A stretch of DNA of 64,000 nucleotides from Chloroflexota bacterium. Its GTDB lineage: Bacteria > Chloroflexota > Dehalococcoidia > UBA2979. The number at the start of each line of letters is the position of its first letter. Position 1 is the stretch's first letter. Under the pieces are notes generated by a model. The model ran no database searches, was not told the DNA's origin, and saw nothing but the letters and a program-made list of their open reading frames with translations. This document shows, one piece after another, positions 1 to 64,000 of the stretch. A program made the position numbers and the translations under genes. Location: the NCBI GenBank assembly GCA_002716405.1, contig PBBA01000002.1:27954-91953 (forward strand). Direction: 5' to 3'.

Positions 1-1464
<1,464 letters not shown>

Positions 1465-1466
1465 AA

Positions 1467-2393
1467 TTAAACGTTATATTCTGTAGCAATACTCTGAAGA
1501 ACATCAAGGTTCGAAAGATTAGATTCGTTTTGAATGTCAGTAGTAAATGGAGCCAGAATAAGATCTGTTACCCCTGCCTCAAAATATTGAGCAATCTGCT
1601 CTGCCAAACGTACTTCGTTACCCATCATAGCCACATCCGAAGGGCCTCCTGCCTCACCATAATCAAGTATTCTTCGATAATTCTCCAATCGGCCATAGTT
1701 TTGAAATTTCTCTCCAGCCACAATTTTTGCATTCTGGATATCATCAGTCACAGAAAATGGTACTCCAGCTACAACACGCAATTGCTCCCTTTGTGCATCA
1801 GCTGATGCTGTATTTAGTTTAGGAATCACATGTCGCCTAAGTGCCGTTAAACCTGCCATCCAAGTAATCGTTCCATCTGCGACTTCACCAGCAACTTTTA
1901 ACATCATTGGGGCAAGTGCAGAAATCATAATAGGCATTGGAGTCGAATCAATTAAATTAAAAGAACTTTCAATATTAAAAATATCACCTTGGTAATTTGT
2001 ATGTCCTTGTGTTGTTAAATCACGAAGTATTTCAACATATTCTCTCGTATATAGCGCGGGGCGATCGTATTTAAGACCTAATCGTTCTGTATTTGGTCTA
2101 TGTGACGGACCGATACCCAATATTAAACGATTAGATATTGCTGCATTAACAGTTGTAGCTTGTTGAGCTAAAACATTTGGATGTCTTGTATAGATAGGGA
2201 TCACTCCAGTAGCCAACTCAATATTTTCGGTTTCTTTACCTGCAAGGGCTATCGTAGTCAAGACATCAGTTTCACCAGTTTGTGCAAACCAAAAGCTGTC
2301 AAAGCCTCTTTTTTCGGCATCAATTATCATTTTTATTTGATCGTGCAAATTCATTTTTGTTGGTAATGCACCCATAAATAGTCCAATTTTCAT
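1467..2393 (-). CDS. LLM-class flavin/F420-dependent oxidoreductase
   Basis: MKIGLFMGALP..GFDSFWFAQTG..IELATGVIPIYTRHPNVLAQQATTV..RLILGIGPSH: luciferase-like monooxygenase fold signature. Confidence 0.85.
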   Translation of the reverse strand: MKIGLFMGALPTKMNLHDQIKMIIDAEKRGFDSFWFAQTGETDVLTTIALAGKETENIELATGVIPIYTRHPNVLAQQATTVNAAISNRLILGIGPSHRPNTERLGLKYDRPALYTREYVEILRDLTTQGHTNYQGDIFNIESSFNLIDSTPMPIMISALAPMMLKVAGEVADGTITWMAGLTALRRHVIPKLNTASADAQREQLRVVAGVPFSVTDDIQNAKIVAGEKFQNYGRLENYRRILDYGEAGGPSDVAMMGNEVRLAEQIAQYFEAGVTDLILAPFTTDIQNESNLSNLDVLQSIATEYNV

Positions 2394-2480
2394 ATTTCTT
2401 CTTCCTAATTCTCCCAGTTACATTTTTTTATTTTAAAAATACCATTTCCACTGCCGTACTCTTTACGTAGACTTGTTTGT

Positions 2481-2570
2481 GGAGGAGTGCTCGAGTGGTT
2501 TAAGGGAACGGTCTTGAAAACCGTCGTGGCGCATGCGTCACCGTGGGTTCGAATCCCACCTCCTCCGCCA
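2481..2570 (+). tRNA. tRNA-Ser(TGA)
   Basis: GGAGGAG/CTCCTCC acceptor stem, ACGGTCTTGAAAACCGT anticodon arm (TGA), long variable arm, GGGTTCGAATCCC T-arm, encoded CCA. Confidence 0.96.
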
Positions 2571-2633
2571 TTCTATAAAATATGAGAGTGCAATTTCACC
2601 ATCAAAAGTAAAAAATTATAAATTATATTAACT

Positions 2634-3875
2634 ATGGAAAAAGATCCTCAAGAAAAACCATTCGCACTTACCAGTGGTATAGCACCATTAAAAGATAGCC
2701 GTTTTCGATATCTCTGGGCGAGTAGTACATTTTTCTTTAGTGGTTACTGGGCACAAACTGTTGTATTAGGGTGGTTAGCATTTGAAATTACAAATTCAGA
2801 ATTTGCAGTAGCCAGTTTTACTGCAGCGCGTTTTTCTCCAATGCTCATAGGGCCCATTGGAGGAATACTTGCAGATAGAATTGATCGTCTAAAGACCTTG
2901 AGAACTTCGATAATTATTACCTTAGTAATTGGCCTGGTAATTGCAGGAATATCTACATTTGGTCACTTGAATTATTGGCTAGTAGTTTTAGTGGGTTTTG
3001 TGGGTGGTTTGACACAAGCTCCGCTAATGCCTGTCCGTTTTACACTAATGATGGATATCGTTGGTAAACAACATCTATCTAGCGCCAATGCGTTAAATAT
3101 GGCTGCAATGTTTGGCAGTAGAATTATCGCACCTGCAGGTGCGGGATGGATAATATCGTTGTGGGGACCCAGTTGGGCGTTATGGTACAGTGCAGCATGG
3201 TTCCTACCTGCTTGGCTATTCTTATTGTTCCCTATAACTGATATTACTCGAATGACTAATCCAGTTAATGGGCGTCTAATATCTGATCTTATTGAAGGGT
3301 TTTCTATAGCCATCAATAATCGAGCAATTGGAGCGGTTTTACTTGCAACAATTGCAGCTAATGTACTTGCATTTCCCATTCTTCAAGCATTTCTACCTGT
3401 GTTTGCAGAAGAGATCTTAAATGTTGGTGCATCAGGATTAGGTCTTCTTGTTTCAATGAATGGCATAGGTGCACTATTTGGTTGTTTATTGATTTCGATG
3501 ATGGGTGATTTTTCTGGAAAAGGAAGACTTTATTTATCTGGAACAACATTATTTGGGTTACTATTAGCTATTTTTGGATATGTCGACCAAATGTCTTTAG
3601 CCATAATTATAATTTTCTTGGCAGGTATGGCAAGTTCAGGTTTCGGAGTCATGCAGAGTACTCTAATATTATTATTATCTCCAGAAGAGGCACGAGGGAG
3701 AGTCATGGGTGTATTAATGCTATCGATTGGGACACAACCGATAGCACTACTAATTCAAGGAGTTTTAGCAAACACTTTCGGAGTCTCATACACTACTATT
3801 GCATGTGGAATACTTTTATCAATTTCCGTATTGTTGGTTGCATGGAGAAGTCCAGAACTTCGGAATGAAATCTAG
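2634..3875 (+). CDS. MFS transporter
   Basis: About 12 hydrophobic segments; GGILADRIDRLKTLR loop-2-like motif; N-terminal SRFRYLWASSTFFFSGYW typical of MFS_3 (enterobactin exporter-like) proteins. Confidence 0.85.
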   Translation: MEKDPQEKPFALTSGIAPLKDSRFRYLWASSTFFFSGYWAQTVVLGWLAFEITNSEFAVASFTAARFSPMLIGPIGGILADRIDRLKTLRTSIIITLVIGLVIAGISTFGHLNYWLVVLVGFVGGLTQAPLMPVRFTLMMDIVGKQHLSSANALNMAAMFGSRIIAPAGAGWIISLWGPSWALWYSAAWFLPAWLFLLFPITDITRMTNPVNGRLISDLIEGFSIAINNRAIGAVLLATIAANVLAFPILQAFLPVFAEEILNVGASGLGLLVSMNGIGALFGCLLISMMGDFSGKGRLYLSGTTLFGLLLAIFGYVDQMSLAIIIIFLAGMASSGFGVMQSTLILLLSPEEARGRVMGVLMLSIGTQPIALLIQGVLANTFGVSYTTIACGILLSISVLLVAWRSPELRNEI

Positions 3876-3889
3876 TCTAAAGGAAATCT

Positions 3890-6202
3890 ATGAACTCAGT
3901 TAGAATAAACACGACAGATTGTTTAGCGGAACATTCAGGAAGAATACCAGTTTCAAAAAAATTTCCTATCAATAACGATATTGAAATAATCAGAGACAAA
4001 TGGGGGATACCACACATAAAAGCAACTTCATCATACGATGTGTTTTTTGCTCAAGGCTACTGCCTAGGACAAGATAGATTATGGCAATTAGAACTTTTCA
4101 GACATCTTGCATTAGGCAGAGCCTCAGAATTACTAGGAAAAGGTTTGATCAATAGAGATCAACAAAATCGAAAGCTAGGGTTTGGTCGATACGCAGAAGT
4201 TGACTGGCAAGAACAAACTGAAATATCAAAAATGATACTCCAAGCATATGCTGATGGTATCAACGCCGCAGCATCAACAAATCCCATGCCTTATGAATTT
4301 CACATAATTGGAGAGCCAGATAGTCCGCATAAAATGTCCCCCTGGGAGCCTACTGATTCACTCGCAATATTAAAAATGGTTTCTGCAAATACACAATGGG
4401 CGAGTAAATTACAATATGGAAAAATTGCAAATACTCTTGGTGGGCGTGCAGTCGAAGCACTTATCCCAGATATTCCTTTTAACACTTCATTGATTACACC
4501 CGCAGGTACAAAATGGTTAGAGGAAATACATCCTTATGCTGTTGACTTTGAAATTGCAGGAGGAGAACCAGATGGGATAGTAGGTGCTGGTGGAGGCTCT
4601 AATTGCTGGGTGGTTGGAGGAAATAAAACAACCACCGGGAAACCATTAATCGCTGGTGACCCCCACCTTGCAATCAGTATCCCTGCACAATGGTATCTAC
4701 TACACATGGAGTGTCCAGAATTTACCGCCGCAGGACCTTGTTCCCCTGGGTACCCAGGTCCAGTCTATTATGGCCACAACTCAAAAGTTGCATGGACAAT
4801 GACACACGCACAAGGTGATCGATGGGACTTGTATCGAGAACTAATAGAATTTAAAAATACTAGCGATACCAATAATCAAACTCCACACTCACAATTTGAA
4901 TCTACCTGGAAACCTCTTAAGAAATTTAACGAAGTATTCAAAATTAAAAATGATGAGCACCAAGAATTAGAAATCTGGGAAACACATCATGGTGTAATTA
5001 TTAGTGGTGATCCGACTACAGACAAAGAAGTAATTGCTGCGAAATGGGAACTCGCGGAACCGACACATGATATGGACGCATTATGGAAAGTCTTAACATC
5101 AAAAAATAACAGCGATCTACAAGAAGCTTTACAAGAGTACGATTCAATCAGTGGTAATTATTGTTTCGCTGATCAAAATGGTGATATTGCGTATCAATAT
5201 GTAGGACGAATCCCAAATAGAACTGGCTGGTTAGTACCTGTCCCAGGATGGGATGGGAAACACGAGTGGAATGGAATTATCCCGAAAAATGAATTGCCTG
5301 CTGAACAGAATCCGAATTTAGGGTATATCGTTACTGCAAATAATCGTACAACTTCATCGGATTATCCTCATTATCTAAGTTTTTCTTCGACACGTTTTAG
5401 GGCAGATCGTCTAAATGAATTAATGGAAGCCATGGACACTTTCTCTATTGAAAATATGGTGTCCTTACAAAGTGACATCATAAGTCTGGCACACTTGGAA
5501 TTTGTACAACATGTAGTTGCGTCTACATTATCTGATCAACTCGCACAAAATTTACAAGCACGCCTAGTCAAATGGGATGGGAAAATGAACGCGAAAAGTT
5601 CAGAGGCAGTATTAGCCAATGAAGCACGTAATCAATTAGCAAAAGTGACAGTAGAACAATATTTTAATTATGTTGAAGGTTTACCTCCTTTAGCACCAAC
5701 TTCCCATAATGTCCTGCTAAGTGAAATGAATAAAGATAGCTCTTTAATGCTAGGTCAATTCAATAATTGGGATACAGCAATTGAATTTGCATTACTAGAT
5801 GCGTATAAAACTTTGTCGCAAAAACATGGTACTAATATTGACGACTGGCAATGGGGAAAAGAGCATAAAATTACTTGGAAACATAATTTGGGACGAGATC
5901 CAGAATTACAACCTATCTTCGACCTAAACCCGATAGAAATGGGTGGCGATCGTAATACTGTCTGGAATGTCGGTACACCTCTAGGAGCAACTGGAATGCA
6001 TGGTGTTAGTTATCGACAAATTATCGACTTAGAAGATCTCAATGCTACACTTGTAGTGATCCCACCAGGTAACAGTGGTCAGCCAGGATCTCCACACTAT
6101 GCAGATCATATTAAAAACTGGGTAGAGGTAAAGTATAATCCGCTATTTATAAATTGGGACGATATTCAATCAAATAAAGTAAATGAGCTCTACTTAACTT
6201 AA
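3890..6202 (+). CDS. Penicillin acylase family (Ntn-hydrolase) protein
   Basis: DKWGIPHIKATSSYDVFFAQGYCLGQDRLWQLELFRHLALGRASELLG; nucleophile region GGGSNCWVVGGNKTTTGKPLIAGDPHL; NSGQPGSPHYADH near the C-terminus. Confidence 0.92.
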   Translation: MNSVRINTTDCLAEHSGRIPVSKKFPINNDIEIIRDKWGIPHIKATSSYDVFFAQGYCLGQDRLWQLELFRHLALGRASELLGKGLINRDQQNRKLGFGRYAEVDWQEQTEISKMILQAYADGINAAASTNPMPYEFHIIGEPDSPHKMSPWEPTDSLAILKMVSANTQWASKLQYGKIANTLGGRAVEALIPDIPFNTSLITPAGTKWLEEIHPYAVDFEIAGGEPDGIVGAGGGSNCWVVGGNKTTTGKPLIAGDPHLAISIPAQWYLLHMECPEFTAAGPCSPGYPGPVYYGHNSKVAWTMTHAQGDRWDLYRELIEFKNTSDTNNQTPHSQFESTWKPLKKFNEVFKIKNDEHQELEIWETHHGVIISGDPTTDKEVIAAKWELAEPTHDMDALWKVLTSKNNSDLQEALQEYDSISGNYCFADQNGDIAYQYVGRIPNRTGWLVPVPGWDGKHEWNGIIPKNELPAEQNPNLGYIVTANNRTTSSDYPHYLSFSSTRFRADRLNELMEAMDTFSIENMVSLQSDIISLAHLEFVQHVVASTLSDQLAQNLQARLVKWDGKMNAKSSEAVLANEARNQLAKVTVEQYFNYVEGLPPLAPTSHNVLLSEMNKDSSLMLGQFNNWDTAIEFALLDAYKTLSQKHGTNIDDWQWGKEHKITWKHNLGRDPELQPIFDLNPIEMGGDRNTVWNVGTPLGATGMHGVSYRQIIDLEDLNATLVVIPPGNSGQPGSPHYADHIKNWVEVKYNPLFINWDDIQSNKVNELYLT

Positions 6203-7117
6203 GAATATTTCAAGTTCTTGACGAGTGGGCATCGCTTCTTGTGCCCCGTGACGAGTGACACATAAAGCTCCTGTAGCATTACCTATCTTTACAGCTTCCA
6301 GTAGATCGAACCCAAGATTCAATGCGGCAGCCAGTCCACCATTAAATGCATCTCCAGCACCAACAGTTGCAATAGGGTGCACGGGAAATGATGGAACTAC
6401 CTGAGAAATAATCTCATTTTCAATCCAAGCGCCTAGTTCAGCCAAAGTTACTATTATAGTGCCTCCATATTTTTCATATAAAAACCTAGCTGCTTGATGA
6501 GCAGATTCGAAATCAGAAACATTAATACCGGTCATATCTTCAGCTTCATGCTGGTTAGGTGTAATGATATTTGCCAATTCAAGAAGTCGATGTGTTTCTT
6601 TTCGACTCGGAGCAGGATCCAAAATAACAGTGGCACCCCGAGACCTTGCTTTAGCCATAGCAACTTCTGTAGCTTGAAGAGAAATTTCTTGTTGCACTAA
6701 AAAAATATCATCCTGAGAAATTTCTAAATTATCTATAGCGTTTAATGAATAAACTTCATCAACCAACATATTGGTACCATATACTGCATTAACGGAATTT
6801 TCACCGCTATCATCAATCAATATCATGGCAACACCAGATTGCCCACCCGGAACTGTGCCTAAAAAGTTGGTACTTACCCCTGTTGATTCAAGATATTCTC
6901 GTAGTTCTTTTGCATAACGATCGTCGCCTAAAAGACCTATCATATCTACAGTATCCCTGTTAGATAAAATACGAGCAGCTGCTACAGCTTGATTCGCACC
7001 CTTACCTCCAGGGGTAACTGAAAAATTCTTGCCTTCTTTTGTTTCACCACGACCAGCTATTGATTCTGTTTCAATAATAAAGTCAATATTGACACCACCA
7101 AGAACAATTATAGACAA
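6194..7117 (-). CDS. PfkB-family sugar kinase, ribokinase-like
   Basis: MSIIVLGGVNIDFIIETE..GGKGANQAVAAARI..PSRKE..ITPNQHEAEDMTGI..ATVGAGDAFNGGLAAAL. Confidence 0.88.
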   Translation of the reverse strand: MSIIVLGGVNIDFIIETESIAGRGETKEGKNFSVTPGGKGANQAVAAARILSNRDTVDMIGLLGDDRYAKELREYLESTGVSTNFLGTVPGGQSGVAMILIDDSGENSVNAVYGTNMLVDEVYSLNAIDNLEISQDDIFLVQQEISLQATEVAMAKARSRGATVILDPAPSRKETHRLLELANIITPNQHEAEDMTGINVSDFESAHQAARFLYEKYGGTIIVTLAELGAWIENEIISQVVPSFPVHPIATVGAGDAFNGGLAAALNLGFDLLEAVKIGNATGALCVTRHGAQEAMPTRQELEIFLS

Positions 7118-7169
7118 AATAAATACCTGTCTCTTTTAAATTTTATTTGAAATTAATCTTACTACGCTC

Positions 7170-7197
7170 TTGAACCAAGTCTAGTCAGTGCTACGAT
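7170..7197 (+). promoter_or_regulatory. Candidate sigma70-type promoter for sucCD
   Basis: TTGAAC (7170-7175), 16-nt spacer, TACGAT (7192-7197), upstream of the sucC start. Confidence 0.4.
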
Positions 7198-7247
7198 GCC
7201 AACTGAACATATTAGTTTATTTTGTAACGAAAGAAGGGATTACCTCT

Positions 7248-8414
7248 ATGAAATTACATGAGTTCCAAGCAAAAGAACTTTTATCACAATATGGGATCCC
7301 CATTCCACAAGGAAAAGTAGCTTCAACCCCTGATCAAGTAGTAGATATAGCCAACGAACTTGGTGGGAAAGTAGTTATCAAGGCTCAAGCACATACTGGA
7401 GGTAGAGGTAAAGGAGGAGGAGTTAAGATTGCTAATAGCATCGAAGAAGCTCGTCAAGCTGCCATAGATATAATCGGCATGCAATTAATCACCCATCAAA
7501 CAGGTCCTGAAGGATTACCAGTACATTCAGTTCTTGTCGAAGAACAGATTGAAATTGAACGCGAATTATACCTCAGTGTAGCTATTGACAACTCATCTGG
7601 AATGCCTATAGTTATCGCCTCTGCATCAGGTGGCATGGATATTGAAGAGGTCGCAGAAAATAACCCAGAGGCTATTCAAAATGAACTAGTGCACCCTGAG
7701 TGTGGTTTCCAAGCATTCCAAGGACGCACCATTGCATTTAAAACCGGATTAGATGGAGATTTGCTACGACCAACTACAGAACTAATTAGCAATTTAGTTT
7801 CAGCGTTTGAAGACAACGACGGGACGATCGCTGAAATCAATCCTTTAGTGGTAACTAAAGATGGTCAATTAATTGCAGCTGATGCAAAATTTTCAACTGA
7901 CGACAATGCCGACTTCCGACTAAAAGAATTAATTGAAAATCGTGATACTTCACAAGAAGACCCACGTGAAGTAGAAGCACGTGAGTCAGGGATCGACAAT
8001 TATGTAAAACTAGATGGGAATATTGGTTGTTTGGTAAATGGAGCCGGGTTAGCTATGGCCACCATGGATGCTATAAAGTTCGAAGGTGGAGATCCTGCCA
8101 ATTTCTTAGATATTGGAACAGCTAATAGTGCTGATGCGGTAATAGCAGCATTGAAAATTATTTCTGAAGATCCTGATGTTGAGGCAGTATTAGTAAATAT
8201 TTTTGGAGGTCTTGCAAGAACTGACATCATTGCTGACGGAGTCGTTCAAGCGAAAAGCATTGGACTTCTAAAACAACCCACCGTAATAAGACTAGCAGGA
8301 ACTAACGTAGAGGAAGGATTACAGATTCTAGAAGATTCTGGACTCGGCCTAATTCGTGCAGATGGTTTTGCTGAAGCTGCACAAAAAGCAGTACAAGCTG
8401 TAAAAAATAATTGA
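7248..8414 (+). CDS. sucC: Succinyl-CoA synthetase beta subunit
   Basis: MKLHEFQAKELLSQYGIPIPQGKVA; AGGRGKGGGVK-like motif; NIFGGLARTDIIADGVV. Start chosen at ATG 7248 (GAAAGAAGGGA upstream) rather than the longer ORF from 7188. Confidence 0.95.
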   Translation: MKLHEFQAKELLSQYGIPIPQGKVASTPDQVVDIANELGGKVVIKAQAHTGGRGKGGGVKIANSIEEARQAAIDIIGMQLITHQTGPEGLPVHSVLVEEQIEIERELYLSVAIDNSSGMPIVIASASGGMDIEEVAENNPEAIQNELVHPECGFQAFQGRTIAFKTGLDGDLLRPTTELISNLVSAFEDNDGTIAEINPLVVTKDGQLIAADAKFSTDDNADFRLKELIENRDTSQEDPREVEARESGIDNYVKLDGNIGCLVNGAGLAMATMDAIKFEGGDPANFLDIGTANSADAVIAALKIISEDPDVEAVLVNIFGGLARTDIIADGVVQAKSIGLLKQPTVIRLAGTNVEEGLQILEDSGLGLIRADGFAEAAQKAVQAVKNN

Positions 8415-8435
8415 TCAGAGAATAAGGATTATCTT

Positions 8436-9317
8436 ATGGCAGTTCTATTAAATGAAAATAGTCGTGTATTAATTCAAGGGTTCGGTGGCGCCGGGCAACG
8501 AGAAGCAGCCAATTCAATTGCTTTCGGGACAAATATAGTGTGTGGAGTAACTCCAGGTCGTGGTGGTCAGATAATGAACGATGTCCCTGTTTTGAATACT
8601 GTTCGCGAAGGAGTTGAGCAATATGATGCTAATGTTTCTTTAATTTTCGTTCCTGCACCGTTTGCTGCTGATGCTATTATCGAAGCTGCAGACGCAGGGA
8701 TACCTACAGCAATTTGCATCACCGAAGGTATCCCTACACTGGACATGATAAAAGTCAAAGCCTATCTCGAAAAATCAACTACAAAACTAATTGGTCCAAA
8801 TTGTCCCGGAGTAATATCCGTTGCTGAACGAGCTCGTGCTGGGATAATGCCTGTAGACGTTTATACTCCAGGTAATGTCGGAGTAATCTCAAGATCAGGG
8901 ACTTTAGTCTACGAAAGTGTCGATCAACTAACCCGACTAGGTATTGGCCAAAGTTCTAGTGTTGGTGTCGGCGGAGATCCTATAATTGGAACTTCTCAAC
9001 AAGAGGCATTAGCATTATTTGAGCAAGATTCTGAAACGGCAGCTGTAGTTTTAATCGGTGAAATTGGCGGTACAGCAGAACAAGAAGCCGCCGAATATAT
9101 CTCAGAGATGAGCAAGCCAGTTGTAGCATTCATTGCAGGAGCTACGGCACCTCCCGGTAGAAGAATGGGACATGCAGGTGCAATCATTGCTGGTAAAGCA
9201 GGGACAGCAAATGCTAAGCAAACCGCCTTACGTAATGCAGGTGCAACAGTTGTCGAGTCACCATCGCTGATTGGGGAGACAATGATGGAGGTCCTTCGTT
9301 CGGAAGGACTGACTTAA
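8436..9317 (+). CDS. sucD: Succinyl-CoA synthetase alpha subunit
   Basis: RVLIQGFGGAGQREAANSIAFGTNIVCGVTPGRGGQ; GPNCPGVIS; PPGRRMGHAGAIIAGKAGTA (active-site His). Confidence 0.95.
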   Translation: MAVLLNENSRVLIQGFGGAGQREAANSIAFGTNIVCGVTPGRGGQIMNDVPVLNTVREGVEQYDANVSLIFVPAPFAADAIIEAADAGIPTAICITEGIPTLDMIKVKAYLEKSTTKLIGPNCPGVISVAERARAGIMPVDVYTPGNVGVISRSGTLVYESVDQLTRLGIGQSSSVGVGGDPIIGTSQQEALALFEQDSETAAVVLIGEIGGTAEQEAAEYISEMSKPVVAFIAGATAPPGRRMGHAGAIIAGKAGTANAKQTALRNAGATVVESPSLIGETMMEVLRSEGLT

Positions 9318-9775
9318 CGATCTTTTGAATCGAGTATTAAAGTCACTGGACCATCATTACATGAATAAACTTTCATATGCGATTGAAATTTACCAATTTG
9401 CACCGTAATGCTATTGCAATTTTCTAATATCATCACTAATTCATCGAACATTTTTTTAGCCTGTTCTGGTTTCGCAGCATCAAAATATGATGGTCGCCTA
9501 CCGCGACTAGAATCTGCATACAATGTGAATTGCGGTACCACAAGAATGGAACCAGAAATATCTTCCAATGAATAATGTGGAACATCATTCTCATTTGGAA
9601 AAATTCTAAGATTAATTATTTTTCTTACCATCCAATGTACGTCATCCAATAAATCAAAATGACCGACAGCAAGTAAAATTAATAGCCCTTTATCAATAGA
9701 TCCAATTACTTTACCGTCAACTGTAACGCTTGCTTCATCGACTCTTTGAAGTATTGCGCGCATTGGAAATGTCAA
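9314..9775 (-). CDS. dtd: D-aminoacyl-tRNA deacylase
   Basis: MRAILQRVDEASVTVDGKVIGSIDKGLLILLAV; SGSILVVPQFTLYADSSRGRRPSYFDAAKP; DGPVTLILDS. Confidence 0.93.
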   Translation of the reverse strand: MTFPMRAILQRVDEASVTVDGKVIGSIDKGLLILLAVGHFDLLDDVHWMVRKIINLRIFPNENDVPHYSLEDISGSILVVPQFTLYADSSRGRRPSYFDAAKPEQAKKMFDELVMILENCNSITVQIGKFQSHMKVYSCNDGPVTLILDSKDR

Positions 9776-10029
9776 TCCTCAGTATGATGAGGTTTTTGAG
9801 GAGTATCTCCACTGTTTTTGCTTTTTGTAGAAGAATCTCGAGAATCAGTTACGTAAAATCCGTTACCACGAAAAGCTAAGGCAGGCGTCGATAACTGACG
9901 TTCACTTAAAGAACCGCATTTTGGACATAATGCTGGTTCATCACGTTCTCCTACTTTACGCACCAGTTCAAATTGTTTTCGACATCCACGTTTACTAGGA
10001 GTTAAACATCGATATTCATAAGTTGGCAT
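9772..10029 (-). CDS. FmdB-family zinc-ribbon protein
   Basis: MPTYEYRCLTP..FELVRKVGERDEPALCPKCGS..RQLSTPALAFRGNGFYVTD. Confidence 0.85.
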   Translation of the reverse strand: MPTYEYRCLTPSKRGCRKQFELVRKVGERDEPALCPKCGSLSERQLSTPALAFRGNGFYVTDSRDSSTKSKNSGDTPQKPHHTED

Positions 10030-10207
10030 ATCACACCTTCGATAAAATTGTCTTTTGCAGTACTGATTATGATCACGTGATTTTTTGTATATTGCAAGAT
10101 TTAGAAACTACTTTCTTAAACAGATAAGCGAAAATTTATATTTATTTTTCTAGCTCAAGAGCTCAATCAAGACTTATAATGTCATTTCGAATAAGTAAGC
10201 TGACGTC

Positions 10208-10230
10208 TGTCTTAACACCCAGTTAAGATA
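10208..10230 (+). promoter_or_regulatory. 5'-UTR hairpin upstream of rpsB
   Basis: TGTCTTAAC-ACCCA-GTTAAGATA: 9 bp (one G-T) with a 5-nt loop, between a TATAAT box (10177-10182) and the rpsB start. Confidence 0.4.
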
Positions 10231-10267
10231 AATTTATACGTTGGAAGAGGAAATACAGGAGTACAAC

Positions 10268-11152
10268 GTGTCCCCTACTATAACTATGCAACAATTACTT
10301 GAATCTGGTGTACATTTTGGACACCAGACACGTAGCTGGAACCCAAACATGCGTCCTTTTATTTTTGGAGAACGCAATGGAGTTCATATCATTGATTTAG
10401 CACAAACAGTGGTGAGGCTTGAGGCTGCACTTGATAAAATAAAAGAAGTCTCAGCTAGTGGTGACAAAGTTCTTTTTGTCGGAACTAAAAAACAAGCCCG
10501 AATGATTATTCAGAGAGAAGCAGAAGGTATTGGAATGCCTTATGTCAATAATCGATGGCTCGGGGGAACTTTAACAAACTTCTCAACTTTGTCAAAACGG
10601 ATCGAATATTACAATGAACTCAGTTCAGGTTTTGATTTGAACGTCAGTGATGAACTTCTTTCATCGGTCTCAGAAGATGAAGCTACTGACATCGAAGTAG
10701 AGAATAAATCTGTAAAACAAACAAAAAAAGAACGTGTAATGCTACAAAAAGAATTTGAGCGATTAACTCGATCTTTTTCAGGGTTAAGATCTTTGGAGCG
10801 CACTCCTGGAGCATTATTCATTGTTGATCCTGCATTGGAAGAAATTGCTGTTCGTGAAGCAAATCGTGCAAAAATTCCCGTTATAGCAATGTGCGATACT
10901 AACGCTAATCCTGATCTAATAGACTATCCCATCCCATCTAATGATGATGCAATTCGAGCAATTGAACTAATGACTAAACTAGTTTCACAAGCTGTTCAAG
11001 AAGGAGTTGCTGTTAGCAATGTCGAACAAGAATTTCAACAAGCTACAGAGTCATCAAGCTCAGAGACAGAAGTGAACACTCCCAACAATTCAAACAACGA
11101 TCAAGTTGAACAACAAGTACAAGTCGAAAATGATTCAGAAGACAATAAATAA
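10268..11152 (+). CDS. rpsB: 30S ribosomal protein S2
   Basis: LLESGVHFGHQTRSWNPNMRPFIFGERNGVHIIDL; WLGGTLTNFSTL; GALFIVDPALEEIAVREANRAKIPVIAMCDTNANPDLIDYPIPSNDDA. GTG at 10268 preferred because AGGAG lies 6 nt upstream; the track start is TTG 10241. Confidence 0.94.
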   Translation: MSPTITMQQLLESGVHFGHQTRSWNPNMRPFIFGERNGVHIIDLAQTVVRLEAALDKIKEVSASGDKVLFVGTKKQARMIIQREAEGIGMPYVNNRWLGGTLTNFSTLSKRIEYYNELSSGFDLNVSDELLSSVSEDEATDIEVENKSVKQTKKERVMLQKEFERLTRSFSGLRSLERTPGALFIVDPALEEIAVREANRAKIPVIAMCDTNANPDLIDYPIPSNDDAIRAIELMTKLVSQAVQEGVAVSNVEQEFQQATESSSSETEVNTPNNSNNDQVEQQVQVENDSEDNK

Positions 11153-11176
11153 TTATTTTTTAGAACGGATTTTAAT

Positions 11177-11677
11177 GTGGTTACTACAGATGAAATAAAG
11201 CGATTAAGAGAAGAAACTGGCGCCGGTATTATGGACAGCAAACGTGCGCTTGAAGAAGCAAAAGGTGATTTCGACACTGCCAAAAAAATAATTCGAGAAC
11301 AAGGCATTGCTTCTGCAGCAAAAAGATCTGAACGAGAGACTGAGCAAGGAATAGTTCAATCTTACATCCATGGCAATGGTAAAATAGGTGCATTAATCGA
11401 ACTCCAATGTGAAACAGATTTTGTTGCTCGTACAGATACTTTTCAGTCACTAGCACATGATTTAGCTATGCAAGTTGCAGCTATGGATCCACTTGCATTA
11501 ACTGTCGATGACGTTCCTGATGATTTTTCAGGATCAAAAGAATCTCATGCACTTTTAACACAAACTTTTATTAAAGACAGTACTCAGAACGTCAGCGATT
11601 TAATCCAGAGTGCAATAGGACAAACTGGTGAAAATATTAAAATTGCGCGTTTTGTACGATTTGAACTTGGAAAATAA
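11177..11677 (+). CDS. tsf: Translation elongation factor Ts, short form
   Basis: TTDEIKRLREETGAGIMDSKRALEEAKGDFDTAKKIIREQG; SYIHGNGKIGALIELQCETDFVARTD; 166 aa. Confidence 0.95.
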   Translation: MVTTDEIKRLREETGAGIMDSKRALEEAKGDFDTAKKIIREQGIASAAKRSERETEQGIVQSYIHGNGKIGALIELQCETDFVARTDTFQSLAHDLAMQVAAMDPLALTVDDVPDDFSGSKESHALLTQTFIKDSTQNVSDLIQSAIGQTGENIKIARFVRFELGK

Positions 11678-11708
11678 TTTTTTTAGGTTCTATTCTTTGG
11701 AGTCAAAA

Positions 11709-12266
11709 ATGAACCATGAAATAGTTTCAGATATGCAAGAACGCACTGGGAAGGCATATGATTCATATGAGAACAGCCTAACGAGCATTCGAACTGGTCG
11801 CGCTAATAGTTCATTAGTTGAACAAATAAATGTTGAACACTACGGACAAAAAATGCCCTTAAATCAATTAGCGACCCTTGGAACACCTGAAGCACAACTA
11901 ATTACTATACAACCTTGGGATAGTAGTGCTCTAGAGCCAATTATGAAAGCATTACAAGCGAGCGAGTTAGGTATTACTCCTCAGAATGATGGAACACTAA
12001 TACGTTTGCCTATCCCCCCTCTCACGGAAGAACGACGCTTAGAAATGGTCAAACAGCTTCATAAAAAAACTGAAGATGCAAGGATTTCCATGAGAAATTC
12101 ACGAAGAACATGTATAGATACAATTAAACAAACCTTGAAAAAAGGGGAGCTCTCCGAGGACGAAGCGCATCAACTTGAAAATGAAATAGAAAAAATTACA
12201 CAAAATCAAATTGAAAAATTAGAACAACTTGGCAGACAAAAAGAACAGGAACTTTTAGTAGTTTGA
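11709..12266 (+). CDS. frr: Ribosome recycling factor
   Basis: SIRTGRANSSLVEQINVEHYGQKMPLNQLATL; PPLTEERRLEMVKQLHKKTEDARISMRNSRR. Internal ATG 11709 chosen as the conserved N-terminus. Confidence 0.94.
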   Translation: MNHEIVSDMQERTGKAYDSYENSLTSIRTGRANSSLVEQINVEHYGQKMPLNQLATLGTPEAQLITIQPWDSSALEPIMKALQASELGITPQNDGTLIRLPIPPLTEERRLEMVKQLHKKTEDARISMRNSRRTCIDTIKQTLKKGELSEDEAHQLENEIEKITQNQIEKLEQLGRQKEQELLVV

Positions 12267-12305
12267 TCTTAGTATCCTTTCTTAAGACCAAGGAAAAGTG
12301 ACCTA

Positions 12306-13034
12306 ATGCAAGCCGCACAAACCTACCCATCACATAATGTTGAACATATTCCATATCATGTTGCAATTATCATGGATGGAAATGGACGTTGGGCAAATAT
12401 TCGAAAACTCAATCGCACAGAAGGTCATCAAAAAGGAGCGAAAGCTATCCCAAGTATAGTAAAGGCATTCGGAAAACGTGGTGTAAAAATGCTAACACTA
12501 TTTGGTTTTTCAACAGAAAACTGGGGACGACCAAAATCTGAAATAGATGCCATATTCGGTCTCGCAAAAGATTTCATTGATGAACATCTAGAAGAATTAC
12601 ATCAAGCAGATGTAAAATTAAACCATCTGGGAAGCACTGAAAAATTACCATATTGGCTAAAAAAAAGAGTGCAACATGCTGTACAAAAAACTTCCAATAA
12701 TTCAGCTATGACACTAAACATTGCTTTCAACTATGGTGGTAGAGCAGATATCATTTCAGCTATAAAACAACTTATAGAAGAAGAAATTGCGACAAATGAA
12801 ATTACAGAACGTTCAATCAGTAATCGCCTTGCCACAGCCGGTTTACCTGATCCTGATTTGTTAATACGCACAGGTGGTGAAAATCGCCTGTCGAATTTTC
12901 TAGTATGGGAAGCGACCTATACTGAATATTATTTTACTGAGACACTTTGGCCAGACTTTGGACCATCAGATATTGAAAAAGCGATTACAGAGTACGGAAA
13001 ACGCCAACGCAGATTTGGCCTTGTAGCCGATTAA
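12306..13034 (+). CDS. uppS: Isoprenyl transferase (undecaprenyl diphosphate synthase)
   Basis: HVAIIMDGNGRWANIRKLNRTEGHQKGA; LFGFSTENWGRP; DLLIRTGGENRLSNFLVWEATYTEYYFTETLWPDF. Confidence 0.95.
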   Translation: MQAAQTYPSHNVEHIPYHVAIIMDGNGRWANIRKLNRTEGHQKGAKAIPSIVKAFGKRGVKMLTLFGFSTENWGRPKSEIDAIFGLAKDFIDEHLEELHQADVKLNHLGSTEKLPYWLKKRVQHAVQKTSNNSAMTLNIAFNYGGRADIISAIKQLIEEEIATNEITERSISNRLATAGLPDPDLLIRTGGENRLSNFLVWEATYTEYYFTETLWPDFGPSDIEKAITEYGKRQRRFGLVAD

Positions 13035-13042
13035 AGAGAATA

Positions 13043-13834
13043 TTGCTTTTGTTGAATAAAAGAATAGTTGTAGCAATTATTGGGTTACCGATGACAGTGC
13101 TATTTATACTGTCACCAGAACCAATTTTTGCAGCAATTACAGAAATAATCTTAGCCATCGCAACAATTGAACTCATTAAAAACTGTGTAAATAACAATTC
13201 GAAACACGAACTTTTAATTATGCTTACAGCTGCTGCAACGACTGCATTTATTACTGCGTTTATCCGCGTAGGGGCGCAAGATGGAGTTTGGGTTATAGTA
13301 ATTCCAACTATATTTCTAATATGGTCAATTTTTACATCTTATAATTGGACAAAAACAATATTTTTTTGGTGGATAGCTTCTGTTCTATATATCAGTACAC
13401 TGGGCAGTCATTTTATATTGATTAACCAAATAAATAACGGACAAAATTGGATAATATTAATGTTAGGTATCGTATTCGCGACTGATACTGGAGCCTACAC
13501 AGTAGGAAAGATGTTCGGGAAACATAAATTAATTCCCTCTATCTCACCGAATAAAACTTGGGAAGGCGCAATAGGGGGTTACATAGTAGGTACATTAATA
13601 GGTGGAGGAATTATCTATATACTAAACATCCATTTAAGCACATCTTTAATTGTCTTACTAGTTTGTCCAATAACGGCAATAATCGGTGACATAATCGAAT
13701 CACAAATTAAAAGAAAACTTTCAGTTAAAGATATGTCAAATATTTTACCCGGTCATGGTGGTATCTTAGATCGTATAGATTCTATTTTATTCACTGCACC
13801 ATGGGTCTATTGGATAGTTATATGGATGAACTAA
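13043..13834 (+). CDS. cdsA: Phosphatidate cytidylyltransferase
   Basis: Multi-TM; DTGAYTVGKMFGKHKLIPSISPNKTWEGAIGG; GDIIESQIKRKLSVKDMSNILPGHGGILDRIDS (CDP-transferase signature). Confidence 0.93.
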   Translation: MLLLNKRIVVAIIGLPMTVLFILSPEPIFAAITEIILAIATIELIKNCVNNNSKHELLIMLTAAATTAFITAFIRVGAQDGVWVIVIPTIFLIWSIFTSYNWTKTIFFWWIASVLYISTLGSHFILINQINNGQNWIILMLGIVFATDTGAYTVGKMFGKHKLIPSISPNKTWEGAIGGYIVGTLIGGGIIYILNIHLSTSLIVLLVCPITAIIGDIIESQIKRKLSVKDMSNILPGHGGILDRIDSILFTAPWVYWIVIWMN

Positions 13835-14979
13835 AATCAGTAGCGGTTATAGGCTCCACAGGATCTGTGGGAGAACAAGCTTTAGATGTTATTAGTTCAA
13901 TGCCGGAAAAATTTCATGCCATAGCTCTAGCTGCAGGATCCAATGAAAAGAGGTTAAACGAACAAATAAAACTGTTTCAACCCAAAGCTGTCTTTCTTGC
14001 CAGTGGATTATCTTCAACAACTAACATTACAAAAAAAATATATCAACCCCTAGAAGAAATAGTGGTTAGAGATGATGTAGATATTGTGCTCGCAGCAAGC
14101 TCTGGCCTTGATGGGCTACCCTCTATTATTGCAGCTTTGCGAGCAGGGAAAAAGGTAGCATTAGCTAACAAAGAAGCATTAGTCGTAGGAGGACCTGCAG
14201 TCAGACAGGCGTTAGAATTCGGAAAACCTTATGGCGCAGAATTAAGGCCAGTAGATTCTGAGCATTCGGCTATCTGGCAATGTCTTTGGGGAGAGTCAAT
14301 AGATCAAGTACAACAACTCATTCTAACTGCATCTGGGGGAGCTTTTAGAAACCTCAGTATCTCCGAATTAGATAATGTAACCCCAAATGAAGCTTTAAAG
14401 CACCCTACGTGGCAGATGGGACCCAAAGTCACCATTGATAGTGCAACACTTTTTAACAAAGGTTTAGAAGCTTTAGAGGCACGTTGGTTGTTCGATATTC
14501 CATTAGAAAAGATCGATATACTGCAACATCGTGAAAGTGTCATACACAGTATGGTTGAGTTTATCGACGGATCTGTAAAGGCCCAACTTGGTGTTCCGGA
14601 CATGCGTTTGCCTATTCAAATTGCACTTTCTTATCCTAGTCGACTTCCTATGCAACCTGCACCAAAACTTAATCTAGTAGAATATGAATCATTAAACTTT
14701 TCGAAGGTAAATTCGAAAAAATTTCCTGCATTAGAAATTGTGATCGAAGCAGGGAAACGTGAAGATACGACAGCTGCTGCTTTATCTGGTGCCGATGAAG
14801 TAGCTGTAGCGAATTTTCTGGATGAAAAGTGCCGTTTTACAGATATCGCAAAATTATTACATGAAGTAATTCAAACTCATGAACCGCAAAAAAATCCTAA
14901 TTTAGATGATTTATTAGCTGCAGAAAAATGGGGACGAGACTTCGTTGCTCAAATATTAAATCAAGGTGAAAGAGTTTAA
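13822..14979 (+). CDS. dxr: 1-deoxy-D-xylulose-5-phosphate reductoisomerase
   Basis: SVAVIGSTGSVGEQALDVI; ALANKEALVVGG; PVDSEHSAIWQCL; HPTWQMGPKVTIDSATLFNKGLEALEARWLF. Overlaps the cdsA 3' end. Confidence 0.95.
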   Translation: MDELKSVAVIGSTGSVGEQALDVISSMPEKFHAIALAAGSNEKRLNEQIKLFQPKAVFLASGLSSTTNITKKIYQPLEEIVVRDDVDIVLAASSGLDGLPSIIAALRAGKKVALANKEALVVGGPAVRQALEFGKPYGAELRPVDSEHSAIWQCLWGESIDQVQQLILTASGGAFRNLSISELDNVTPNEALKHPTWQMGPKVTIDSATLFNKGLEALEARWLFDIPLEKIDILQHRESVIHSMVEFIDGSVKAQLGVPDMRLPIQIALSYPSRLPMQPAPKLNLVEYESLNFSKVNSKKFPALEIVIEAGKREDTTAAALSGADEVAVANFLDEKCRFTDIAKLLHEVIQTHEPQKNPNLDDLLAAEKWGRDFVAQILNQGERV

Positions 14980-14982
14980 ATA

Positions 14983-16149
14983 ATGAAAATACAAAACACT
15001 TTTACTACCCTAATTATTGCGCTAATTATTGTTGCAGCTTTAATTTTTGCACGAAGCGCTTTTAATTCTGCCATTCTTTTTTTACTTATTATTGTTGCAC
15101 TTGTAATGGCGCATGAAGCAGGACATTTTTTTTCGGCAAAACTCTTTGGCATTTATGTACATGAATTTGGATTAGGGTTTCCACCTAGAATAGCCTCAAT
15201 AAAAAAAGGAGAAACGGAATACACGATCAATGCTATTCCACTTGGAGGATTTGTAAAGCTTGAAGGTGAAGAAAACCCTGAACATCCTAGGTCTTTAGCA
15301 GCAAAACCAAAATGGCAACGCTTTATAGTACTTTTCTCAGGTATAGCAGTGAATTTTCTATTGCCAGTATTTTTGTTCGCATTAGCATTGACTTGGCCGC
15401 ATGAAGTTCCTATAGGAAGAGCAGTAGTTACCTCTTTAATACCTGATGGGCCAGCGGCAATAGCAGGAATTAAAGTAAATGATCAAATTTTTTCAATCGA
15501 TGGTCGTGATGCAAAAAATCTGCCTGAGGCAAGTCGACTTATACGGTTGAAAGTGGGCGAAACTGTCAATGTCACTGTTCGAAGAGATGGTAACTTAATC
15601 AATATCCCTGTATATGCAAGATGGAGTCCCCCTGAAGGACAAGGTCCTACAGGAATAAGCATAGGATATTCTGTCGTTGCTCCTGACGGGAGACCTTTCA
15701 CAGAAAAAGAGTCCCTACCACCTTGGAAATCAATTCCAATGGGCTTTCAGCAGACATGGGATACTCTTATTCTTGTTCGTAATGAAATTGCTTCATGGGG
15801 AGGACAATCAAGTACTCCTCAATTCGCCGGACCAGTTGGGATAGGGCAAACAGTTGGTGAAATAGTTGAAATTCAAGAAAGCCCTATCGAGGCAGTATCA
15901 CCATTACTTGAAATTACCGCTTTACTATCAATAAATTTAGCAATAATTAATTTGTTGCCTTTACCCATGCTTGATGGTGGACGTATATTTTTTCTATTAC
16001 TCGAAGTTATACGTCGAGGTAAAAGGATCAATCCTGAAAAGGAAGCTATCGTCCATACGATTGGTTTTTTTGTCTTTATAGCACTAGCTTTAATTATCAC
16101 TTTTTTTGATATAGCAAGAATTACATCGGGAGAGTCTTTGTTACGCTAA
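14983..16149 (+). CDS. rseP: Site-2 membrane metalloprotease RseP-like (PDZ-containing M50)
   Basis: HEAGHFFSAKLFGIYVHEFGLGFPPRIASIKKGETEYTINAIPLGGFVKLEGE; PDZ region; LPLPMLDGGRIFFLLLEVIR. Confidence 0.92.
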   Translation: MKIQNTFTTLIIALIIVAALIFARSAFNSAILFLLIIVALVMAHEAGHFFSAKLFGIYVHEFGLGFPPRIASIKKGETEYTINAIPLGGFVKLEGEENPEHPRSLAAKPKWQRFIVLFSGIAVNFLLPVFLFALALTWPHEVPIGRAVVTSLIPDGPAAIAGIKVNDQIFSIDGRDAKNLPEASRLIRLKVGETVNVTVRRDGNLINIPVYARWSPPEGQGPTGISIGYSVVAPDGRPFTEKESLPPWKSIPMGFQQTWDTLILVRNEIASWGGQSSTPQFAGPVGIGQTVGEIVEIQESPIEAVSPLLEITALLSINLAIINLLPLPMLDGGRIFFLLLEVIRRGKRINPEKEAIVHTIGFFVFIALALIITFFDIARITSGESLLR

Positions 16150-16183
16150 TCATTTTTTATTATTACGTACTATAATTTGATCA

Positions 16184-16198
16184 ACTAGTAATACTAGT
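16184..16198. promoter_or_regulatory. Palindromic repeat ACTAGT-AAT-ACTAGT upstream of ispG
   Basis: Two self-complementary ACTAGT hexamers separated by 3 nt, just downstream of a TATAAT (16171-16176). Confidence 0.35.
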
Positions 16199-16227
16199 GA
16201 TTCAAGCTCCATATATGAGGAGATTCG

Positions 16228-17382
16228 ATGAAACAAAGAAATCGCACACGCATAGTTCCTGTGGGGAATATTAAAATTGGAGGAGACTCCCCAATTGCCA
16301 TTCAATCGATGTCTGCAACACGAACACAAGATATAGAAGCAACCATAAGACAATTAAATTTAATCCATGAAGCAGGAGCCGATTTAATCAGAATAGCAAT
16401 TGATTCTAAAGCAGATGTAAAAGCTTTGTCTGTAATACGGGAACAAACACAAAATTTAAATATTAATCTCTCTGTAGATCTCCAAGAAAATTACCGCCTC
16501 ATCTCTGATGTTGCACCTTTAGTTGACAAGGTTAGATACAACCCTGGACATCTACATCATCACGAAAAAGATAAAACAATTTCGCAAAAAGTTGAATTTA
16601 TTGCCAGCATTGCATTCGAAAATAATATCGCCTTAAGGATAGGCGTAAATTGCGGCTCAGTTGATCCAATTCTTAAAGAAAAATTCGGTAAAGATGACGT
16701 GGGGGCAATGGTAGAAAGTGCTTTACAACATACCCAACTGTTAGACGACTTAGGTTTTTATAAATATGTGGTTTCCTTAAAAGACTCAGATTGGCGTAAA
16801 GTTATAGAAGGGAATAGACGTTTTGCTTCTATACGGCCTGAAATACCTTTACACCTTGGAGTGACTGAAGCAGGAATGCCACCAGAAGGAATTATTAAAA
16901 CACGCGTGGCATTTGAACAGCTTATTTCTGAAGGAATTGGAGATACAGTTAGAGTTTCTCTTACATTACCTTTTGATAAAAAAGGAGAGGAAGTGACTGT
17001 AGCACGAGAAATTCTTAAGGATATAGAAAATGGAAGATATAGATCAGTACCTAATAGTCTTGACCAAGGTTTGAATATCATTAGTTGTCCATCGTGCTCT
17101 AGAGTAGAGAATGAAAAGTTCATAGAGCTCGCTCAACAAGTAAAAGTAATGTCTGAATATGCAAAAAACTATGACATTACAGTTGCAGTAATGGGATGTA
17201 GGGTTAATGGTCCTGGCGAGACTGATGATGCCGATATCGGAATGTGGTGTGGTCCTTTGGGAGTGAACCTGAAGCGAGGGGAAGAACTTATCGGACATTT
17301 TGGCTATGATACTGTTTTAGATAAGACAAAAAATTTACTTGATGAAATGATAAATGAGATTGAATCTGTTAAACAAATTTAA
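16228..17382 (+). CDS. ispG: 4-hydroxy-3-methylbut-2-enyl diphosphate synthase
   Basis: [50 protein letters not shown] (Fe-S cysteines). Confidence 0.95.
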
Positions 17383-17427
17383 GCAACTTCGTTGCTCAAC
17401 ACTTAAGACACTCTTATCCTCAGCGCC

Positions 17428-19155
17428 ATGAGAATGTCTAATCAATTTGGCCGCACTCTCCGTCAAGCACCTGCTGATGCGGAAACAATCTCTCACCAAT
17501 TATTGGTGAGAGCAGGGTTTATAGACCAATTAAGCGCGGGAATTTACTCTTATCTCCCATTAGGATTAAGAGTAAAGAAAAATATTGAAAGTATCATTCG
17601 CAAAGAAATGGATGCTGCAAACGGACTAGAGGTCCTTCTGCCCACCCTTCAACCTGCAGATATATGGGAAACATCTGAACGCCTCTTTACTATGCAAGAC
17701 GTTTTATTCAAACTTGAAGACAAACGTGGACGGACAATGGTTCTGGGCCCTACACACGAAGAGGTAATTACTACTTTATTTTCTAAATTTGCAAATTCCT
17801 ACCGTGATTTACCAAAAATTTTATATCAAATCCAGACAAAACTTCGTGATGAAACTAGGCCACGAGGTGGATTAGTTCGTGTTCGAGAATTCACTATGAA
17901 AGATGCTTACTCTTTTGATTTAGATGAGAAAGGGCTTGATATATCTTATACTTCAATGGTTGATGCCTATCACAAAATTTTCAGTGCCTGTGAGATCCCA
18001 ATAATTTCAGTTGAAGCTGACTCAGGTGCAATAGGTGGAAAAGGCTCACAAGAATTCATATTTCTAACAGATAATGGTGAAGATACTGTACTCATCTGTA
18101 ATCAATGTAATTATGCGGCAAATCAAGAAAAAGCTGAGTTTATTCGTTCAGAGAAAATAAGTACACAACCACTAAATATTGAAAAAATAGAAACTCCTGA
18201 AACAACAACAATAGATCAACTAACGAACTTTCTAAAAATTCACAAAAATGACACGGCAAAAGCAGTACTATATATGGCTATTCCACGGAACGAAGATAAG
18301 CCATTCCCAATTTTTGCAGTTATACGCGGTGATTTAGAAATAAATGAAGTAAAACTAATGAATCTTATTGACGCCAGAGAGTTAACACCTATGACTGATG
18401 AACACCTATCACAGTATGATGTCATCCCTGGATACGCATCTCCCATTGGAATATCATCAGAAATTAGAGTTATTGCTGATATTTCGATCACTGAAACAGA
18501 AAATTTAGTAGCCGGAGCAAATGAAGTAGGCTATCACTTTATAAATACAAATTATTCAAGAGATTGGACCGCAACTGATATAGCAGATATAGCTACAGCA
18601 GATGAAGGGTATATATGTGCAAAATGTATAGGAGAAGAGAAAGGTAACTTAAGAAGTGCCCGTGGAATTGAAATGGGACATGTATTCAGACTTGGGAAAA
18701 CTTACACTTCATACTTTGACACTACTGTACTTGACCAATTTGGAAAACAGTCAACACCTATCATGGGGTGTTATGGGATAGGAATTGATAGAATCCTTTC
18801 CGCAACTGTAGAAGAACATCATGACAAAAATGGCATCATTTGGCCGGAAAAATTATCTCCATACAATATCCACCTTACTGCCCTTAACTTTAATCAAGAT
18901 AGTGCTGTAGCAGAGAAGGCAACTAATCTTTATAAAAGAATTCAAGCAGAAGGATTAAGTGTTTTATTTGACGATCGAGAAGAAAACCCTGGTGTAAAAT
19001 TTAAAGATGCTGATCTGATAGGAATACCAATACGTATTACAGTTTCTAGTCGTAATAATGCAGATAATGTAATCGAATTAAAGCTAAGGCATTCGGAAAC
19101 ATCCGAAAAAATAAGGGATGAAAATATTATTCAAGTTTTACAGCAATTCTTCTAG
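17428..19155 (+). CDS. proS: Prolyl-tRNA synthetase
   Basis: LLVRAGFIDQLSAGIYSYLPLGLRVKKNIESIIRKEM; GPTHEEVIT; RPRGGLVRVREFTMKDAYSFD; GCYGIGIDRIL. Confidence 0.96.
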   Translation: MRMSNQFGRTLRQAPADAETISHQLLVRAGFIDQLSAGIYSYLPLGLRVKKNIESIIRKEMDAANGLEVLLPTLQPADIWETSERLFTMQDVLFKLEDKRGRTMVLGPTHEEVITTLFSKFANSYRDLPKILYQIQTKLRDETRPRGGLVRVREFTMKDAYSFDLDEKGLDISYTSMVDAYHKIFSACEIPIISVEADSGAIGGKGSQEFIFLTDNGEDTVLICNQCNYAANQEKAEFIRSEKISTQPLNIEKIETPETTTIDQLTNFLKIHKNDTAKAVLYMAIPRNEDKPFPIFAVIRGDLEINEVKLMNLIDARELTPMTDEHLSQYDVIPGYASPIGISSEIRVIADISITETENLVAGANEVGYHFINTNYSRDWTATDIADIATADEGYICAKCIGEEKGNLRSARGIEMGHVFRLGKTYTSYFDTTVLDQFGKQSTPIMGCYGIGIDRILSATVEEHHDKNGIIWPEKLSPYNIHLTALNFNQDSAVAEKATNLYKRIQAEGLSVLFDDREENPGVKFKDADLIGIPIRITVSSRNNADNVIELKLRHSETSEKIRDENIIQVLQQFF

Positions 19156-19175
19156 ATATTAATTATGCAAATCTG

Positions 19176-19205
19176 TTGAGGGTCATATAAACAAAGTGAT
19201 ACAAT
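19176..19205 (+). promoter_or_regulatory. Candidate promoter for the nusA-infB-rbfA-truB operon
   Basis: TTGAGG (19176-19181), 18-nt spacer, TACAAT (19200-19205). Confidence 0.45.
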
Positions 19206-19226
19206 CTAGGTGCACACGAGTTTTTT

Positions 19227-19257
19227 AAAGCGTGGGCTTATACCCGCGTTTTTTTGT
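19227..19257 (+). terminator. Terminator-like leader hairpin upstream of nusA
   Basis: AAAGCGTGGG-cttata-CCCGCGTTTT (about 10 bp, two G-T) followed by a T-run; possible outer closing pair GCAC/GTGC. Confidence 0.6.
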
Positions 19258-19295
19258 GCTTTTATGTAAATACTAAGTGAGTTTATTGATTATTT

Positions 19296-20921
19296 ATGAA
19301 AAATGAATTTGTTGCAGCAATTACACAGCTTTCTGCTGAGAAAAATTTAAATGCGGATACTGTATTTGTTGCTGTAGAAGCAGCATTAGCGTCTTCATTC
19401 CGTAAAGATGATCTTCAATATGCCAGTATTGAAACTAAAATCGATCGAATAACTGGTGATATCTCTGCATGGCAGACATGGTCAATATTAGATGATGATG
19501 AGATCGAAGATGATGAAATCGAGCTATCACCTGAACGTGCAAAAGAATTAGGGTTTGGAGAAATTGAAATTGGCAGTATTGTACGTAAGCCTATAGAAAT
19601 TACTGGAGACACTGGACGCATTGCTGCACAAACTGCTAAACAAGTTGTCTTACAAAGGTTGCGTGACGCAGAAAGAGACTCTGTTTTTCAAGATTTTTCA
19701 GGTAAAGAGGGAGAGTTGATTTCTGGAACCGTTCTACGTGTTGAAAGAGGTCGACAGCAAGTAGTTCTAGACCTAGGGCAAACTGAAGCCGTTCTCCCTT
19801 ATTCTGAACAGATACGTTCTGAACATTACAGGGTAGGACAAAGAATTAGGGTATATATCAAAGAAGTTTACCGCGCAACTAGAGGTCCACAAGTATTGGT
19901 CTCTCGTGCAACTCCAGATTTGTTAGGAAAATTATTAGAGTTAGAAGTGCCGGAAATCTCAAGGGGTTCAATAAAAATCATCAGTATTGCTCGTGATCCA
20001 GGATTTCGCAGTAAAGTAGCCGTGGCGTCCAAACAACAAGGTATCGATCCGATAGGTGCTATTGTTGGGGTACGTGGTGCGAGGATACAAAACATCGTCA
20101 ATGAACTTAATGCTGAAAGGATTGATATCATTCGATGGGATCCGAACGAGCTTGCTTTTGCGTCCAACGCCCTTAGCCCAGCTGAAGTCGTTTCAATCAA
20201 TATTGAAAGCCACTCTAATACTGCCTACATCGCAGTCCCAGATCGCCAGATAAGTTTAGCAATAGGTAAAGATGGCCAGAATGCTCGTCTTGCAGCAAAA
20301 CTGACTGGGTTAAGACTAGATATTTGCGGAGAAGGATCAATGATCGAATCAGGAAAAAATTTATTTCCACCACCTGAACCTAATCTAGATGCTTTGTTTA
20401 CTTCTGATCTTGACCGCAAAGATCAAGATGTTGCAATTTCTATTTCGGATGAAGTGATACCTTCGCAGTCGTCTTATGGAAGACCTGGACTACCAGGAGA
20501 ACAACTAATTGCAAATGACACAATATCGTCAAACAATATCGATGATGATCAAGAGCATTTAGAAGTTCAATTAACTCCTGAACAAGAAATTTTAGAGGAA
20601 TTACTAGAAACTGAGACTGTTACATCAGATATCGCTCAAGAAGAAACAGTATCCGAAAATATTGCACCACCATCAGAACAAGAAGAACCTCGCGTACTTC
20701 GCTTTGCAGATGAAATCCGTGAAATAAGGCTACAGGAAGAAGATCGCGAGCGAAATCGTCGTGGAAAGAATCGTCGTCGAGGTGGATCAGATACCCGATC
20801 TAGCCGTAGACGCGGACGCCAGGATTATGATTTTGATGAAGATGAAATCGAAGCGGCACTTCATGGAAATACCTATGAAGATGACACCTACGATGATTTT
20901 GACGATGAATACGATGACTAG
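19296..20921 (+). CDS. nusA: Transcription termination/antitermination factor NusA with extended charged C-terminus
   Basis: S1 and KH regions: [85 protein letters not shown]. Confidence 0.95.
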
Positions 20922-20959
20922 AAATACAGTTGCCAAGTATTATGTAAAGGATCACCTCT

Positions 20960-22765
20960 ATGACTCAGGAGACCCCTACGGAGAACTCAACTGTTCGTAT
21001 TCCAACAGCATTAGCAGTTGGTGAACTCGCAGAAATCCTTAATATTTCAGCCATAGATATCATCAAAGAGCTTATGAAAAATGGTGTGATGGCCAATGTT
21101 AATCAAGTTATTGACTTCGACACGGCAGCAATAGTTGCAACCGATCTAGGTTTTGAATTAGAAGAAGAAACGGATGAAATAAACTCTTCTGAATCTTCTT
21201 CAAAAGAGCAATTAACTGCTCAAAACACATCTTTACGCATACTCGAAAAAGAAAATACAAATTCACTTCCACGACCTCCAGTAGTCACAGTCCTCGGGCA
21301 TGTTGACCACGGAAAAACTACTTTATTAGATCGAATTCGACTTACCAATGTTGTAGATGCTGAAGCAGGGGGTATAACTCAACATATTGGTGCATATCAA
21401 ACTCAAACGAATGATGGTCGTACTATTACCTTCATAGATACTCCAGGACATGAAGCATTCACGGAAATGCGTGCGCGAGGTGCACAAATCACTGATGTCG
21501 CAATAATCGTGGTTGCAGCTGATGACGGATTAATGCCTCAAACCCGAGAAGCCATCGATCATGTTAAAGCAGCAGCAGTACCAATGGTTATAGCTATCAA
21601 TAAAGTGGATGTTGAAAACGCTGATGTAGCTCGAACAAAAGCACAACTACCGGAAGTAGATTTGATCCCAGAGGAATTTGGCGGAGAGCAAGTTGTTGTT
21701 GAAATTTCTGCTTTAGACGGAACAGGCATCGAAGAATTACTGGAAAGTGTTTTGTTAGTGTCAGATTTAGAAGAGCCAAAAGCTAATCCAAATAAACCAG
21801 CTATTGGTGTCATATTGGAAGCATCAAACGATCGTCATAAAGGTCCTATAGCCACCGTTCTGGTACAAACTGGTACTTTGCACCAAGGTGATGCAATTAT
21901 TAGTGGTTTGTCCAGTGGCCGTATTCGGACAATGTCAGATTATTCTGGCAACAGGATAGAAAATGCAGGGCCGTCCACACCAATTGAAATAACAGGTCTT
22001 AACTCTGTACCTCCAGCAGGAGAACGCTTTGAAGTCAGAGACAGTGAAAAACTGGCTAAACGTGAAGCAATAGATCGTCAGAGAGATTTTGAGGCAGGAA
22101 ATACTGGCAGAGAAACCGTGACATTAGATTCTTTATTCGGAGAAATTCATCAAGGAAACATAGAAAATATGCACATTATACTAAAAGTAGATGTGCACGG
22201 TTCTCTAGAACCACTAGTCCAAACACTTGAGGATCTTAACGAAGAAAATATAGCCCCTCGAGTTATTCATGCATCTGTCGGATCAGTAAATGAATCAGAT
22301 GTCCAGCTTGCAGTTGCCTCACAAGGCATCATTATAGGATTCAATGTGCAAATTGAAAATGGAGCTCACTTATTAGCTGAACAAGAGAAAGTAGAGATAC
22401 GAGAATATTCCATAATTTATGATATCGTTCAAGACATTACCCAAGCTGTTCAAGGTTTGCTAGATCCAATTTTTGAAGAAGAACAGGATGCTTCTGTGGA
22501 AGTTCGTCAGGTATTCCGCAAAGGAAGAAGAAATGCAATTGCAGGAAGTTATGTTAGAGATGGGAGTATCACACGTTCAAGCAAAGCAAGAGTACTTCGT
22601 GATGGTAATGTTGTTTATGAAGGAGATATTCTAAGTTTAAAAAGATTCGAAGATGACGTTCGTGAAGTTAATACCGGTCAAGAATGCGGCATCCAAGTAG
22701 ATGGATTCAATGAATTCGAAGAAGGTGATGAAATTATCATTTATCACTTAAAGCAAATTCGATAG
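20960..22765 (+). CDS. infB: Translation initiation factor IF-2 (short form)
   Basis: [74 protein letters not shown]. Confidence 0.96.
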
Positions 22766-22775
22766 TAGATTTCAA

Positions 22776-23141
22776 ATGAGCAAACGAACGGAAAAAGTTG
22801 GAGACCTGATCCAAACAGTACTTGCTGAACAAATTGATCGAAAATTAAAACATCCAGATATCACAAGTATAATGATTTCAATTACTCGTGTAGATGTTAC
22901 TCCTGATTTTAGCCATGCGAAAATATATGTAAGTATATTAGGTGATGAATTAAGTAGCACCAAAGCCATTGATGCTCTTACACATAGTTCCACCTACCTA
23001 CATAGGCAATTGATCCAAGAAATACATCTCCGCAAGATACCTAAATTGGAATTCATTGAAGATCGATCCATGGAAGAGTCAGAGAAATTCAATACTCTCC
23101 TTAAATCAATCGATGGGACATTTGATTTAAAAAAAGAATGA
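22776..23141 (+). CDS. rbfA: Ribosome-binding factor A
   Basis: RTEKVGDLIQTVLAEQIDRKLKHPDI..ITRVDVTPDFSHAKIYVSILGD; LHRQLIQEIHLRKIPKLEFIEDRSMEE. Confidence 0.92.
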   Translation: MSKRTEKVGDLIQTVLAEQIDRKLKHPDITSIMISITRVDVTPDFSHAKIYVSILGDELSSTKAIDALTHSSTYLHRQLIQEIHLRKIPKLEFIEDRSMEESEKFNTLLKSIDGTFDLKKE

Positions 23142-24064
23142 TGAATTTACGTGGATTTATAAATATCGATAAACCTAAAGATCTAACATCTTTTGATGTC
23201 GTTAGGGAAATTCGAAAAGCGACCAAAATAAAAAAAGTAGGGCATGCTGGTACTCTTGATCCTGATGCAACAGGAGTATTACCGATTGCAATTGGACAAG
23301 CTACTAGATTTCTTCCTTTTTTGGTCGATTCGACAAAAAAATATCGAGGTATAATTAGGTTTGGAATCAGCACTGATACATATGATTCTTCAGGAAGAAT
23401 AACAGCCCAAGAAGATGCATCAAATTTGACAAGGAATTCTATAAATGAAAACTTAAAACATTTCATTGGCGATATTCTTCAAAAACCACCTATCTACAGT
23501 GCAATTAAAAAAAATGGAGTCAGGGCATATACTATTGCCCGTCAAGGAAAGAGGGTCGATCTTGAACCTAGGAAAGTAAGGGTACTCGAATTAATACTTA
23601 AACGATTTGACTATTCTAATCCAAAACATCCTCTTGCAGAAATTGAAATAATTTGTGAAAAAGGATTTTATATACGTTCATTAGCACATGATTTAGGTTT
23701 AAAATTAGGTACTTATGGACATTTAGAAGAGTTATCACGTACACAAGTAGGCCAGTTCAAATTGGAAAATTCGGTAGATTTATCTCAGGCAAAAAAACTT
23801 TTAGAAAATGGAGATACTGATCAAATAGTTAATAGTATTGACTCTATTTTAGAAGATTGGCCAGCGATTATAATAGGACCTAATGATGTAGCGCGGATAT
23901 ATAACGGAGTAGATATACACATTAAGGACATACAAATGTCGTCACAACAATCTGATTACGATAATGCAAAATGTTATGGCCCCAATGGAGAATTAATTGC
24001 ATTGGTTAAAAAAAATAAGACTAATGGTGCTTGGCACCCTTATAAAGTAATTCAACCTAACTAA
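23138..24064 (+). CDS. truB: tRNA pseudouridine(55) synthase
   Basis: GFINIDKPKDLTSFDVV; KVGHAGTLDPDATGVLPIAIGQATRF; KPPIYSAIKKNGVRAYTIARQG. Confidence 0.94.
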   Translation: MMNLRGFINIDKPKDLTSFDVVREIRKATKIKKVGHAGTLDPDATGVLPIAIGQATRFLPFLVDSTKKYRGIIRFGISTDTYDSSGRITAQEDASNLTRNSINENLKHFIGDILQKPPIYSAIKKNGVRAYTIARQGKRVDLEPRKVRVLELILKRFDYSNPKHPLAEIEIICEKGFYIRSLAHDLGLKLGTYGHLEELSRTQVGQFKLENSVDLSQAKKLLENGDTDQIVNSIDSILEDWPAIIIGPNDVARIYNGVDIHIKDIQMSSQQSDYDNAKCYGPNGELIALVKKNKTNGAWHPYKVIQPN

Positions 24065-24933
24065 CTTGCTTCAAGTGCTAAGCGATAGAAAGTTTCACTA
24101 CGTGGATTTGGTACTGTATCAAATTTCCTTAACGCCAATAAAGGTCTCATAGCCACAGGGCTATTATCAAATCTCCTCAAAGCATGAAGTCCATTTTCGG
24201 CAATTCCTTCTGGTAAAACACTACATCCCATTCCGAGGTACACCAATTGCTTTAAGACTTCTGGACTATCACTTTCTAAAACTACCCTTGGAACTATTCC
24301 TCTATTCGCTAAACCTTGATCAATAAACGACCTTGTCTGTCGACCTTCTGGATAAAGAAACCAATCACTTTTATCGACAGATTTTTGATCGTCTGGGGCA
24401 TATAAAAAAAGAGGTTCTTGGCGTAATTCTGTAACATTAAAATCATCAACAATCGGACCGAAAACAAATGCCAAATCAATATCTGATTGCCTTAATTTTT
24501 CGAGTAAGTTAGCACTATGATCGACTACTAATTTAAGATCAACTTCAGGATACAAATTACGAAAATCTCTAACAGCAGCAGGTATCAAATAAAGACTAGC
24601 AGCGTCGATCATACCTACACGTAGATTACCAACTGATCCTTTTTTAAAATCTTCAACCCATTGAAATATTTCTCCGGAAGAACTTAGAACATCTTGAGAA
24701 AAATCAAGAAAGCGTTCACCTATTGCAGTCAGTTCGAAACGACCACTTCTTTTCTTAAATAATGGTGCTTGAATGCGTTTTTCAATTTCTGAGATGGCTT
24801 GTGATAATGCGGGCTGACTTATGCCGAGATGGCGACTGGCGATGGTCACACTCTCAGAGTGATACACTTCGTGAAAATACATTAATTGTAAAAAACTGAT
24901 TTTCAGGAAGGAACTAGGTAAATCTTTTTTCAT
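24061..24933 (-). CDS. LysR-family transcriptional regulator
   Basis: N-terminal HTH: SFLQLMYFHEVYHSESVTIASRHLGISQPALSQAISEIEKRIQAPLFKKRSGRFELTAIGERFL; periplasmic-binding-like effector domain. Confidence 0.92.
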   Translation of the reverse strand: MKKDLPSSFLKISFLQLMYFHEVYHSESVTIASRHLGISQPALSQAISEIEKRIQAPLFKKRSGRFELTAIGERFLDFSQDVLSSSGEIFQWVEDFKKGSVGNLRVGMIDAASLYLIPAAVRDFRNLYPEVDLKLVVDHSANLLEKLRQSDIDLAFVFGPIVDDFNVTELRQEPLFLYAPDDQKSVDKSDWFLYPEGRQTRSFIDQGLANRGIVPRVVLESDSPEVLKQLVYLGMGCSVLPEGIAENGLHALRRFDNSPVAMRPLLALRKFDTVPNPRSETFYRLALEAS

Positions 24934-24936
24934 ATT

Positions 24937-24951
24937 ATAAGTTTTTCTTAT
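24937..24951. promoter_or_regulatory. Candidate LysR box (T-N11-A inverted repeat)
   Basis: ATAAG-ttttt-CTTAT perfect inverted repeat in the intergenic region divergent to ino1, 4 nt from the LysR start codon. Confidence 0.45.
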
Positions 24952-25013
24952 TAGACTATATAATATAATTCATTATACCAATATATGTAACAAAATATAA
25001 ACGGAAGATTATT

Positions 25014-26129
25014 ATGGCAGATAAAATCAATGTAGCGATAATTGGGCTAGGAAATTGTGCATCCTCATTAGTGCAAGGAATCGAATTTTATAAAGAAGCA
25101 GGAGCAGAGGATAAAATCCCAGGACTGATGCATCCTGTACTAGGTGATTATCACATTAGTGATATTAATATTTCAGCTGCTTTTGATATTGATAGTGACA
25201 AAGTTGGTAAAGATATTTCTGAAGCCATTTTTGCTGGTCAAAATAATACTTACAAATTTACTGATGTCCCTCAACAGTCAGTAAAGGTGAGTAGAGGGAT
25301 GACGCATGATGGACTAGGGAAATATTTATCTGATGTTATAACGCCCGCTGAAGGAACCACTGACGACATAGTGGGAATTTTAAAAGATACGAACACACAT
25401 GTAGTAATCAATTATCTACCCGTAGGATCTGAAACAGCTACAAAATGGTATGTTGAACAAGTTTTGCAAGCTGGTTGTGCCTTCATCAACTGCATCCCTG
25501 TTTTTATAGCCAGAGAAGAATATTGGGGAAATCGTTTTAAGCAAGCAAATTTACCCATTATAGGAGACGATATAAAATCGCAAGTAGGAGCGACTATTTT
25601 ACATCGTTTGCTTGTTCGCTTGTTCCAAGATCGTGGAGTACAAATTGATCGTACTTATCAATTAAATTTTGGTGGCAATACAGATTTTTTAAATATGCTT
25701 GAAAGAGAACGTTTAGAATCTAAGAAAATATCAAAAACAAACGCTGTTACATCACAAATAGAATATGATGTACCAGATGCTGATGTTCATGTCGGCCCTT
25801 CAGATCATGTACCATGGTTACTAGATCGGAAATGGTGTCACATAAGAGTAGAAGGAACTACTTTCGGAAACGTACCCTTGAACTTAGAAACAAAGTTAGA
25901 AGTTTGGGACAGTCCTAATTCAGCTGGTGTCGTTATTGACGCTATAAGACTAGCTAAAATAGGCCTGGATCGTGGTTTATCAGGTCCACTGTTAGAACCT
26001 TCCGCATATTTTATGAAATCACCACCAGTACAAATTCGTGATGAAGAAGCTAGACTAGGAGTAGAGGCCTTTATTTCAGGGGAAACTTTAGATTCACCAA
26101 TTGTTAATGTCGCAAAAAACAACAGTTAA
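25014..26129 (+). CDS. ino1: myo-inositol-1-phosphate synthase
   Basis: [90 protein letters not shown]. Confidence 0.94.
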
Positions 26130-26175
26130 TAATTAATATTTTATTACTTTAAATGATTCTTAGGCATTTCAACTA

Positions 26176-26197
26176 CTACTATATCTAGCTATAGTAG
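26176..26197. promoter_or_regulatory. Inverted repeat immediately upstream of the CDP-alcohol phosphatidyltransferase gene
   Basis: CTACTATA-tctagc-TATAGTAG, perfect 8-bp arms, ending 5 nt before ATG 26203. Confidence 0.5.
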
Positions 26198-26202
26198 CAA
26201 TC

Positions 26203-26793
26203 ATGCAATTACTTCCAAAACGACCGCCAAAAAAATTAATGGATCCTGTGGTTGATTTTTTAATTTCACTTGGAATAACACCCAATATGCTTACAGTTTG
26301 TGGCTTTTTCGGAAGTGTATTTGCTGCTTTCATAATTGCTACAGGAAATTTTTTTATTGGAGGTATTTTTGTCTTGCTTTTTAGTGCAATCGATATGTTC
26401 GATGGAGCAGTAGCAAGAAAATCAGAAAAAAATAGTAATTATGGTGCAGTTTTAGATTCAACATTAGATCGATTCTCAGAAATAGCAATACTAGGTGGAG
26501 TATTCATGCATTCCATTAATGAAAATAATGAACCATTAGCAATTTTATGTTTTTTTGCATTAAGTGGATCATTAATGGTGTCATATATACGAGCACGAGG
26601 GGAAGGTCTAGGTATATCTTTAAATAATGGATTTGCCCCACGCCCAGAAAGAATAATAATTATATCAGTAGCATTAATCTTTAATTGGGTACTGTACGCA
26701 ATCATAATATTACTTGCAATTACTTGGATCACAAGTATGCAAAGGTTGTTTAAAGCAAGAGTACTCCTAAGTAGCAAAAAAGGTAATGATTGA
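26203..26793 (+). CDS. CDP-alcohol phosphatidyltransferase (likely phosphatidylinositol-phosphate synthase type)
   Basis: CDP-OH-P motif DMFDGAVARKSEKNSNYGAVLDSTLDR; adjacent to ino1. Confidence 0.88.
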   Translation: MQLLPKRPPKKLMDPVVDFLISLGITPNMLTVCGFFGSVFAAFIIATGNFFIGGIFVLLFSAIDMFDGAVARKSEKNSNYGAVLDSTLDRFSEIAILGGVFMHSINENNEPLAILCFFALSGSLMVSYIRARGEGLGISLNNGFAPRPERIIIISVALIFNWVLYAIIILLAITWITSMQRLFKARVLLSSKKGND

Positions 26794-27625
26794 AATGATA
26801 CCAGGACCATTAGATAATTCAGACTCTCTTCAAATAAGTCGCTACCTTCAGGAAAGAATGATCAATCGTGTCGGAATAGATATCTGGTCGCGGAATGATT
26901 CAGGACTGGTAAGAACCGATCGGGACACTTGTACTCACTGTGAAGATAGTATTGCACTAAGTAGACAGCTAGTCAGCCTCCATCCAGGTTTATCCTTAAC
27001 TAAATACGATCTTGATGAACATTCAGATAGAGCAAATTCTGCAAACATAAATCTCGCACCTTCTGTGGTATTGCGTGGATCTGGAAAATCTATAAAGCTA
27101 AGCGGCATGTTTTCTGGTGCTATATTTCCAGCATTACTGGACTTAATTGGTTTTCTATCACAAGGAACTTCACCTTTAGCTGATGAAGATCTTACTGCTA
27201 TACAATCAGTTTCAGAACCAATGCACATTGAAGTTATGGTGACACCATTTGATCCCTTCTCTCCACATATGATTCGTCTACTAGGTGCTCTGGCGACAGA
27301 GATTGAATTGATTGATCTAGAAATCGTCGAATTGGCACAATACCCTGTCCTAGCAAAACAGCGTAACATCAGTGAAATTCCAACCATCATAATTAATGAC
27401 AAAAGATTCACAGGTGTTTGGGATTTAGCACCAATGGTTAATCAGATTTACAAAGTAGTCAATGGAGATTCTGAACCAGTTATAAGAGAAAAAATAATGA
27501 GTGTCCCTTATATTTCTGAAGAAGAAGCAATTGAAAGAGCACGCGAAGAATTAGCACGACAACAAGGGCAAATAGGATCAAATACTGGGGAAAATACAAG
27601 TCCAGGAGGTTTAATTATCCCCTAA
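26786..27625 (+). CDS. Tandem thioredoxin-fold protein (PDO/glutaredoxin-like)
   Basis: First half carries DTCTHCED (CxxC); second half VMVTPFDPFSPHMIRLL..ISEIPTIIINDKRFTG keeps the fold and cis-Pro motif but lacks the cysteines. Confidence 0.7.
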   Translation: MIEMIPGPLDNSDSLQISRYLQERMINRVGIDIWSRNDSGLVRTDRDTCTHCEDSIALSRQLVSLHPGLSLTKYDLDEHSDRANSANINLAPSVVLRGSGKSIKLSGMFSGAIFPALLDLIGFLSQGTSPLADEDLTAIQSVSEPMHIEVMVTPFDPFSPHMIRLLGALATEIELIDLEIVELAQYPVLAKQRNISEIPTIIINDKRFTGVWDLAPMVNQIYKVVNGDSEPVIREKIMSVPYISEEEAIERAREELARQQGQIGSNTGENTSPGGLIIP

Positions 27626-27641
27626 CTAACAACAATTTTTT

Positions 27642-29048
27642 TTATTTCTTTTTGCTTGGCCATTTCCAGATAAGTATTCCTAAAACAATCAATACCAGAG
27701 ACAAAAATACAGTTGCAATAACAATAATTAATCCAATTGATTGGATCGAGCTGTTACTCGAACTATTAGTTTTTTCTACGGAATCTCTACTTGAAGATAA
27801 TTCAACTTGTGAAGACTCAATAGACCCCGAACTAGGAGCAATATTGACTTGCGTAGGAATACTTAAAGGAACCCGAGTAGCTACAGGTGTGACTATTATA
27901 TTTTTGGAAGGCGAATTAAAATTCAGAGATTCGAGTCCATTAGCATTTCGCCATTGATTATAAAGTTGGTTTGTATCAAAGTCATAAATTTTATTCAATG
28001 CATCATCAATAGGATCGCCAGCTTTAATTGATGCAAAAAGTCTAGCAAAAAGTTCTTGTCCATACTGATCAATTAAATAGTCAACAGTTGACCAAGACTG
28101 TCCATAAAAGAGATTAACTAAATTAGGATCATTCGATGGAGCAGTAAGTGAGCGAAGATTCAATGTCTTATCAGAGCTTATAGCACGTTGTACTGCAGCC
28201 TTATACGGACCAAGACTTCCTTGCATGTACACTGCAGTGCCCTCATCTAACCAAGCGGGAACACGTGTGAACGGTCCATCACCTGCTACTTTTGTTACAA
28301 GGTGAGCAGCTTCGTGACGTACAACCGCTATAGCAGGCTGAAATGCAAAAATTAAATCAGGAGCCACCCTTTGTCCTGCAGTAGTAACACTTGAATCATA
28401 AACTGCAGAACGAGGACGCTGAGCCAATTCACCTTCTCGAGGCGTTCGCCACATTATCAATTTAACGGGATAGTCAATACGAGTTTTTAAAAGTAGTTCT
28501 GTTTCTAAAATAGCATTTTTCATGGCGAGAAAATTTCTCATAGCATTGTCTTCTTGTGAACCATACCAATAGACACTAAATCTATCCTCAGAGAATGACT
28601 GCCATTCATAACGTCCATCAAGGAAAATTAATTTTTCCTCTTCAGTTACAAAACTTCCTTCATTTTCTTTAAAAATTTCCCAATGTACTAACAAGTGGGA
28701 TCCTACAGGAATATAACGATCAGCACTGATCATTTCCATTTCAAAAACAGCTTGGTAAGTGAAATTAGAGGATTCATTTAACTTCGCGATTCCATCACCA
28801 CTTATATCACCATAAGGATTAAGTATTTTATAAAAAAACCTGACTTCTTTAAGGTTCAAATCATTCTCAATATCTATAGTAAATGAAGCACTTAAAGGAT
28901 CTCTTGTCACAATGTTAGTGGATGAAATATCCAAAGTTTGAGCAGATAACATTTGGTAACACCACAAATAAGAAAATAAACCAATAAGAAAGAAAATGGT
29001 AATTCTTACAAAATTTCTAAAACTAATTTGAAACATTAAGTTATACAC
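27642..29048 (-). CDS. Membrane-anchored gluzincin (peptidase MA-like) metallopeptidase
   Basis: N-terminal signal/TM, AVVRHEAAHLVTKVAGDG..VPAWLDEGTAVYMQG (HExxH + E), C-terminal TM IGLIIVIATVFLSLVLIVLGILIW. Confidence 0.82.
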   Translation of the reverse strand: MYNLMFQISFRNFVRITIFFLIGLFSYLWCYQMLSAQTLDISSTNIVTRDPLSASFTIDIENDLNLKEVRFFYKILNPYGDISGDGIAKLNESSNFTYQAVFEMEMISADRYIPVGSHLLVHWEIFKENEGSFVTEEEKLIFLDGRYEWQSFSEDRFSVYWYGSQEDNAMRNFLAMKNAILETELLLKTRIDYPVKLIMWRTPREGELAQRPRSAVYDSSVTTAGQRVAPDLIFAFQPAIAVVRHEAAHLVTKVAGDGPFTRVPAWLDEGTAVYMQGSLGPYKAAVQRAISSDKTLNLRSLTAPSNDPNLVNLFYGQSWSTVDYLIDQYGQELFARLFASIKAGDPIDDALNKIYDFDTNQLYNQWRNANGLESLNFNSPSKNIIVTPVATRVPLSIPTQVNIAPSSGSIESSQVELSSSRDSVEKTNSSSNSSIQSIGLIIVIATVFLSLVLIVLGILIWKWPSKKK

Positions 29049-30151
29049 TCACAGTATTTCGCAAAAAAGCGACAATAAAGTCATCAATATCACCATCCAA
29101 AACTTTATCTGTATCATTAATTTCAACTTGAGTTCTGAGGTCTTTTACCATCCGGTATGGTTGCAATACATACGAACGAATTTGATTCCCCCATCCCGCT
29201 TGAACATGCTCTCCTTTTAACTTTGCCTGCTCTTCTTCAATTTTTTGAATTTCTAAATCAAGCAACTTAGATTCAAGTACTCTCAATGCACTCTCACGAT
29301 TTCTCGATTGTGAACGCTCATTTTGACAAGTTACAACTATTCCTGTTGGAAGGTGAGTAATACGAACTGCAGTATCATTTTTCTGCACATTTTGACCACC
29401 ATTTCCACTTGCTCTATAAGTATCTATACGTAATTCATCCCCATTAATATCTACATTGATATCTCCGTCAGTTGCTTCTGGAACTGTCTCAACTAGAGCA
29501 AAACTAGTATGTCGTGCATGTGATGAATCAAAAGGAGAAATCCTAACTAATCTATGCACCCCTTTTTCTGATTTCAGAAGGCCATACGCATTTTCACCAG
29601 TAATTTTTACTTCGACAGACTTAATGCCTGCCTCATCTCCACTATTTATTGCAAGGATTTGTGAACGAAAACCGCGATTATCTGACCAGCGTAAATACAT
29701 TCGTAATAACATTTCTGCCCAATCTTGAGCCTCCGTACCACCTGCTCCAGCATGGATAGAAAAAACCACATTCCGATGGTCATACTCATCACCTAGAATA
29801 AGACCCAATTCTAATGATTCAAATTCCTTGTTTATGATACCTAGTTCATTATTTAAATCATCTTGCAATAAATCACGTTCATCTGGAGAGGCCTCACCAA
29901 CTAGAGAAAGCAAATCTTGAATTTCAGATAACTTAAATTCAAGTGATTGCCAAGTATTAATTATACCTTCAAGTTTTGATATTTCTTTCATTACACCTTG
30001 AGCATAATTACGATCGCTCCACAGATCGGGAGCTTCAGCAGTTTTTTTTAGCTCGTCTAAACGATTCTGGTGTTGTGACAAGTCAAAGCCGCACCTGTAT
30101 GTCACGGACTTTTTGTAAAAGTTCAGCTACTTTTTGTTCGATTTCTTGCAT
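29041..30151 (-). CDS. prfB: Peptide chain release factor 2, expressed via programmed +1 frameshift at CTT TGA C (30083-30088)
   Basis: Main frame has GGQNVQKNDTAVRITHLPTGIVV (GGQ); the zero frame from ATG 30151 (MQEIEQKVAELLQKVRDIQVRL) ends at in-frame TGA 30085-30083. Confidence 0.93.
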
Positions 30152-30183
30152 AACACAATTTTCCTATGGAAAAACACTATTGA

Positions 30184-31065
30184 CTAGTATTTAAGTTCTC
30201 TTGCATTCAACGTGTTCTTTAATAGCATTGCTCGGGTAATCGGACCCACACCTCCAGGGACAGGGGTGATGGCACTAGTCACCATCTTGACATTTTCAAA
30301 ATCAACATCACCTACTAATCTATACCCTTGCTTTCTAGAAAGATCATCAACACGATTAACACCTACATCTATCACGACTGCACCTGGACGAACCATATCT
30401 GCTGTGACAGTATTAGGATGCCCTGTAGCAGCGACTATAATATCAGCGTTTGAAGTCACCTCTTTTAGATTCTTTGTGCCTGTATGTGCAATTGTGACTG
30501 TTGCATTACCACGTGTATTTTTTTGTGCAAGGAGTAATGCTAATGGTTTACCCACCAAATTCGAACGACCAATAATTACAATATTTTCCCCATCAATATT
30601 AATGTTACTCCGAACTATCAATTCTCTTACTGCTGCAGGAGTTGCAGGAATGAACCGAGGGACCCCTTGAAGTAAAAGTCCTAAATTGACAGGATGTAAA
30701 CCGTCAACATCTTTATCTGGAGACAAGTGAAAATCGATTGCATCTGAATCTAAATGCGAAGGCAAAGGTTTTTGAAGAATAGCAGCATCAGTTTGATCAT
30801 CAGCATTTACCTTATCAATTAGATCGATGACTTCGCTCATTGTTACTGAGTCATTAAGTTGAGAAAGAGAACCAGTTATCCCTACTTCCGAGCAATCTTT
30901 TAATTTCAATCGGACATATGTCTCTGAAGCAGTATTACTCCCGATCATTATCACGTGTAGATGTGGAGCTCTTAAACCATCACGAACCATTAGTTCCACA
31001 TCCCGTTTAATCTCGGAACGTATCTTTGTAGCTATAGCATTTCCATCAAGAATATGTGATTTCAT
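30184..31065 (-). CDS. folD: Bifunctional methylenetetrahydrofolate dehydrogenase/cyclohydrolase
   Basis: SNTASETYVRLKLKDCSEVGI; DAAILQKPLPSHLDSDAIDFHLSPDKDVDGLHPVNLG; GRSNLVGKPLALLL; TPVPGGVGPITRAML. ATG 31065 preferred; the track start is 31095. Confidence 0.94.
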   Translation of the reverse strand: MKSHILDGNAIATKIRSEIKRDVELMVRDGLRAPHLHVIMIGSNTASETYVRLKLKDCSEVGITGSLSQLNDSVTMSEVIDLIDKVNADDQTDAAILQKPLPSHLDSDAIDFHLSPDKDVDGLHPVNLGLLLQGVPRFIPATPAAVRELIVRSNINIDGENIVIIGRSNLVGKPLALLLAQKNTRGNATVTIAHTGTKNLKEVTSNADIIVAATGHPNTVTADMVRPGAVVIDVGVNRVDDLSRKQGYRLVGDVDFENVKMVTSAITPVPGGVGPITRAMLLKNTLNARELKY

Positions 31066-31130
31066 ACAATATCTATTGTAGCCTATATAAACCATGAAAC
31101 ATCAATTTTAGTGATACATTAGGTTTCTAC

Positions 31131-31610
31131 ATGAGTACGCATGCTATTGGAATAGACTTAATCGAAATCGATCGCGTTCGCCGTGTTTTTCAAAAACATC
31201 CCATACGTTTCATAAATCGAGTTTATACACCAGCAGAGGCGGCTTTTTGCAGAGGTAGAGTTCCCGAGTTAGCTGCAAGATTTTCCGGTAAAGAAGCTGT
31301 GATGAAGGCTTTAGGAACAGGTGCAAGATCTGTTGCATGGCGAGATATAGAAATTTTACCTGACAAACGTGGTAAACCACTAGTCTACCTCTATGGGGGT
31401 GCCAAGCAAAGATCCGACATCATTGGCCTTGAAGCAATAGATATTACACTGACCCATTTAGATTCTTTTGCAATGGCAGCTGTTGTATGCACGCAGAAAC
31501 AACGTGAAGAACCACCGGAAATATCACGCAAAAATTTAATCGAACGGTTAAAATCACGTGGATTACTTGCCAATATACCTGACATCGAACAATTGCCAGA
31601 AGAAATATAA
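31131..31610 (+). CDS. acpS: Holo-[acyl-carrier-protein] synthase
   Basis: GIDLIEIDRVRRVFQKHPIRFINRVYTPAEAAFC; ELAARFSGKEAVMKALGTG; C-terminal extension. Confidence 0.93.
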   Translation: MSTHAIGIDLIEIDRVRRVFQKHPIRFINRVYTPAEAAFCRGRVPELAARFSGKEAVMKALGTGARSVAWRDIEILPDKRGKPLVYLYGGAKQRSDIIGLEAIDITLTHLDSFAMAAVVCTQKQREEPPEISRKNLIERLKSRGLLANIPDIEQLPEEI

Positions 31611-31625
31611 GGAAAGAACGTTGTC

Positions 31626-33311
31626 ATGAAAAAGATCGTTACAACAAAACAGATGCAATCATTAGAAAGCGATGCCATCACGAGCGGGAAAAGTGAAAGA
31701 GAGCTTCAATTAGAAGCCGGGTTAGCAGCAGCACAAGAAGCATGGATGAGTGTCGGTGCTATGCCTGAAAGAGGAATTTTATTACTGATAGGTCCTGGAA
31801 AAAATGGTAAAGATGGGCTCATAGCCGCTAACCAACTAACAAAATGGGGTGCAACACCTTTTGTGTACCTCTTAAGAGAACTAAATATTGATGATGATGA
31901 TTGGAAAGAATACCAAGAAAGTGAAATGCCCTATGCAATTGCAACAGAAGATACTGAACTACAACGTTTAGAGTTTGTACTTAATGAAGCAGCACTTATT
32001 GTAGATGCACTACTTGGAATCGGAATGGATCCAGAAATTAGACCTTTAGATGAAAATTTATCTGAAATCACAAAGCGAGTAAACCAAACAAAAGAAAATA
32101 TCGTAAAGCCGCATATACTTTCTCTCGATATACCTACAGGTATAAATGCAGATAATGGCTATACAGATCCTAATGCCGTCAAAGCTGATTCCACTATTAC
32201 ATTTGGATATGCAAAAATGGGATTATATTGTTTCCCCGGACGTGAAAATGTAGGAAGAATAATCCCTGTCGATATAGGGCTACCAAGCAATACAAGACAC
32301 ATACTACCGTACGAAACATTAGAGCTCAGTGAGTTAAAAGCATTTATGCCTGAACGCCCTATAACTGCACACAAAGGGACTTTTGGAGTTGTAACAATTG
32401 TAGGAGGCTCTTTACAATATCCTGGAGCTATTCGATTAGCTGGAGAAGCTGCAGCAAGATCGGGGGCAGGCTTAGTACAAATTGCCGCACCAGATCATAT
32501 TCAGGCACTGATAACAAACGGACTACCTGACGTAATCCATGAACCTTTACCAACTACAGGAAATTCATTAGATACTTCTGCTGCAATTACAGTTTTACGA
32601 GCTCTTGATAAGAAAAAAACTCGCGCCCTTCTCATTGGACCTGGCTTAGGGCATACTGCCGTCACAACTAAATTTGTTCATTCTATTATCACTAGTTTAA
32701 GTGAGAGAAATTTTCTAAATGGCGTAATACTCGATGCCGACGCATTAAATATTCTTCCAGAAATACAAAATTGGTCTACGAATCTACAAACACCTCTAAT
32801 AATTACCCCTCATCCAGGAGAAATGTCTCGCTTACTGGGAATAGACATTGATTCCATTCAAAAAAATCGTCTAGAAACAGCACTCTCTTATGCAACACAC
32901 ATCAATGGAGTAGTAGTACTCAAAGGAGCAGGTACTATCATTGCCTCTCCAGATGGTCGAGCAAGAATATCAGAATTTGCTTCACCGGTATTAGCAAAAG
33001 GAGGTACTGGGGATATACTCGCAGGCATTATATCGGGGTTAGTTGCACAAAATGTCGAACCTTTTGAAGCAGCATCACTTGGTGTTTACTTACATGCCGA
33101 TATGGGAAGAAGAGTTGCAGAAAATTATGGTACAGCCTCTGGAATTGCACAAGATTTACTGAAAGTAATGCCTACATCAAGAAAAATGCTTGATGGTATA
33201 GAAACATCAATAATAGACACTTTTGGACGTAATTCTTTATTCCCCGATACAATAAAACAAGATCAATCCGAAGAACAATTCATGACAGATTTGACTCATA
33301 ATTTGGATTAA
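31626..33311 (+). CDS. nnr: Bifunctional NAD(P)H-hydrate epimerase/dehydratase
   Basis: N-terminal YjeF_N (LLIGPGKNGKDGLIAANQL..LSLDIPTGINADNG) fused to a carbohydrate-kinase-like domain (HKGTFGVVTIVGGS..VLDADALNIL..ITPHPGEMSRLLG..VLAKGGTGDILAGIISGL). Confidence 0.92.
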   Translation: MKKIVTTKQMQSLESDAITSGKSERELQLEAGLAAAQEAWMSVGAMPERGILLLIGPGKNGKDGLIAANQLTKWGATPFVYLLRELNIDDDDWKEYQESEMPYAIATEDTELQRLEFVLNEAALIVDALLGIGMDPEIRPLDENLSEITKRVNQTKENIVKPHILSLDIPTGINADNGYTDPNAVKADSTITFGYAKMGLYCFPGRENVGRIIPVDIGLPSNTRHILPYETLELSELKAFMPERPITAHKGTFGVVTIVGGSLQYPGAIRLAGEAAARSGAGLVQIAAPDHIQALITNGLPDVIHEPLPTTGNSLDTSAAITVLRALDKKKTRALLIGPGLGHTAVTTKFVHSIITSLSERNFLNGVILDADALNILPEIQNWSTNLQTPLIITPHPGEMSRLLGIDIDSIQKNRLETALSYATHINGVVVLKGAGTIIASPDGRARISEFASPVLAKGGTGDILAGIISGLVAQNVEPFEAASLGVYLHADMGRRVAENYGTASGIAQDLLKVMPTSRKMLDGIETSIIDTFGRNSLFPDTIKQDQSEEQFMTDLTHNLD

Positions 33312-33357
33312 ATTGCTACACTTCACAAAACGCTAAAAGGATGAAAGAGGGCATTTT

Positions 33358-34356
33358 TTGAATAATTGCCTTGATGAAAATTCAAAAGCCAAACCAATTG
33401 CACTAGTCTTTCCGGGGCAAGGATCACAGTCACCTGGTATGGGTGCTTTAATTTATAAAAATTCAAAAAATGCCCGCCTCACATTTGAAGAAGCCAGCGA
33501 TATAACAAATATTGATATGGCAAAAATATGCTTTAAAGGTACAGCCGATGATTTAGCAGAAACACGACTAACACAGCCGGCTGTATTAACTACTTCTATT
33601 GCTTTCCTACGAGCGATGAATGAAAAATTAGAAGAAAAAAATATCGTAATTAAGCCAAAATTATTAGGAGGCCATTCATTGGGGATGTTTAGCGCTACCG
33701 TTGCGGCACAAACATTTTCATTTCAAGATGCATTAGGAATGATTATTGATAGAGCTCAGCTGATGAGTGACTTCAACAAGGAACGGCCAGTAGGTATGGC
33801 ATCAATTATTGGTTTAGATTTTGAAAAAGTAAGTAAAATTTGTAGTCAAGCTACTTACTCAGAACAAAATAGAGTTGATATTGCCAACTTAAACCTTAAT
33901 TCACAAATCGTAATTAGTGGTGATTTAAATGCACTCACTAAAGCAATGCAACTAGCACGAGAACTCCAAGCACGTGCTATACAATTAAAAGTTAAAGTTT
34001 CTAGTCACACACCATTACATTCTGAGCAATCGAAAGAATTTAAAAAACTTATTAAAGATGTGAATTTTGATGATCCACAAATCCCAATTATTTCGAATAA
34101 CACTTCAAAGTTACTGACCACAGCTCAAGCGATCAGGCATGAATTTGAAAATCAACTTCATTCACCTGTGTATTGGACAGAAAATGTACAACAAATGATT
34201 CTAGAAGAAGTACAAACAATCATAGAAGTAGGCCCTGGGCACGTGTTATCAAGAATGGTAAAAAAAATATCAGACAAACTAATTGCAGTATCTCTAGATG
34301 ATGCGCATGATGAACCTATACCAATATCTGTACTCCCTGAAGTTATAATGAGCTAA
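33358..34356 (+). CDS. fabD: Malonyl-CoA:ACP transacylase
   Basis: ALVFPGQGSQSPGMG; GHSLGMFSATVAA; EVGPGHVLSRMVKK; TTG start. Confidence 0.93.
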   Translation: MNNCLDENSKAKPIALVFPGQGSQSPGMGALIYKNSKNARLTFEEASDITNIDMAKICFKGTADDLAETRLTQPAVLTTSIAFLRAMNEKLEEKNIVIKPKLLGGHSLGMFSATVAAQTFSFQDALGMIIDRAQLMSDFNKERPVGMASIIGLDFEKVSKICSQATYSEQNRVDIANLNLNSQIVISGDLNALTKAMQLARELQARAIQLKVKVSSHTPLHSEQSKEFKKLIKDVNFDDPQIPIISNNTSKLLTTAQAIRHEFENQLHSPVYWTENVQQMILEEVQTIIEVGPGHVLSRMVKKISDKLIAVSLDDAHDEPIPISVLPEVIMS

Positions 34357-35600
34357 TGTCTGAAAGCGTTGTAGTCACTGGCATAGGTATGATCACTCCA
34401 GTTGGAGGAGATACTAGTGTTACATGGGAAAATTTAAAATCAGGACAATCTGGGATATCTCAAATTACCCGCTTCGATGCGTCTGACTATGAATTTCCGA
34501 TAGCAGGCGAAGTGAAGAATTTTGACCCGAAAGAATATTTAGACTCCAAAACTCTTAGGAGAGTAGATCTCTCAACTGCATTCGCTGTAGCAGCATGCAA
34601 AGAAGCACTACTTGATGCATCCATTGATATTAACTCTGAAAATCCTAAATCTATTGGAATTATATTAGGCACCGGAATGGGTGGAGCACACTTAATGATA
34701 GATCAGCAACGCATCCTTGAAGAAAAAGGGCCACGTAGAATATCACCATTCCTTATCTCACATTTTTTACCGGATAGCGCGACTGGGATAATAGCAATGG
34801 AGCTAGGCGCGAGAGGTCCTAATTTCGCTATAACTGCTGCATGTGCCACTGGCGGCACAGCAATTGGTGAAGCGGCAGAAATAATAGCAAGAGGTGAAGC
34901 TGAAATTATAATCAGTGGAGGATATGAGGCACCCCTACAACCCATCTATTATGCAGGGTTTTCTGCAATGAAAGCCTTAGCATCGCACAAAGATCCTACC
35001 AAAGCTCTACGACCTTTTGATGCAAATAGAAATGGATTTATATTAGGCGAGGGTGCTGGAATTCTGGTACTAGAATCACTGACTCATGCACAAAAAAGAA
35101 ATGCCCAAATATATGCACATTGGTTAGGTGGTGGAACCGCTAATGACGCATACGATATGGTTGCTGCTGATGATAATGGCCGAGGAATTGGAGATGCTAT
35201 GGAAAATGCACTCAACCGAGCACGTCTTAATATTGACCAAATCGACTATATCAATGCACATGGAACCAGTACGCCATTAAATGATCGTGTTGAAACTTCT
35301 GCAATTAATAGAATATTTAAATCTGAGGCAAAAAAACTTATGGTTTCAAGTACAAAATCTATGCATGGACATATGATGGGTGCTGCGGGTGCTGTCGAAG
35401 CTGCAATTTGTGCACTAGTTTGCCGAGATGGAATTGTACCACCCACTATTAATTACGAAACCCCTGATCCTGATTGCGATCTAGACTATGTCCCAAATGA
35501 GTCACGAAATGTGAAAATTAATAATGTCATGAGTACATCAGTAGGGTTAGGTGGCCACAATTCTGCTTTGATATTCGGAACTGCCGAAAGGAAACAATGA
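34356..35600 (+). CDS. fabF: 3-oxoacyl-ACP synthase II, copy 1
   Basis: VVVTGIGMITPVGGD; ITAACATGGTAIGEA; INAHGTSTPLNDRVET; STKSMHGHMMGAAGAVEA; GLGGHNSALIF. Cys-His-His-Lys retained. Confidence 0.94.
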   Translation: MSESVVVTGIGMITPVGGDTSVTWENLKSGQSGISQITRFDASDYEFPIAGEVKNFDPKEYLDSKTLRRVDLSTAFAVAACKEALLDASIDINSENPKSIGIILGTGMGGAHLMIDQQRILEEKGPRRISPFLISHFLPDSATGIIAMELGARGPNFAITAACATGGTAIGEAAEIIARGEAEIIISGGYEAPLQPIYYAGFSAMKALASHKDPTKALRPFDANRNGFILGEGAGILVLESLTHAQKRNAQIYAHWLGGGTANDAYDMVAADDNGRGIGDAMENALNRARLNIDQIDYINAHGTSTPLNDRVETSAINRIFKSEAKKLMVSSTKSMHGHMMGAAGAVEAAICALVCRDGIVPPTINYETPDPDCDLDYVPNESRNVKINNVMSTSVGLGGHNSALIFGTAERKQ

Positions 35601-36841
35601 ACAAGAAAAGAATAGTTATAACTGGTGCTGGTCTTATAACCCCAGTTGGAATCGGTTTAGAAGAAACATGGCAATCACTGCTAAAAAACAAAAATGGAAT
35701 AGAACGTATAGTTTCATGTGATGTCAGCGACATTAGTTCTAAAATCGCAGGAGAAATAACCAATTTTAACGTAGAAAATTGGCTATCCCGAAAAGATGCA
35801 CGTCGAATGGACCGCTTTGTCCAATTAGCAATAGTTGCCGCTGACGAAGCCTTAAAACAATCGAAGTTAGATATTTCATCTAACCCTGAACAAATTGGTT
35901 GCATTATTGGATCAGGAATTGGAGGGATCGCAACCTTGGAAGATCAATTTGCAACTTTTTTTGATAAAGGGCCAAGCAGAGTTTCGCCCTTTCTTGTACC
36001 AATGTTTATTTCAGATATGGCTTCAGGACAAGTATCAATCCGAACTGGTGCACGTGGTCCTAATGTAAACACAGTCTCTGCTTGTGCTTCAGGTGCTGAC
36101 GCAATTGGAAATGCCTATGAGATATTATTGCGAGGAGATGCTGAGGCAATGATCACTGGCGGGACTGATGCAGCAGTAACTAGAATGTCATTAAGCGCCT
36201 TTGGTGCTGCACGTGCACTTTCAACTAACAGAAACCATGATCCCAGTCACGCATCTAGACCTTTTGACCAAGAACGTGATGGCTTTGTTCTTGCGGAAGG
36301 ATCAGGAGTATTAATACTTGAAACTCTTGAATCTGCTGAAAAAAATGGTGCTGAACCAATTGCTGAGATCATTGGTTATGGACAATCTGCAGATGCATTC
36401 CATGTAACACAACCTTCGGAAAATGGAGAGGGGGCAGCTCGAGCAATGAAGATAGCTTTATCTAAAGCGAATATAGAACCTCACCAAATTGGTTACATAA
36501 ATGCACATGGAACCAGTACACCTTTGAATGATAAATTTGAAACTATGTCGATCAAAAAAGTATTCGGAGAAAATGCATATTCGATACCAATCTCCTCAAC
36601 CAAATCAATGATTGGACATACATTAGGTGCTGGAGGGGGTATCGAAGCAGCAATAACTGCACTTTCCCTCAGAGATCAAAAGATTCATGGAACAAGAAAT
36701 TTGTCTATACCAGATCCAGAATGTGATCTTGACTATGTACCCGAACAATCAAGAAATATTTCATTGGACTATGCTTTATCGAACTCATTAGGGTTTGGTG
36801 GTCACAATAGTAGTTTAATTTTTAAAAAATTTACTCCCTAG
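35597..36841 (+). CDS. fabF: 3-oxoacyl-ACP synthase II, copy 2
   Basis: VITGAGLITPVGIG; VSACASGADAIGNA; INAHGTSTPLNDKFET; STKSMIGHTLGAGGGIEA; GFGGHNSSLIF. Catalytic residues retained. Confidence 0.94.
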   Translation: MNKKRIVITGAGLITPVGIGLEETWQSLLKNKNGIERIVSCDVSDISSKIAGEITNFNVENWLSRKDARRMDRFVQLAIVAADEALKQSKLDISSNPEQIGCIIGSGIGGIATLEDQFATFFDKGPSRVSPFLVPMFISDMASGQVSIRTGARGPNVNTVSACASGADAIGNAYEILLRGDAEAMITGGTDAAVTRMSLSAFGAARALSTNRNHDPSHASRPFDQERDGFVLAEGSGVLILETLESAEKNGAEPIAEIIGYGQSADAFHVTQPSENGEGAARAMKIALSKANIEPHQIGYINAHGTSTPLNDKFETMSIKKVFGENAYSIPISSTKSMIGHTLGAGGGIEAAITALSLRDQKIHGTRNLSIPDPECDLDYVPEQSRNISLDYALSNSLGFGGHNSSLIFKKFTP

Positions 36842-36849
36842 TTAGATCC

Positions 36850-38556
36850 ATGACCATAACATCTTCTAATCAGATTCAAAAGCAATGGAAAATTAGCACT
36901 CCTCCCGATTTAGATGGATTCGCTGACGCGGGAACAGGGCTACCAATATTAATACGTACTCTTTTGGCAAAAAGAGGAATCGTAAATACAGAATCTGCAC
37001 GTAATTATCTTGCAACACCAAAAAGCTTAACAGACCCCACATTAATGCCGAATATTTCGAAAGCCGTGAGTAGATTAATTCAAGCATGTGAGAACAATGA
37101 AAAAGTAGGAATATTCGGAGACTTTGATGTTGACGGAATTACCGCGACAACACTTCTTACTGAAGGATTAGGAAATCTCGGAATACAACCAATCCCTTAT
37201 ATTCCTGACCGATTCTCAGAAGGTTATGGTCCCAATATAGAGGCAATTAAAAAACTAGCAGATCAAGACGTTACCCTCTTAATTACTGCTGACTGTGGTA
37301 CTTCATCTGTAAATGAAATCGACCAAGCCAACCGGTTAGGAATGGAGGTGATAATCATCGATCATCACTCAATACCTACCGTATTACCTCCTGCTTATGC
37401 AATTGTAAACCCAAAACTAAACGGATCTTATGGCTCAGAACCTGCAGCAGTTGGAGTAGCATACAAAGTTCTCACGGTTTTATATCAAAAAATGAAGAGA
37501 CCTTATGCACACATCGAACACCAACCACTTGTTGCCTTAGGCACAATATGTGATCTTGTTCCATTAGTTGGTGAAAACCGGGACTTCGTCAGAATGGGCT
37601 TAGAAGCAATACGATCAACGAATAGACCCGGCATATTAGCACTTGCAAAGGAATCAAATTTAGAAGTATCAGAAATTACTGCTGAAACATTAGGATGGAT
37701 TTTTGGACCCAAAATTAATGCTGCTGGACGTATCAAGCACGGGGAAATAGCTCTACGACTTTTACTCACTAAGAATGAAGTAGAAGCGGAAATTCTAGCA
37801 TTAGAGCTGGCTAACCTTAACCAGCAAAGACGTCACAATACTGAAAAAGCTATCATACTATTGTCCAAAAAAATTAATCACTCAGATATGCAAAAACCAT
37901 TGATCATCACTGGAGATTCAACAATTTCTAGTGGCATCGTAGGGTTGGCAGCAGCGAAAATAGCTGAACAATTTTCACGTCCATCTATAGTCATGGAAAT
38001 CGGAGAACATGAATCAAGAGGGTCATGTCGTTCAGCAAATGGCTTTAACATCGTAGAACTTCTACAGCGCCATAAGGATCTGTTCATAAAATTTGGAGGC
38101 CATCATGGTGCTGCAGGTTTCACTATTAACTCTGAACGTATAACTGAATTAAAGAATAGATTTTTCAAAGATGCAAATCTCCATTTCAACTTGAATGAAT
38201 TAAATTCTGAGCTAGAAATTGATGAATACCTCGAACTAAACAATAATCACCATCAAACAATGCAGTGGCTTGATCTAATGGGACCTTATGGAATAGGTAA
38301 CAAAGTTCCTGTATTTTTGTCAGAGAAAATACAGATTGTGGGTAAATCATCTGTAGGGAAAAATAAAGAACATCTTCAATTGAAATTAATACATCAGGAA
38401 CAATCTTGGGACGCTATTCATTTCAACAGTTCTTACCACGACTTAAAAATTGATGAATACATAGATATTGTTTTTTCATTGGAACACAATAATTTTAGAG
38501 GCAAAAAGAAACTCCAATTACAAATTAAAGACTTGAAAAGATCGAATACTGAGTAA
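36850..38556 (+). CDS. recJ: Single-stranded-DNA-specific exonuclease RecJ
   Basis: VGIFGDFDVDGITATTLL; LLITADCGTSSVNEIDQA; VIIIDHHSIP; ALGTICDLVPLVGENR; KFGGHHGAAGFTI. Confidence 0.93.
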   Translation: MTITSSNQIQKQWKISTPPDLDGFADAGTGLPILIRTLLAKRGIVNTESARNYLATPKSLTDPTLMPNISKAVSRLIQACENNEKVGIFGDFDVDGITATTLLTEGLGNLGIQPIPYIPDRFSEGYGPNIEAIKKLADQDVTLLITADCGTSSVNEIDQANRLGMEVIIIDHHSIPTVLPPAYAIVNPKLNGSYGSEPAAVGVAYKVLTVLYQKMKRPYAHIEHQPLVALGTICDLVPLVGENRDFVRMGLEAIRSTNRPGILALAKESNLEVSEITAETLGWIFGPKINAAGRIKHGEIALRLLLTKNEVEAEILALELANLNQQRRHNTEKAIILLSKKINHSDMQKPLIITGDSTISSGIVGLAAAKIAEQFSRPSIVMEIGEHESRGSCRSANGFNIVELLQRHKDLFIKFGGHHGAAGFTINSERITELKNRFFKDANLHFNLNELNSELEIDEYLELNNNHHQTMQWLDLMGPYGIGNKVPVFLSEKIQIVGKSSVGKNKEHLQLKLIHQEQSWDAIHFNSSYHDLKIDEYIDIVFSLEHNNFRGKKKLQLQIKDLKRSNTE

Positions 38557-38562
38557 ATCTAA

Positions 38563-39006
38563 TTATTTAGCCCATATAGTTTTATATGTATCACCAGTTA
38601 TGGCACGAAGTACTTCATTAAATTCTATAGATTTCAACATCTTGAGATTATCATTAGCTAAATCAATTAATTGAGGAGTGGTAATATCATCTAGTTCTGC
38701 TAAGCGTTTAATCAAAACATCCCATAATCCAAAAGATTCCAGAGAATTTACACGGTTTCGCCATGGAATTGCCGAAAAAGATTTTGGATTAGATAAATTA
38801 GGACGATGTTCACTAATAGACAAATATCTATCAGCGTAACTTTCTGCGATAGGAGCTAAATAAATTACAGGATCACATGTATCACCTAAACGAAAATCAG
38901 CAACTAATGATTTCTCTAAAAGGGGGAAAAAAAATGCTACAACATCCGCTTCTTGAATATTTTGCTTAATGAGATCTATATCAATTTCAACTATGTTATC
39001 TAACAC
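38563..39006 (-). CDS. Conserved-looking protein of unknown function
   Basis: 147-aa ORF filling the gap between recJ and tyrS on the minus strand; no family recognised. Confidence 0.6.
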   Translation of the reverse strand: MLDNIVEIDIDLIKQNIQEADVVAFFFPLLEKSLVADFRLGDTCDPVIYLAPIAESYADRYLSISEHRPNLSNPKSFSAIPWRNRVNSLESFGLWDVLIKRLAELDDITTPQLIDLANDNLKMLKSIEFNEVLRAITGDTYKTIWAK

Positions 39007-39041
39007 AAAGCCCCGCCAACTTCATATCCAACATATATATT

Positions 39042-40289
39042 TTATTGCTGATCTATTCGTATACGCAAAAATCTATGCCGACCAACTCGTATCTCATCTT
39101 TATCATTAATTAATGTCATGAAATCATCGATAACATTGCCATTAACAGTAATAGCACCTTGTGAGGTTAGCCGGCGTACCTCACCTCCACTTTGTACAAG
39201 AGAAGATTTAAGAAGAATTTTACTTAACGAATCTGGCTCAGCAATAACCAATTCAAGAATATTTTTAGGAATTTCATTACGCTGGATTGTAGCTTCAAAA
39301 AATTCCTGTGCATTATTAGCATTTTTTTCACCATGAAAAATTTTTACAATTTGCAATGCAAGTTCTTTTTTTGCATCCATTTTCAGAAGAGAACCTTCAT
39401 TTAAGTCTTTTTCTATCTTTGAAACTTCTGAAGGAGTCAATGCAGTTAAAAGTGTAAAATATTGCATAATGGCTGAATCCGGAATCGACATTACCTTTCC
39501 AAACATATCTTCGGGAGAATCATTTATTCCTATTGAATTTCCGGTAGATTTAGACATCCTCTCATGTCCGTCAGTTCCAACTAAAATAGGTAATGTAATA
39601 ACAACTTGAGGGTTCAAACCAGCATCTTTTTGCAATGTACGTCCTGCCATAAGATTAAAAAGTTGGTCGGAACCACCAATCTGAATATCAGTTTTTAATG
39701 CTACAGCATCATATGCTTGCATAATTGCATACATAAACTCGCTTAAGTAAACAGGATTATGGGCTTGCCAACGTTTCGCAAAGTTATCACGTTCAAGAAA
39801 TTGAGCCACCGTAAATTTGGAACATAAAGAAACAACGTCTGAAAAACTAAGTTTAGACAACCAATCAGCATTGTATTTTATAATTGTACTTTTACTATCA
39901 AGTATCTTAAATGCTTGACCAGTATATGTTTTTGCATTTTCAGCAAGTTCATCAGCTGAAAGCATCGGTCGAGTTTTATCTTTATCAGAAGGATCTCCAA
40001 CCAGTCCTGTAAAATTGCCAATTAAAAATGTGACAATATGTCCAAAGTCTTGAAATTGCCTTAACTTTCTCATCGGCAAAGTATGCCCTAAATGCAAATC
40101 AACGGATGTAGGGTCAAAGCCTGCATATACCTTAAGTGGGCGGTCTTGCTCTAACATCACACGTAGTTCTTTTTCCATATTTTTCTGAGTTGCTCTATCA
40201 CCGAAATCAGCACCATGAAACAAAACTTCTAATTGTTCATCAACATCTGCCATCTGCCTTTTGTTTTTATTAGAACTCATAAAAACCAT
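39042..40289 (-). CDS. tyrS: Tyrosyl-tRNA synthetase
   Basis: VYAGFDPTSVDLHLGHTLPMRKL (HIGH-like), GGSDQLFNLMAGR, ERMSKSTGNSIGI (KMSKS), C-terminal S4 domain. Confidence 0.95.
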   Translation of the reverse strand: MVFMSSNKNKRQMADVDEQLEVLFHGADFGDRATQKNMEKELRVMLEQDRPLKVYAGFDPTSVDLHLGHTLPMRKLRQFQDFGHIVTFLIGNFTGLVGDPSDKDKTRPMLSADELAENAKTYTGQAFKILDSKSTIIKYNADWLSKLSFSDVVSLCSKFTVAQFLERDNFAKRWQAHNPVYLSEFMYAIMQAYDAVALKTDIQIGGSDQLFNLMAGRTLQKDAGLNPQVVITLPILVGTDGHERMSKSTGNSIGINDSPEDMFGKVMSIPDSAIMQYFTLLTALTPSEVSKIEKDLNEGSLLKMDAKKELALQIVKIFHGEKNANNAQEFFEATIQRNEIPKNILELVIAEPDSLSKILLKSSLVQSGGEVRRLTSQGAITVNGNVIDDFMTLINDKDEIRVGRHRFLRIRIDQQ

Positions 40290-41200
40290 GCCCTCGTCTT
40301 TAACAGATCGCTATCAATCTGTTGCTTTAATTCATTAATTCCATTGAATTTTTTTTCCGGACGAAGATAGCTCAGTAATTCAATAGTCACAATTTCACCG
40401 TAGAGATTGTCAGAAAAATCTAACAAATGTGTCTCTATAAGACGTGTTTCACTATAGCCAAATGTAGGTCGTAAACCTATATTGGTACAACCAGCAATTT
40501 TTTTATCGCCGATTAGTGCTCGCGTAATGTAAACTCCGTCAGGAGGCAACTGTCGATCTGTGCTTGTTTCAATGTTCAATGTGGGAAATCCAAGCTGGCG
40601 TCCACGATGCTCACCATGAAGTACTGGCCCACGTAACGCATAAGGGCGACCTAAAAGGTTATTAACGATTTCCATTTTACCTTCACGCAACGCCTGTCGC
40701 ACACGTGTACTGGAAAATTGCCCAGTGCCATCTTCAAAAAGGGGGACTGGTATAACCTCGAAGCCCATAGTGTTCCCCAAGGATGAAAGGTACGTAACAT
40801 CTCCTTCACCACCACGACCAACTCGGAAATTTTCACCGACAACTAATACTTTTAAACCAGCTTCTTTAACTAACATTGCTGCAAAATCTTTTGCTGTGAC
40901 TTGTTGCAATTCTGAAGTAAATTGCAGCACAGAAGTAAAATCGACTCCAAGATTATTTATCAATTCAACTCGACGTTCTAGAGATTCTAAATATGAAATT
41001 TTTATTTCAGGTTTAATTACAGCAATAGGATGGGGATAAAAAGTAATTACACCACCAGTGATAGCGCGTCTTGATGCTTCTGAAAGCATTTTTTGTAACA
41101 ACATTTGATGGCCTCGATGAACACCATCAAAAACTCCGATAGCTATTACGTGTTCTCCCGGAGATACCGTGGACCTAAGTTCTTCTTGAACTAATGACAC
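40277..41200 (-). CDS. ribF: Bifunctional riboflavin kinase / FAD synthetase
   Basis: VIAIGVFDGVHRGHQMLL; VGENFRVGRGGEGD; SSTRVRQALREGKM; RPYALRGPVLHGEHRGRQLGFPTLNIE; DGVYITRALIG. Confidence 0.93.
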   Translation of the reverse strand: MSLVQEELRSTVSPGEHVIAIGVFDGVHRGHQMLLQKMLSEASRRAITGGVITFYPHPIAVIKPEIKISYLESLERRVELINNLGVDFTSVLQFTSELQQVTAKDFAAMLVKEAGLKVLVVGENFRVGRGGEGDVTYLSSLGNTMGFEVIPVPLFEDGTGQFSSTRVRQALREGKMEIVNNLLGRPYALRGPVLHGEHRGRQLGFPTLNIETSTDRQLPPDGVYITRALIGDKKIAGCTNIGLRPTFGYSETRLIETHLLDFSDNLYGEIVTIELLSYLRPEKKFNGINELKQQIDSDLLKTRAWFL

Positions 41201-41229
41201 TTATACACTCCCTAAAATAATATTACGCA

Positions 41230-42033
41230 TTATATAGTTATGAAATTATCTTCAATTTGTGCAAAATCTGGTGGTTTTGCATTTTGAATTTTTATCAGAT
41301 CAATGTCACCAAAATCTTCAGATTGGATTGCTTCAAGATATTGAGCTTTTATCAATTCTAATACTGCCAAAAAATCAACAACAACGGACATTCTTGAAGT
41401 TGCATTATCAATAATATTTCGAAAGCTAGTACGATCATTCAGTTCCAGTAAATTCACTAAATCACGTAATCTATCACGCAATCGAATTGGTTCTATCACT
41501 TCACTATGCGTTGATTCATTTTCAGGCAAACGTTCCATTACTTCACGAAGCACTTCAACCAGAGAATTAGTTGTAACTGTATCTAAACCTGTGGGCAATA
41601 CAAATTCAGGAGGAGCTACCTCGCGACGATAGCTTTGAGATGTAGTATCGCGATCACGAAGAAATTCTACTGCGTCCTTAAATCTTTTATATTCATGCAA
41701 GGCCAAAAGTAAATCATCTGAATCTTGATCATCCGCATCTAAAACATTGTCATCTTTAGGCATTAAGGCACGTGATTTGAGCAACAGTAACCTTGCACCG
41801 ATCGCAACAAAATCGGCAAGATCTGAAATTTGCAGTTCTTCTGCTGATCTTAAGTATGTTAAGTACTGTTCTGTGACAAACAGTAAGGAAATTTCTGTAA
41901 TATCCAATTCATTGTGTTCAATTAATTGCAAAAGTAAATCAAGAGGACCATTAAAATTACCACCAGCAGTAGAAAGGACTAGTTGAAAAGGTGTGTTATC
42001 TTCTTCTGATTCGAAAGACTCTTCTTGGTTCAT
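41230..42033 (-). CDS. scpA: Segregation and condensation protein A
   Basis: FNGPLDLLLQLIEHNELDITEISLLFVTEQYLTYL; ADFVAIGARLLLLKSRALMP. Confidence 0.92.
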   Translation of the reverse strand: MNQEESFESEEDNTPFQLVLSTAGGNFNGPLDLLLQLIEHNELDITEISLLFVTEQYLTYLRSAEELQISDLADFVAIGARLLLLKSRALMPKDDNVLDADDQDSDDLLLALHEYKRFKDAVEFLRDRDTTSQSYRREVAPPEFVLPTGLDTVTTNSLVEVLREVMERLPENESTHSEVIEPIRLRDRLRDLVNLLELNDRTSFRNIIDNATSRMSVVVDFLAVLELIKAQYLEAIQSEDFGDIDLIKIQNAKPPDFAQIEDNFITI

Positions 42034-42054
42034 TGAATACCTTCGTGCACATCT

Positions 42055-42420
42055 CTATTCATTAACTAAATCTGCTCTGAGTGACGTAGCACCATGAATA
42101 TAAATATGATTCAGTTCTGCATTCGATTTTTCTGTATTTACATGCATAAGTATCCTTATACACTGCTTTAGTCCACCTTCAACATACATTTCAGAAAAAC
42201 ATTCCAGTGCAACTTCAGTCCAACCATCTTCCCTAGCGGCTTCAGCAGGAAAAACAGCATCTAAATCTCTAGTACAGCTAAAAACAATTGAGGCAACATC
42301 ATCTTTATGTATTGAATTTGCATCAACAATGCTTCTAAGTAATTCTTTAGTACGGTCTAGTATATCTTCCCTAGTATTTTGTGAAACAGTAGTAGCACCC
42401 CTTACACCTCGAAGCATCAT
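42055..42420 (-). CDS. aroH: Chorismate mutase, AroH type
   Basis: MLRGVRGATTVSQNTREDILDRTKELLRSIVDAN; SIVFSCTRDLDAVFPAEAAR; AroH-fold monofunctional signature. Confidence 0.9.
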   Translation of the reverse strand: MMLRGVRGATTVSQNTREDILDRTKELLRSIVDANSIHKDDVASIVFSCTRDLDAVFPAEAAREDGWTEVALECFSEMYVEGGLKQCIRILMHVNTEKSNAELNHIYIHGATSLRADLVNE

Positions 42421-42442
42421 AATACAATTATCCTTCCCTGGT

Positions 42443-43273
42443 TTATGAAATACCCATATCTTCGCCTTTCATTTGGCGAATAAATTTAACTATTGCAGTA
42501 GATCGTTCTTCCAAGGATGCTTCTGAAATAGTACGTACAAAAGCACTTCCTATTATCGCCGCATCTGCTAGTTTACCAACTTGTTCAACATGTTTTCTTT
42601 CTGAAATTCCAAAACCAATTGCAAGCGGTAGATCAATGTATTCACGCACCCTTTGTATAAAATCAGGTAACTCTGATGATAACTCTGATCGTGCACCTGT
42701 TGTCCCAGTAAGACTTACACAATATAAAAAACCACTTGCGTAATTTGCAACGTGCTTAAGTCTCTCGGCATTTGAAGTAGGGGCAACTAAATAAATTAGG
42801 TGTAATCCTGAATCTTTAGCAGCAAACTCCAAATCACGTGATTCTCCCGGGGGCAAGTCCACAATAATCAAGGCATCGACCCCAGCTGCTTTAGCATCTC
42901 TGATCCAACGTGCAGATCCGTATGCAAAGATAGGGTTAAAGTATCCCATCAATATTATAGGAAATTCAATACCTTCTTTACGTATAAGTTTCACCGTCTC
43001 TAACACAGTACTAGTATTCGTACCTTGCTGGATCGCCTCATAATAGGCATTTTGGTTTGTAACTCCATCAGCTAAAGGATCACTAAATGGTAATCCTAAT
43101 TCAATAGCGTCAGCACCAGCTTTTTCAACAATTTTTACGATTGAAATCGTAGCATCAAATTCTGGCCAACCTGCTGGTATAAACGGTATTAGTGCAGGAC
43201 GAGATTCTTTTTGTAATTTGTTAAACATTTTTGATATTCGATCAGAGGTATCTTGATTCGTTGAGAAACTCAA
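42443..43273 (-). CDS. trpA: Tryptophan synthase alpha chain
   Basis: LIPFIPAGWPEFDATISIVKIVEKAGADAIELGLPFSDPLADGVTNQNAYYEAI; IVDLPPGES; YCVSLTGTTGARSEL; GFGISERKHV. Confidence 0.95.
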   Translation of the reverse strand: MSFSTNQDTSDRISKMFNKLQKESRPALIPFIPAGWPEFDATISIVKIVEKAGADAIELGLPFSDPLADGVTNQNAYYEAIQQGTNTSTVLETVKLIRKEGIEFPIILMGYFNPIFAYGSARWIRDAKAAGVDALIIVDLPPGESRDLEFAAKDSGLHLIYLVAPTSNAERLKHVANYASGFLYCVSLTGTTGARSELSSELPDFIQRVREYIDLPLAIGFGISERKHVEQVGKLADAAIIGSAFVRTISEASLEERSTAIVKFIRQMKGEDMGIS

Positions 43274-44022
43274 AAAAGACCTCCGACAACTGTTACAACA
43301 TAACTAACAGAATTAATTACAAAATGAACTGCGATAGGCACAAATAAAGATCCCGTTGATTGGAATCCCCATGCTAATAACATACCAATTAAAGAAAATG
43401 GAACCAACACACCTAAATTAAAATGAAATAAACCAAATAAAAATCCACTGACGATGATTCCTATCAGTGGTGAATATATTCCGCTGATAGCACGATAAAT
43501 AAGTCCACGGAAAAACACCTCTTCAGCAATTGGCGCTACCACAACAACTGCTATTGCAAGTACAGCTATATAGAGAATCGTGTGTATTGAAGAGTCAGTT
43601 TCTGTGATCACTATTTGATTAGTTCCTTTTAATAGTCCGGGATCAACACCTGCTAAAGTAATTAATTCAATTAGCAAACCATAAAAAATTAAGATCCCAT
43701 AACAAGCGAAAATTAAAGATACTACTACTTTCCAATTTTCTGGTTTCTGAAAACCAATCTGAGAAAAATTGAGGTCCCGTCTTTTTGCAAGAATAACTAC
43801 TAAAAATATAAAACTTAATTGCCAGAAAATAGTTAGAGTAAAAGTAACAACATCTAAAACCCAATCTGCCATAGTGATATTCATACTCACCGGAACCAAA
43901 AGAGAGAAGAGCAATACAAACCCAATTATCATCCCTAAAAAACCAAAAAGTAAATCCTTCTTGTACCATAATTGCTGTGTACTTAGAGCTGAAGGTTTAT
44001 CAGGAATCATCCACCGCTCCAA
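43270..44022 (-). CDS. CPBP-family intramembrane metalloprotease
   Basis: Multi-[21 protein letters not shown] (EExxxR), [19 protein letters not shown] motifs of the Abi/CPBP (Rce1-like) family. Confidence 0.88.
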
Positions 44023-45247
44023 GGGTGTTAGCGACCGTATTCATGTCTTTATCACCACGACCACTAACATTTAAGATCACCACATCAGTATTAGCAAGTT
44101 CGGGCGCAATTTTAGACAAAAATGCAACAGCATGAGAAGTTTCGAGGGCGGGAATAATACCTTCTGTTTCAGAAAGTAGCTTCAAACCCTCCAAAGCTTC
44201 AAGATCAGTAATTGAATAATATTCAGCACGCTCATTTACTTTTAACCAAGAATGCTCAGGACCAACCCCGGGATAATCTAAACCAGCGGATATCGAATGC
44301 GCTTCAGTCACTTGACCCCAACTATCTTGAAGAAGAAAAGAGCGTGCCCCATGTAAAACACCAGGAGAACCTTTACTAATTGTTGCAGCATGTTTACCGT
44401 CTAATCCTTCTCCTGCAGCTTCTATCCCAATCAATCGAACATCATCATTCAGAAAAGGGTAAAACAATCCAATAGCATTCGAACCACCACCAACACATGC
44501 CAAACATATGGAAGGTAATTGTCCTATTTCTGATAAAATTTGTTCACGCGCTTCCTTTCCAATGATAGATTGAAAATCTCGGACCATCATTGGATAAGGG
44601 TGAGGGCCTACCACACTGCCAATTATGTAATATGTATCTCGAACATTGGTTACCCAATCACGTATTGCTTCATTGGTAGCATCCTTGAGGGTTCTAGAAC
44701 CTGCATTTACACTTTTAACTTCTGCACCAAGTAAGTTCATACGAAAGACATTTAAACTTTGACGTGCAATATCTTCTTCTCCCATATAGACAACACAATC
44801 CAAGTCCAATAGTGCACACACTGTAGCAGTAGCAACTCCATGCTGACCTGCACCAGTTTCAGCTATAACACGACGTTTTCCCATTCGTTTAGCTAATAAA
44901 CCTTGTGCCAATGCTGCATTAATTTTATGAGCGCCAGTATGAGCTAAATCTTCACGTTTTAAATAGACTTTTATTCCAAGCAGATCTGAAAGCCGAGAGG
45001 CAAAAGTTAATGGAGTAGGTCTACCAACATAGCTTTTAAGGAAATGTTCCAAAGTACTGATAAATGCAGGATCATTTTTTGCATCTAAGTAGCATGTCTC
45101 AAGTTCAGTAACTGCAGGCATTAAAGTTTCAGGGATATATTTACCCCCAAAATCTCCAAAATGCCCTCCAATATCAGGTTGAGATATTTTCATTTTTTCT
45201 TTCATATAAACACTGTTTTTTTTCTTACTATATGATCTGTCAATCAA
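44000..45247 (-). CDS. trpB: Tryptophan synthase beta chain
   Basis: [84 protein letters not shown]. Likely start ATG near 45205/45193. Confidence 0.95.
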
Positions 45248-45996
45248 ACTTCTAAATCAACAGAATGAACCGTATTGATAAATTTTTCGACTAGAACATA
45301 ATCTTTTTTTCCATCTGTTTCAGTTCCACTAGACACATCAACCATCCAAGGTGATACTTTATGAATAGCTTCGGTAACGTTGTTTATATTGAGCCCTCCA
45401 CTTAGCATAATTGGCCACTTACCCGAAATATGCTCAGCGATATCCCAGTCGAATGATTCCCCACTACCACCACCATATTTTCCAGATGATGAATCTAAGC
45501 CCAGACCAATAGAAAATCCCAATTTAATTTTCTCTTCAATTTCGAAAGGTGTTGACGCATCATTAACGTGGACAACTTTTATAACTTGCTTTGTCACCAA
45601 TAAACAATCTGACCACGACTCCGATCCAGAAAATTGAACAAGATCAATTCCTAATTCTTCCACGATTTCATTTATTTGTTCGATGGGTTGGTCAGCAAAC
45701 ACACCTACTGTTAGGGGTTTTTTGATTTTAAGATAGTTTTCGATAACTAATGCTCCTTGATCAAACCAAGACGTTCCATCTGAGTTGTTATCATTCAATA
45801 CCGATGGCGGTAATGAAAATTCATTTGACTCTAAAGGTTCGTCTAATGAACGCATCATCGTATGAGCTTGTGTGACAGAAACTTGTCGATTGGATTTTGC
45901 AAAAACTATGCCAACAAAATCTGCACCTACTGAAGCGGCGAACCTTATGTCATCAGGAGTTTGATTCCCACAAATTTTAACTAATGTCATACGCAA
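45244..45996 (-). CDS. trpF: Phosphoribosylanthranilate isomerase
   Basis: [61 protein letters not shown]. Confidence 0.93.
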
Positions 45997-46000
45997 TCAT

Positions 46001-46852
46001 CTAAACCTCTATCCCCATAAATGTCTGAACTATTTTGGTTGATAATTCTTTCTTTACTAGTGCCTCACCTACCAATATTGCATCAGCACCTGCAATGATC
46101 ATACGCTCAACATCATTAAATTCCCTTATTGCTGATTCTGCGACTATAATATGGTTAGGCGGAATAAGAGGTATCAAACGTTCAGCAATCGTAAGATCTT
46201 CTTTAAAATTTCTTAAATCACGATTATTGATCCCAATGATTCGTGCTCCAGCATTTATTGCAATCTCTAGTTCAGTTTCATCATGTATTTCTACCAAAGG
46301 TTCCATTCCTATAGATCTTGAGATTTGAATAAGTTCTTTAAGTAATAAAGGTTCAAGCAACATTACAATAAGTAATAAAGAATCTGCACCGAATGCTCGG
46401 GCTTCAATAATTTGATACGAGTCCCAGATAAATTCCTTACGTAGGAGGCCTGGTCGATCATGTTTGTCAGGAATCACTTGTCTAACATTAGATAAATCTT
46501 CGATCGATCCTTTAAAAAAGTCAGGCTCCGTAAGAATTGAAATCGCTGCCACACCAGCACTACAGTATTGTGATGCCTGTTTAGGAGCATCAAGTGATAA
46601 ATTCAAATCACCTTTACTTGGAGAAGCCCTTTTAATTTCTGCAATTAGATGAATTCGAGAATCTTTAGGCGTCAGATATGTGCCATTTAATAAGACATTT
46701 GCGAAGTCACAAGGCTCTAAAGTATTCTTAATTTGATCAAGAAGTTGATTTTCAGAGCGTATTTTTTTATCGCAAGCTAATTTCTGTGATCGAACTTGAA
46801 CTATACGATCTAGTATTGTCTGTGTCCGACGTAAGCCATGACTAAGATTCAC
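46001..46852 (-). CDS. trpC: Indole-3-glycerol phosphate synthase
   Basis: LIAEIKRASPSKGDL; LLRKEFIWDSYQIIEARAFGADSLLLIV; IIGINNRDLRNF; VAESAIREFNDV; GADAILVGEALVK. Confidence 0.95.
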   Translation of the reverse strand: MNLSHGLRRTQTILDRIVQVRSQKLACDKKIRSENQLLDQIKNTLEPCDFANVLLNGTYLTPKDSRIHLIAEIKRASPSKGDLNLSLDAPKQASQYCSAGVAAISILTEPDFFKGSIEDLSNVRQVIPDKHDRPGLLRKEFIWDSYQIIEARAFGADSLLLIVMLLEPLLLKELIQISRSIGMEPLVEIHDETELEIAINAGARIIGINNRDLRNFKEDLTIAERLIPLIPPNHIIVAESAIREFNDVERMIIAGADAILVGEALVKKELSTKIVQTFMGIEV

Positions 46853-46862
46853 TTATGAACTC

Positions 46863-47909
46863 TCAAACTTCGATCCTTCGTGTTATCTCAATAAAAGCTG
46901 CAACTTTTGCTGCAGCTTCACCTGATTCCATTACTTTTATAGATTTATTTATTCCATCCTTAATTGAAATAGCTAAACCAGTGACATAGAGTCCAGCACC
47001 AGCATTAAACAAAATCAAATCACGAATAGCTTCAGAACCTTCACCAGCCAATACATCACGAAAAATTTGGGCATTTTCTGATGGATCACCACCAATAATA
47101 TCTTGAACAGAATATCGAGAAAGACCAACTTCTTCAGGTGTTATAATTTTCTCTACAACCTGCTCACCTTTCACTTCGTAAAAATTTGATGAACCGGTAA
47201 TTGTAAAATCATCTAATCCATCTTCACCTGAAACTACTAATGCATGTCTCACTTCCAAGCGTGCCAAAGAATTTGCTAATTTACCTGCCAATTCTTTATT
47301 AGGTGCACCCATCACGTAACAATTTGCACGCGCAGGGTTAGCCAAAGGACCAAGTATATTAAATATTGTTCTAATACCTAGTTGCGGACGGAGTGGGCCA
47401 GCAAATTTCATAGATGGGTGAAAAGATTGAGCAAATAAAAAACCAATACCAACTTGTTCAATACATTGAGCAACAGCACTGGGAGGTAAAGAAATAACAG
47501 CTCCCAATGCTTCTAGTAAATCAGCAGAACCAGGCCGGGAACTCATTGCTCTATTACCATGCTTTGCAACTTTTGCTCCTGCAGCAGATGCAATAAAAGC
47601 TGCAGCAGTAGATGCATTAAATACTTTGCGTGAAGAACCTCCAGTACCACAAGTATCTAATAACGGTAATGTATTAACATCAATACTTAGTGAGTGTTCT
47701 CTCATCGACTTAGCCATGCCTACAATCTCATCAACAGTTTCACCTTTTAATCGTAAGGCAACTAAAAAAGCTCCAAATTGTGCAGGAGTAACAATATCTT
47801 CTGTTTCATCATTTCCAGCACGCATTATAGAATCCATAACTACGTATGCTTCATATTCAGTAAGATCTCTTTTTTCTTCAGTTATTGAAAAAATTGCTTC
47901 GCGAATCAT
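46863..47909 (-). CDS. trpD: Anthranilate phosphoribosyltransferase
   Basis: LLDTCGTGGSSRKVFNASTAAAFIASAAGAKVAKHGNRAMSSRPGSADLLEALG; FAQSFHPSMKFAGPLRPQLGIRTIFNILGPLANPA. Confidence 0.95.
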   Translation of the reverse strand: MIREAIFSITEEKRDLTEYEAYVVMDSIMRAGNDETEDIVTPAQFGAFLVALRLKGETVDEIVGMAKSMREHSLSIDVNTLPLLDTCGTGGSSRKVFNASTAAAFIASAAGAKVAKHGNRAMSSRPGSADLLEALGAVISLPPSAVAQCIEQVGIGFLFAQSFHPSMKFAGPLRPQLGIRTIFNILGPLANPARANCYVMGAPNKELAGKLANSLARLEVRHALVVSGEDGLDDFTITGSSNFYEVKGEQVVEKIITPEEVGLSRYSVQDIIGGDPSENAQIFRDVLAGEGSEAIRDLILFNAGAGLYVTGLAISIKDGINKSIKVMESGEAAAKVAAFIEITRRIEV

Positions 47910-47925
47910 GTGATCACCTACAAAT

Positions 47926-48495
47926 CTAATTCAACCTAATGTTAAGAAAATTTTTCAAGAGCTGATGTCCATTTTCTGTCATGATCGATTCAGGATGAAA
48001 TTGCACACCTTCAATAGGTAGTTTTTTGTGTCGTATTCCCATTATAAGTCCAGAGGGAGTGGTAGCTGTCACAGAGACATCATCAGGGATAGAGGTCTTT
48101 TCTAAAACTAGTGAATGATATCGAATGGCTTGGAAATCTTGAGGTAATCCAGAAAACACACCCTTGCTATCATGATGAATTAGTGATGTCTTGCCATGCA
48201 TTATTTCACCAGCCTGAACCACTTCAGCACCAAATGCTGAACCAATAGCTTGGTGACCTAAACAAACACCTAATAATGGTATATTTTCTACCGATCTTAC
48301 AAGGGGAATAGAAATACCAGCTTCGCTAGGAGTACATGGCCCTGGAGAAATAACGATCTGCTCCGGTTGCATAGCTAAACAGTCTTCAACAGAAATTTTA
48401 TCATTACGGAAAACTTCTACTTCAACACCGAGTTCTGAAAGATATTGGTATAGGTTATAAGTAAAAGAATCATAATTATCAATTAATAACAACAT
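47926..48495 (-). CDS. trpG: Anthranilate synthase glutamine amidotransferase component
   Basis: LLIDNYDSFTYNLYQYL; ISPGPCTPSEAG; LLGVCLGHQAIGSAFG; GVQFHPESIMTENG. Confidence 0.94.
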   Translation of the reverse strand: MLLLIDNYDSFTYNLYQYLSELGVEVEVFRNDKISVEDCLAMQPEQIVISPGPCTPSEAGISIPLVRSVENIPLLGVCLGHQAIGSAFGAEVVQAGEIMHGKTSLIHHDSKGVFSGLPQDFQAIRYHSLVLEKTSIPDDVSVTATTPSGLIMGIRHKKLPIEGVQFHPESIMTENGHQLLKNFLNIRLN

Positions 48496-48561
48496 AGTCT
48501 CACTCCAAAGTTATCATATCAATCAAAGGCATTTGATGCGTTAGTTACTTAAGGTAATTGA

Positions 48562-49449
48562 TTAGATTTCCAATTGATTTGCGTGAAACAAATCATGTTG
48601 TGATATCGCAACAATTTGCTCGCCAACAACTACAATCCCTCTTTCAGCATGATTCCCATATTGATCTAACTGACTTTGAGATAAACTATCAAGCCATACC
48701 ATTGTTTTTTCACGTACAATCCTTAATCGATTATATGCCATAGTAGAATCAAATGAACTTCCTGCACGGTATACACTAAGCCATTGGTCTGTATTGAAAT
48801 GCTGCCAACTATGGCCGGGCTTAGTAATAATTCTATCAATCTCTGAAACATAGTAAGTTTCCAAATCAGAAGCATGAATAATTGTATCAATTGGGCTTAG
48901 TCCATTAGATAATTGCTTGTATTTTGACTCAGCTGAAAAAGATTGAAAGCTCTTTAGCAGTTGATTTCGAGAATCTATCAATATTTTCTTTAATGATTCT
49001 TGCGTATAAGAATCAAATTTAGAATATTCTGCAAATAATGAAGAGGATGACATCCAAGTATTAATCTCTGAGACAATCTCAGAGCGATCATCATATTTAC
49101 CAGGTGTATACCAAATTGCATCATCATAGCTTTGAGGATCGTATTGAGGCTCGCCTTCCCAACTATCACAGTAAAAGATATTTAATACAAAATTTGTTCC
49201 ATCAGATCCTGTCACATAGACAGTATCAGCAAATGTAATTTTTGAAGATCGAATATGAACATGGTTAATTAAAACGCGATCAATTGCTTCTTCTGCAGTT
49301 TCAGATGTGGACACAACAGTAATTGGAAAAGACCATTGCTTTGGAAAAGGAATAAGGTTTTTATGCTGTAATAGCAACACTTTTCCATCTTGTCGGTGTA
49401 ATACAACAGCGGCTGCCAATAAAGGCGAGCTCGAATCTATTTGGTTCAT
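48562..49449 (-). CDS. Degenerate NUDIX-fold domain fused to a DinB-like four-helix metal-binding domain
   Basis: N-terminus AAAVVLHRQDGKVLLLQHKNLIPFPKQWSFP..SETAEEAIDRVLINHVHI; C-terminus ..SPIDTIIHASDLETYYVSEIDRII..ISQHDLFHANQLE (HxxxH typical of DinB_2). Confidence 0.65.
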   Translation of the reverse strand: MNQIDSSSPLLAAAVVLHRQDGKVLLLQHKNLIPFPKQWSFPITVVSTSETAEEAIDRVLINHVHIRSSKITFADTVYVTGSDGTNFVLNIFYCDSWEGEPQYDPQSYDDAIWYTPGKYDDRSEIVSEINTWMSSSSLFAEYSKFDSYTQESLKKILIDSRNQLLKSFQSFSAESKYKQLSNGLSPIDTIIHASDLETYYVSEIDRIITKPGHSWQHFNTDQWLSVYRAGSSFDSTMAYNRLRIVREKTMVWLDSLSQSQLDQYGNHAERGIVVVGEQIVAISQHDLFHANQLEI

Positions 49450-49474
49450 ACCACAACCTTATAGTCTTTGCTTC

Positions 49475-50914
49475 CTAACTAACACGTTCTGCATCAGCAA
49501 TCGCAGCAAACAAAGCACGAGCTTTATGTTCACATTCTTCATGCTCTTTATCAGGGTCGGAATCAAAGACTATACCAGCTCCAGCTTGTACATGAGCCCA
49601 TCCATCTTTCATCACTAGTGTCCGAATAGTAATGCAAGTCTCTACATTCCCATACATATCAAAAAAACCAACTGATCCTGAATATACACCACGTTGATCA
49701 GGCTCTAATTCAGCAATTATTTCCATAGCACGAATCTTGGGAGCCCCCGAAACTGTACCCGCAGGAAATGCTGAACGTAACGCATCATAAGGAGACATCG
49801 AAGAAGATAAAGATCCTTGCACATGGCTTACCAAATGCATCACATGTGAATAATATTCTAAGTCCAATTGTTGAGTAACTGTGACGCTTCCAGGAACAGA
49901 AACTCTTCCTACATCATTTCTACCTAAATCAAGAAGCATCAAGTGTTCTGCTATCTCTTTAGGATCACTACGCAATTCATTAGCAAGTATTTCATCTTGT
50001 TCAGGATTTGAACCACGAGGCCTAGTCCCTGCAATAGGATGTACTTCCACCAAACCATCCTCAATATTAACAAGTAACTCAGGTGAAGCACCTACAATAT
50101 AAGCATCATTAAAATGTAAATAATACATATATGGCGAAGGATTAATAGCACGTAAACTTCTATAAACTTCAAAAGGATGTGCTCCAGTTTGTTTCGAAAA
50201 TCTTTGTGAAATCACTCCTTGAATAATATCCCCAGCGACAATATATTCTTTTGTTTTTTCAACTGCAGATTTATATTGCTCAGGAGTCCAATTAGCCTGA
50301 ATAGGCTGTCCAGAAAGACCTGCAAATGGCTCATAAGGTAAGGATGTAAGAGGTCCACTTAATCGGTCAACGAGTTCATCAATATTCTTAACGGCAACCT
50401 CATAATTAGCTTCTATATCACCATCAAGACGAACATGTGAAACAACTTTTATATTATGCTGCAAATGATCAAATACTAAGAGAGTGCTCGCAAACATCAA
50501 TAATGACTCTGGCAATCCAAGAGTATCATCACCTGCTAATGGCAGTTGTTCAAAATGGCCAGCAACCTCCCAGCCTAGATAACCGACTGCACCACCATTA
50601 AATCGAGGTAATCCAGGCACTTCAACAACCTTAAATTTTGATAATTCTTTTTCTATTTCTAAAAGAGGATCTCCATCACCATGTTCAGTTGCTAAAATTT
50701 TGTATGGCTCGGTTCCTATCATAGAGTAGCGCCCTAGATTTTCTCCACCTTCTACTGATTCCAAAAGAAAAGAATATGCTCCGCGAGCTACTTTTAAATA
50801 TGCAGAAACTGGAGTTTCTAAATCTGCACGCACGATTCTATAAACTGGAACAATATTGCCTCTATCAGCTAGTTTTTTAATTTCTGAAAAACTCGGAGTA
50901 TACTCTACAGACAT
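49475..50914 (-). CDS. trpE: Anthranilate synthase component I
   Basis: RYSMIGTEP; GGAVGYLGWE; QRFSKQTGAHPFEVYRSLRAINPSPYMYYLHF; PIAGTRPRGSNPEQDE; DLGRNDVGRVS; AFPAGTVSGAPKIRAMEII. Confidence 0.95.
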   Translation of the reverse strand: MSVEYTPSFSEIKKLADRGNIVPVYRIVRADLETPVSAYLKVARGAYSFLLESVEGGENLGRYSMIGTEPYKILATEHGDGDPLLEIEKELSKFKVVEVPGLPRFNGGAVGYLGWEVAGHFEQLPLAGDDTLGLPESLLMFASTLLVFDHLQHNIKVVSHVRLDGDIEANYEVAVKNIDELVDRLSGPLTSLPYEPFAGLSGQPIQANWTPEQYKSAVEKTKEYIVAGDIIQGVISQRFSKQTGAHPFEVYRSLRAINPSPYMYYLHFNDAYIVGASPELLVNIEDGLVEVHPIAGTRPRGSNPEQDEILANELRSDPKEIAEHLMLLDLGRNDVGRVSVPGSVTVTQQLDLEYYSHVMHLVSHVQGSLSSSMSPYDALRSAFPAGTVSGAPKIRAMEIIAELEPDQRGVYSGSVGFFDMYGNVETCITIRTLVMKDGWAHVQAGAGIVFDSDPDKEHEECEHKARALFAAIADAERVS

Positions 50915-50950
50915 TTTGATACTTTCTTATGTGTTAATCCAAGCATTCAA

Positions 50951-51781
50951 TTAGACGGTTTCTATAGTGTCAGAAACGGAACCAGTAAAGTCTTTTCCAG
51001 AGATAGTACTTACTTTATCTCTTAAATGAGACATTTGCTCCTGCATAGCACTTTGCATAAATCTAGAATCTGAACTATGCAAAATAAAACGGGCCCCCAA
51101 TTCTATAGCTTTAACAGAAGTTTCAATTGTCTGCTGATGAATCATCACAGGAATATTTCGTGATTCAGATTTTTCGATAATATTGCTTAACACTTCAAGG
51201 TATTTTGGATTTGTAACTTGGTCTGGAATACCAAGAGATGTTGTCATGTCATTCGGCCCGACAAAAATTCCATCAATCCCCGTAACTTCCAGTAACGTAT
51301 CTAATCTTTGGTATGCAGGTTCACTTTCAATACCAATAATAATTATAGTTTCAGCATGTCTAGCTTCTAGATATTTTTTTGAATCATCACTGGGTAAGAT
51401 ATTTTCCTCTACTGCGCGACGCAAATACTCGCCTTTTAGAGGATGCCATTTTGCAGTTGCGACACATGCTTGTACTTCTTCAATTGTTTCACAATATGGG
51501 ACCAATATACCTGCAGCACCAGCATCCAAAGCCATAGCAACCCAATGAGCCATTGGTACAGGAATACGCACTATAGGCGCAACATTAATATCCCTAAGCA
51601 TCTGACACAATTCTTGTATTTCTTTTCTATCACGAGAACCATGCTCTGAATCAATAACAACATAATCAAGAGCTGAACCTTCAAGGCTACGACGGAATCG
51701 TGTTGTTCCCATCCCTGATAACATGCAACCAAATACAAACCCGCCAGAAGACAAAGTTTTCTTCAGATTTATTCCATCCAT
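50951..51781 (-). CDS. HpcH/HpaI aldolase family protein
   Basis: FGCMLSGMGTTRF..LDYVVIDSEHGSRDRKEIQELCQM..MALDAGAAGILVPYCETIEE..GIDGIFVGPNDMTTSLG. Confidence 0.9.
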   Translation of the reverse strand: MDGINLKKTLSSGGFVFGCMLSGMGTTRFRRSLEGSALDYVVIDSEHGSRDRKEIQELCQMLRDINVAPIVRIPVPMAHWVAMALDAGAAGILVPYCETIEEVQACVATAKWHPLKGEYLRRAVEENILPSDDSKKYLEARHAETIIIIGIESEPAYQRLDTLLEVTGIDGIFVGPNDMTTSLGIPDQVTNPKYLEVLSNIIEKSESRNIPVMIHQQTIETSVKAIELGARFILHSSDSRFMQSAMQEQMSHLRDKVSTISGKDFTGSVSDTIETV

Positions 51782-51819
51782 AAGTGTCTCCGTTCAATAC
51801 ATAGTTATGTTCAATCATA

Positions 51820-52257
51820 CTATTCATCCAAAATTGGTTCAGCAATAAAAATTGGAATACACCTAGTTGTACGATCTTGATAGTCTTCATAAGGTGGATA
51901 TGCTTCAACAGCAGCAGCCCATACTTGAGCTCTTTCTTCTGCATTATTAACTAGTCTAATCTTAGCCATAAAGACATGATCACGATCACGAAGTTCTACT
52001 TTTTCACTTTCAATTAAATTGTAATACCAAACAGGATTTTTAGGAGCACCACCCATTGAAGCTACTAATACATAAGTATTGTGATGTTTAACTCGCATAA
52101 GTGGGGTTTTTCGGATAGCACCTGTTCTACGACCACGATGTGTGACAATAATTACTGGCAATCCACGTAATTCGTACCCTTCCTGCCCATTACTTTTCTC
52201 ATAAAGTTCTACCTGATCTCTGACCCATTCTGTAGTACTCGGTATGTATTCTGTCAT
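51820..52257 (-). CDS. Deazaflavin (F420)-dependent nitroreductase family protein
   Basis: GLPVIIVTHRGRRTGAIRKTPLMRVKHHNTYVLVASMGGAPKNPVWYYNLIESEKVEL: Ddn/DUF385 signature. Confidence 0.88.
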   Translation of the reverse strand: MTEYIPSTTEWVRDQVELYEKSNGQEGYELRGLPVIIVTHRGRRTGAIRKTPLMRVKHHNTYVLVASMGGAPKNPVWYYNLIESEKVELRDRDHVFMAKIRLVNNAEERAQVWAAAVEAYPPYEDYQDRTTRCIPIFIAEPILDE

Positions 52258-52817
52258 TTCTCTTTCTCCATAATTTTAATAATTTCCTCAACTGCTCTGT
52301 CCAATTTACCTTCAGAATTTTCTACTACATAATCAAATTCATCGACCAAACTATATTCTTTATCGATAGCATCCATTCTTTCCTCTATTGCAAATACATC
52401 TTCAGTCCCTCTGGATAGCAATCTAGATTTAAGTTCTTCTTTAGTAGCTGGAATCAAAAATATAAATTTTGCCTCAGGCAATGTTTGTTTTAATGAAATA
52501 GCACCTTGGACGTCAACGCGAATAAATACATAATCACCAGTCTCCATAGCTTTTTCAACTTCACTTTTTGGAACACCATAAAAATGTCCACCATAGACTT
52601 CTGCATACTCAAGTAAATTTCCATGCGAAATATGTTTTTTGAATTCATCATGACTGACAAATAAATGATGAACTCCATGAGTTTCCAACGGACGTGGGGG
52701 GCGTGTAGTCATTGTCGCAGGAACAGTAATTCGAAACTTTAATTCCTTAAGGCGCGCTAGAACAGAATCTTTACCGACACCAGATGGTCCTGACAATACT
52801 ACAATACGAGAAGACAT
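52254..52817 (-). CDS. gmk: Guanylate kinase
   Basis: IVVLSGPSGVGKDSVLARL; ATMTTRPPRPLETHGVHHLFVSHDEF; LLEYAEVYGGHFYGVPKSEVEKAM. Confidence 0.94.
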   Translation of the reverse strand: MSSRIVVLSGPSGVGKDSVLARLKELKFRITVPATMTTRPPRPLETHGVHHLFVSHDEFKKHISHGNLLEYAEVYGGHFYGVPKSEVEKAMETGDYVFIRVDVQGAISLKQTLPEAKFIFLIPATKEELKSRLLSRGTEDVFAIEERMDAIDKEYSLVDEFDYVVENSEGKLDRAVEEIIKIMEKEK

Positions 52818-52830
52818 AGATTATTGCGCC

Positions 52831-53076
52831 TTACTGTGAAGCACGAGAGGAAAAAGTTTCAGGAGATATTGCTATTACAGCAACCCACCCGTCATCAAGG
52901 AAAACTACTGTCTTCGTTCTTCTGCCATTAGTTAGATCAATTAACCGTTCTGTTTTTTTTGCTTTTTGAACGGCTCTCTTAACAGGGGCGGCAATAGGAG
53001 TTGCAATCGCAATAACTTTATCTAATGCCAAATTATTTTCAAAACCAACATGAACTAATTTTGTAGTGGTCGACAT
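52831..53076 (-). CDS. remA: RemA-like (DUF370) regulatory protein
   Basis: KLVHVGFENNLALDKVIAIATPIAAPVKRAVQKAKKTERLIDLTNGRRTKTVVFLDDGWVAVIAISPETFSSR; located next to gmk as in Bacillus. Confidence 0.85.
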   Translation of the reverse strand: MSTTTKLVHVGFENNLALDKVIAIATPIAAPVKRAVQKAKKTERLIDLTNGRRTKTVVFLDDGWVAVIAISPETFSSRASQ

Positions 53077-53095
53077 ATGAGCTCTTATCTTAATC

Positions 53096-54397
53096 TTATA
53101 ATTGACAAATCTTTTCCATATCTTCCCAAAAGGTCGGATAAGAGACCGTTACAGAATCAGCATCTTCAACTGTAGTTTCTCCATCTGCAATTAATCCTGC
53201 AGCAGCACCCAACATGGCAAGACGGTGGTCACCTGAAGAATTCATTATCGCACCATTAATGGGGTTACCACCATATACATGTAACCCATCATCCAATTCT
53301 TCAATTTTCACTCCAAAATCAGAAAGGATTTTAAAAGTTGTCGATATCCTATCGGATTCTTTGACACGTAATTCTTGAGCATCTTGTATAACAGTTTCTC
53401 CTTCAGCAACTGCACCGGCAAGAGCAACCAGTGGAAGTTCATCGATCGCACGAGGAATTAATTCTCCACTTACGTTGACACCAGTTAATGATGCAGAGCG
53501 AACGATAAGATCGGCAACAGGTTCGCCTCCAATATATCGATTATTCTCTAGTTTTATATCGCCACCCATTAAACGTAAAATATCAATTAGGCCACTCCGA
53601 GTTTGGTTAATACCAACATTTCTTAATGTCAGTTCAGCATCAGGATGAATACTGGCGGCTACGATCCAAACGGCTGCAGTAGATATATCACCTGGCACAG
53701 TAACATCTATAGCAGACAACTCATTTTGTGGAGGACTTAAAGTAATTTCATTTCCGTGAATGGAAAATTTAGCCCCCATAGCTCCTAGCAATTTTTCTGT
53801 ATGATCGCGAGTAGTTTTTGACTCTACGACTGTAATTTCTTCATCTGCATATAACCCTGCTAATAAAATGGCAGACTTTACTTGAGCTGATGCTGCCGAT
53901 GGAGTAATACGCTGTCCTCCAATTATTTTTCCTCCTTTTATCATTACAGGTGGAAGGGAATTATTATTGCGAGCAAATATTTGCGCACCCAGGAAAGTCA
54001 AGGGATCCACAATCCTATCCATCGGACGAGATCTAAGTGAATCATCTCCAGTCAAAATAGATATCCCATTTATTCCAGCACAAATACCTGATAGCAAACG
54101 CATCGTTGTTCCTGAATTACCACAATCCAAAACATCATTTGGTTCATTTAAAGAGTGCATCCCTTTACCGAAAATCAATATCGAACCATCAGAATCATTT
54201 TGAATATCAACTCCAAATTTTTTGAGGCAATCTATCGTGGAATTTGTATCATCTGAATGTAATAAACCCTTAATATGTGCCTTCCCTTTGGCAAGGGAGT
54301 TAAACATCAAAGCACGATGAGACAATGATTTATCACCAGGCACAGTAATTTCACCACGTAATTTATTGGCAAAAGACAACGTTCTAGAAATTTTCAT
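53096..54397 (-). CDS. aroA: 3-phosphoshikimate 1-carboxyvinyltransferase
   Basis: LRGEITVPGDKSLSHRALMFNSLAKG; LDCGNSGTTMRLLSG; SAQVKSAILLAGLYA; RVKESDRI; DHRLAMLGAAAGL. ATG 54397 preferred. Confidence 0.95.
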   Translation of the reverse strand: MKISRTLSFANKLRGEITVPGDKSLSHRALMFNSLAKGKAHIKGLLHSDDTNSTIDCLKKFGVDIQNDSDGSILIFGKGMHSLNEPNDVLDCGNSGTTMRLLSGICAGINGISILTGDDSLRSRPMDRIVDPLTFLGAQIFARNNNSLPPVMIKGGKIIGGQRITPSAASAQVKSAILLAGLYADEEITVVESKTTRDHTEKLLGAMGAKFSIHGNEITLSPPQNELSAIDVTVPGDISTAAVWIVAASIHPDAELTLRNVGINQTRSGLIDILRLMGGDIKLENNRYIGGEPVADLIVRSASLTGVNVSGELIPRAIDELPLVALAGAVAEGETVIQDAQELRVKESDRISTTFKILSDFGVKIEELDDGLHVYGGNPINGAIMNSSGDHRLAMLGAAAGLIADGETTVEDADSVTVSYPTFWEDMEKICQL

Positions 54398-54398
54398 T

Positions 54399-55421
54399 TT
54401 ATATATCTCTTCGCATACGCCTAGCAAGATCTTTTTCTTCCACACGTTGCTCGGCGCCTTTAGTCATTTCATCAAGTTTGTCTTTCATTGCATGACCAAT
54501 CAAAAGTGCTCCAAAATCAGAGCTCGTCCCTTCCATATTAGATTCTTCTTGGCGACCAATAGCACCTTCCATAAATGCACTATAATCCAATTCAATTTGA
54601 GCAATAAGACGAAATAAGTCTTCATCATCTAAATCTTCAAAGTTACGACGTAACATGTCCAGTTCAGCTATATATCGATTAAGCCAATGTATAATTTGAT
54701 CTCGATTTGTCTTTACAATATCAAAGGCCATCGAAGGATCTGTACCTGACAGCCTGGTTACACTCTTAAAACCTCCAGCCGCTAGCACTGATAATTCAGG
54801 CCACGCCTCAGAATTCCTCATTAATCTAAATAAAGCTTGTGAAATGACCATCGGTGCATGTGAGATAGCTGCAACATAAGCATCATGCTCTTCTGGATCC
54901 ATAATCATAGGTTTCGCACCAAGACTTTCAGCAAGATGAAAAATTGCATTCACTGATTGTGCTTTTGCATCAGCAGGAGCAGTAATCACCCAAATTTGAT
55001 CCTTAAATAAATTTTTATCGGCGTGTTCTGGACCAACTCCTGTTACACCTGCCATTGGATGGCTACCAATAAAATCAACGTCGCTAGGTAGGTATTTGAT
55101 CGCATGCGTTAATGTTGCATTTTTTGTCGAACCAGTATCAGTAACCACAATTCCTTGACTGACAAATTCAGCAATTTCTTCAATCAAAAGGTGATTTGAA
55201 AGCACTGGTGCAGCTAAAATAATTATCGAAACATCTTTTATAGCCTTACGAAGATTGCCTTCTGATTCATCAATAGCTCCAAGCTTTTTCGCTGCACGCA
55301 TATTATTTTTATTGCGGTCATATCCGATAATTTTTTCTATAGTAACATCACTATTGTGCTTCAAGGCCAATCCGATAGAGGTACCTATCATCCCGGTACC
55401 AAGTATTGCTATATGTGCCAT
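54399..55421 (-). CDS. tyrA: Prephenate dehydrogenase
   Basis: HIAILGTGMIGTSIGLALK; TDTGSTKNATL; FIGSHPMAGVTGVGPEHAD; DAYVAAISHAPMVIS. Confidence 0.92.
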   Translation of the reverse strand: MAHIAILGTGMIGTSIGLALKHNSDVTIEKIIGYDRNKNNMRAAKKLGAIDESEGNLRKAIKDVSIIILAAPVLSNHLLIEEIAEFVSQGIVVTDTGSTKNATLTHAIKYLPSDVDFIGSHPMAGVTGVGPEHADKNLFKDQIWVITAPADAKAQSVNAIFHLAESLGAKPMIMDPEEHDAYVAAISHAPMVISQALFRLMRNSEAWPELSVLAAGGFKSVTRLSGTDPSMAFDIVKTNRDQIIHWLNRYIAELDMLRRNFEDLDDEDLFRLIAQIELDYSAFMEGAIGRQEESNMEGTSSDFGALLIGHAMKDKLDEMTKGAEQRVEEKDLARRMRRDI

Positions 55422-55444
55422 TATTCACCTCAAAATTCGTCCAC

Positions 55445-55990
55445 CTAAGCGATGTAATCTGCAAGAATAAGCCATTTATGCCAATTATCATTTTCACTAA
55501 CTGTGCAATGATGCCGCTTAACTAAATCAACCACACGTGGATCAGAGTTAACTTGCTTAAGCAACTCTGCACCTATTATCGCATGATATTGCAACCGCCA
55601 ATAGGTGGCTCGCCAATTATTACCTTCATTAGATGCAATCTTACGACTTAGTACGGGAGAAAGAAAATTGCAAATTACAAATAATACTCGATGAATTAAT
55701 TTCACATCCCCCTTACCAATATCATGAAGTAGAGCTGCGAGAATAAAGAATTCAGGTGGATCTACTTGATTGTCAAAACACAATTGTTTTGCATGAAGTG
55801 CCGTCCTTATAGCATGATTTTGATCCCTAGTTGTTTGCTGAAAAAAAAGTAACGCTTCATCTTGAGACATAAGATCAATTAATTCAGCTTTACCACTTAT
55901 AACAGAAGCACCTTTTAAATCTCTTAACACTTGTCTAAAACGATAAGTCGTATTTTTAAGAAAAGCTATTACGGTAGGCTTAACTGACAT
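55445..55990 (-). CDS. HD-domain phosphohydrolase
   Basis: HAIRTALHAKQLCFDN..FILAALLHDIGKGDVKLIHR..LVKRHH: HD motif. Confidence 0.82.
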   Translation of the reverse strand: MSVKPTVIAFLKNTTYRFRQVLRDLKGASVISGKAELIDLMSQDEALLFFQQTTRDQNHAIRTALHAKQLCFDNQVDPPEFFILAALLHDIGKGDVKLIHRVLFVICNFLSPVLSRKIASNEGNNWRATYWRLQYHAIIGAELLKQVNSDPRVVDLVKRHHCTVSENDNWHKWLILADYIA

Positions 55991-55995
55991 TCAGG

Positions 55996-56739
55996 TTATC
56001 CAAATAAAGAAAATGCATCTCCACCTACAAACAAATTAAGAAAAAAGCTAATCAAGGGACTCATAATCAAAAATAATGGTGAAGATTGTCCACCTGTCAC
56101 ATAAGGCAATAGAATTAGTAGCATTAGAATTCCAGGTCCCCAAGTTGCTGTTTTAGCCAATTTAACTGACCATGCTACAGGTAATAGCCCTAGGGCAGCA
56201 TTAAAACCATCAAGTGGAGCTATAGGTAATAAATTAAATATAGCTAAAAGAATATTTAGCAAAACGACAGTACCTAAAAATAGTCCGATCAAATCTTGCG
56301 GAGATGAAGTCCATATCGATGCCCACTCCATCGCAAATGAAGGATCTACAAATGGATGCCAAAAAGGGATAATCCCTAACTTGATTGGTAATGCGGCCAA
56401 TCCAGCAATAATTAGATTTGATATCGGACCAGCTAGCGAAATAAGTGCCATCGACCTCTTTGGATTCAATGTTGAAGCTACATTCACAGGCACAGGTTTT
56501 GCCCATCCAAATCCAACAAAAAAAATTAAAGATGAACCTAATAAATCAAGATGTGCTTTTGGATTTAAGGACAATCGACCTAACATACGTGGCGTATAAT
56601 CACCCAATGAGTCTGCAACAATTGCATGCGAAAATTCATGGAGCGTAAGTCCAACAAGCATAGAAAAACTAAAAGCAGCAATTAAAATAATGAACACTTC
56701 TGGAGCGTCACCAAGAACTGAAATATAACGTAGTATCAT
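55996..56739 (-). CDS. Site-2 protease family (M50) membrane metalloprotease
   Basis: LTLHEFSHAIVADSLGDYTPRMLGRLSLNPKAHLDLLGSSLIFFVGFGWAKPVPVN; NLLPIAPLDGFNAALGLLP. Confidence 0.9.
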   Translation of the reverse strand: MILRYISVLGDAPEVFIILIAAFSFSMLVGLTLHEFSHAIVADSLGDYTPRMLGRLSLNPKAHLDLLGSSLIFFVGFGWAKPVPVNVASTLNPKRSMALISLAGPISNLIIAGLAALPIKLGIIPFWHPFVDPSFAMEWASIWTSSPQDLIGLFLGTVVLLNILLAIFNLLPIAPLDGFNAALGLLPVAWSVKLAKTATWGPGILMLLILLPYVTGGQSSPLFLIMSPLISFFLNLFVGGDAFSLFG

Positions 56740-56924
56740 AATTAAAAACCTTTAGAATAATTTTTTGTAAAAGTATCTAATACCTAGGTGCTAACGCTCA
56801 CAACAATAAACAATCAAGTATTGAAGCATTTTTGTTAATTGTATATGCAATTAGGAGCAGGTGATATACCATTTAACTAACCAATTTTGTATATGTCTTC
56901 ATATCAATGAAGTGAAAGGGGGAC

Positions 56925-56982
56925 ACGGCTTTTTAGCATCTGATGGTGGGGGCCGATGCAAAATCATTTTTAAGCCGCAGGT
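56925..56982 (+). promoter_or_regulatory. Candidate structured RNA leader
   Basis: Nested pairings GAC-a-CGGCTT ... AAGCCG-cag-GTC enclosing GCATC-N14-GATGC, in a gap with no convincing CDS. Confidence 0.35.
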
Positions 56983-56985
56983 CAC

Positions 56986-58098
56986 ATGTTTTTTAGTACC
57001 CGCCTACCAAATATGCTACGAATCGTTTTATCCACATTTTTATTTGTGTTGTTTATTGGGATTTGCTTGAACTTTAATACACTCATTCAGATATCAACCA
57101 ATAATTCTGATTCCCTTACTACTGATAGCGCTACACTTTTCTTTGCAGAATTTGGTTGGAATGAAGATTTAATATATGAAGTTTCAAGTACAAATCCTGA
57201 TGATAAGAAAATTATTCATACAGTAGAGCATTCACCTGGATTTGGACTTAATCCAGCCATCAACACCCATCAAGGAAAAATTGCATATTTAGTACTGCCA
57301 AAAAATGTAGCGCCTTCTCGTAGTAGCGCCGCAGAACTATGGATCTTTAATACAAATACACAACAATCAATTAGACTAGCACGCGATGCTGACATCAATG
57401 CAAGTCCGGTGCTACGGAACGATGGCGAAGTGGTTATTTATCGCAGTAGCAAAAATATTGACGGCTCGTCAATTATTGAAGTTAATCTTGATACGCGAAC
57501 GCGAAAAAAAATTCATACCGATAATTATTCATTTGGAATAATACCAGTAGGATTTAATCAAAAAAATGAAATCCTTTTTGCAAGGTTCAATACTAACGGC
57601 ACCGATTTACTTAAAATAAATGAACAACGGGAATTATCTATTCTGTTCCATGCATCTGATGAAATTGCTAGGGATTGGCGCATAGACCCTTCAGGAAAAA
57701 ATATTGCATTTCTAGCTCCTCAGTTATTGGGAGAAAGGATAGTGCATCGCGCGCAATTAATGTCGCTAAATGGCCATAAATTAAATATGGAGATCATGGA
57801 AGGTGTAAGTGAACAATATGCTCCAGCGTGGAGGCAAGATGGTGCTTTAGCGGTGGGAACTTCCATGGCACCACTTGTGATCGACAGCCATAATTCGATT
57901 ATCATAATGCCCCCTGAACAAGGATTCGATGTACCCCTTGGATGGAGTCCAGATGGCAATCACTTAGCAGTTCGTCATTTCGATGGCATCGATTCTTATA
58001 CTCCTGGAAATGATAGTCTAGTCGTCATTCGACACAATAAACGTATGACAATTCATAATCATGGTGAATTAATTTTCCTTGGCTGGAACAGTGCATAA
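56986..58098 (+). CDS. Secreted/anchored beta-propeller (TolB/WD40-like) protein
   Basis: N-terminal TM segment (MLRIVLSTFLFVLFIGICL; alternative start 57015) and repeats such as DWRIDPSGKNIAFLAPQ, PAWRQDGALAVG, LGWSPDGNHLAVRHF. Confidence 0.72.
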   Translation: MFFSTRLPNMLRIVLSTFLFVLFIGICLNFNTLIQISTNNSDSLTTDSATLFFAEFGWNEDLIYEVSSTNPDDKKIIHTVEHSPGFGLNPAINTHQGKIAYLVLPKNVAPSRSSAAELWIFNTNTQQSIRLARDADINASPVLRNDGEVVIYRSSKNIDGSSIIEVNLDTRTRKKIHTDNYSFGIIPVGFNQKNEILFARFNTNGTDLLKINEQRELSILFHASDEIARDWRIDPSGKNIAFLAPQLLGERIVHRAQLMSLNGHKLNMEIMEGVSEQYAPAWRQDGALAVGTSMAPLVIDSHNSIIIMPPEQGFDVPLGWSPDGNHLAVRHFDGIDSYTPGNDSLVVIRHNKRMTIHNHGELIFLGWNSA

Positions 58099-59422
58099 AA
58101 AAATTTTAGGAGCTGTTCTACTCACTAGTTTTTTCATATTTATATTAATATTTCATTTACGAATTTCAACTTTATATGCATGTGCATTTGATCCGTTAAG
58201 GCCCAATACATATGAAGCAGATTCATTAAGACAACGGTACATGCATGCACTTGATGCTGCAGCAGAAAACCAATTATTCCCTGGTGATTTCTACTTTGGA
58301 TTACCAAAAATCGAAATAGGAGGGCGCCATAACAGAGTAAGTGGGGAGCGGAGCATTCCTGTTGAATTATTACGTGCAATCGGGTGGGTAGAATCATCTT
58401 TAACCATGGCATCAAGATCTACAAAATTCGAATCAGTCGGTACAGGTTTGGTATCGTTTGATTGTGGACACGGAATTATGCAAGTAACTAGTGGAATGAC
58501 TGTACCAATAGGCCTTGATGGAACACCTAATGATAAACAAGTAGCTGTTGCCACAAGCTACCCACACAATATAGCACGCGGAGCTGCGGTTTTAGCAGCC
58601 AAATGGAATAACGCTCCGCAAAGCCGACCAATAGTCGGAACAGATACTGACAGTGACCCTAAAATTATTGAAAATTGGTACTACGCTGTTTGGGCATATA
58701 ACGGTTTTACTGGCCCTGCCTCTTCCAAAAGTAATCATCCGCTAGATCCAACCTTTCAATGGCCACGATCACAATACCAATGTGATGGAACTCAATCACG
58801 CTCACGTTTCCCATACCAAGAACTTGTATGGGGATGTATGTCAAATCCTGCATATCGTTACGGGGAAAGATTATGGGAACCTGTTTTGGTAACCTCACCT
58901 AACTTTAATGATCCGATTTTTTTCAATGCACTGAGTATCTCAAATTTCCGTTTTCCTTATAACAATATGGATATCCCCACACCCAAACCAAGTCATCAGA
59001 CAGTAAAAACAAATATTTCCTCAAGTATTGGTTCGCAAATCATTGGTACCCCAATGCTTCAAGTCAGCCAGCAAATGGTGACATTAAGAATAAATGGTAG
59101 TCCTGATCAGGCAAAAGCAACAATCTACATTTCAAACCAAGGTTCTGGACTTATGCCATGGTCAGCAAAATCTTCAGATAGTTTCTTAATAATCACACCA
59201 CCTGCTGGGATTGCCGTAGGAAGCAATATACCTTGCAGATCAGGTGATTGCTCAAGAGTACCTATTGAATTAACTATTAACCCCAGTTTATTACCCGCTT
59301 CATCTGCGAGCGCAACTGTGACAATTAGTTCACCAGAAATTGCTCTTTCAGAAAAAATACAAGTAAGAGTCTATGCAGATTTTGAAGTAGCAAGCCCAGG
59401 AACAAGTAGAGCTAGTAACTAG
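58079..59422 (+). CDS. Secreted lytic-transglycosylase-like protein with C-terminal Ig/BACON-like domain
   Basis: Signal segment; VELLRAIGWVESSLTMASRSTKFESVGTGLVSFDCGHGIMQVTSGM; C-terminal ATIYISNQGSGLMPWSAKSS..ASATVTISS. Start TTG 58079 or GTG 58091. Confidence 0.75.
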   Translation: MAGTVHKKILGAVLLTSFFIFILIFHLRISTLYACAFDPLRPNTYEADSLRQRYMHALDAAAENQLFPGDFYFGLPKIEIGGRHNRVSGERSIPVELLRAIGWVESSLTMASRSTKFESVGTGLVSFDCGHGIMQVTSGMTVPIGLDGTPNDKQVAVATSYPHNIARGAAVLAAKWNNAPQSRPIVGTDTDSDPKIIENWYYAVWAYNGFTGPASSKSNHPLDPTFQWPRSQYQCDGTQSRSRFPYQELVWGCMSNPAYRYGERLWEPVLVTSPNFNDPIFFNALSISNFRFPYNNMDIPTPKPSHQTVKTNISSSIGSQIIGTPMLQVSQQMVTLRINGSPDQAKATIYISNQGSGLMPWSAKSSDSFLIITPPAGIAVGSNIPCRSGDCSRVPIELTINPSLLPASSASATVTISSPEIALSEKIQVRVYADFEVASPGTSRASN

Positions 59423-59462
59423 AACGATATAAGCTATATCTTACTATTTTCCTGAGGTAGAT

Positions 59463-59954
59463 ATGTTTTCTGAATGGATTAACGCAACCCAGACTAACCA
59501 TGGACTAGAGCATGCGACTATAGCTGTTTTTATAGAAAAATATGGAATGCAAACCATCGCAGGCCGTGCATCTAATGATGGTTTTTATGTTCTGGGAGAT
59601 GTTGATACTAGCTTATTATTAGAATGCGCAAAAGAAGCATTACATAGAATGAATAATGGGAAAAAAGAACTTGCAATATCAACATACTGTGGGACAAACA
59701 TATTAATAACTGGAGCGCTGACTACAATTTTTACTTCATTGTCGGGTTATTTCTATAAGCATTCAAACTGGCTCGAGAAAATAATGAATGCACTCACATG
59801 GTCAGTTTTAGCAGTAGTCCTCTCACAACCGATAGGTTGTTGGATACAAAAAGTAGCTACTACAAATGGTAAGGTAGAAAATATTGAGATAACGTCAATT
59901 GATGAAATCTCTCCAATGCTTAGGAAAGTGCACACTCAATGGAAAAAATATTAG
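59463..59954 (+). CDS. DUF6391-like membrane protein
   Basis: NHGLEHATIAVFIEK..ASNDGFYVLGDVDTSLL..two TM segments; resembles cyanobacterial/Chloroflexota DUF6391 proteins from memory. Confidence 0.55.
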   Translation: MFSEWINATQTNHGLEHATIAVFIEKYGMQTIAGRASNDGFYVLGDVDTSLLLECAKEALHRMNNGKKELAISTYCGTNILITGALTTIFTSLSGYFYKHSNWLEKIMNALTWSVLAVVLSQPIGCWIQKVATTNGKVENIEITSIDEISPMLRKVHTQWKKY

Positions 59955-60841
59955 TTACGGGTGCCGGTGGTTTTGTAGGAGGGCATCTTGTCACTTATTT
60001 ACAAGAACAAGGTTATGAAGTCATAGGGGTTGATATCAATGCTCCTACTACGGAAAAGAATTTCCGTCCTATCGATATAAGAAATCAAGAACACATTAGA
60101 GAACTTTTAGATCAAATTCGACCAAAATTTATTTTCCATGCGGCAGCGCAAACCTCAGTAACTGAGTCGATGCGTTTGCCTAAAAAGGATGTAGAGACAA
60201 ATGTATTAGCAAGTATTAATTTAGCACTTCAATCTGCAGAATTCGGTGTAAAGCGCTTCATTTTCTTTTCGTCAGGAGGTGCTCTCTATGGCAATCCTTC
60301 AGAACTACCAGTATCAGAAGATACCGAAATTAAACCATTATCTATCTATGGAACATCGAAAGCTGCTACTGAAAATTACTTAAATATCATCCAAAGCAAC
60401 ACCAATTTAGAATGTTCAGTACTACGCCCTGCAAACATTTACGGCCCTGGACAAAATCCATTTGGTGAGGCAGGTGTAGTAGCTATTTTCACCGAAAAAA
60501 TGTTGAGGGGGGAGCAAGTAACGATATTCGGCAATGGGCAACAATCGAGAGATTACATATATGTAGAAGATGTAACAAAGGCAGCTCTCGCTTCAGCATT
60601 AGGAGCGCCCAATACATGTAACATAGGCTCAGGGATAGAAACTACAACTCAAAATATCTTTGAACTCATCGCCAAACAAACTTCATATCAACTACTACCC
60701 ATCTATGAAAATGAACGACCAGGGGAAGTAGATCGAATCGCATTAGATTATTCAAAGGCAACTGCTCAATGGAATTGGAAGCCTACTGTCACATTGGAAG
60801 AAGGCATCCATCGAACAGTTGAATGGTTTCGAAAACAATAA
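59939..60841 (+). CDS. NAD-dependent epimerase/dehydratase (UDP-glucose 4-epimerase-like)
   Basis: ILVTGAGGFVGGHLVTYLQEQGYEVIGVD; FFSSGGALYG; PLSIYGTSKAATENYL; LRPANIYGPGQ; RDYIYVEDVTKA. Confidence 0.92.
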   Translation: MEKILVTGAGGFVGGHLVTYLQEQGYEVIGVDINAPTTEKNFRPIDIRNQEHIRELLDQIRPKFIFHAAAQTSVTESMRLPKKDVETNVLASINLALQSAEFGVKRFIFFSSGGALYGNPSELPVSEDTEIKPLSIYGTSKAATENYLNIIQSNTNLECSVLRPANIYGPGQNPFGEAGVVAIFTEKMLRGEQVTIFGNGQQSRDYIYVEDVTKAALASALGAPNTCNIGSGIETTTQNIFELIAKQTSYQLLPIYENERPGEVDRIALDYSKATAQWNWKPTVTLEEGIHRTVEWFRKQ

Positions 60842-60860
60842 AAAGATATAATTAATCGAT

Positions 60861-60936
60861 GCCCTCGTAGCTCAGGGGACAGAGCAGCGGACTTCTAATC
60901 CGCCGGTCGGAGGTTCGAATCCTTCCGAGGGTACCA
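60861..60936 (+). tRNA. tRNA-Arg(TCT)
   Basis: GCCCTCG/CGAGGGT acceptor, CGGACTTCTAATCCG anticodon arm (TCT), GGTTCGAATCC T-arm, encoded CCA. Confidence 0.95.
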
Positions 60937-60984
60937 TTTCAAACCATGAATAAGGGTTTTATTTGTAATCCAATAACAATGCAA

Positions 60985-61311
60985 TCACTCGCCCATACAC
61001 CTGTAACCGAACTTCAATGACCATCCTAGATACAATTGAGCGTATTCATGACCTTGATCGGCAGCACGTGTGTACCATTCCACAGCAGTTTTATCATTTG
61101 CTGGAACACCCTTACCATCGGAATACATATTCCCTAGGTAGTGTTGAGCATCAGCATCACCATCTTCTGCAAAGGGAGTAAGTAGTACTAAAGCAGTTTT
61201 ATAATCCTCATCCCAATATGCATTCTTCCCTTCAGTATATTTTTCTTCATCACTAGAACAGCCAATGATACTCAGTATGCATATTATTAGAACAACAGTT
61301 AGTACTTTCAT
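60985..61311 (-). CDS. Sel1-repeat lipoprotein
   Basis: MKVLTVVLIICILSIIGCSSDEEK lipobox; Sel1 repeat DAQHYLGNMYSDGKGVPANDKTAVEWYTRAADQGHEYAQLYLG. Confidence 0.82.
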   Translation of the reverse strand: MKVLTVVLIICILSIIGCSSDEEKYTEGKNAYWDEDYKTALVLLTPFAEDGDADAQHYLGNMYSDGKGVPANDKTAVEWYTRAADQGHEYAQLYLGWSLKFGYRCMGE

Positions 61312-61356
61312 AGAAAATATCCTGTGGTGATTTAGATCACTGGAGATCAAAAAACA

Positions 61357-62436
61357 CTAGATACATATTTCTACTCCTAGGTCTGATGCTCTGGCTCTCA
61401 ATTCATCATATTGATTATTCTCTACAGGAACACCATTTTTCAATCTATCTTCTTGGGTATCAGCTTCAGGGTCACCAGCTACCAACACCTGTTCTTCTGA
61501 TGAAATAGATGGAGTTGAATGCATTTCTCTAATCATGCCATCCATCATTGATTTAAAATCGTCAACATTACGGAATTTAGCAATGTCAATAGCCATCATG
61601 AAACTCATATTTTCGCCGGCAGATAACTGAGCTCCATAACCACCACCTGAGAGTACTCCACATAAAATATCAACGACAAGTCCTAGGCCATATCCTTTAT
61701 GAGATCCTTGTTCACGAGTATTCCCCAATGGATTCATAGCCCAATGCTCTCCCCTATCACCCAACGGTTCAGTTAGAGGTTCGCCCTCGGCTGTCACTGC
61801 CCAACCTTCAGGAATTTTAACACCCAAACGTTTAGCTAGACCTATTTTCCCACTTGCGACAGTACTAGTCGCCATATCTAAAACAAAATCACGCTGTTCC
61901 GCAGCAGGAGCTGCGAATGCTATAGGATTCGTTCCTATTCGAGGTCTGGCTCCTAATGCAGGGCGTACTGAAGGGCTAGCGTTCGTCATGGCCAGTCCGA
62001 TCATATCGTGAGTCAGTGCCATCATAGGGTAATAGGCCACCATACCTATATGGTGGCCATCCTTGATAGTAGTCATACCAACTCCAAAATCTTTAGCTTT
62101 AGAAATAGACATTTCCATACCTTTATAAGCGGCTACAAAACCTAACCCATTCCCACAGCTTAGCAACGATGTTGTGTCAGTCTCAGAAATTATTTCGATA
62201 CTCTGTGGAATTGTATACTCACCTTTTTCAATCGCAATGGAGTATCTCACAGCATTCCCAACACCATGTGTATCAACTCCTCTCAAACTTGCGGATACTA
62301 AGATTTTCGAAGTGATATCAGCATGTTCTTCTGGTACATTGACACCCCTTAAAATGACAGAAACTTGTTTAAGCAAATCAGAGTGTGGTATTCGTGTTGA
62401 ATTGAATTCGTTTAATTTGAGATTTTGTAATGGCAA
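61357..62436 (-). CDS. Malate/L-lactate (LDH2/MDG2) family dehydrogenase
   Basis: DTHGVGNAVRYSIAIEKG; GHHIGMVAYYPMMAL; TNASPSVRPALGARPRIGTNPIAFAAPA; KGYGLGLVVDILCGVLSGGGYG. TTG 62436 with AGGAG 7 nt upstream preferred over ATG 62469. Confidence 0.88.
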   Translation of the reverse strand: MPLQNLKLNEFNSTRIPHSDLLKQVSVILRGVNVPEEHADITSKILVSASLRGVDTHGVGNAVRYSIAIEKGEYTIPQSIEIISETDTTSLLSCGNGLGFVAAYKGMEMSISKAKDFGVGMTTIKDGHHIGMVAYYPMMALTHDMIGLAMTNASPSVRPALGARPRIGTNPIAFAAPAAEQRDFVLDMATSTVASGKIGLAKRLGVKIPEGWAVTAEGEPLTEPLGDRGEHWAMNPLGNTREQGSHKGYGLGLVVDILCGVLSGGGYGAQLSAGENMSFMMAIDIAKFRNVDDFKSMMDGMIREMHSTPSISSEEQVLVAGDPEADTQEDRLKNGVPVENNQYDELRARASDLGVEICI

Positions 62437-62452
62437 AATATTTCTCCTAATC

Positions 62453-62527
62453 TCATTTTTCTTCATCACCAGAACAGCCGATGATATCCAGCATGGATAT
62501 TGCTAGAACAACAGTTAGTAACTTCAT
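62453..62527 (-). pseudogene. Truncated lipoprotein signal-peptide ORF (24 aa), remnant copy of the 61.3 kb lipoprotein 5' end
   Basis: MKLLTVVLAISMLDIIGCSGDEEK*; 63 of 73 nt identical by eye to the start of the 61311 lipoprotein gene. Confidence 0.7.
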
Positions 62528-62664
62528 AGAAGGTATCCTATAGAAATCTCGATCACTTTGGAATACTCATTGCCTCACGTAAATCGATCGCTGACTGACC
62601 TTTCTATAAATGTAAGAGGTTTAATTTTTTTATATCACTCCAAACTATAGGCACTTAAGTAAGT

Positions 62665-63462
62665 TCATGGTGCAGGTGCTATCTCAGGAATATATTGATC
62701 GAAATAACTGATCCTATTGGGCACTGTATTTTCTATTGTTTGAAGAAGATCTTGAGAAATTCTTGAAGTCTTATATCGCAAGGCATAGTACATTGGGAAT
62801 GTTTCAGCAATATCTTCCCGGTTTGGATAATCTCTGGCATACATGGATATAAAGTTTACGTCAGCAGACTGTGCTATTTGCCATTCTCTACCGTAGTGAT
62901 GGGGATCCAAAGAGGTATGTGATGCCTCATGTAAAAATACTTCTTCCAAAACTCCAAGATCAATCAATTTTAATCCTCTTCCATGATGAATCAGAAGGTT
63001 ATTATTCCCGCCACCAAAATCTTTATCGCCTTTATGTAACCAGATTGTTTTCACTTCCTCTCTTAAAATTGTTGGAAGTTGCCCTACTGCATAGAGATAA
63101 ATTAAAGCAGTCGCTTCAGCATTTTCGGCCGTTTCAAACTCAGAATTCACCTGTATTTCTATTTTAAGACCGTCTGAAAAATCAGCCTCAAATAGAAATG
63201 GATTTAGAGTATTGAAAGTTCCAGTTCGCCTGTCAAACATTAATCGAGGGGCATCAGGTATTTTCTTCAAAGAATTATAAAAACTTGGGTCAGATGTGTT
63301 TACTATTTCGCTACTACCTGGAATCCAAAGAGTCCCGCGAAATGGTGGATTATTATCATTGATTGATGGATTTGGAGTACCAAGAAGAACTGCTGTTGCT
63401 CCTGCTGCACAACCGATTACACCCAGAGTAAATATTGTCAGAACAACAGTTGGCATTTTCAT
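62665..63462 (-). CDS. Lipoprotein with HExxH metallopeptidase-like motif
   Basis: MKMPTVVLTIFTLGVIGCAAG lipobox; VLEEVFLHEASHTSLDPHHYG; ATG 63462 preferred. Confidence 0.7.
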   Translation of the reverse strand: MKMPTVVLTIFTLGVIGCAAGATAVLLGTPNPSINDNNPPFRGTLWIPGSSEIVNTSDPSFYNSLKKIPDAPRLMFDRRTGTFNTLNPFLFEADFSDGLKIEIQVNSEFETAENAEATALIYLYAVGQLPTILREEVKTIWLHKGDKDFGGGNNNLLIHHGRGLKLIDLGVLEEVFLHEASHTSLDPHHYGREWQIAQSADVNFISMYARDYPNREDIAETFPMYYALRYKTSRISQDLLQTIENTVPNRISYFDQYIPEIAPAP

Positions 63463-63492
63463 ACACAATATTCTACTAGAAATATTGTGTAT
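63461..63492. promoter_or_regulatory. Perfect 12-bp inverted repeat abutting a lipoprotein start codon
   Basis: ATACACAATATT-ctactaga-AATATTGTGTAT. Confidence 0.65.
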
Positions 63493-63687
63493 TTCGGAAC
63501 ACACATCCTTACACGAAAATCTATCACCGACTGCTCCTCCTTACGTATGGGACAGCATAGCCCTCAAAAGTTCACTATCTTTGACTCTACCTCAACAATA
63601 TCAAAGAAATTCAACGTCCTTTCGGATATGGTGATAAAATTTGCCGTATGTTGTCAAAGTCCTATAAAACCTTTATTTGAGATAGAA

Positions 63688-64000
63688 ATGCCAAAAAGAT
63701 TACAACTACGATTTTTCTTTATTACAGGATTATTGGCTTTACTAACGAGTATTGCGTGTGACGATACTGATCGCTTAGCTGAAGCAGGCTGGAATAAGCC
63801 CACAAATATAAGTCCCACTTATGTTATGACTTCTGATTTAGATGAAGAATCATTACAGGTCGTACAAGCTGGAATAACTAAAGCTCAAGAATATTTAGGC
63901 AATTATGGTCCTCTAAAGGTTTTTATTATTGGCACTGACATTGAAGCTGCAGGTGTAGTTTCAAGAGAGTTCTGCGAGTGGACATACGAAGGTCAAGAAA
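63688..64000 (+). CDS. Putative lipoprotein, 3' end beyond window
   Basis: Open frame from ATG 63688 to the window end: MPKRLQLRFFFITGLLALLTSIACDDTDRLAEAGWNKPTNISPTYVMTSDL..; lipobox-like LTSIAC. Not in the ORF track because it has no stop in the window. Confidence 0.65.
   Translation, partial: MPKRLQLRFFFITGLLALLTSIACDDTDRLAEAGWNKPTNISPTYVMTSDLDEESLQVVQAGITKAQEYLGNYGPLKVFIIGTDIEAAGVVSREFCEWTYEGQE

Follow-up and report, generated by a model that had tools for sequence, protein, structure and literature searches.

The window is a stretch of 64,000 nucleotides (G000:C9:27954-91953, the contig stopping where the window stops) from a genome of 1.32 Mb, 84.5% complete, of an uncultured marine member of the Dehalococcoidia, probably SAR202-type. 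Near its far end a tRNA-Arg(TCT) gene is followed, about 48 bp on, by the stop codon of a Sel1 lipoprotein gene, behind which lie a gene for an Ldh_2 (malate/lactate dehydrogenase family) protein without a signal peptide and a gene for an HExxH lipoprotein, here called HEASH (Table 1). A short 5' module stands before each of these genes, and the minus-strand starts at 61311, 62527 and 63462, with their translations, are positioned exactly as in the original prediction. Read in the direction of the genes, module 2, the Ldh_2 block, module 1 and the Sel1 block follow one another with joints within about 10 nt (in one assembly): the Ldh_2 block ends about 15 nt past its stop codon, module 1 starts within the next 8 nt, the Sel1 block starts at the exact end of module 1 (61239), and the joint of module 2 with the Ldh_2 block carries the microhomology AAAAT (62455-62459). 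Divergent from the HEASH gene, another lipoprotein gene starts on the plus strand at 63688-64000 (MPKRLQLRFFFITGLLALLTSIACDD) with an unrelated leader and is cut by the contig end.

Table 1. Features of the array in the window, and sites of the module and its upstream element in other contigs.
Feature	Position	Strand	Evidence or remark
tRNA-Arg(TCT), island anchor	60861..60936	+	ARAGORN
Sel1 cargo block	60982..61239	-	DNA 93% identical to G010:C22
Sel1 lipoprotein CDS, 108 aa	60985..61311	-	in-frame fusion to leader copy 1; PF08238 E=6.5e-12
Module copy 1	61239..61341	-	~30 nt leader + 24 codons (MKVLTVVLIICILSIIGCSSDEEK)
Ldh_2 cargo block with its own ribosome site	61349..62459	-	92.6% identical to G001:C22:10075-11185
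Ldh_2 family dehydrogenase CDS	61357..62436	-	PF02615 E=3.4e-101
24-aa ORF of module copy 2	62453..62527	-	MKLLTVVLAISMLDIIGCSGDEEK, then stop
Module copy 2 with upstream element	62455..62600	-	repeat search, blast
HEASH (HExxH) lipoprotein CDS, 265 aa	62665..63462	-	cargo ~62668-63396
Module copy 3 with upstream element	63409..63558	-	most diverged
Upstream ~70-bp element, window	63488-63568	-	
Fourth, decayed module copy of the window genome	G000:C6:66340-66408		breaks after codon 10
Upstream ~70-bp element, other sites	G000:C6:66285-66376; G001:C20:51261; G001:C2:2495; G001:C22:11446; G001:C17:22668; G002:C37:9075; G002:C43:5322		

The three modules are homologous, and their likeness goes beyond what signal peptides share by convergence. 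An unprompted repeat search of the window returned the module copies as its first family, with copy 2 83% and copy 3 74% identical to copy 1 over 66 nt, and copies 1 and 2 83% identical over 103 nt (61239-61341 and 62455-62557); the predicted 63 of 73 identical nucleotides from the ATG proved correct on recounting. Blast E-values are 1.7e-23 for copies 1 and 2, 9.6e-8 for copies 2 and 3 (70.9% identity over 127 nt) and 1.7e-4 for copies 1 and 3. Smith-Waterman scores over positions -90 to +72 are 114, 62 and 47 for the same pairs. Across 2000 dinucleotide-preserving shuffles of each pair the highest values are 28-31, the top score of copy 2 against the other 334 ORF starts of the window is 26, and relatives' lipoprotein starts that were found by profile and lack DNA homology score 19-34 against the module. 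Since the module pairs lie above all three references, we take them to be homologous rather than convergent, as the original prediction held. Its further claim of shared upstream DNA holds for copies 2 and 3, for which the upstream DNA alone (about 70 nt) scores 32 against a shuffle maximum of 28, but not for copies 1 and 2 taken alone, where the shared upstream stretch, some 30 nt joined directly to the coding match, scores 20, which is not significant; copies 1 and 3 show no upstream homology (score 14). Between copies 1 and 2 the pN/pS of 1.28 indicates no constraint, a value that comes from 22 codons only and from pairs that are not independent.

The module recurs elsewhere in this genome and in relatives. 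The window genome (G000) holds four copies, the fourth being the decayed one in C6, and five more occur with other cargo behind them in three related marine Dehalococcoidia MAGs: three in G001 and one in G002, both of the same genus as the window genome, and one in G010, of another genus in the same family. The same leader precedes different cargos in four genomes. Copy 2 is 90% identical to the C6 copy and 77.5% to that in G001:C22. The fuller copies encode MKVLTVVLAICMLSVIGCSNDNDAEIAELKNQIQELQQAQ, then an Ala/Thr/Pro linker and then varying cargo; the stretch of coil and linker in them bears a weak resemblance to the Lpp/OprI alanine zipper (NF040598, under the cut-off). The G001:C22 locus is repeated in an independent assembly, on a contig (L029, DJLG01000027.1) from a MAG labelled Proteobacteria UBA6522 that is near-identical to the Dehalococcoidia locus and, for that reason, probably misbinned. 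The remaining genomes among the 44 searched gave no module copy that stands up, and none of 46 pattern matches in viral contigs is related to the module. Weak profile matches in G033, G067, G025, G002:C11 and G000:C4 were set aside as convergent signal peptides by their DNA score, that in G002:C11 (34) being borderline.

The upstream part of the longer copies is a conserved non-coding element of about 70 bp, with a core TCGGCGAYGGAGTCTCGTG behind a hairpin, that recurs in islands before different genes (Table 1). Its predicted RNA structure has 9 pairs and zero covariation with no match in Rfam, an Rfam search of the module loci gave only tRNAs above threshold, and a sigma-70 scan found sites no more numerous than in shuffles. 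One could suppose that the module is a small mobile element, a mobile promoter or MITE-like unit transposing before genes, which would suit both the homologous upstream DNA before non-homologous genes and the presence of the element before genes that lack the signal peptide (G001:C20, G002:C37 and G001:C2). We consider this improbable, as the repeat search showed that the copies share no terminal inverted repeats of the kind seen in MITEs and insertion sequences (a 12-nt inverted repeat at 63461-63492 belongs to copy 3 only), the upstream edges vary by copy, and the copies sit always at gene starts with the frame mostly kept. Putative mobile promoters (Matus-Garcia et al. 2012, via PMC9208149) are described as homologous upstream regions before non-homologous genes, a feature matched by copies 2 and 3 and by the G000:C6, G001 and G002 loci; unlike those, the conserved block here also takes in at least 60-72 nt of coding sequence, which specify a secretion signal.

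The Sel1 block is 93% identical to its counterpart in G010:C22, in a different genus for which the background is about 76%; there a TPTPTP linker replaces the module in front of Sel1, and Sel1 is again seen with an adjacent module. A second Sel1 homologue (62% aa, also with a TPTPTP linker) lies at the contig end that starts G000:C4 (L155:2-490) and may be a further island copy that carries a different leader. The Ldh_2 block stands at 92.6% identity to G001:C22 against a background of 80-83%. Compared at the DNA level, these blocks document recent transfer of cargo.

The likely start of the Ldh_2 gene is the TTG at 62436, preceded by AGGAG (62448-62444); G001 conserves both, and no module stands in front of the gene there. 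Because both genomes have the arrangement AGGAG-7 nt-TTG, Ldh_2 brought its own ribosome site along. In copy 2 the 24-aa ORF stops 4 nt ahead of this AGGAG and Ldh_2 has no signal peptide, so the module here would serve transcription or translation only; copy 2 is at most a transcript or translation leader, with no secretion fusion. Secretion is plausible as a prediction for copies 1 and 3 only. The notion of an expression and secretion cassette shuffled onto new cargo is well supported as an evolutionary pattern, though not as secretion at copy 2, and no promoter signal above chance was found.

The HEASH cargo gives the strongest support for independent movement of leader and cargo in the family. 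Homologues (43-55% aa) in G006, G020, G065 and G024 all have leaders unrelated to the module. Over about 720 nt the central block is 93.7% identical between G006 and G020 (background 70-75%) and 87.9% between G065 and G024 (background 70.6%), and in both of these same-genus pairs (L149, L150, L151 and L152) the flanks on either side fail to align; the gene abuts tRNA-Val in G020 and tRNA-Glu in G065. Neither the HEASH nor the HELVH protein had a significant match in a sequence search of the PDB, and a single-sequence structure prediction of the HEASH cargo was unusable (pLDDT 33.8).

These comparisons also bear on the reading in which the copies form a paralogous lipoprotein family that arose by tandem duplication, the mature parts having diverged past recognition while the signal peptides were kept. 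The head-to-tail copies in one array would fit, as would the purifying selection on the signal peptides of the full copies in relatives, where synonymous changes far outnumber replacement changes (e.g., pS 0.33 and pN 0.00 for L018/L019, again over 22 codons and with pairs that are not independent); the same selection also accords with the explanation favoured below. This reading is nevertheless strongly disfavoured: the mature proteins are indeed unrelated, as originally noted (Sel1, Ldh_2 and an HExxH protein without a Pfam match), the same cargos stand behind other leaders elsewhere at 88-94% identity, and it is the upstream non-coding DNA that is conserved, the coding DNA just past the module being unrelated.

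What the original prediction missed is the setting that accounts for the array, an island of variable content at tRNA-Arg(TCT), where relatives carry att duplications. The content behind this tRNA differs among G000, G001 and G010. In G001:C2 (L121:2236-3187) a 905-bp insert carrying a single RidA-type gene (PF01042 E=2.8e-15) comes after the same tRNA-Arg and is flanked by a duplication of the tRNA-Arg 3' end (47/47 nt); TTATGGGCA repeats lie close to both ends of this insert, which resembles a minimal satellite cassette. In G010:C12 (L122:3821-3861) a tRNA-Arg end of the window's genus (41/41 nt to G000) lies beside the genome's own tRNA-Arg, as if an element had carried the donor's tRNA end along, and further tRNA-Arg fragments occur in G010:C22 and G024:C95. 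On G000:C1, 1.3 kb of other genes are followed by a tRNA-Arg-like fragment (C1:1266-1309, 39/44 nt) and then an oxidoreductase, whose homologue lies 2.8 kb from tRNA-Arg on a single contig of G065; the window's island thus probably has its far side at G000:C1:1-1309.

Some other module copies also lie near tRNA genes or fragments. Those in G000:C6 and G001:C8 stand behind tRNA-Gly; in G000:C6 (L013:1446-3074) tRNA-Gly(TCC) is followed by a 1.55-kb insert with a tRNA-end duplication of 46/46 nt. That insert's gene encodes an MrcB-like N-terminal domain followed by a GIY-YIG-type (T5orf172/MUG113) domain and is restriction-like; PADLOC returned no defence-model match, this gene included. The copy in G001:C17 lies near a tRNA-Met-like 3' fragment, a search for whose intact donor returned the fragment alone, and the module loci in G001:C22 and G002:C20 have no tRNA nearby. 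No intact integrase gene was found in the islands, and each genome has only two tyrosine recombinases, apparently XerC and XerD. Between the tRNA-Gly and the module in G001:C8 (L032:4784-4984, minus strand) lies a C-terminal tyrosine recombinase remnant of about 40 aa (MGHANISQTMEYVHRSKK; PF00589 E=0.074).

One-gene inserts between att repeats, as in G001:C2, and a conserved element that adjoins several insert ends could suggest an integron-like site-specific cassette system with the ~70-bp element as its recombination site. It is very unlikely, given that the att duplications are tRNA 3' ends, that the element is missing from copy 1 and from the G001:C8 copy and has no covariation-supported structure, and that no integron integrase (IntI) was found, the window genome, at its 84.5% completeness, showing no third tyrosine recombinase. 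Least probable of all is an artefact of assembly or binning in which MAG contig ends were joined at repeats: in every genome the copies do lie close to the end of a contig (Fisher p about 6e-6), and 538 bp separate copy 3 from the end of the window's contig, which cuts the island, but such positions are expected of variable islands in metagenome assemblies, assemblies made independently in different studies contain the modules and cargos again, the pairing of Sel1 with an adjacent module recurs in G010:C22, and the reading frames are intact.

The explanation we favour, at a probability of roughly two in three, is that the array belongs to an additive island anchored at a tRNA gene, where newly acquired cargo is joined repeatedly to a standard secretion leader. 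As far as DNA comparison reaches, homologous modules, unrelated cargo, sharp block edges, leader swaps and a tRNA hotspot with att duplications are established. The window region would be the tRNA-proximal end of an island grown behind tRNA-Arg(TCT), and the island genes would be assemblies of exchangeable blocks among which the leader module is a common one, comprising a conserved leader (with the ~70-bp upstream element in longer copies), a ribosome site, a predicted lipoprotein signal peptide and a lipobox, to which the fuller copies in relatives appear to add a short coiled coil and the linker. Coding blocks that land behind the module would gain expression and, when fused in frame, export and lipid anchoring, both the transcription of the module and the arrival of the proteins at the cell surface being presumed here. 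DNA may enter by integration at tRNA ends, which the att duplications in relatives support, with recombinases probably supplied in trans, as the lack of an intact one in the islands and the two per genome suggest. New leader-cargo joints, judging from those observed, may form by homologous recombination between module copies or by microhomology end joining.

Additive flexible genomic islands at tRNA genes have been described in Candidatus Actinomarinales (PMC7771536) and Methylophilaceae (PMC10872708). In the portions of these reports consulted they consist, as here, of small cassettes at tRNA genes with recurring tRNA-end repeats and content that differs in close relatives; they carry envelope sugar, metabolic and resistance genes, and those portions describe no reused leader-signal peptide block and no exchange of leaders on one and the same cargo. 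The present loci likewise show variable content at the tRNA 3' end and att repeats (G001:C2 and G000:C6), the att evidence at the window's own island being only the probable far fragment at G000:C1:1266-1309. Tycheposons, described in Prochlorococcus, are also tRNA-anchored and found in streamlined aquatic bacteria, but they span 4-200 kb and have their own tyrosine recombinase (PMC10872708), whereas the inserts resolved here are about 0.9-1.6 kb (the window's island being cut by the contig end) and an intact recombinase was not found in these incompletely assembled islands. Polymorphic toxin systems in general (PMC3482391), and among them the lipoprotein toxin SitA of Myxococcus (PMC5562445), share with our array a constant N-terminal lipoprotein module, unrelated C-terminal domains and carriage on mobile units. 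Here, by contrast, the shared module is much shorter, one cargo is a cytoplasmic-type dehydrogenase, adjacent immunity genes were not recognised and no toxin activity is implied; the cargos matched no toxin or immunity families in the libraries used, and the next genes are other cargos. We regard the reused leader in tRNA islands as a variant of known island and leader-swap biology, a combination that a limited literature search did not find described.

It is conceivable, though we hold it as a tentative and rather doubtful extension, that leader-plus-cargo exchange is family-wide, with few standard leaders and a mobile cargo pool recombining at block borders in tRNA islands and so yielding ever-new surface lipoproteins for environmental functions. 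Polymorphic toxins recombine effector domains in a like manner, and the exchange proposed here would serve environmental surface functions instead. The array bears on the long-standing question of how acquired genes get expressed and exported, and offers a testable case of leader capture in a streamlined ocean bacterium, with imported blocks of about 93% identity lying flush behind a secretion leader and with leader and cargo moving independently of one another. Islands of this kind, systematically broken by metagenome assembly, may represent hidden surface-protein diversity in marine Dehalococcoidia.
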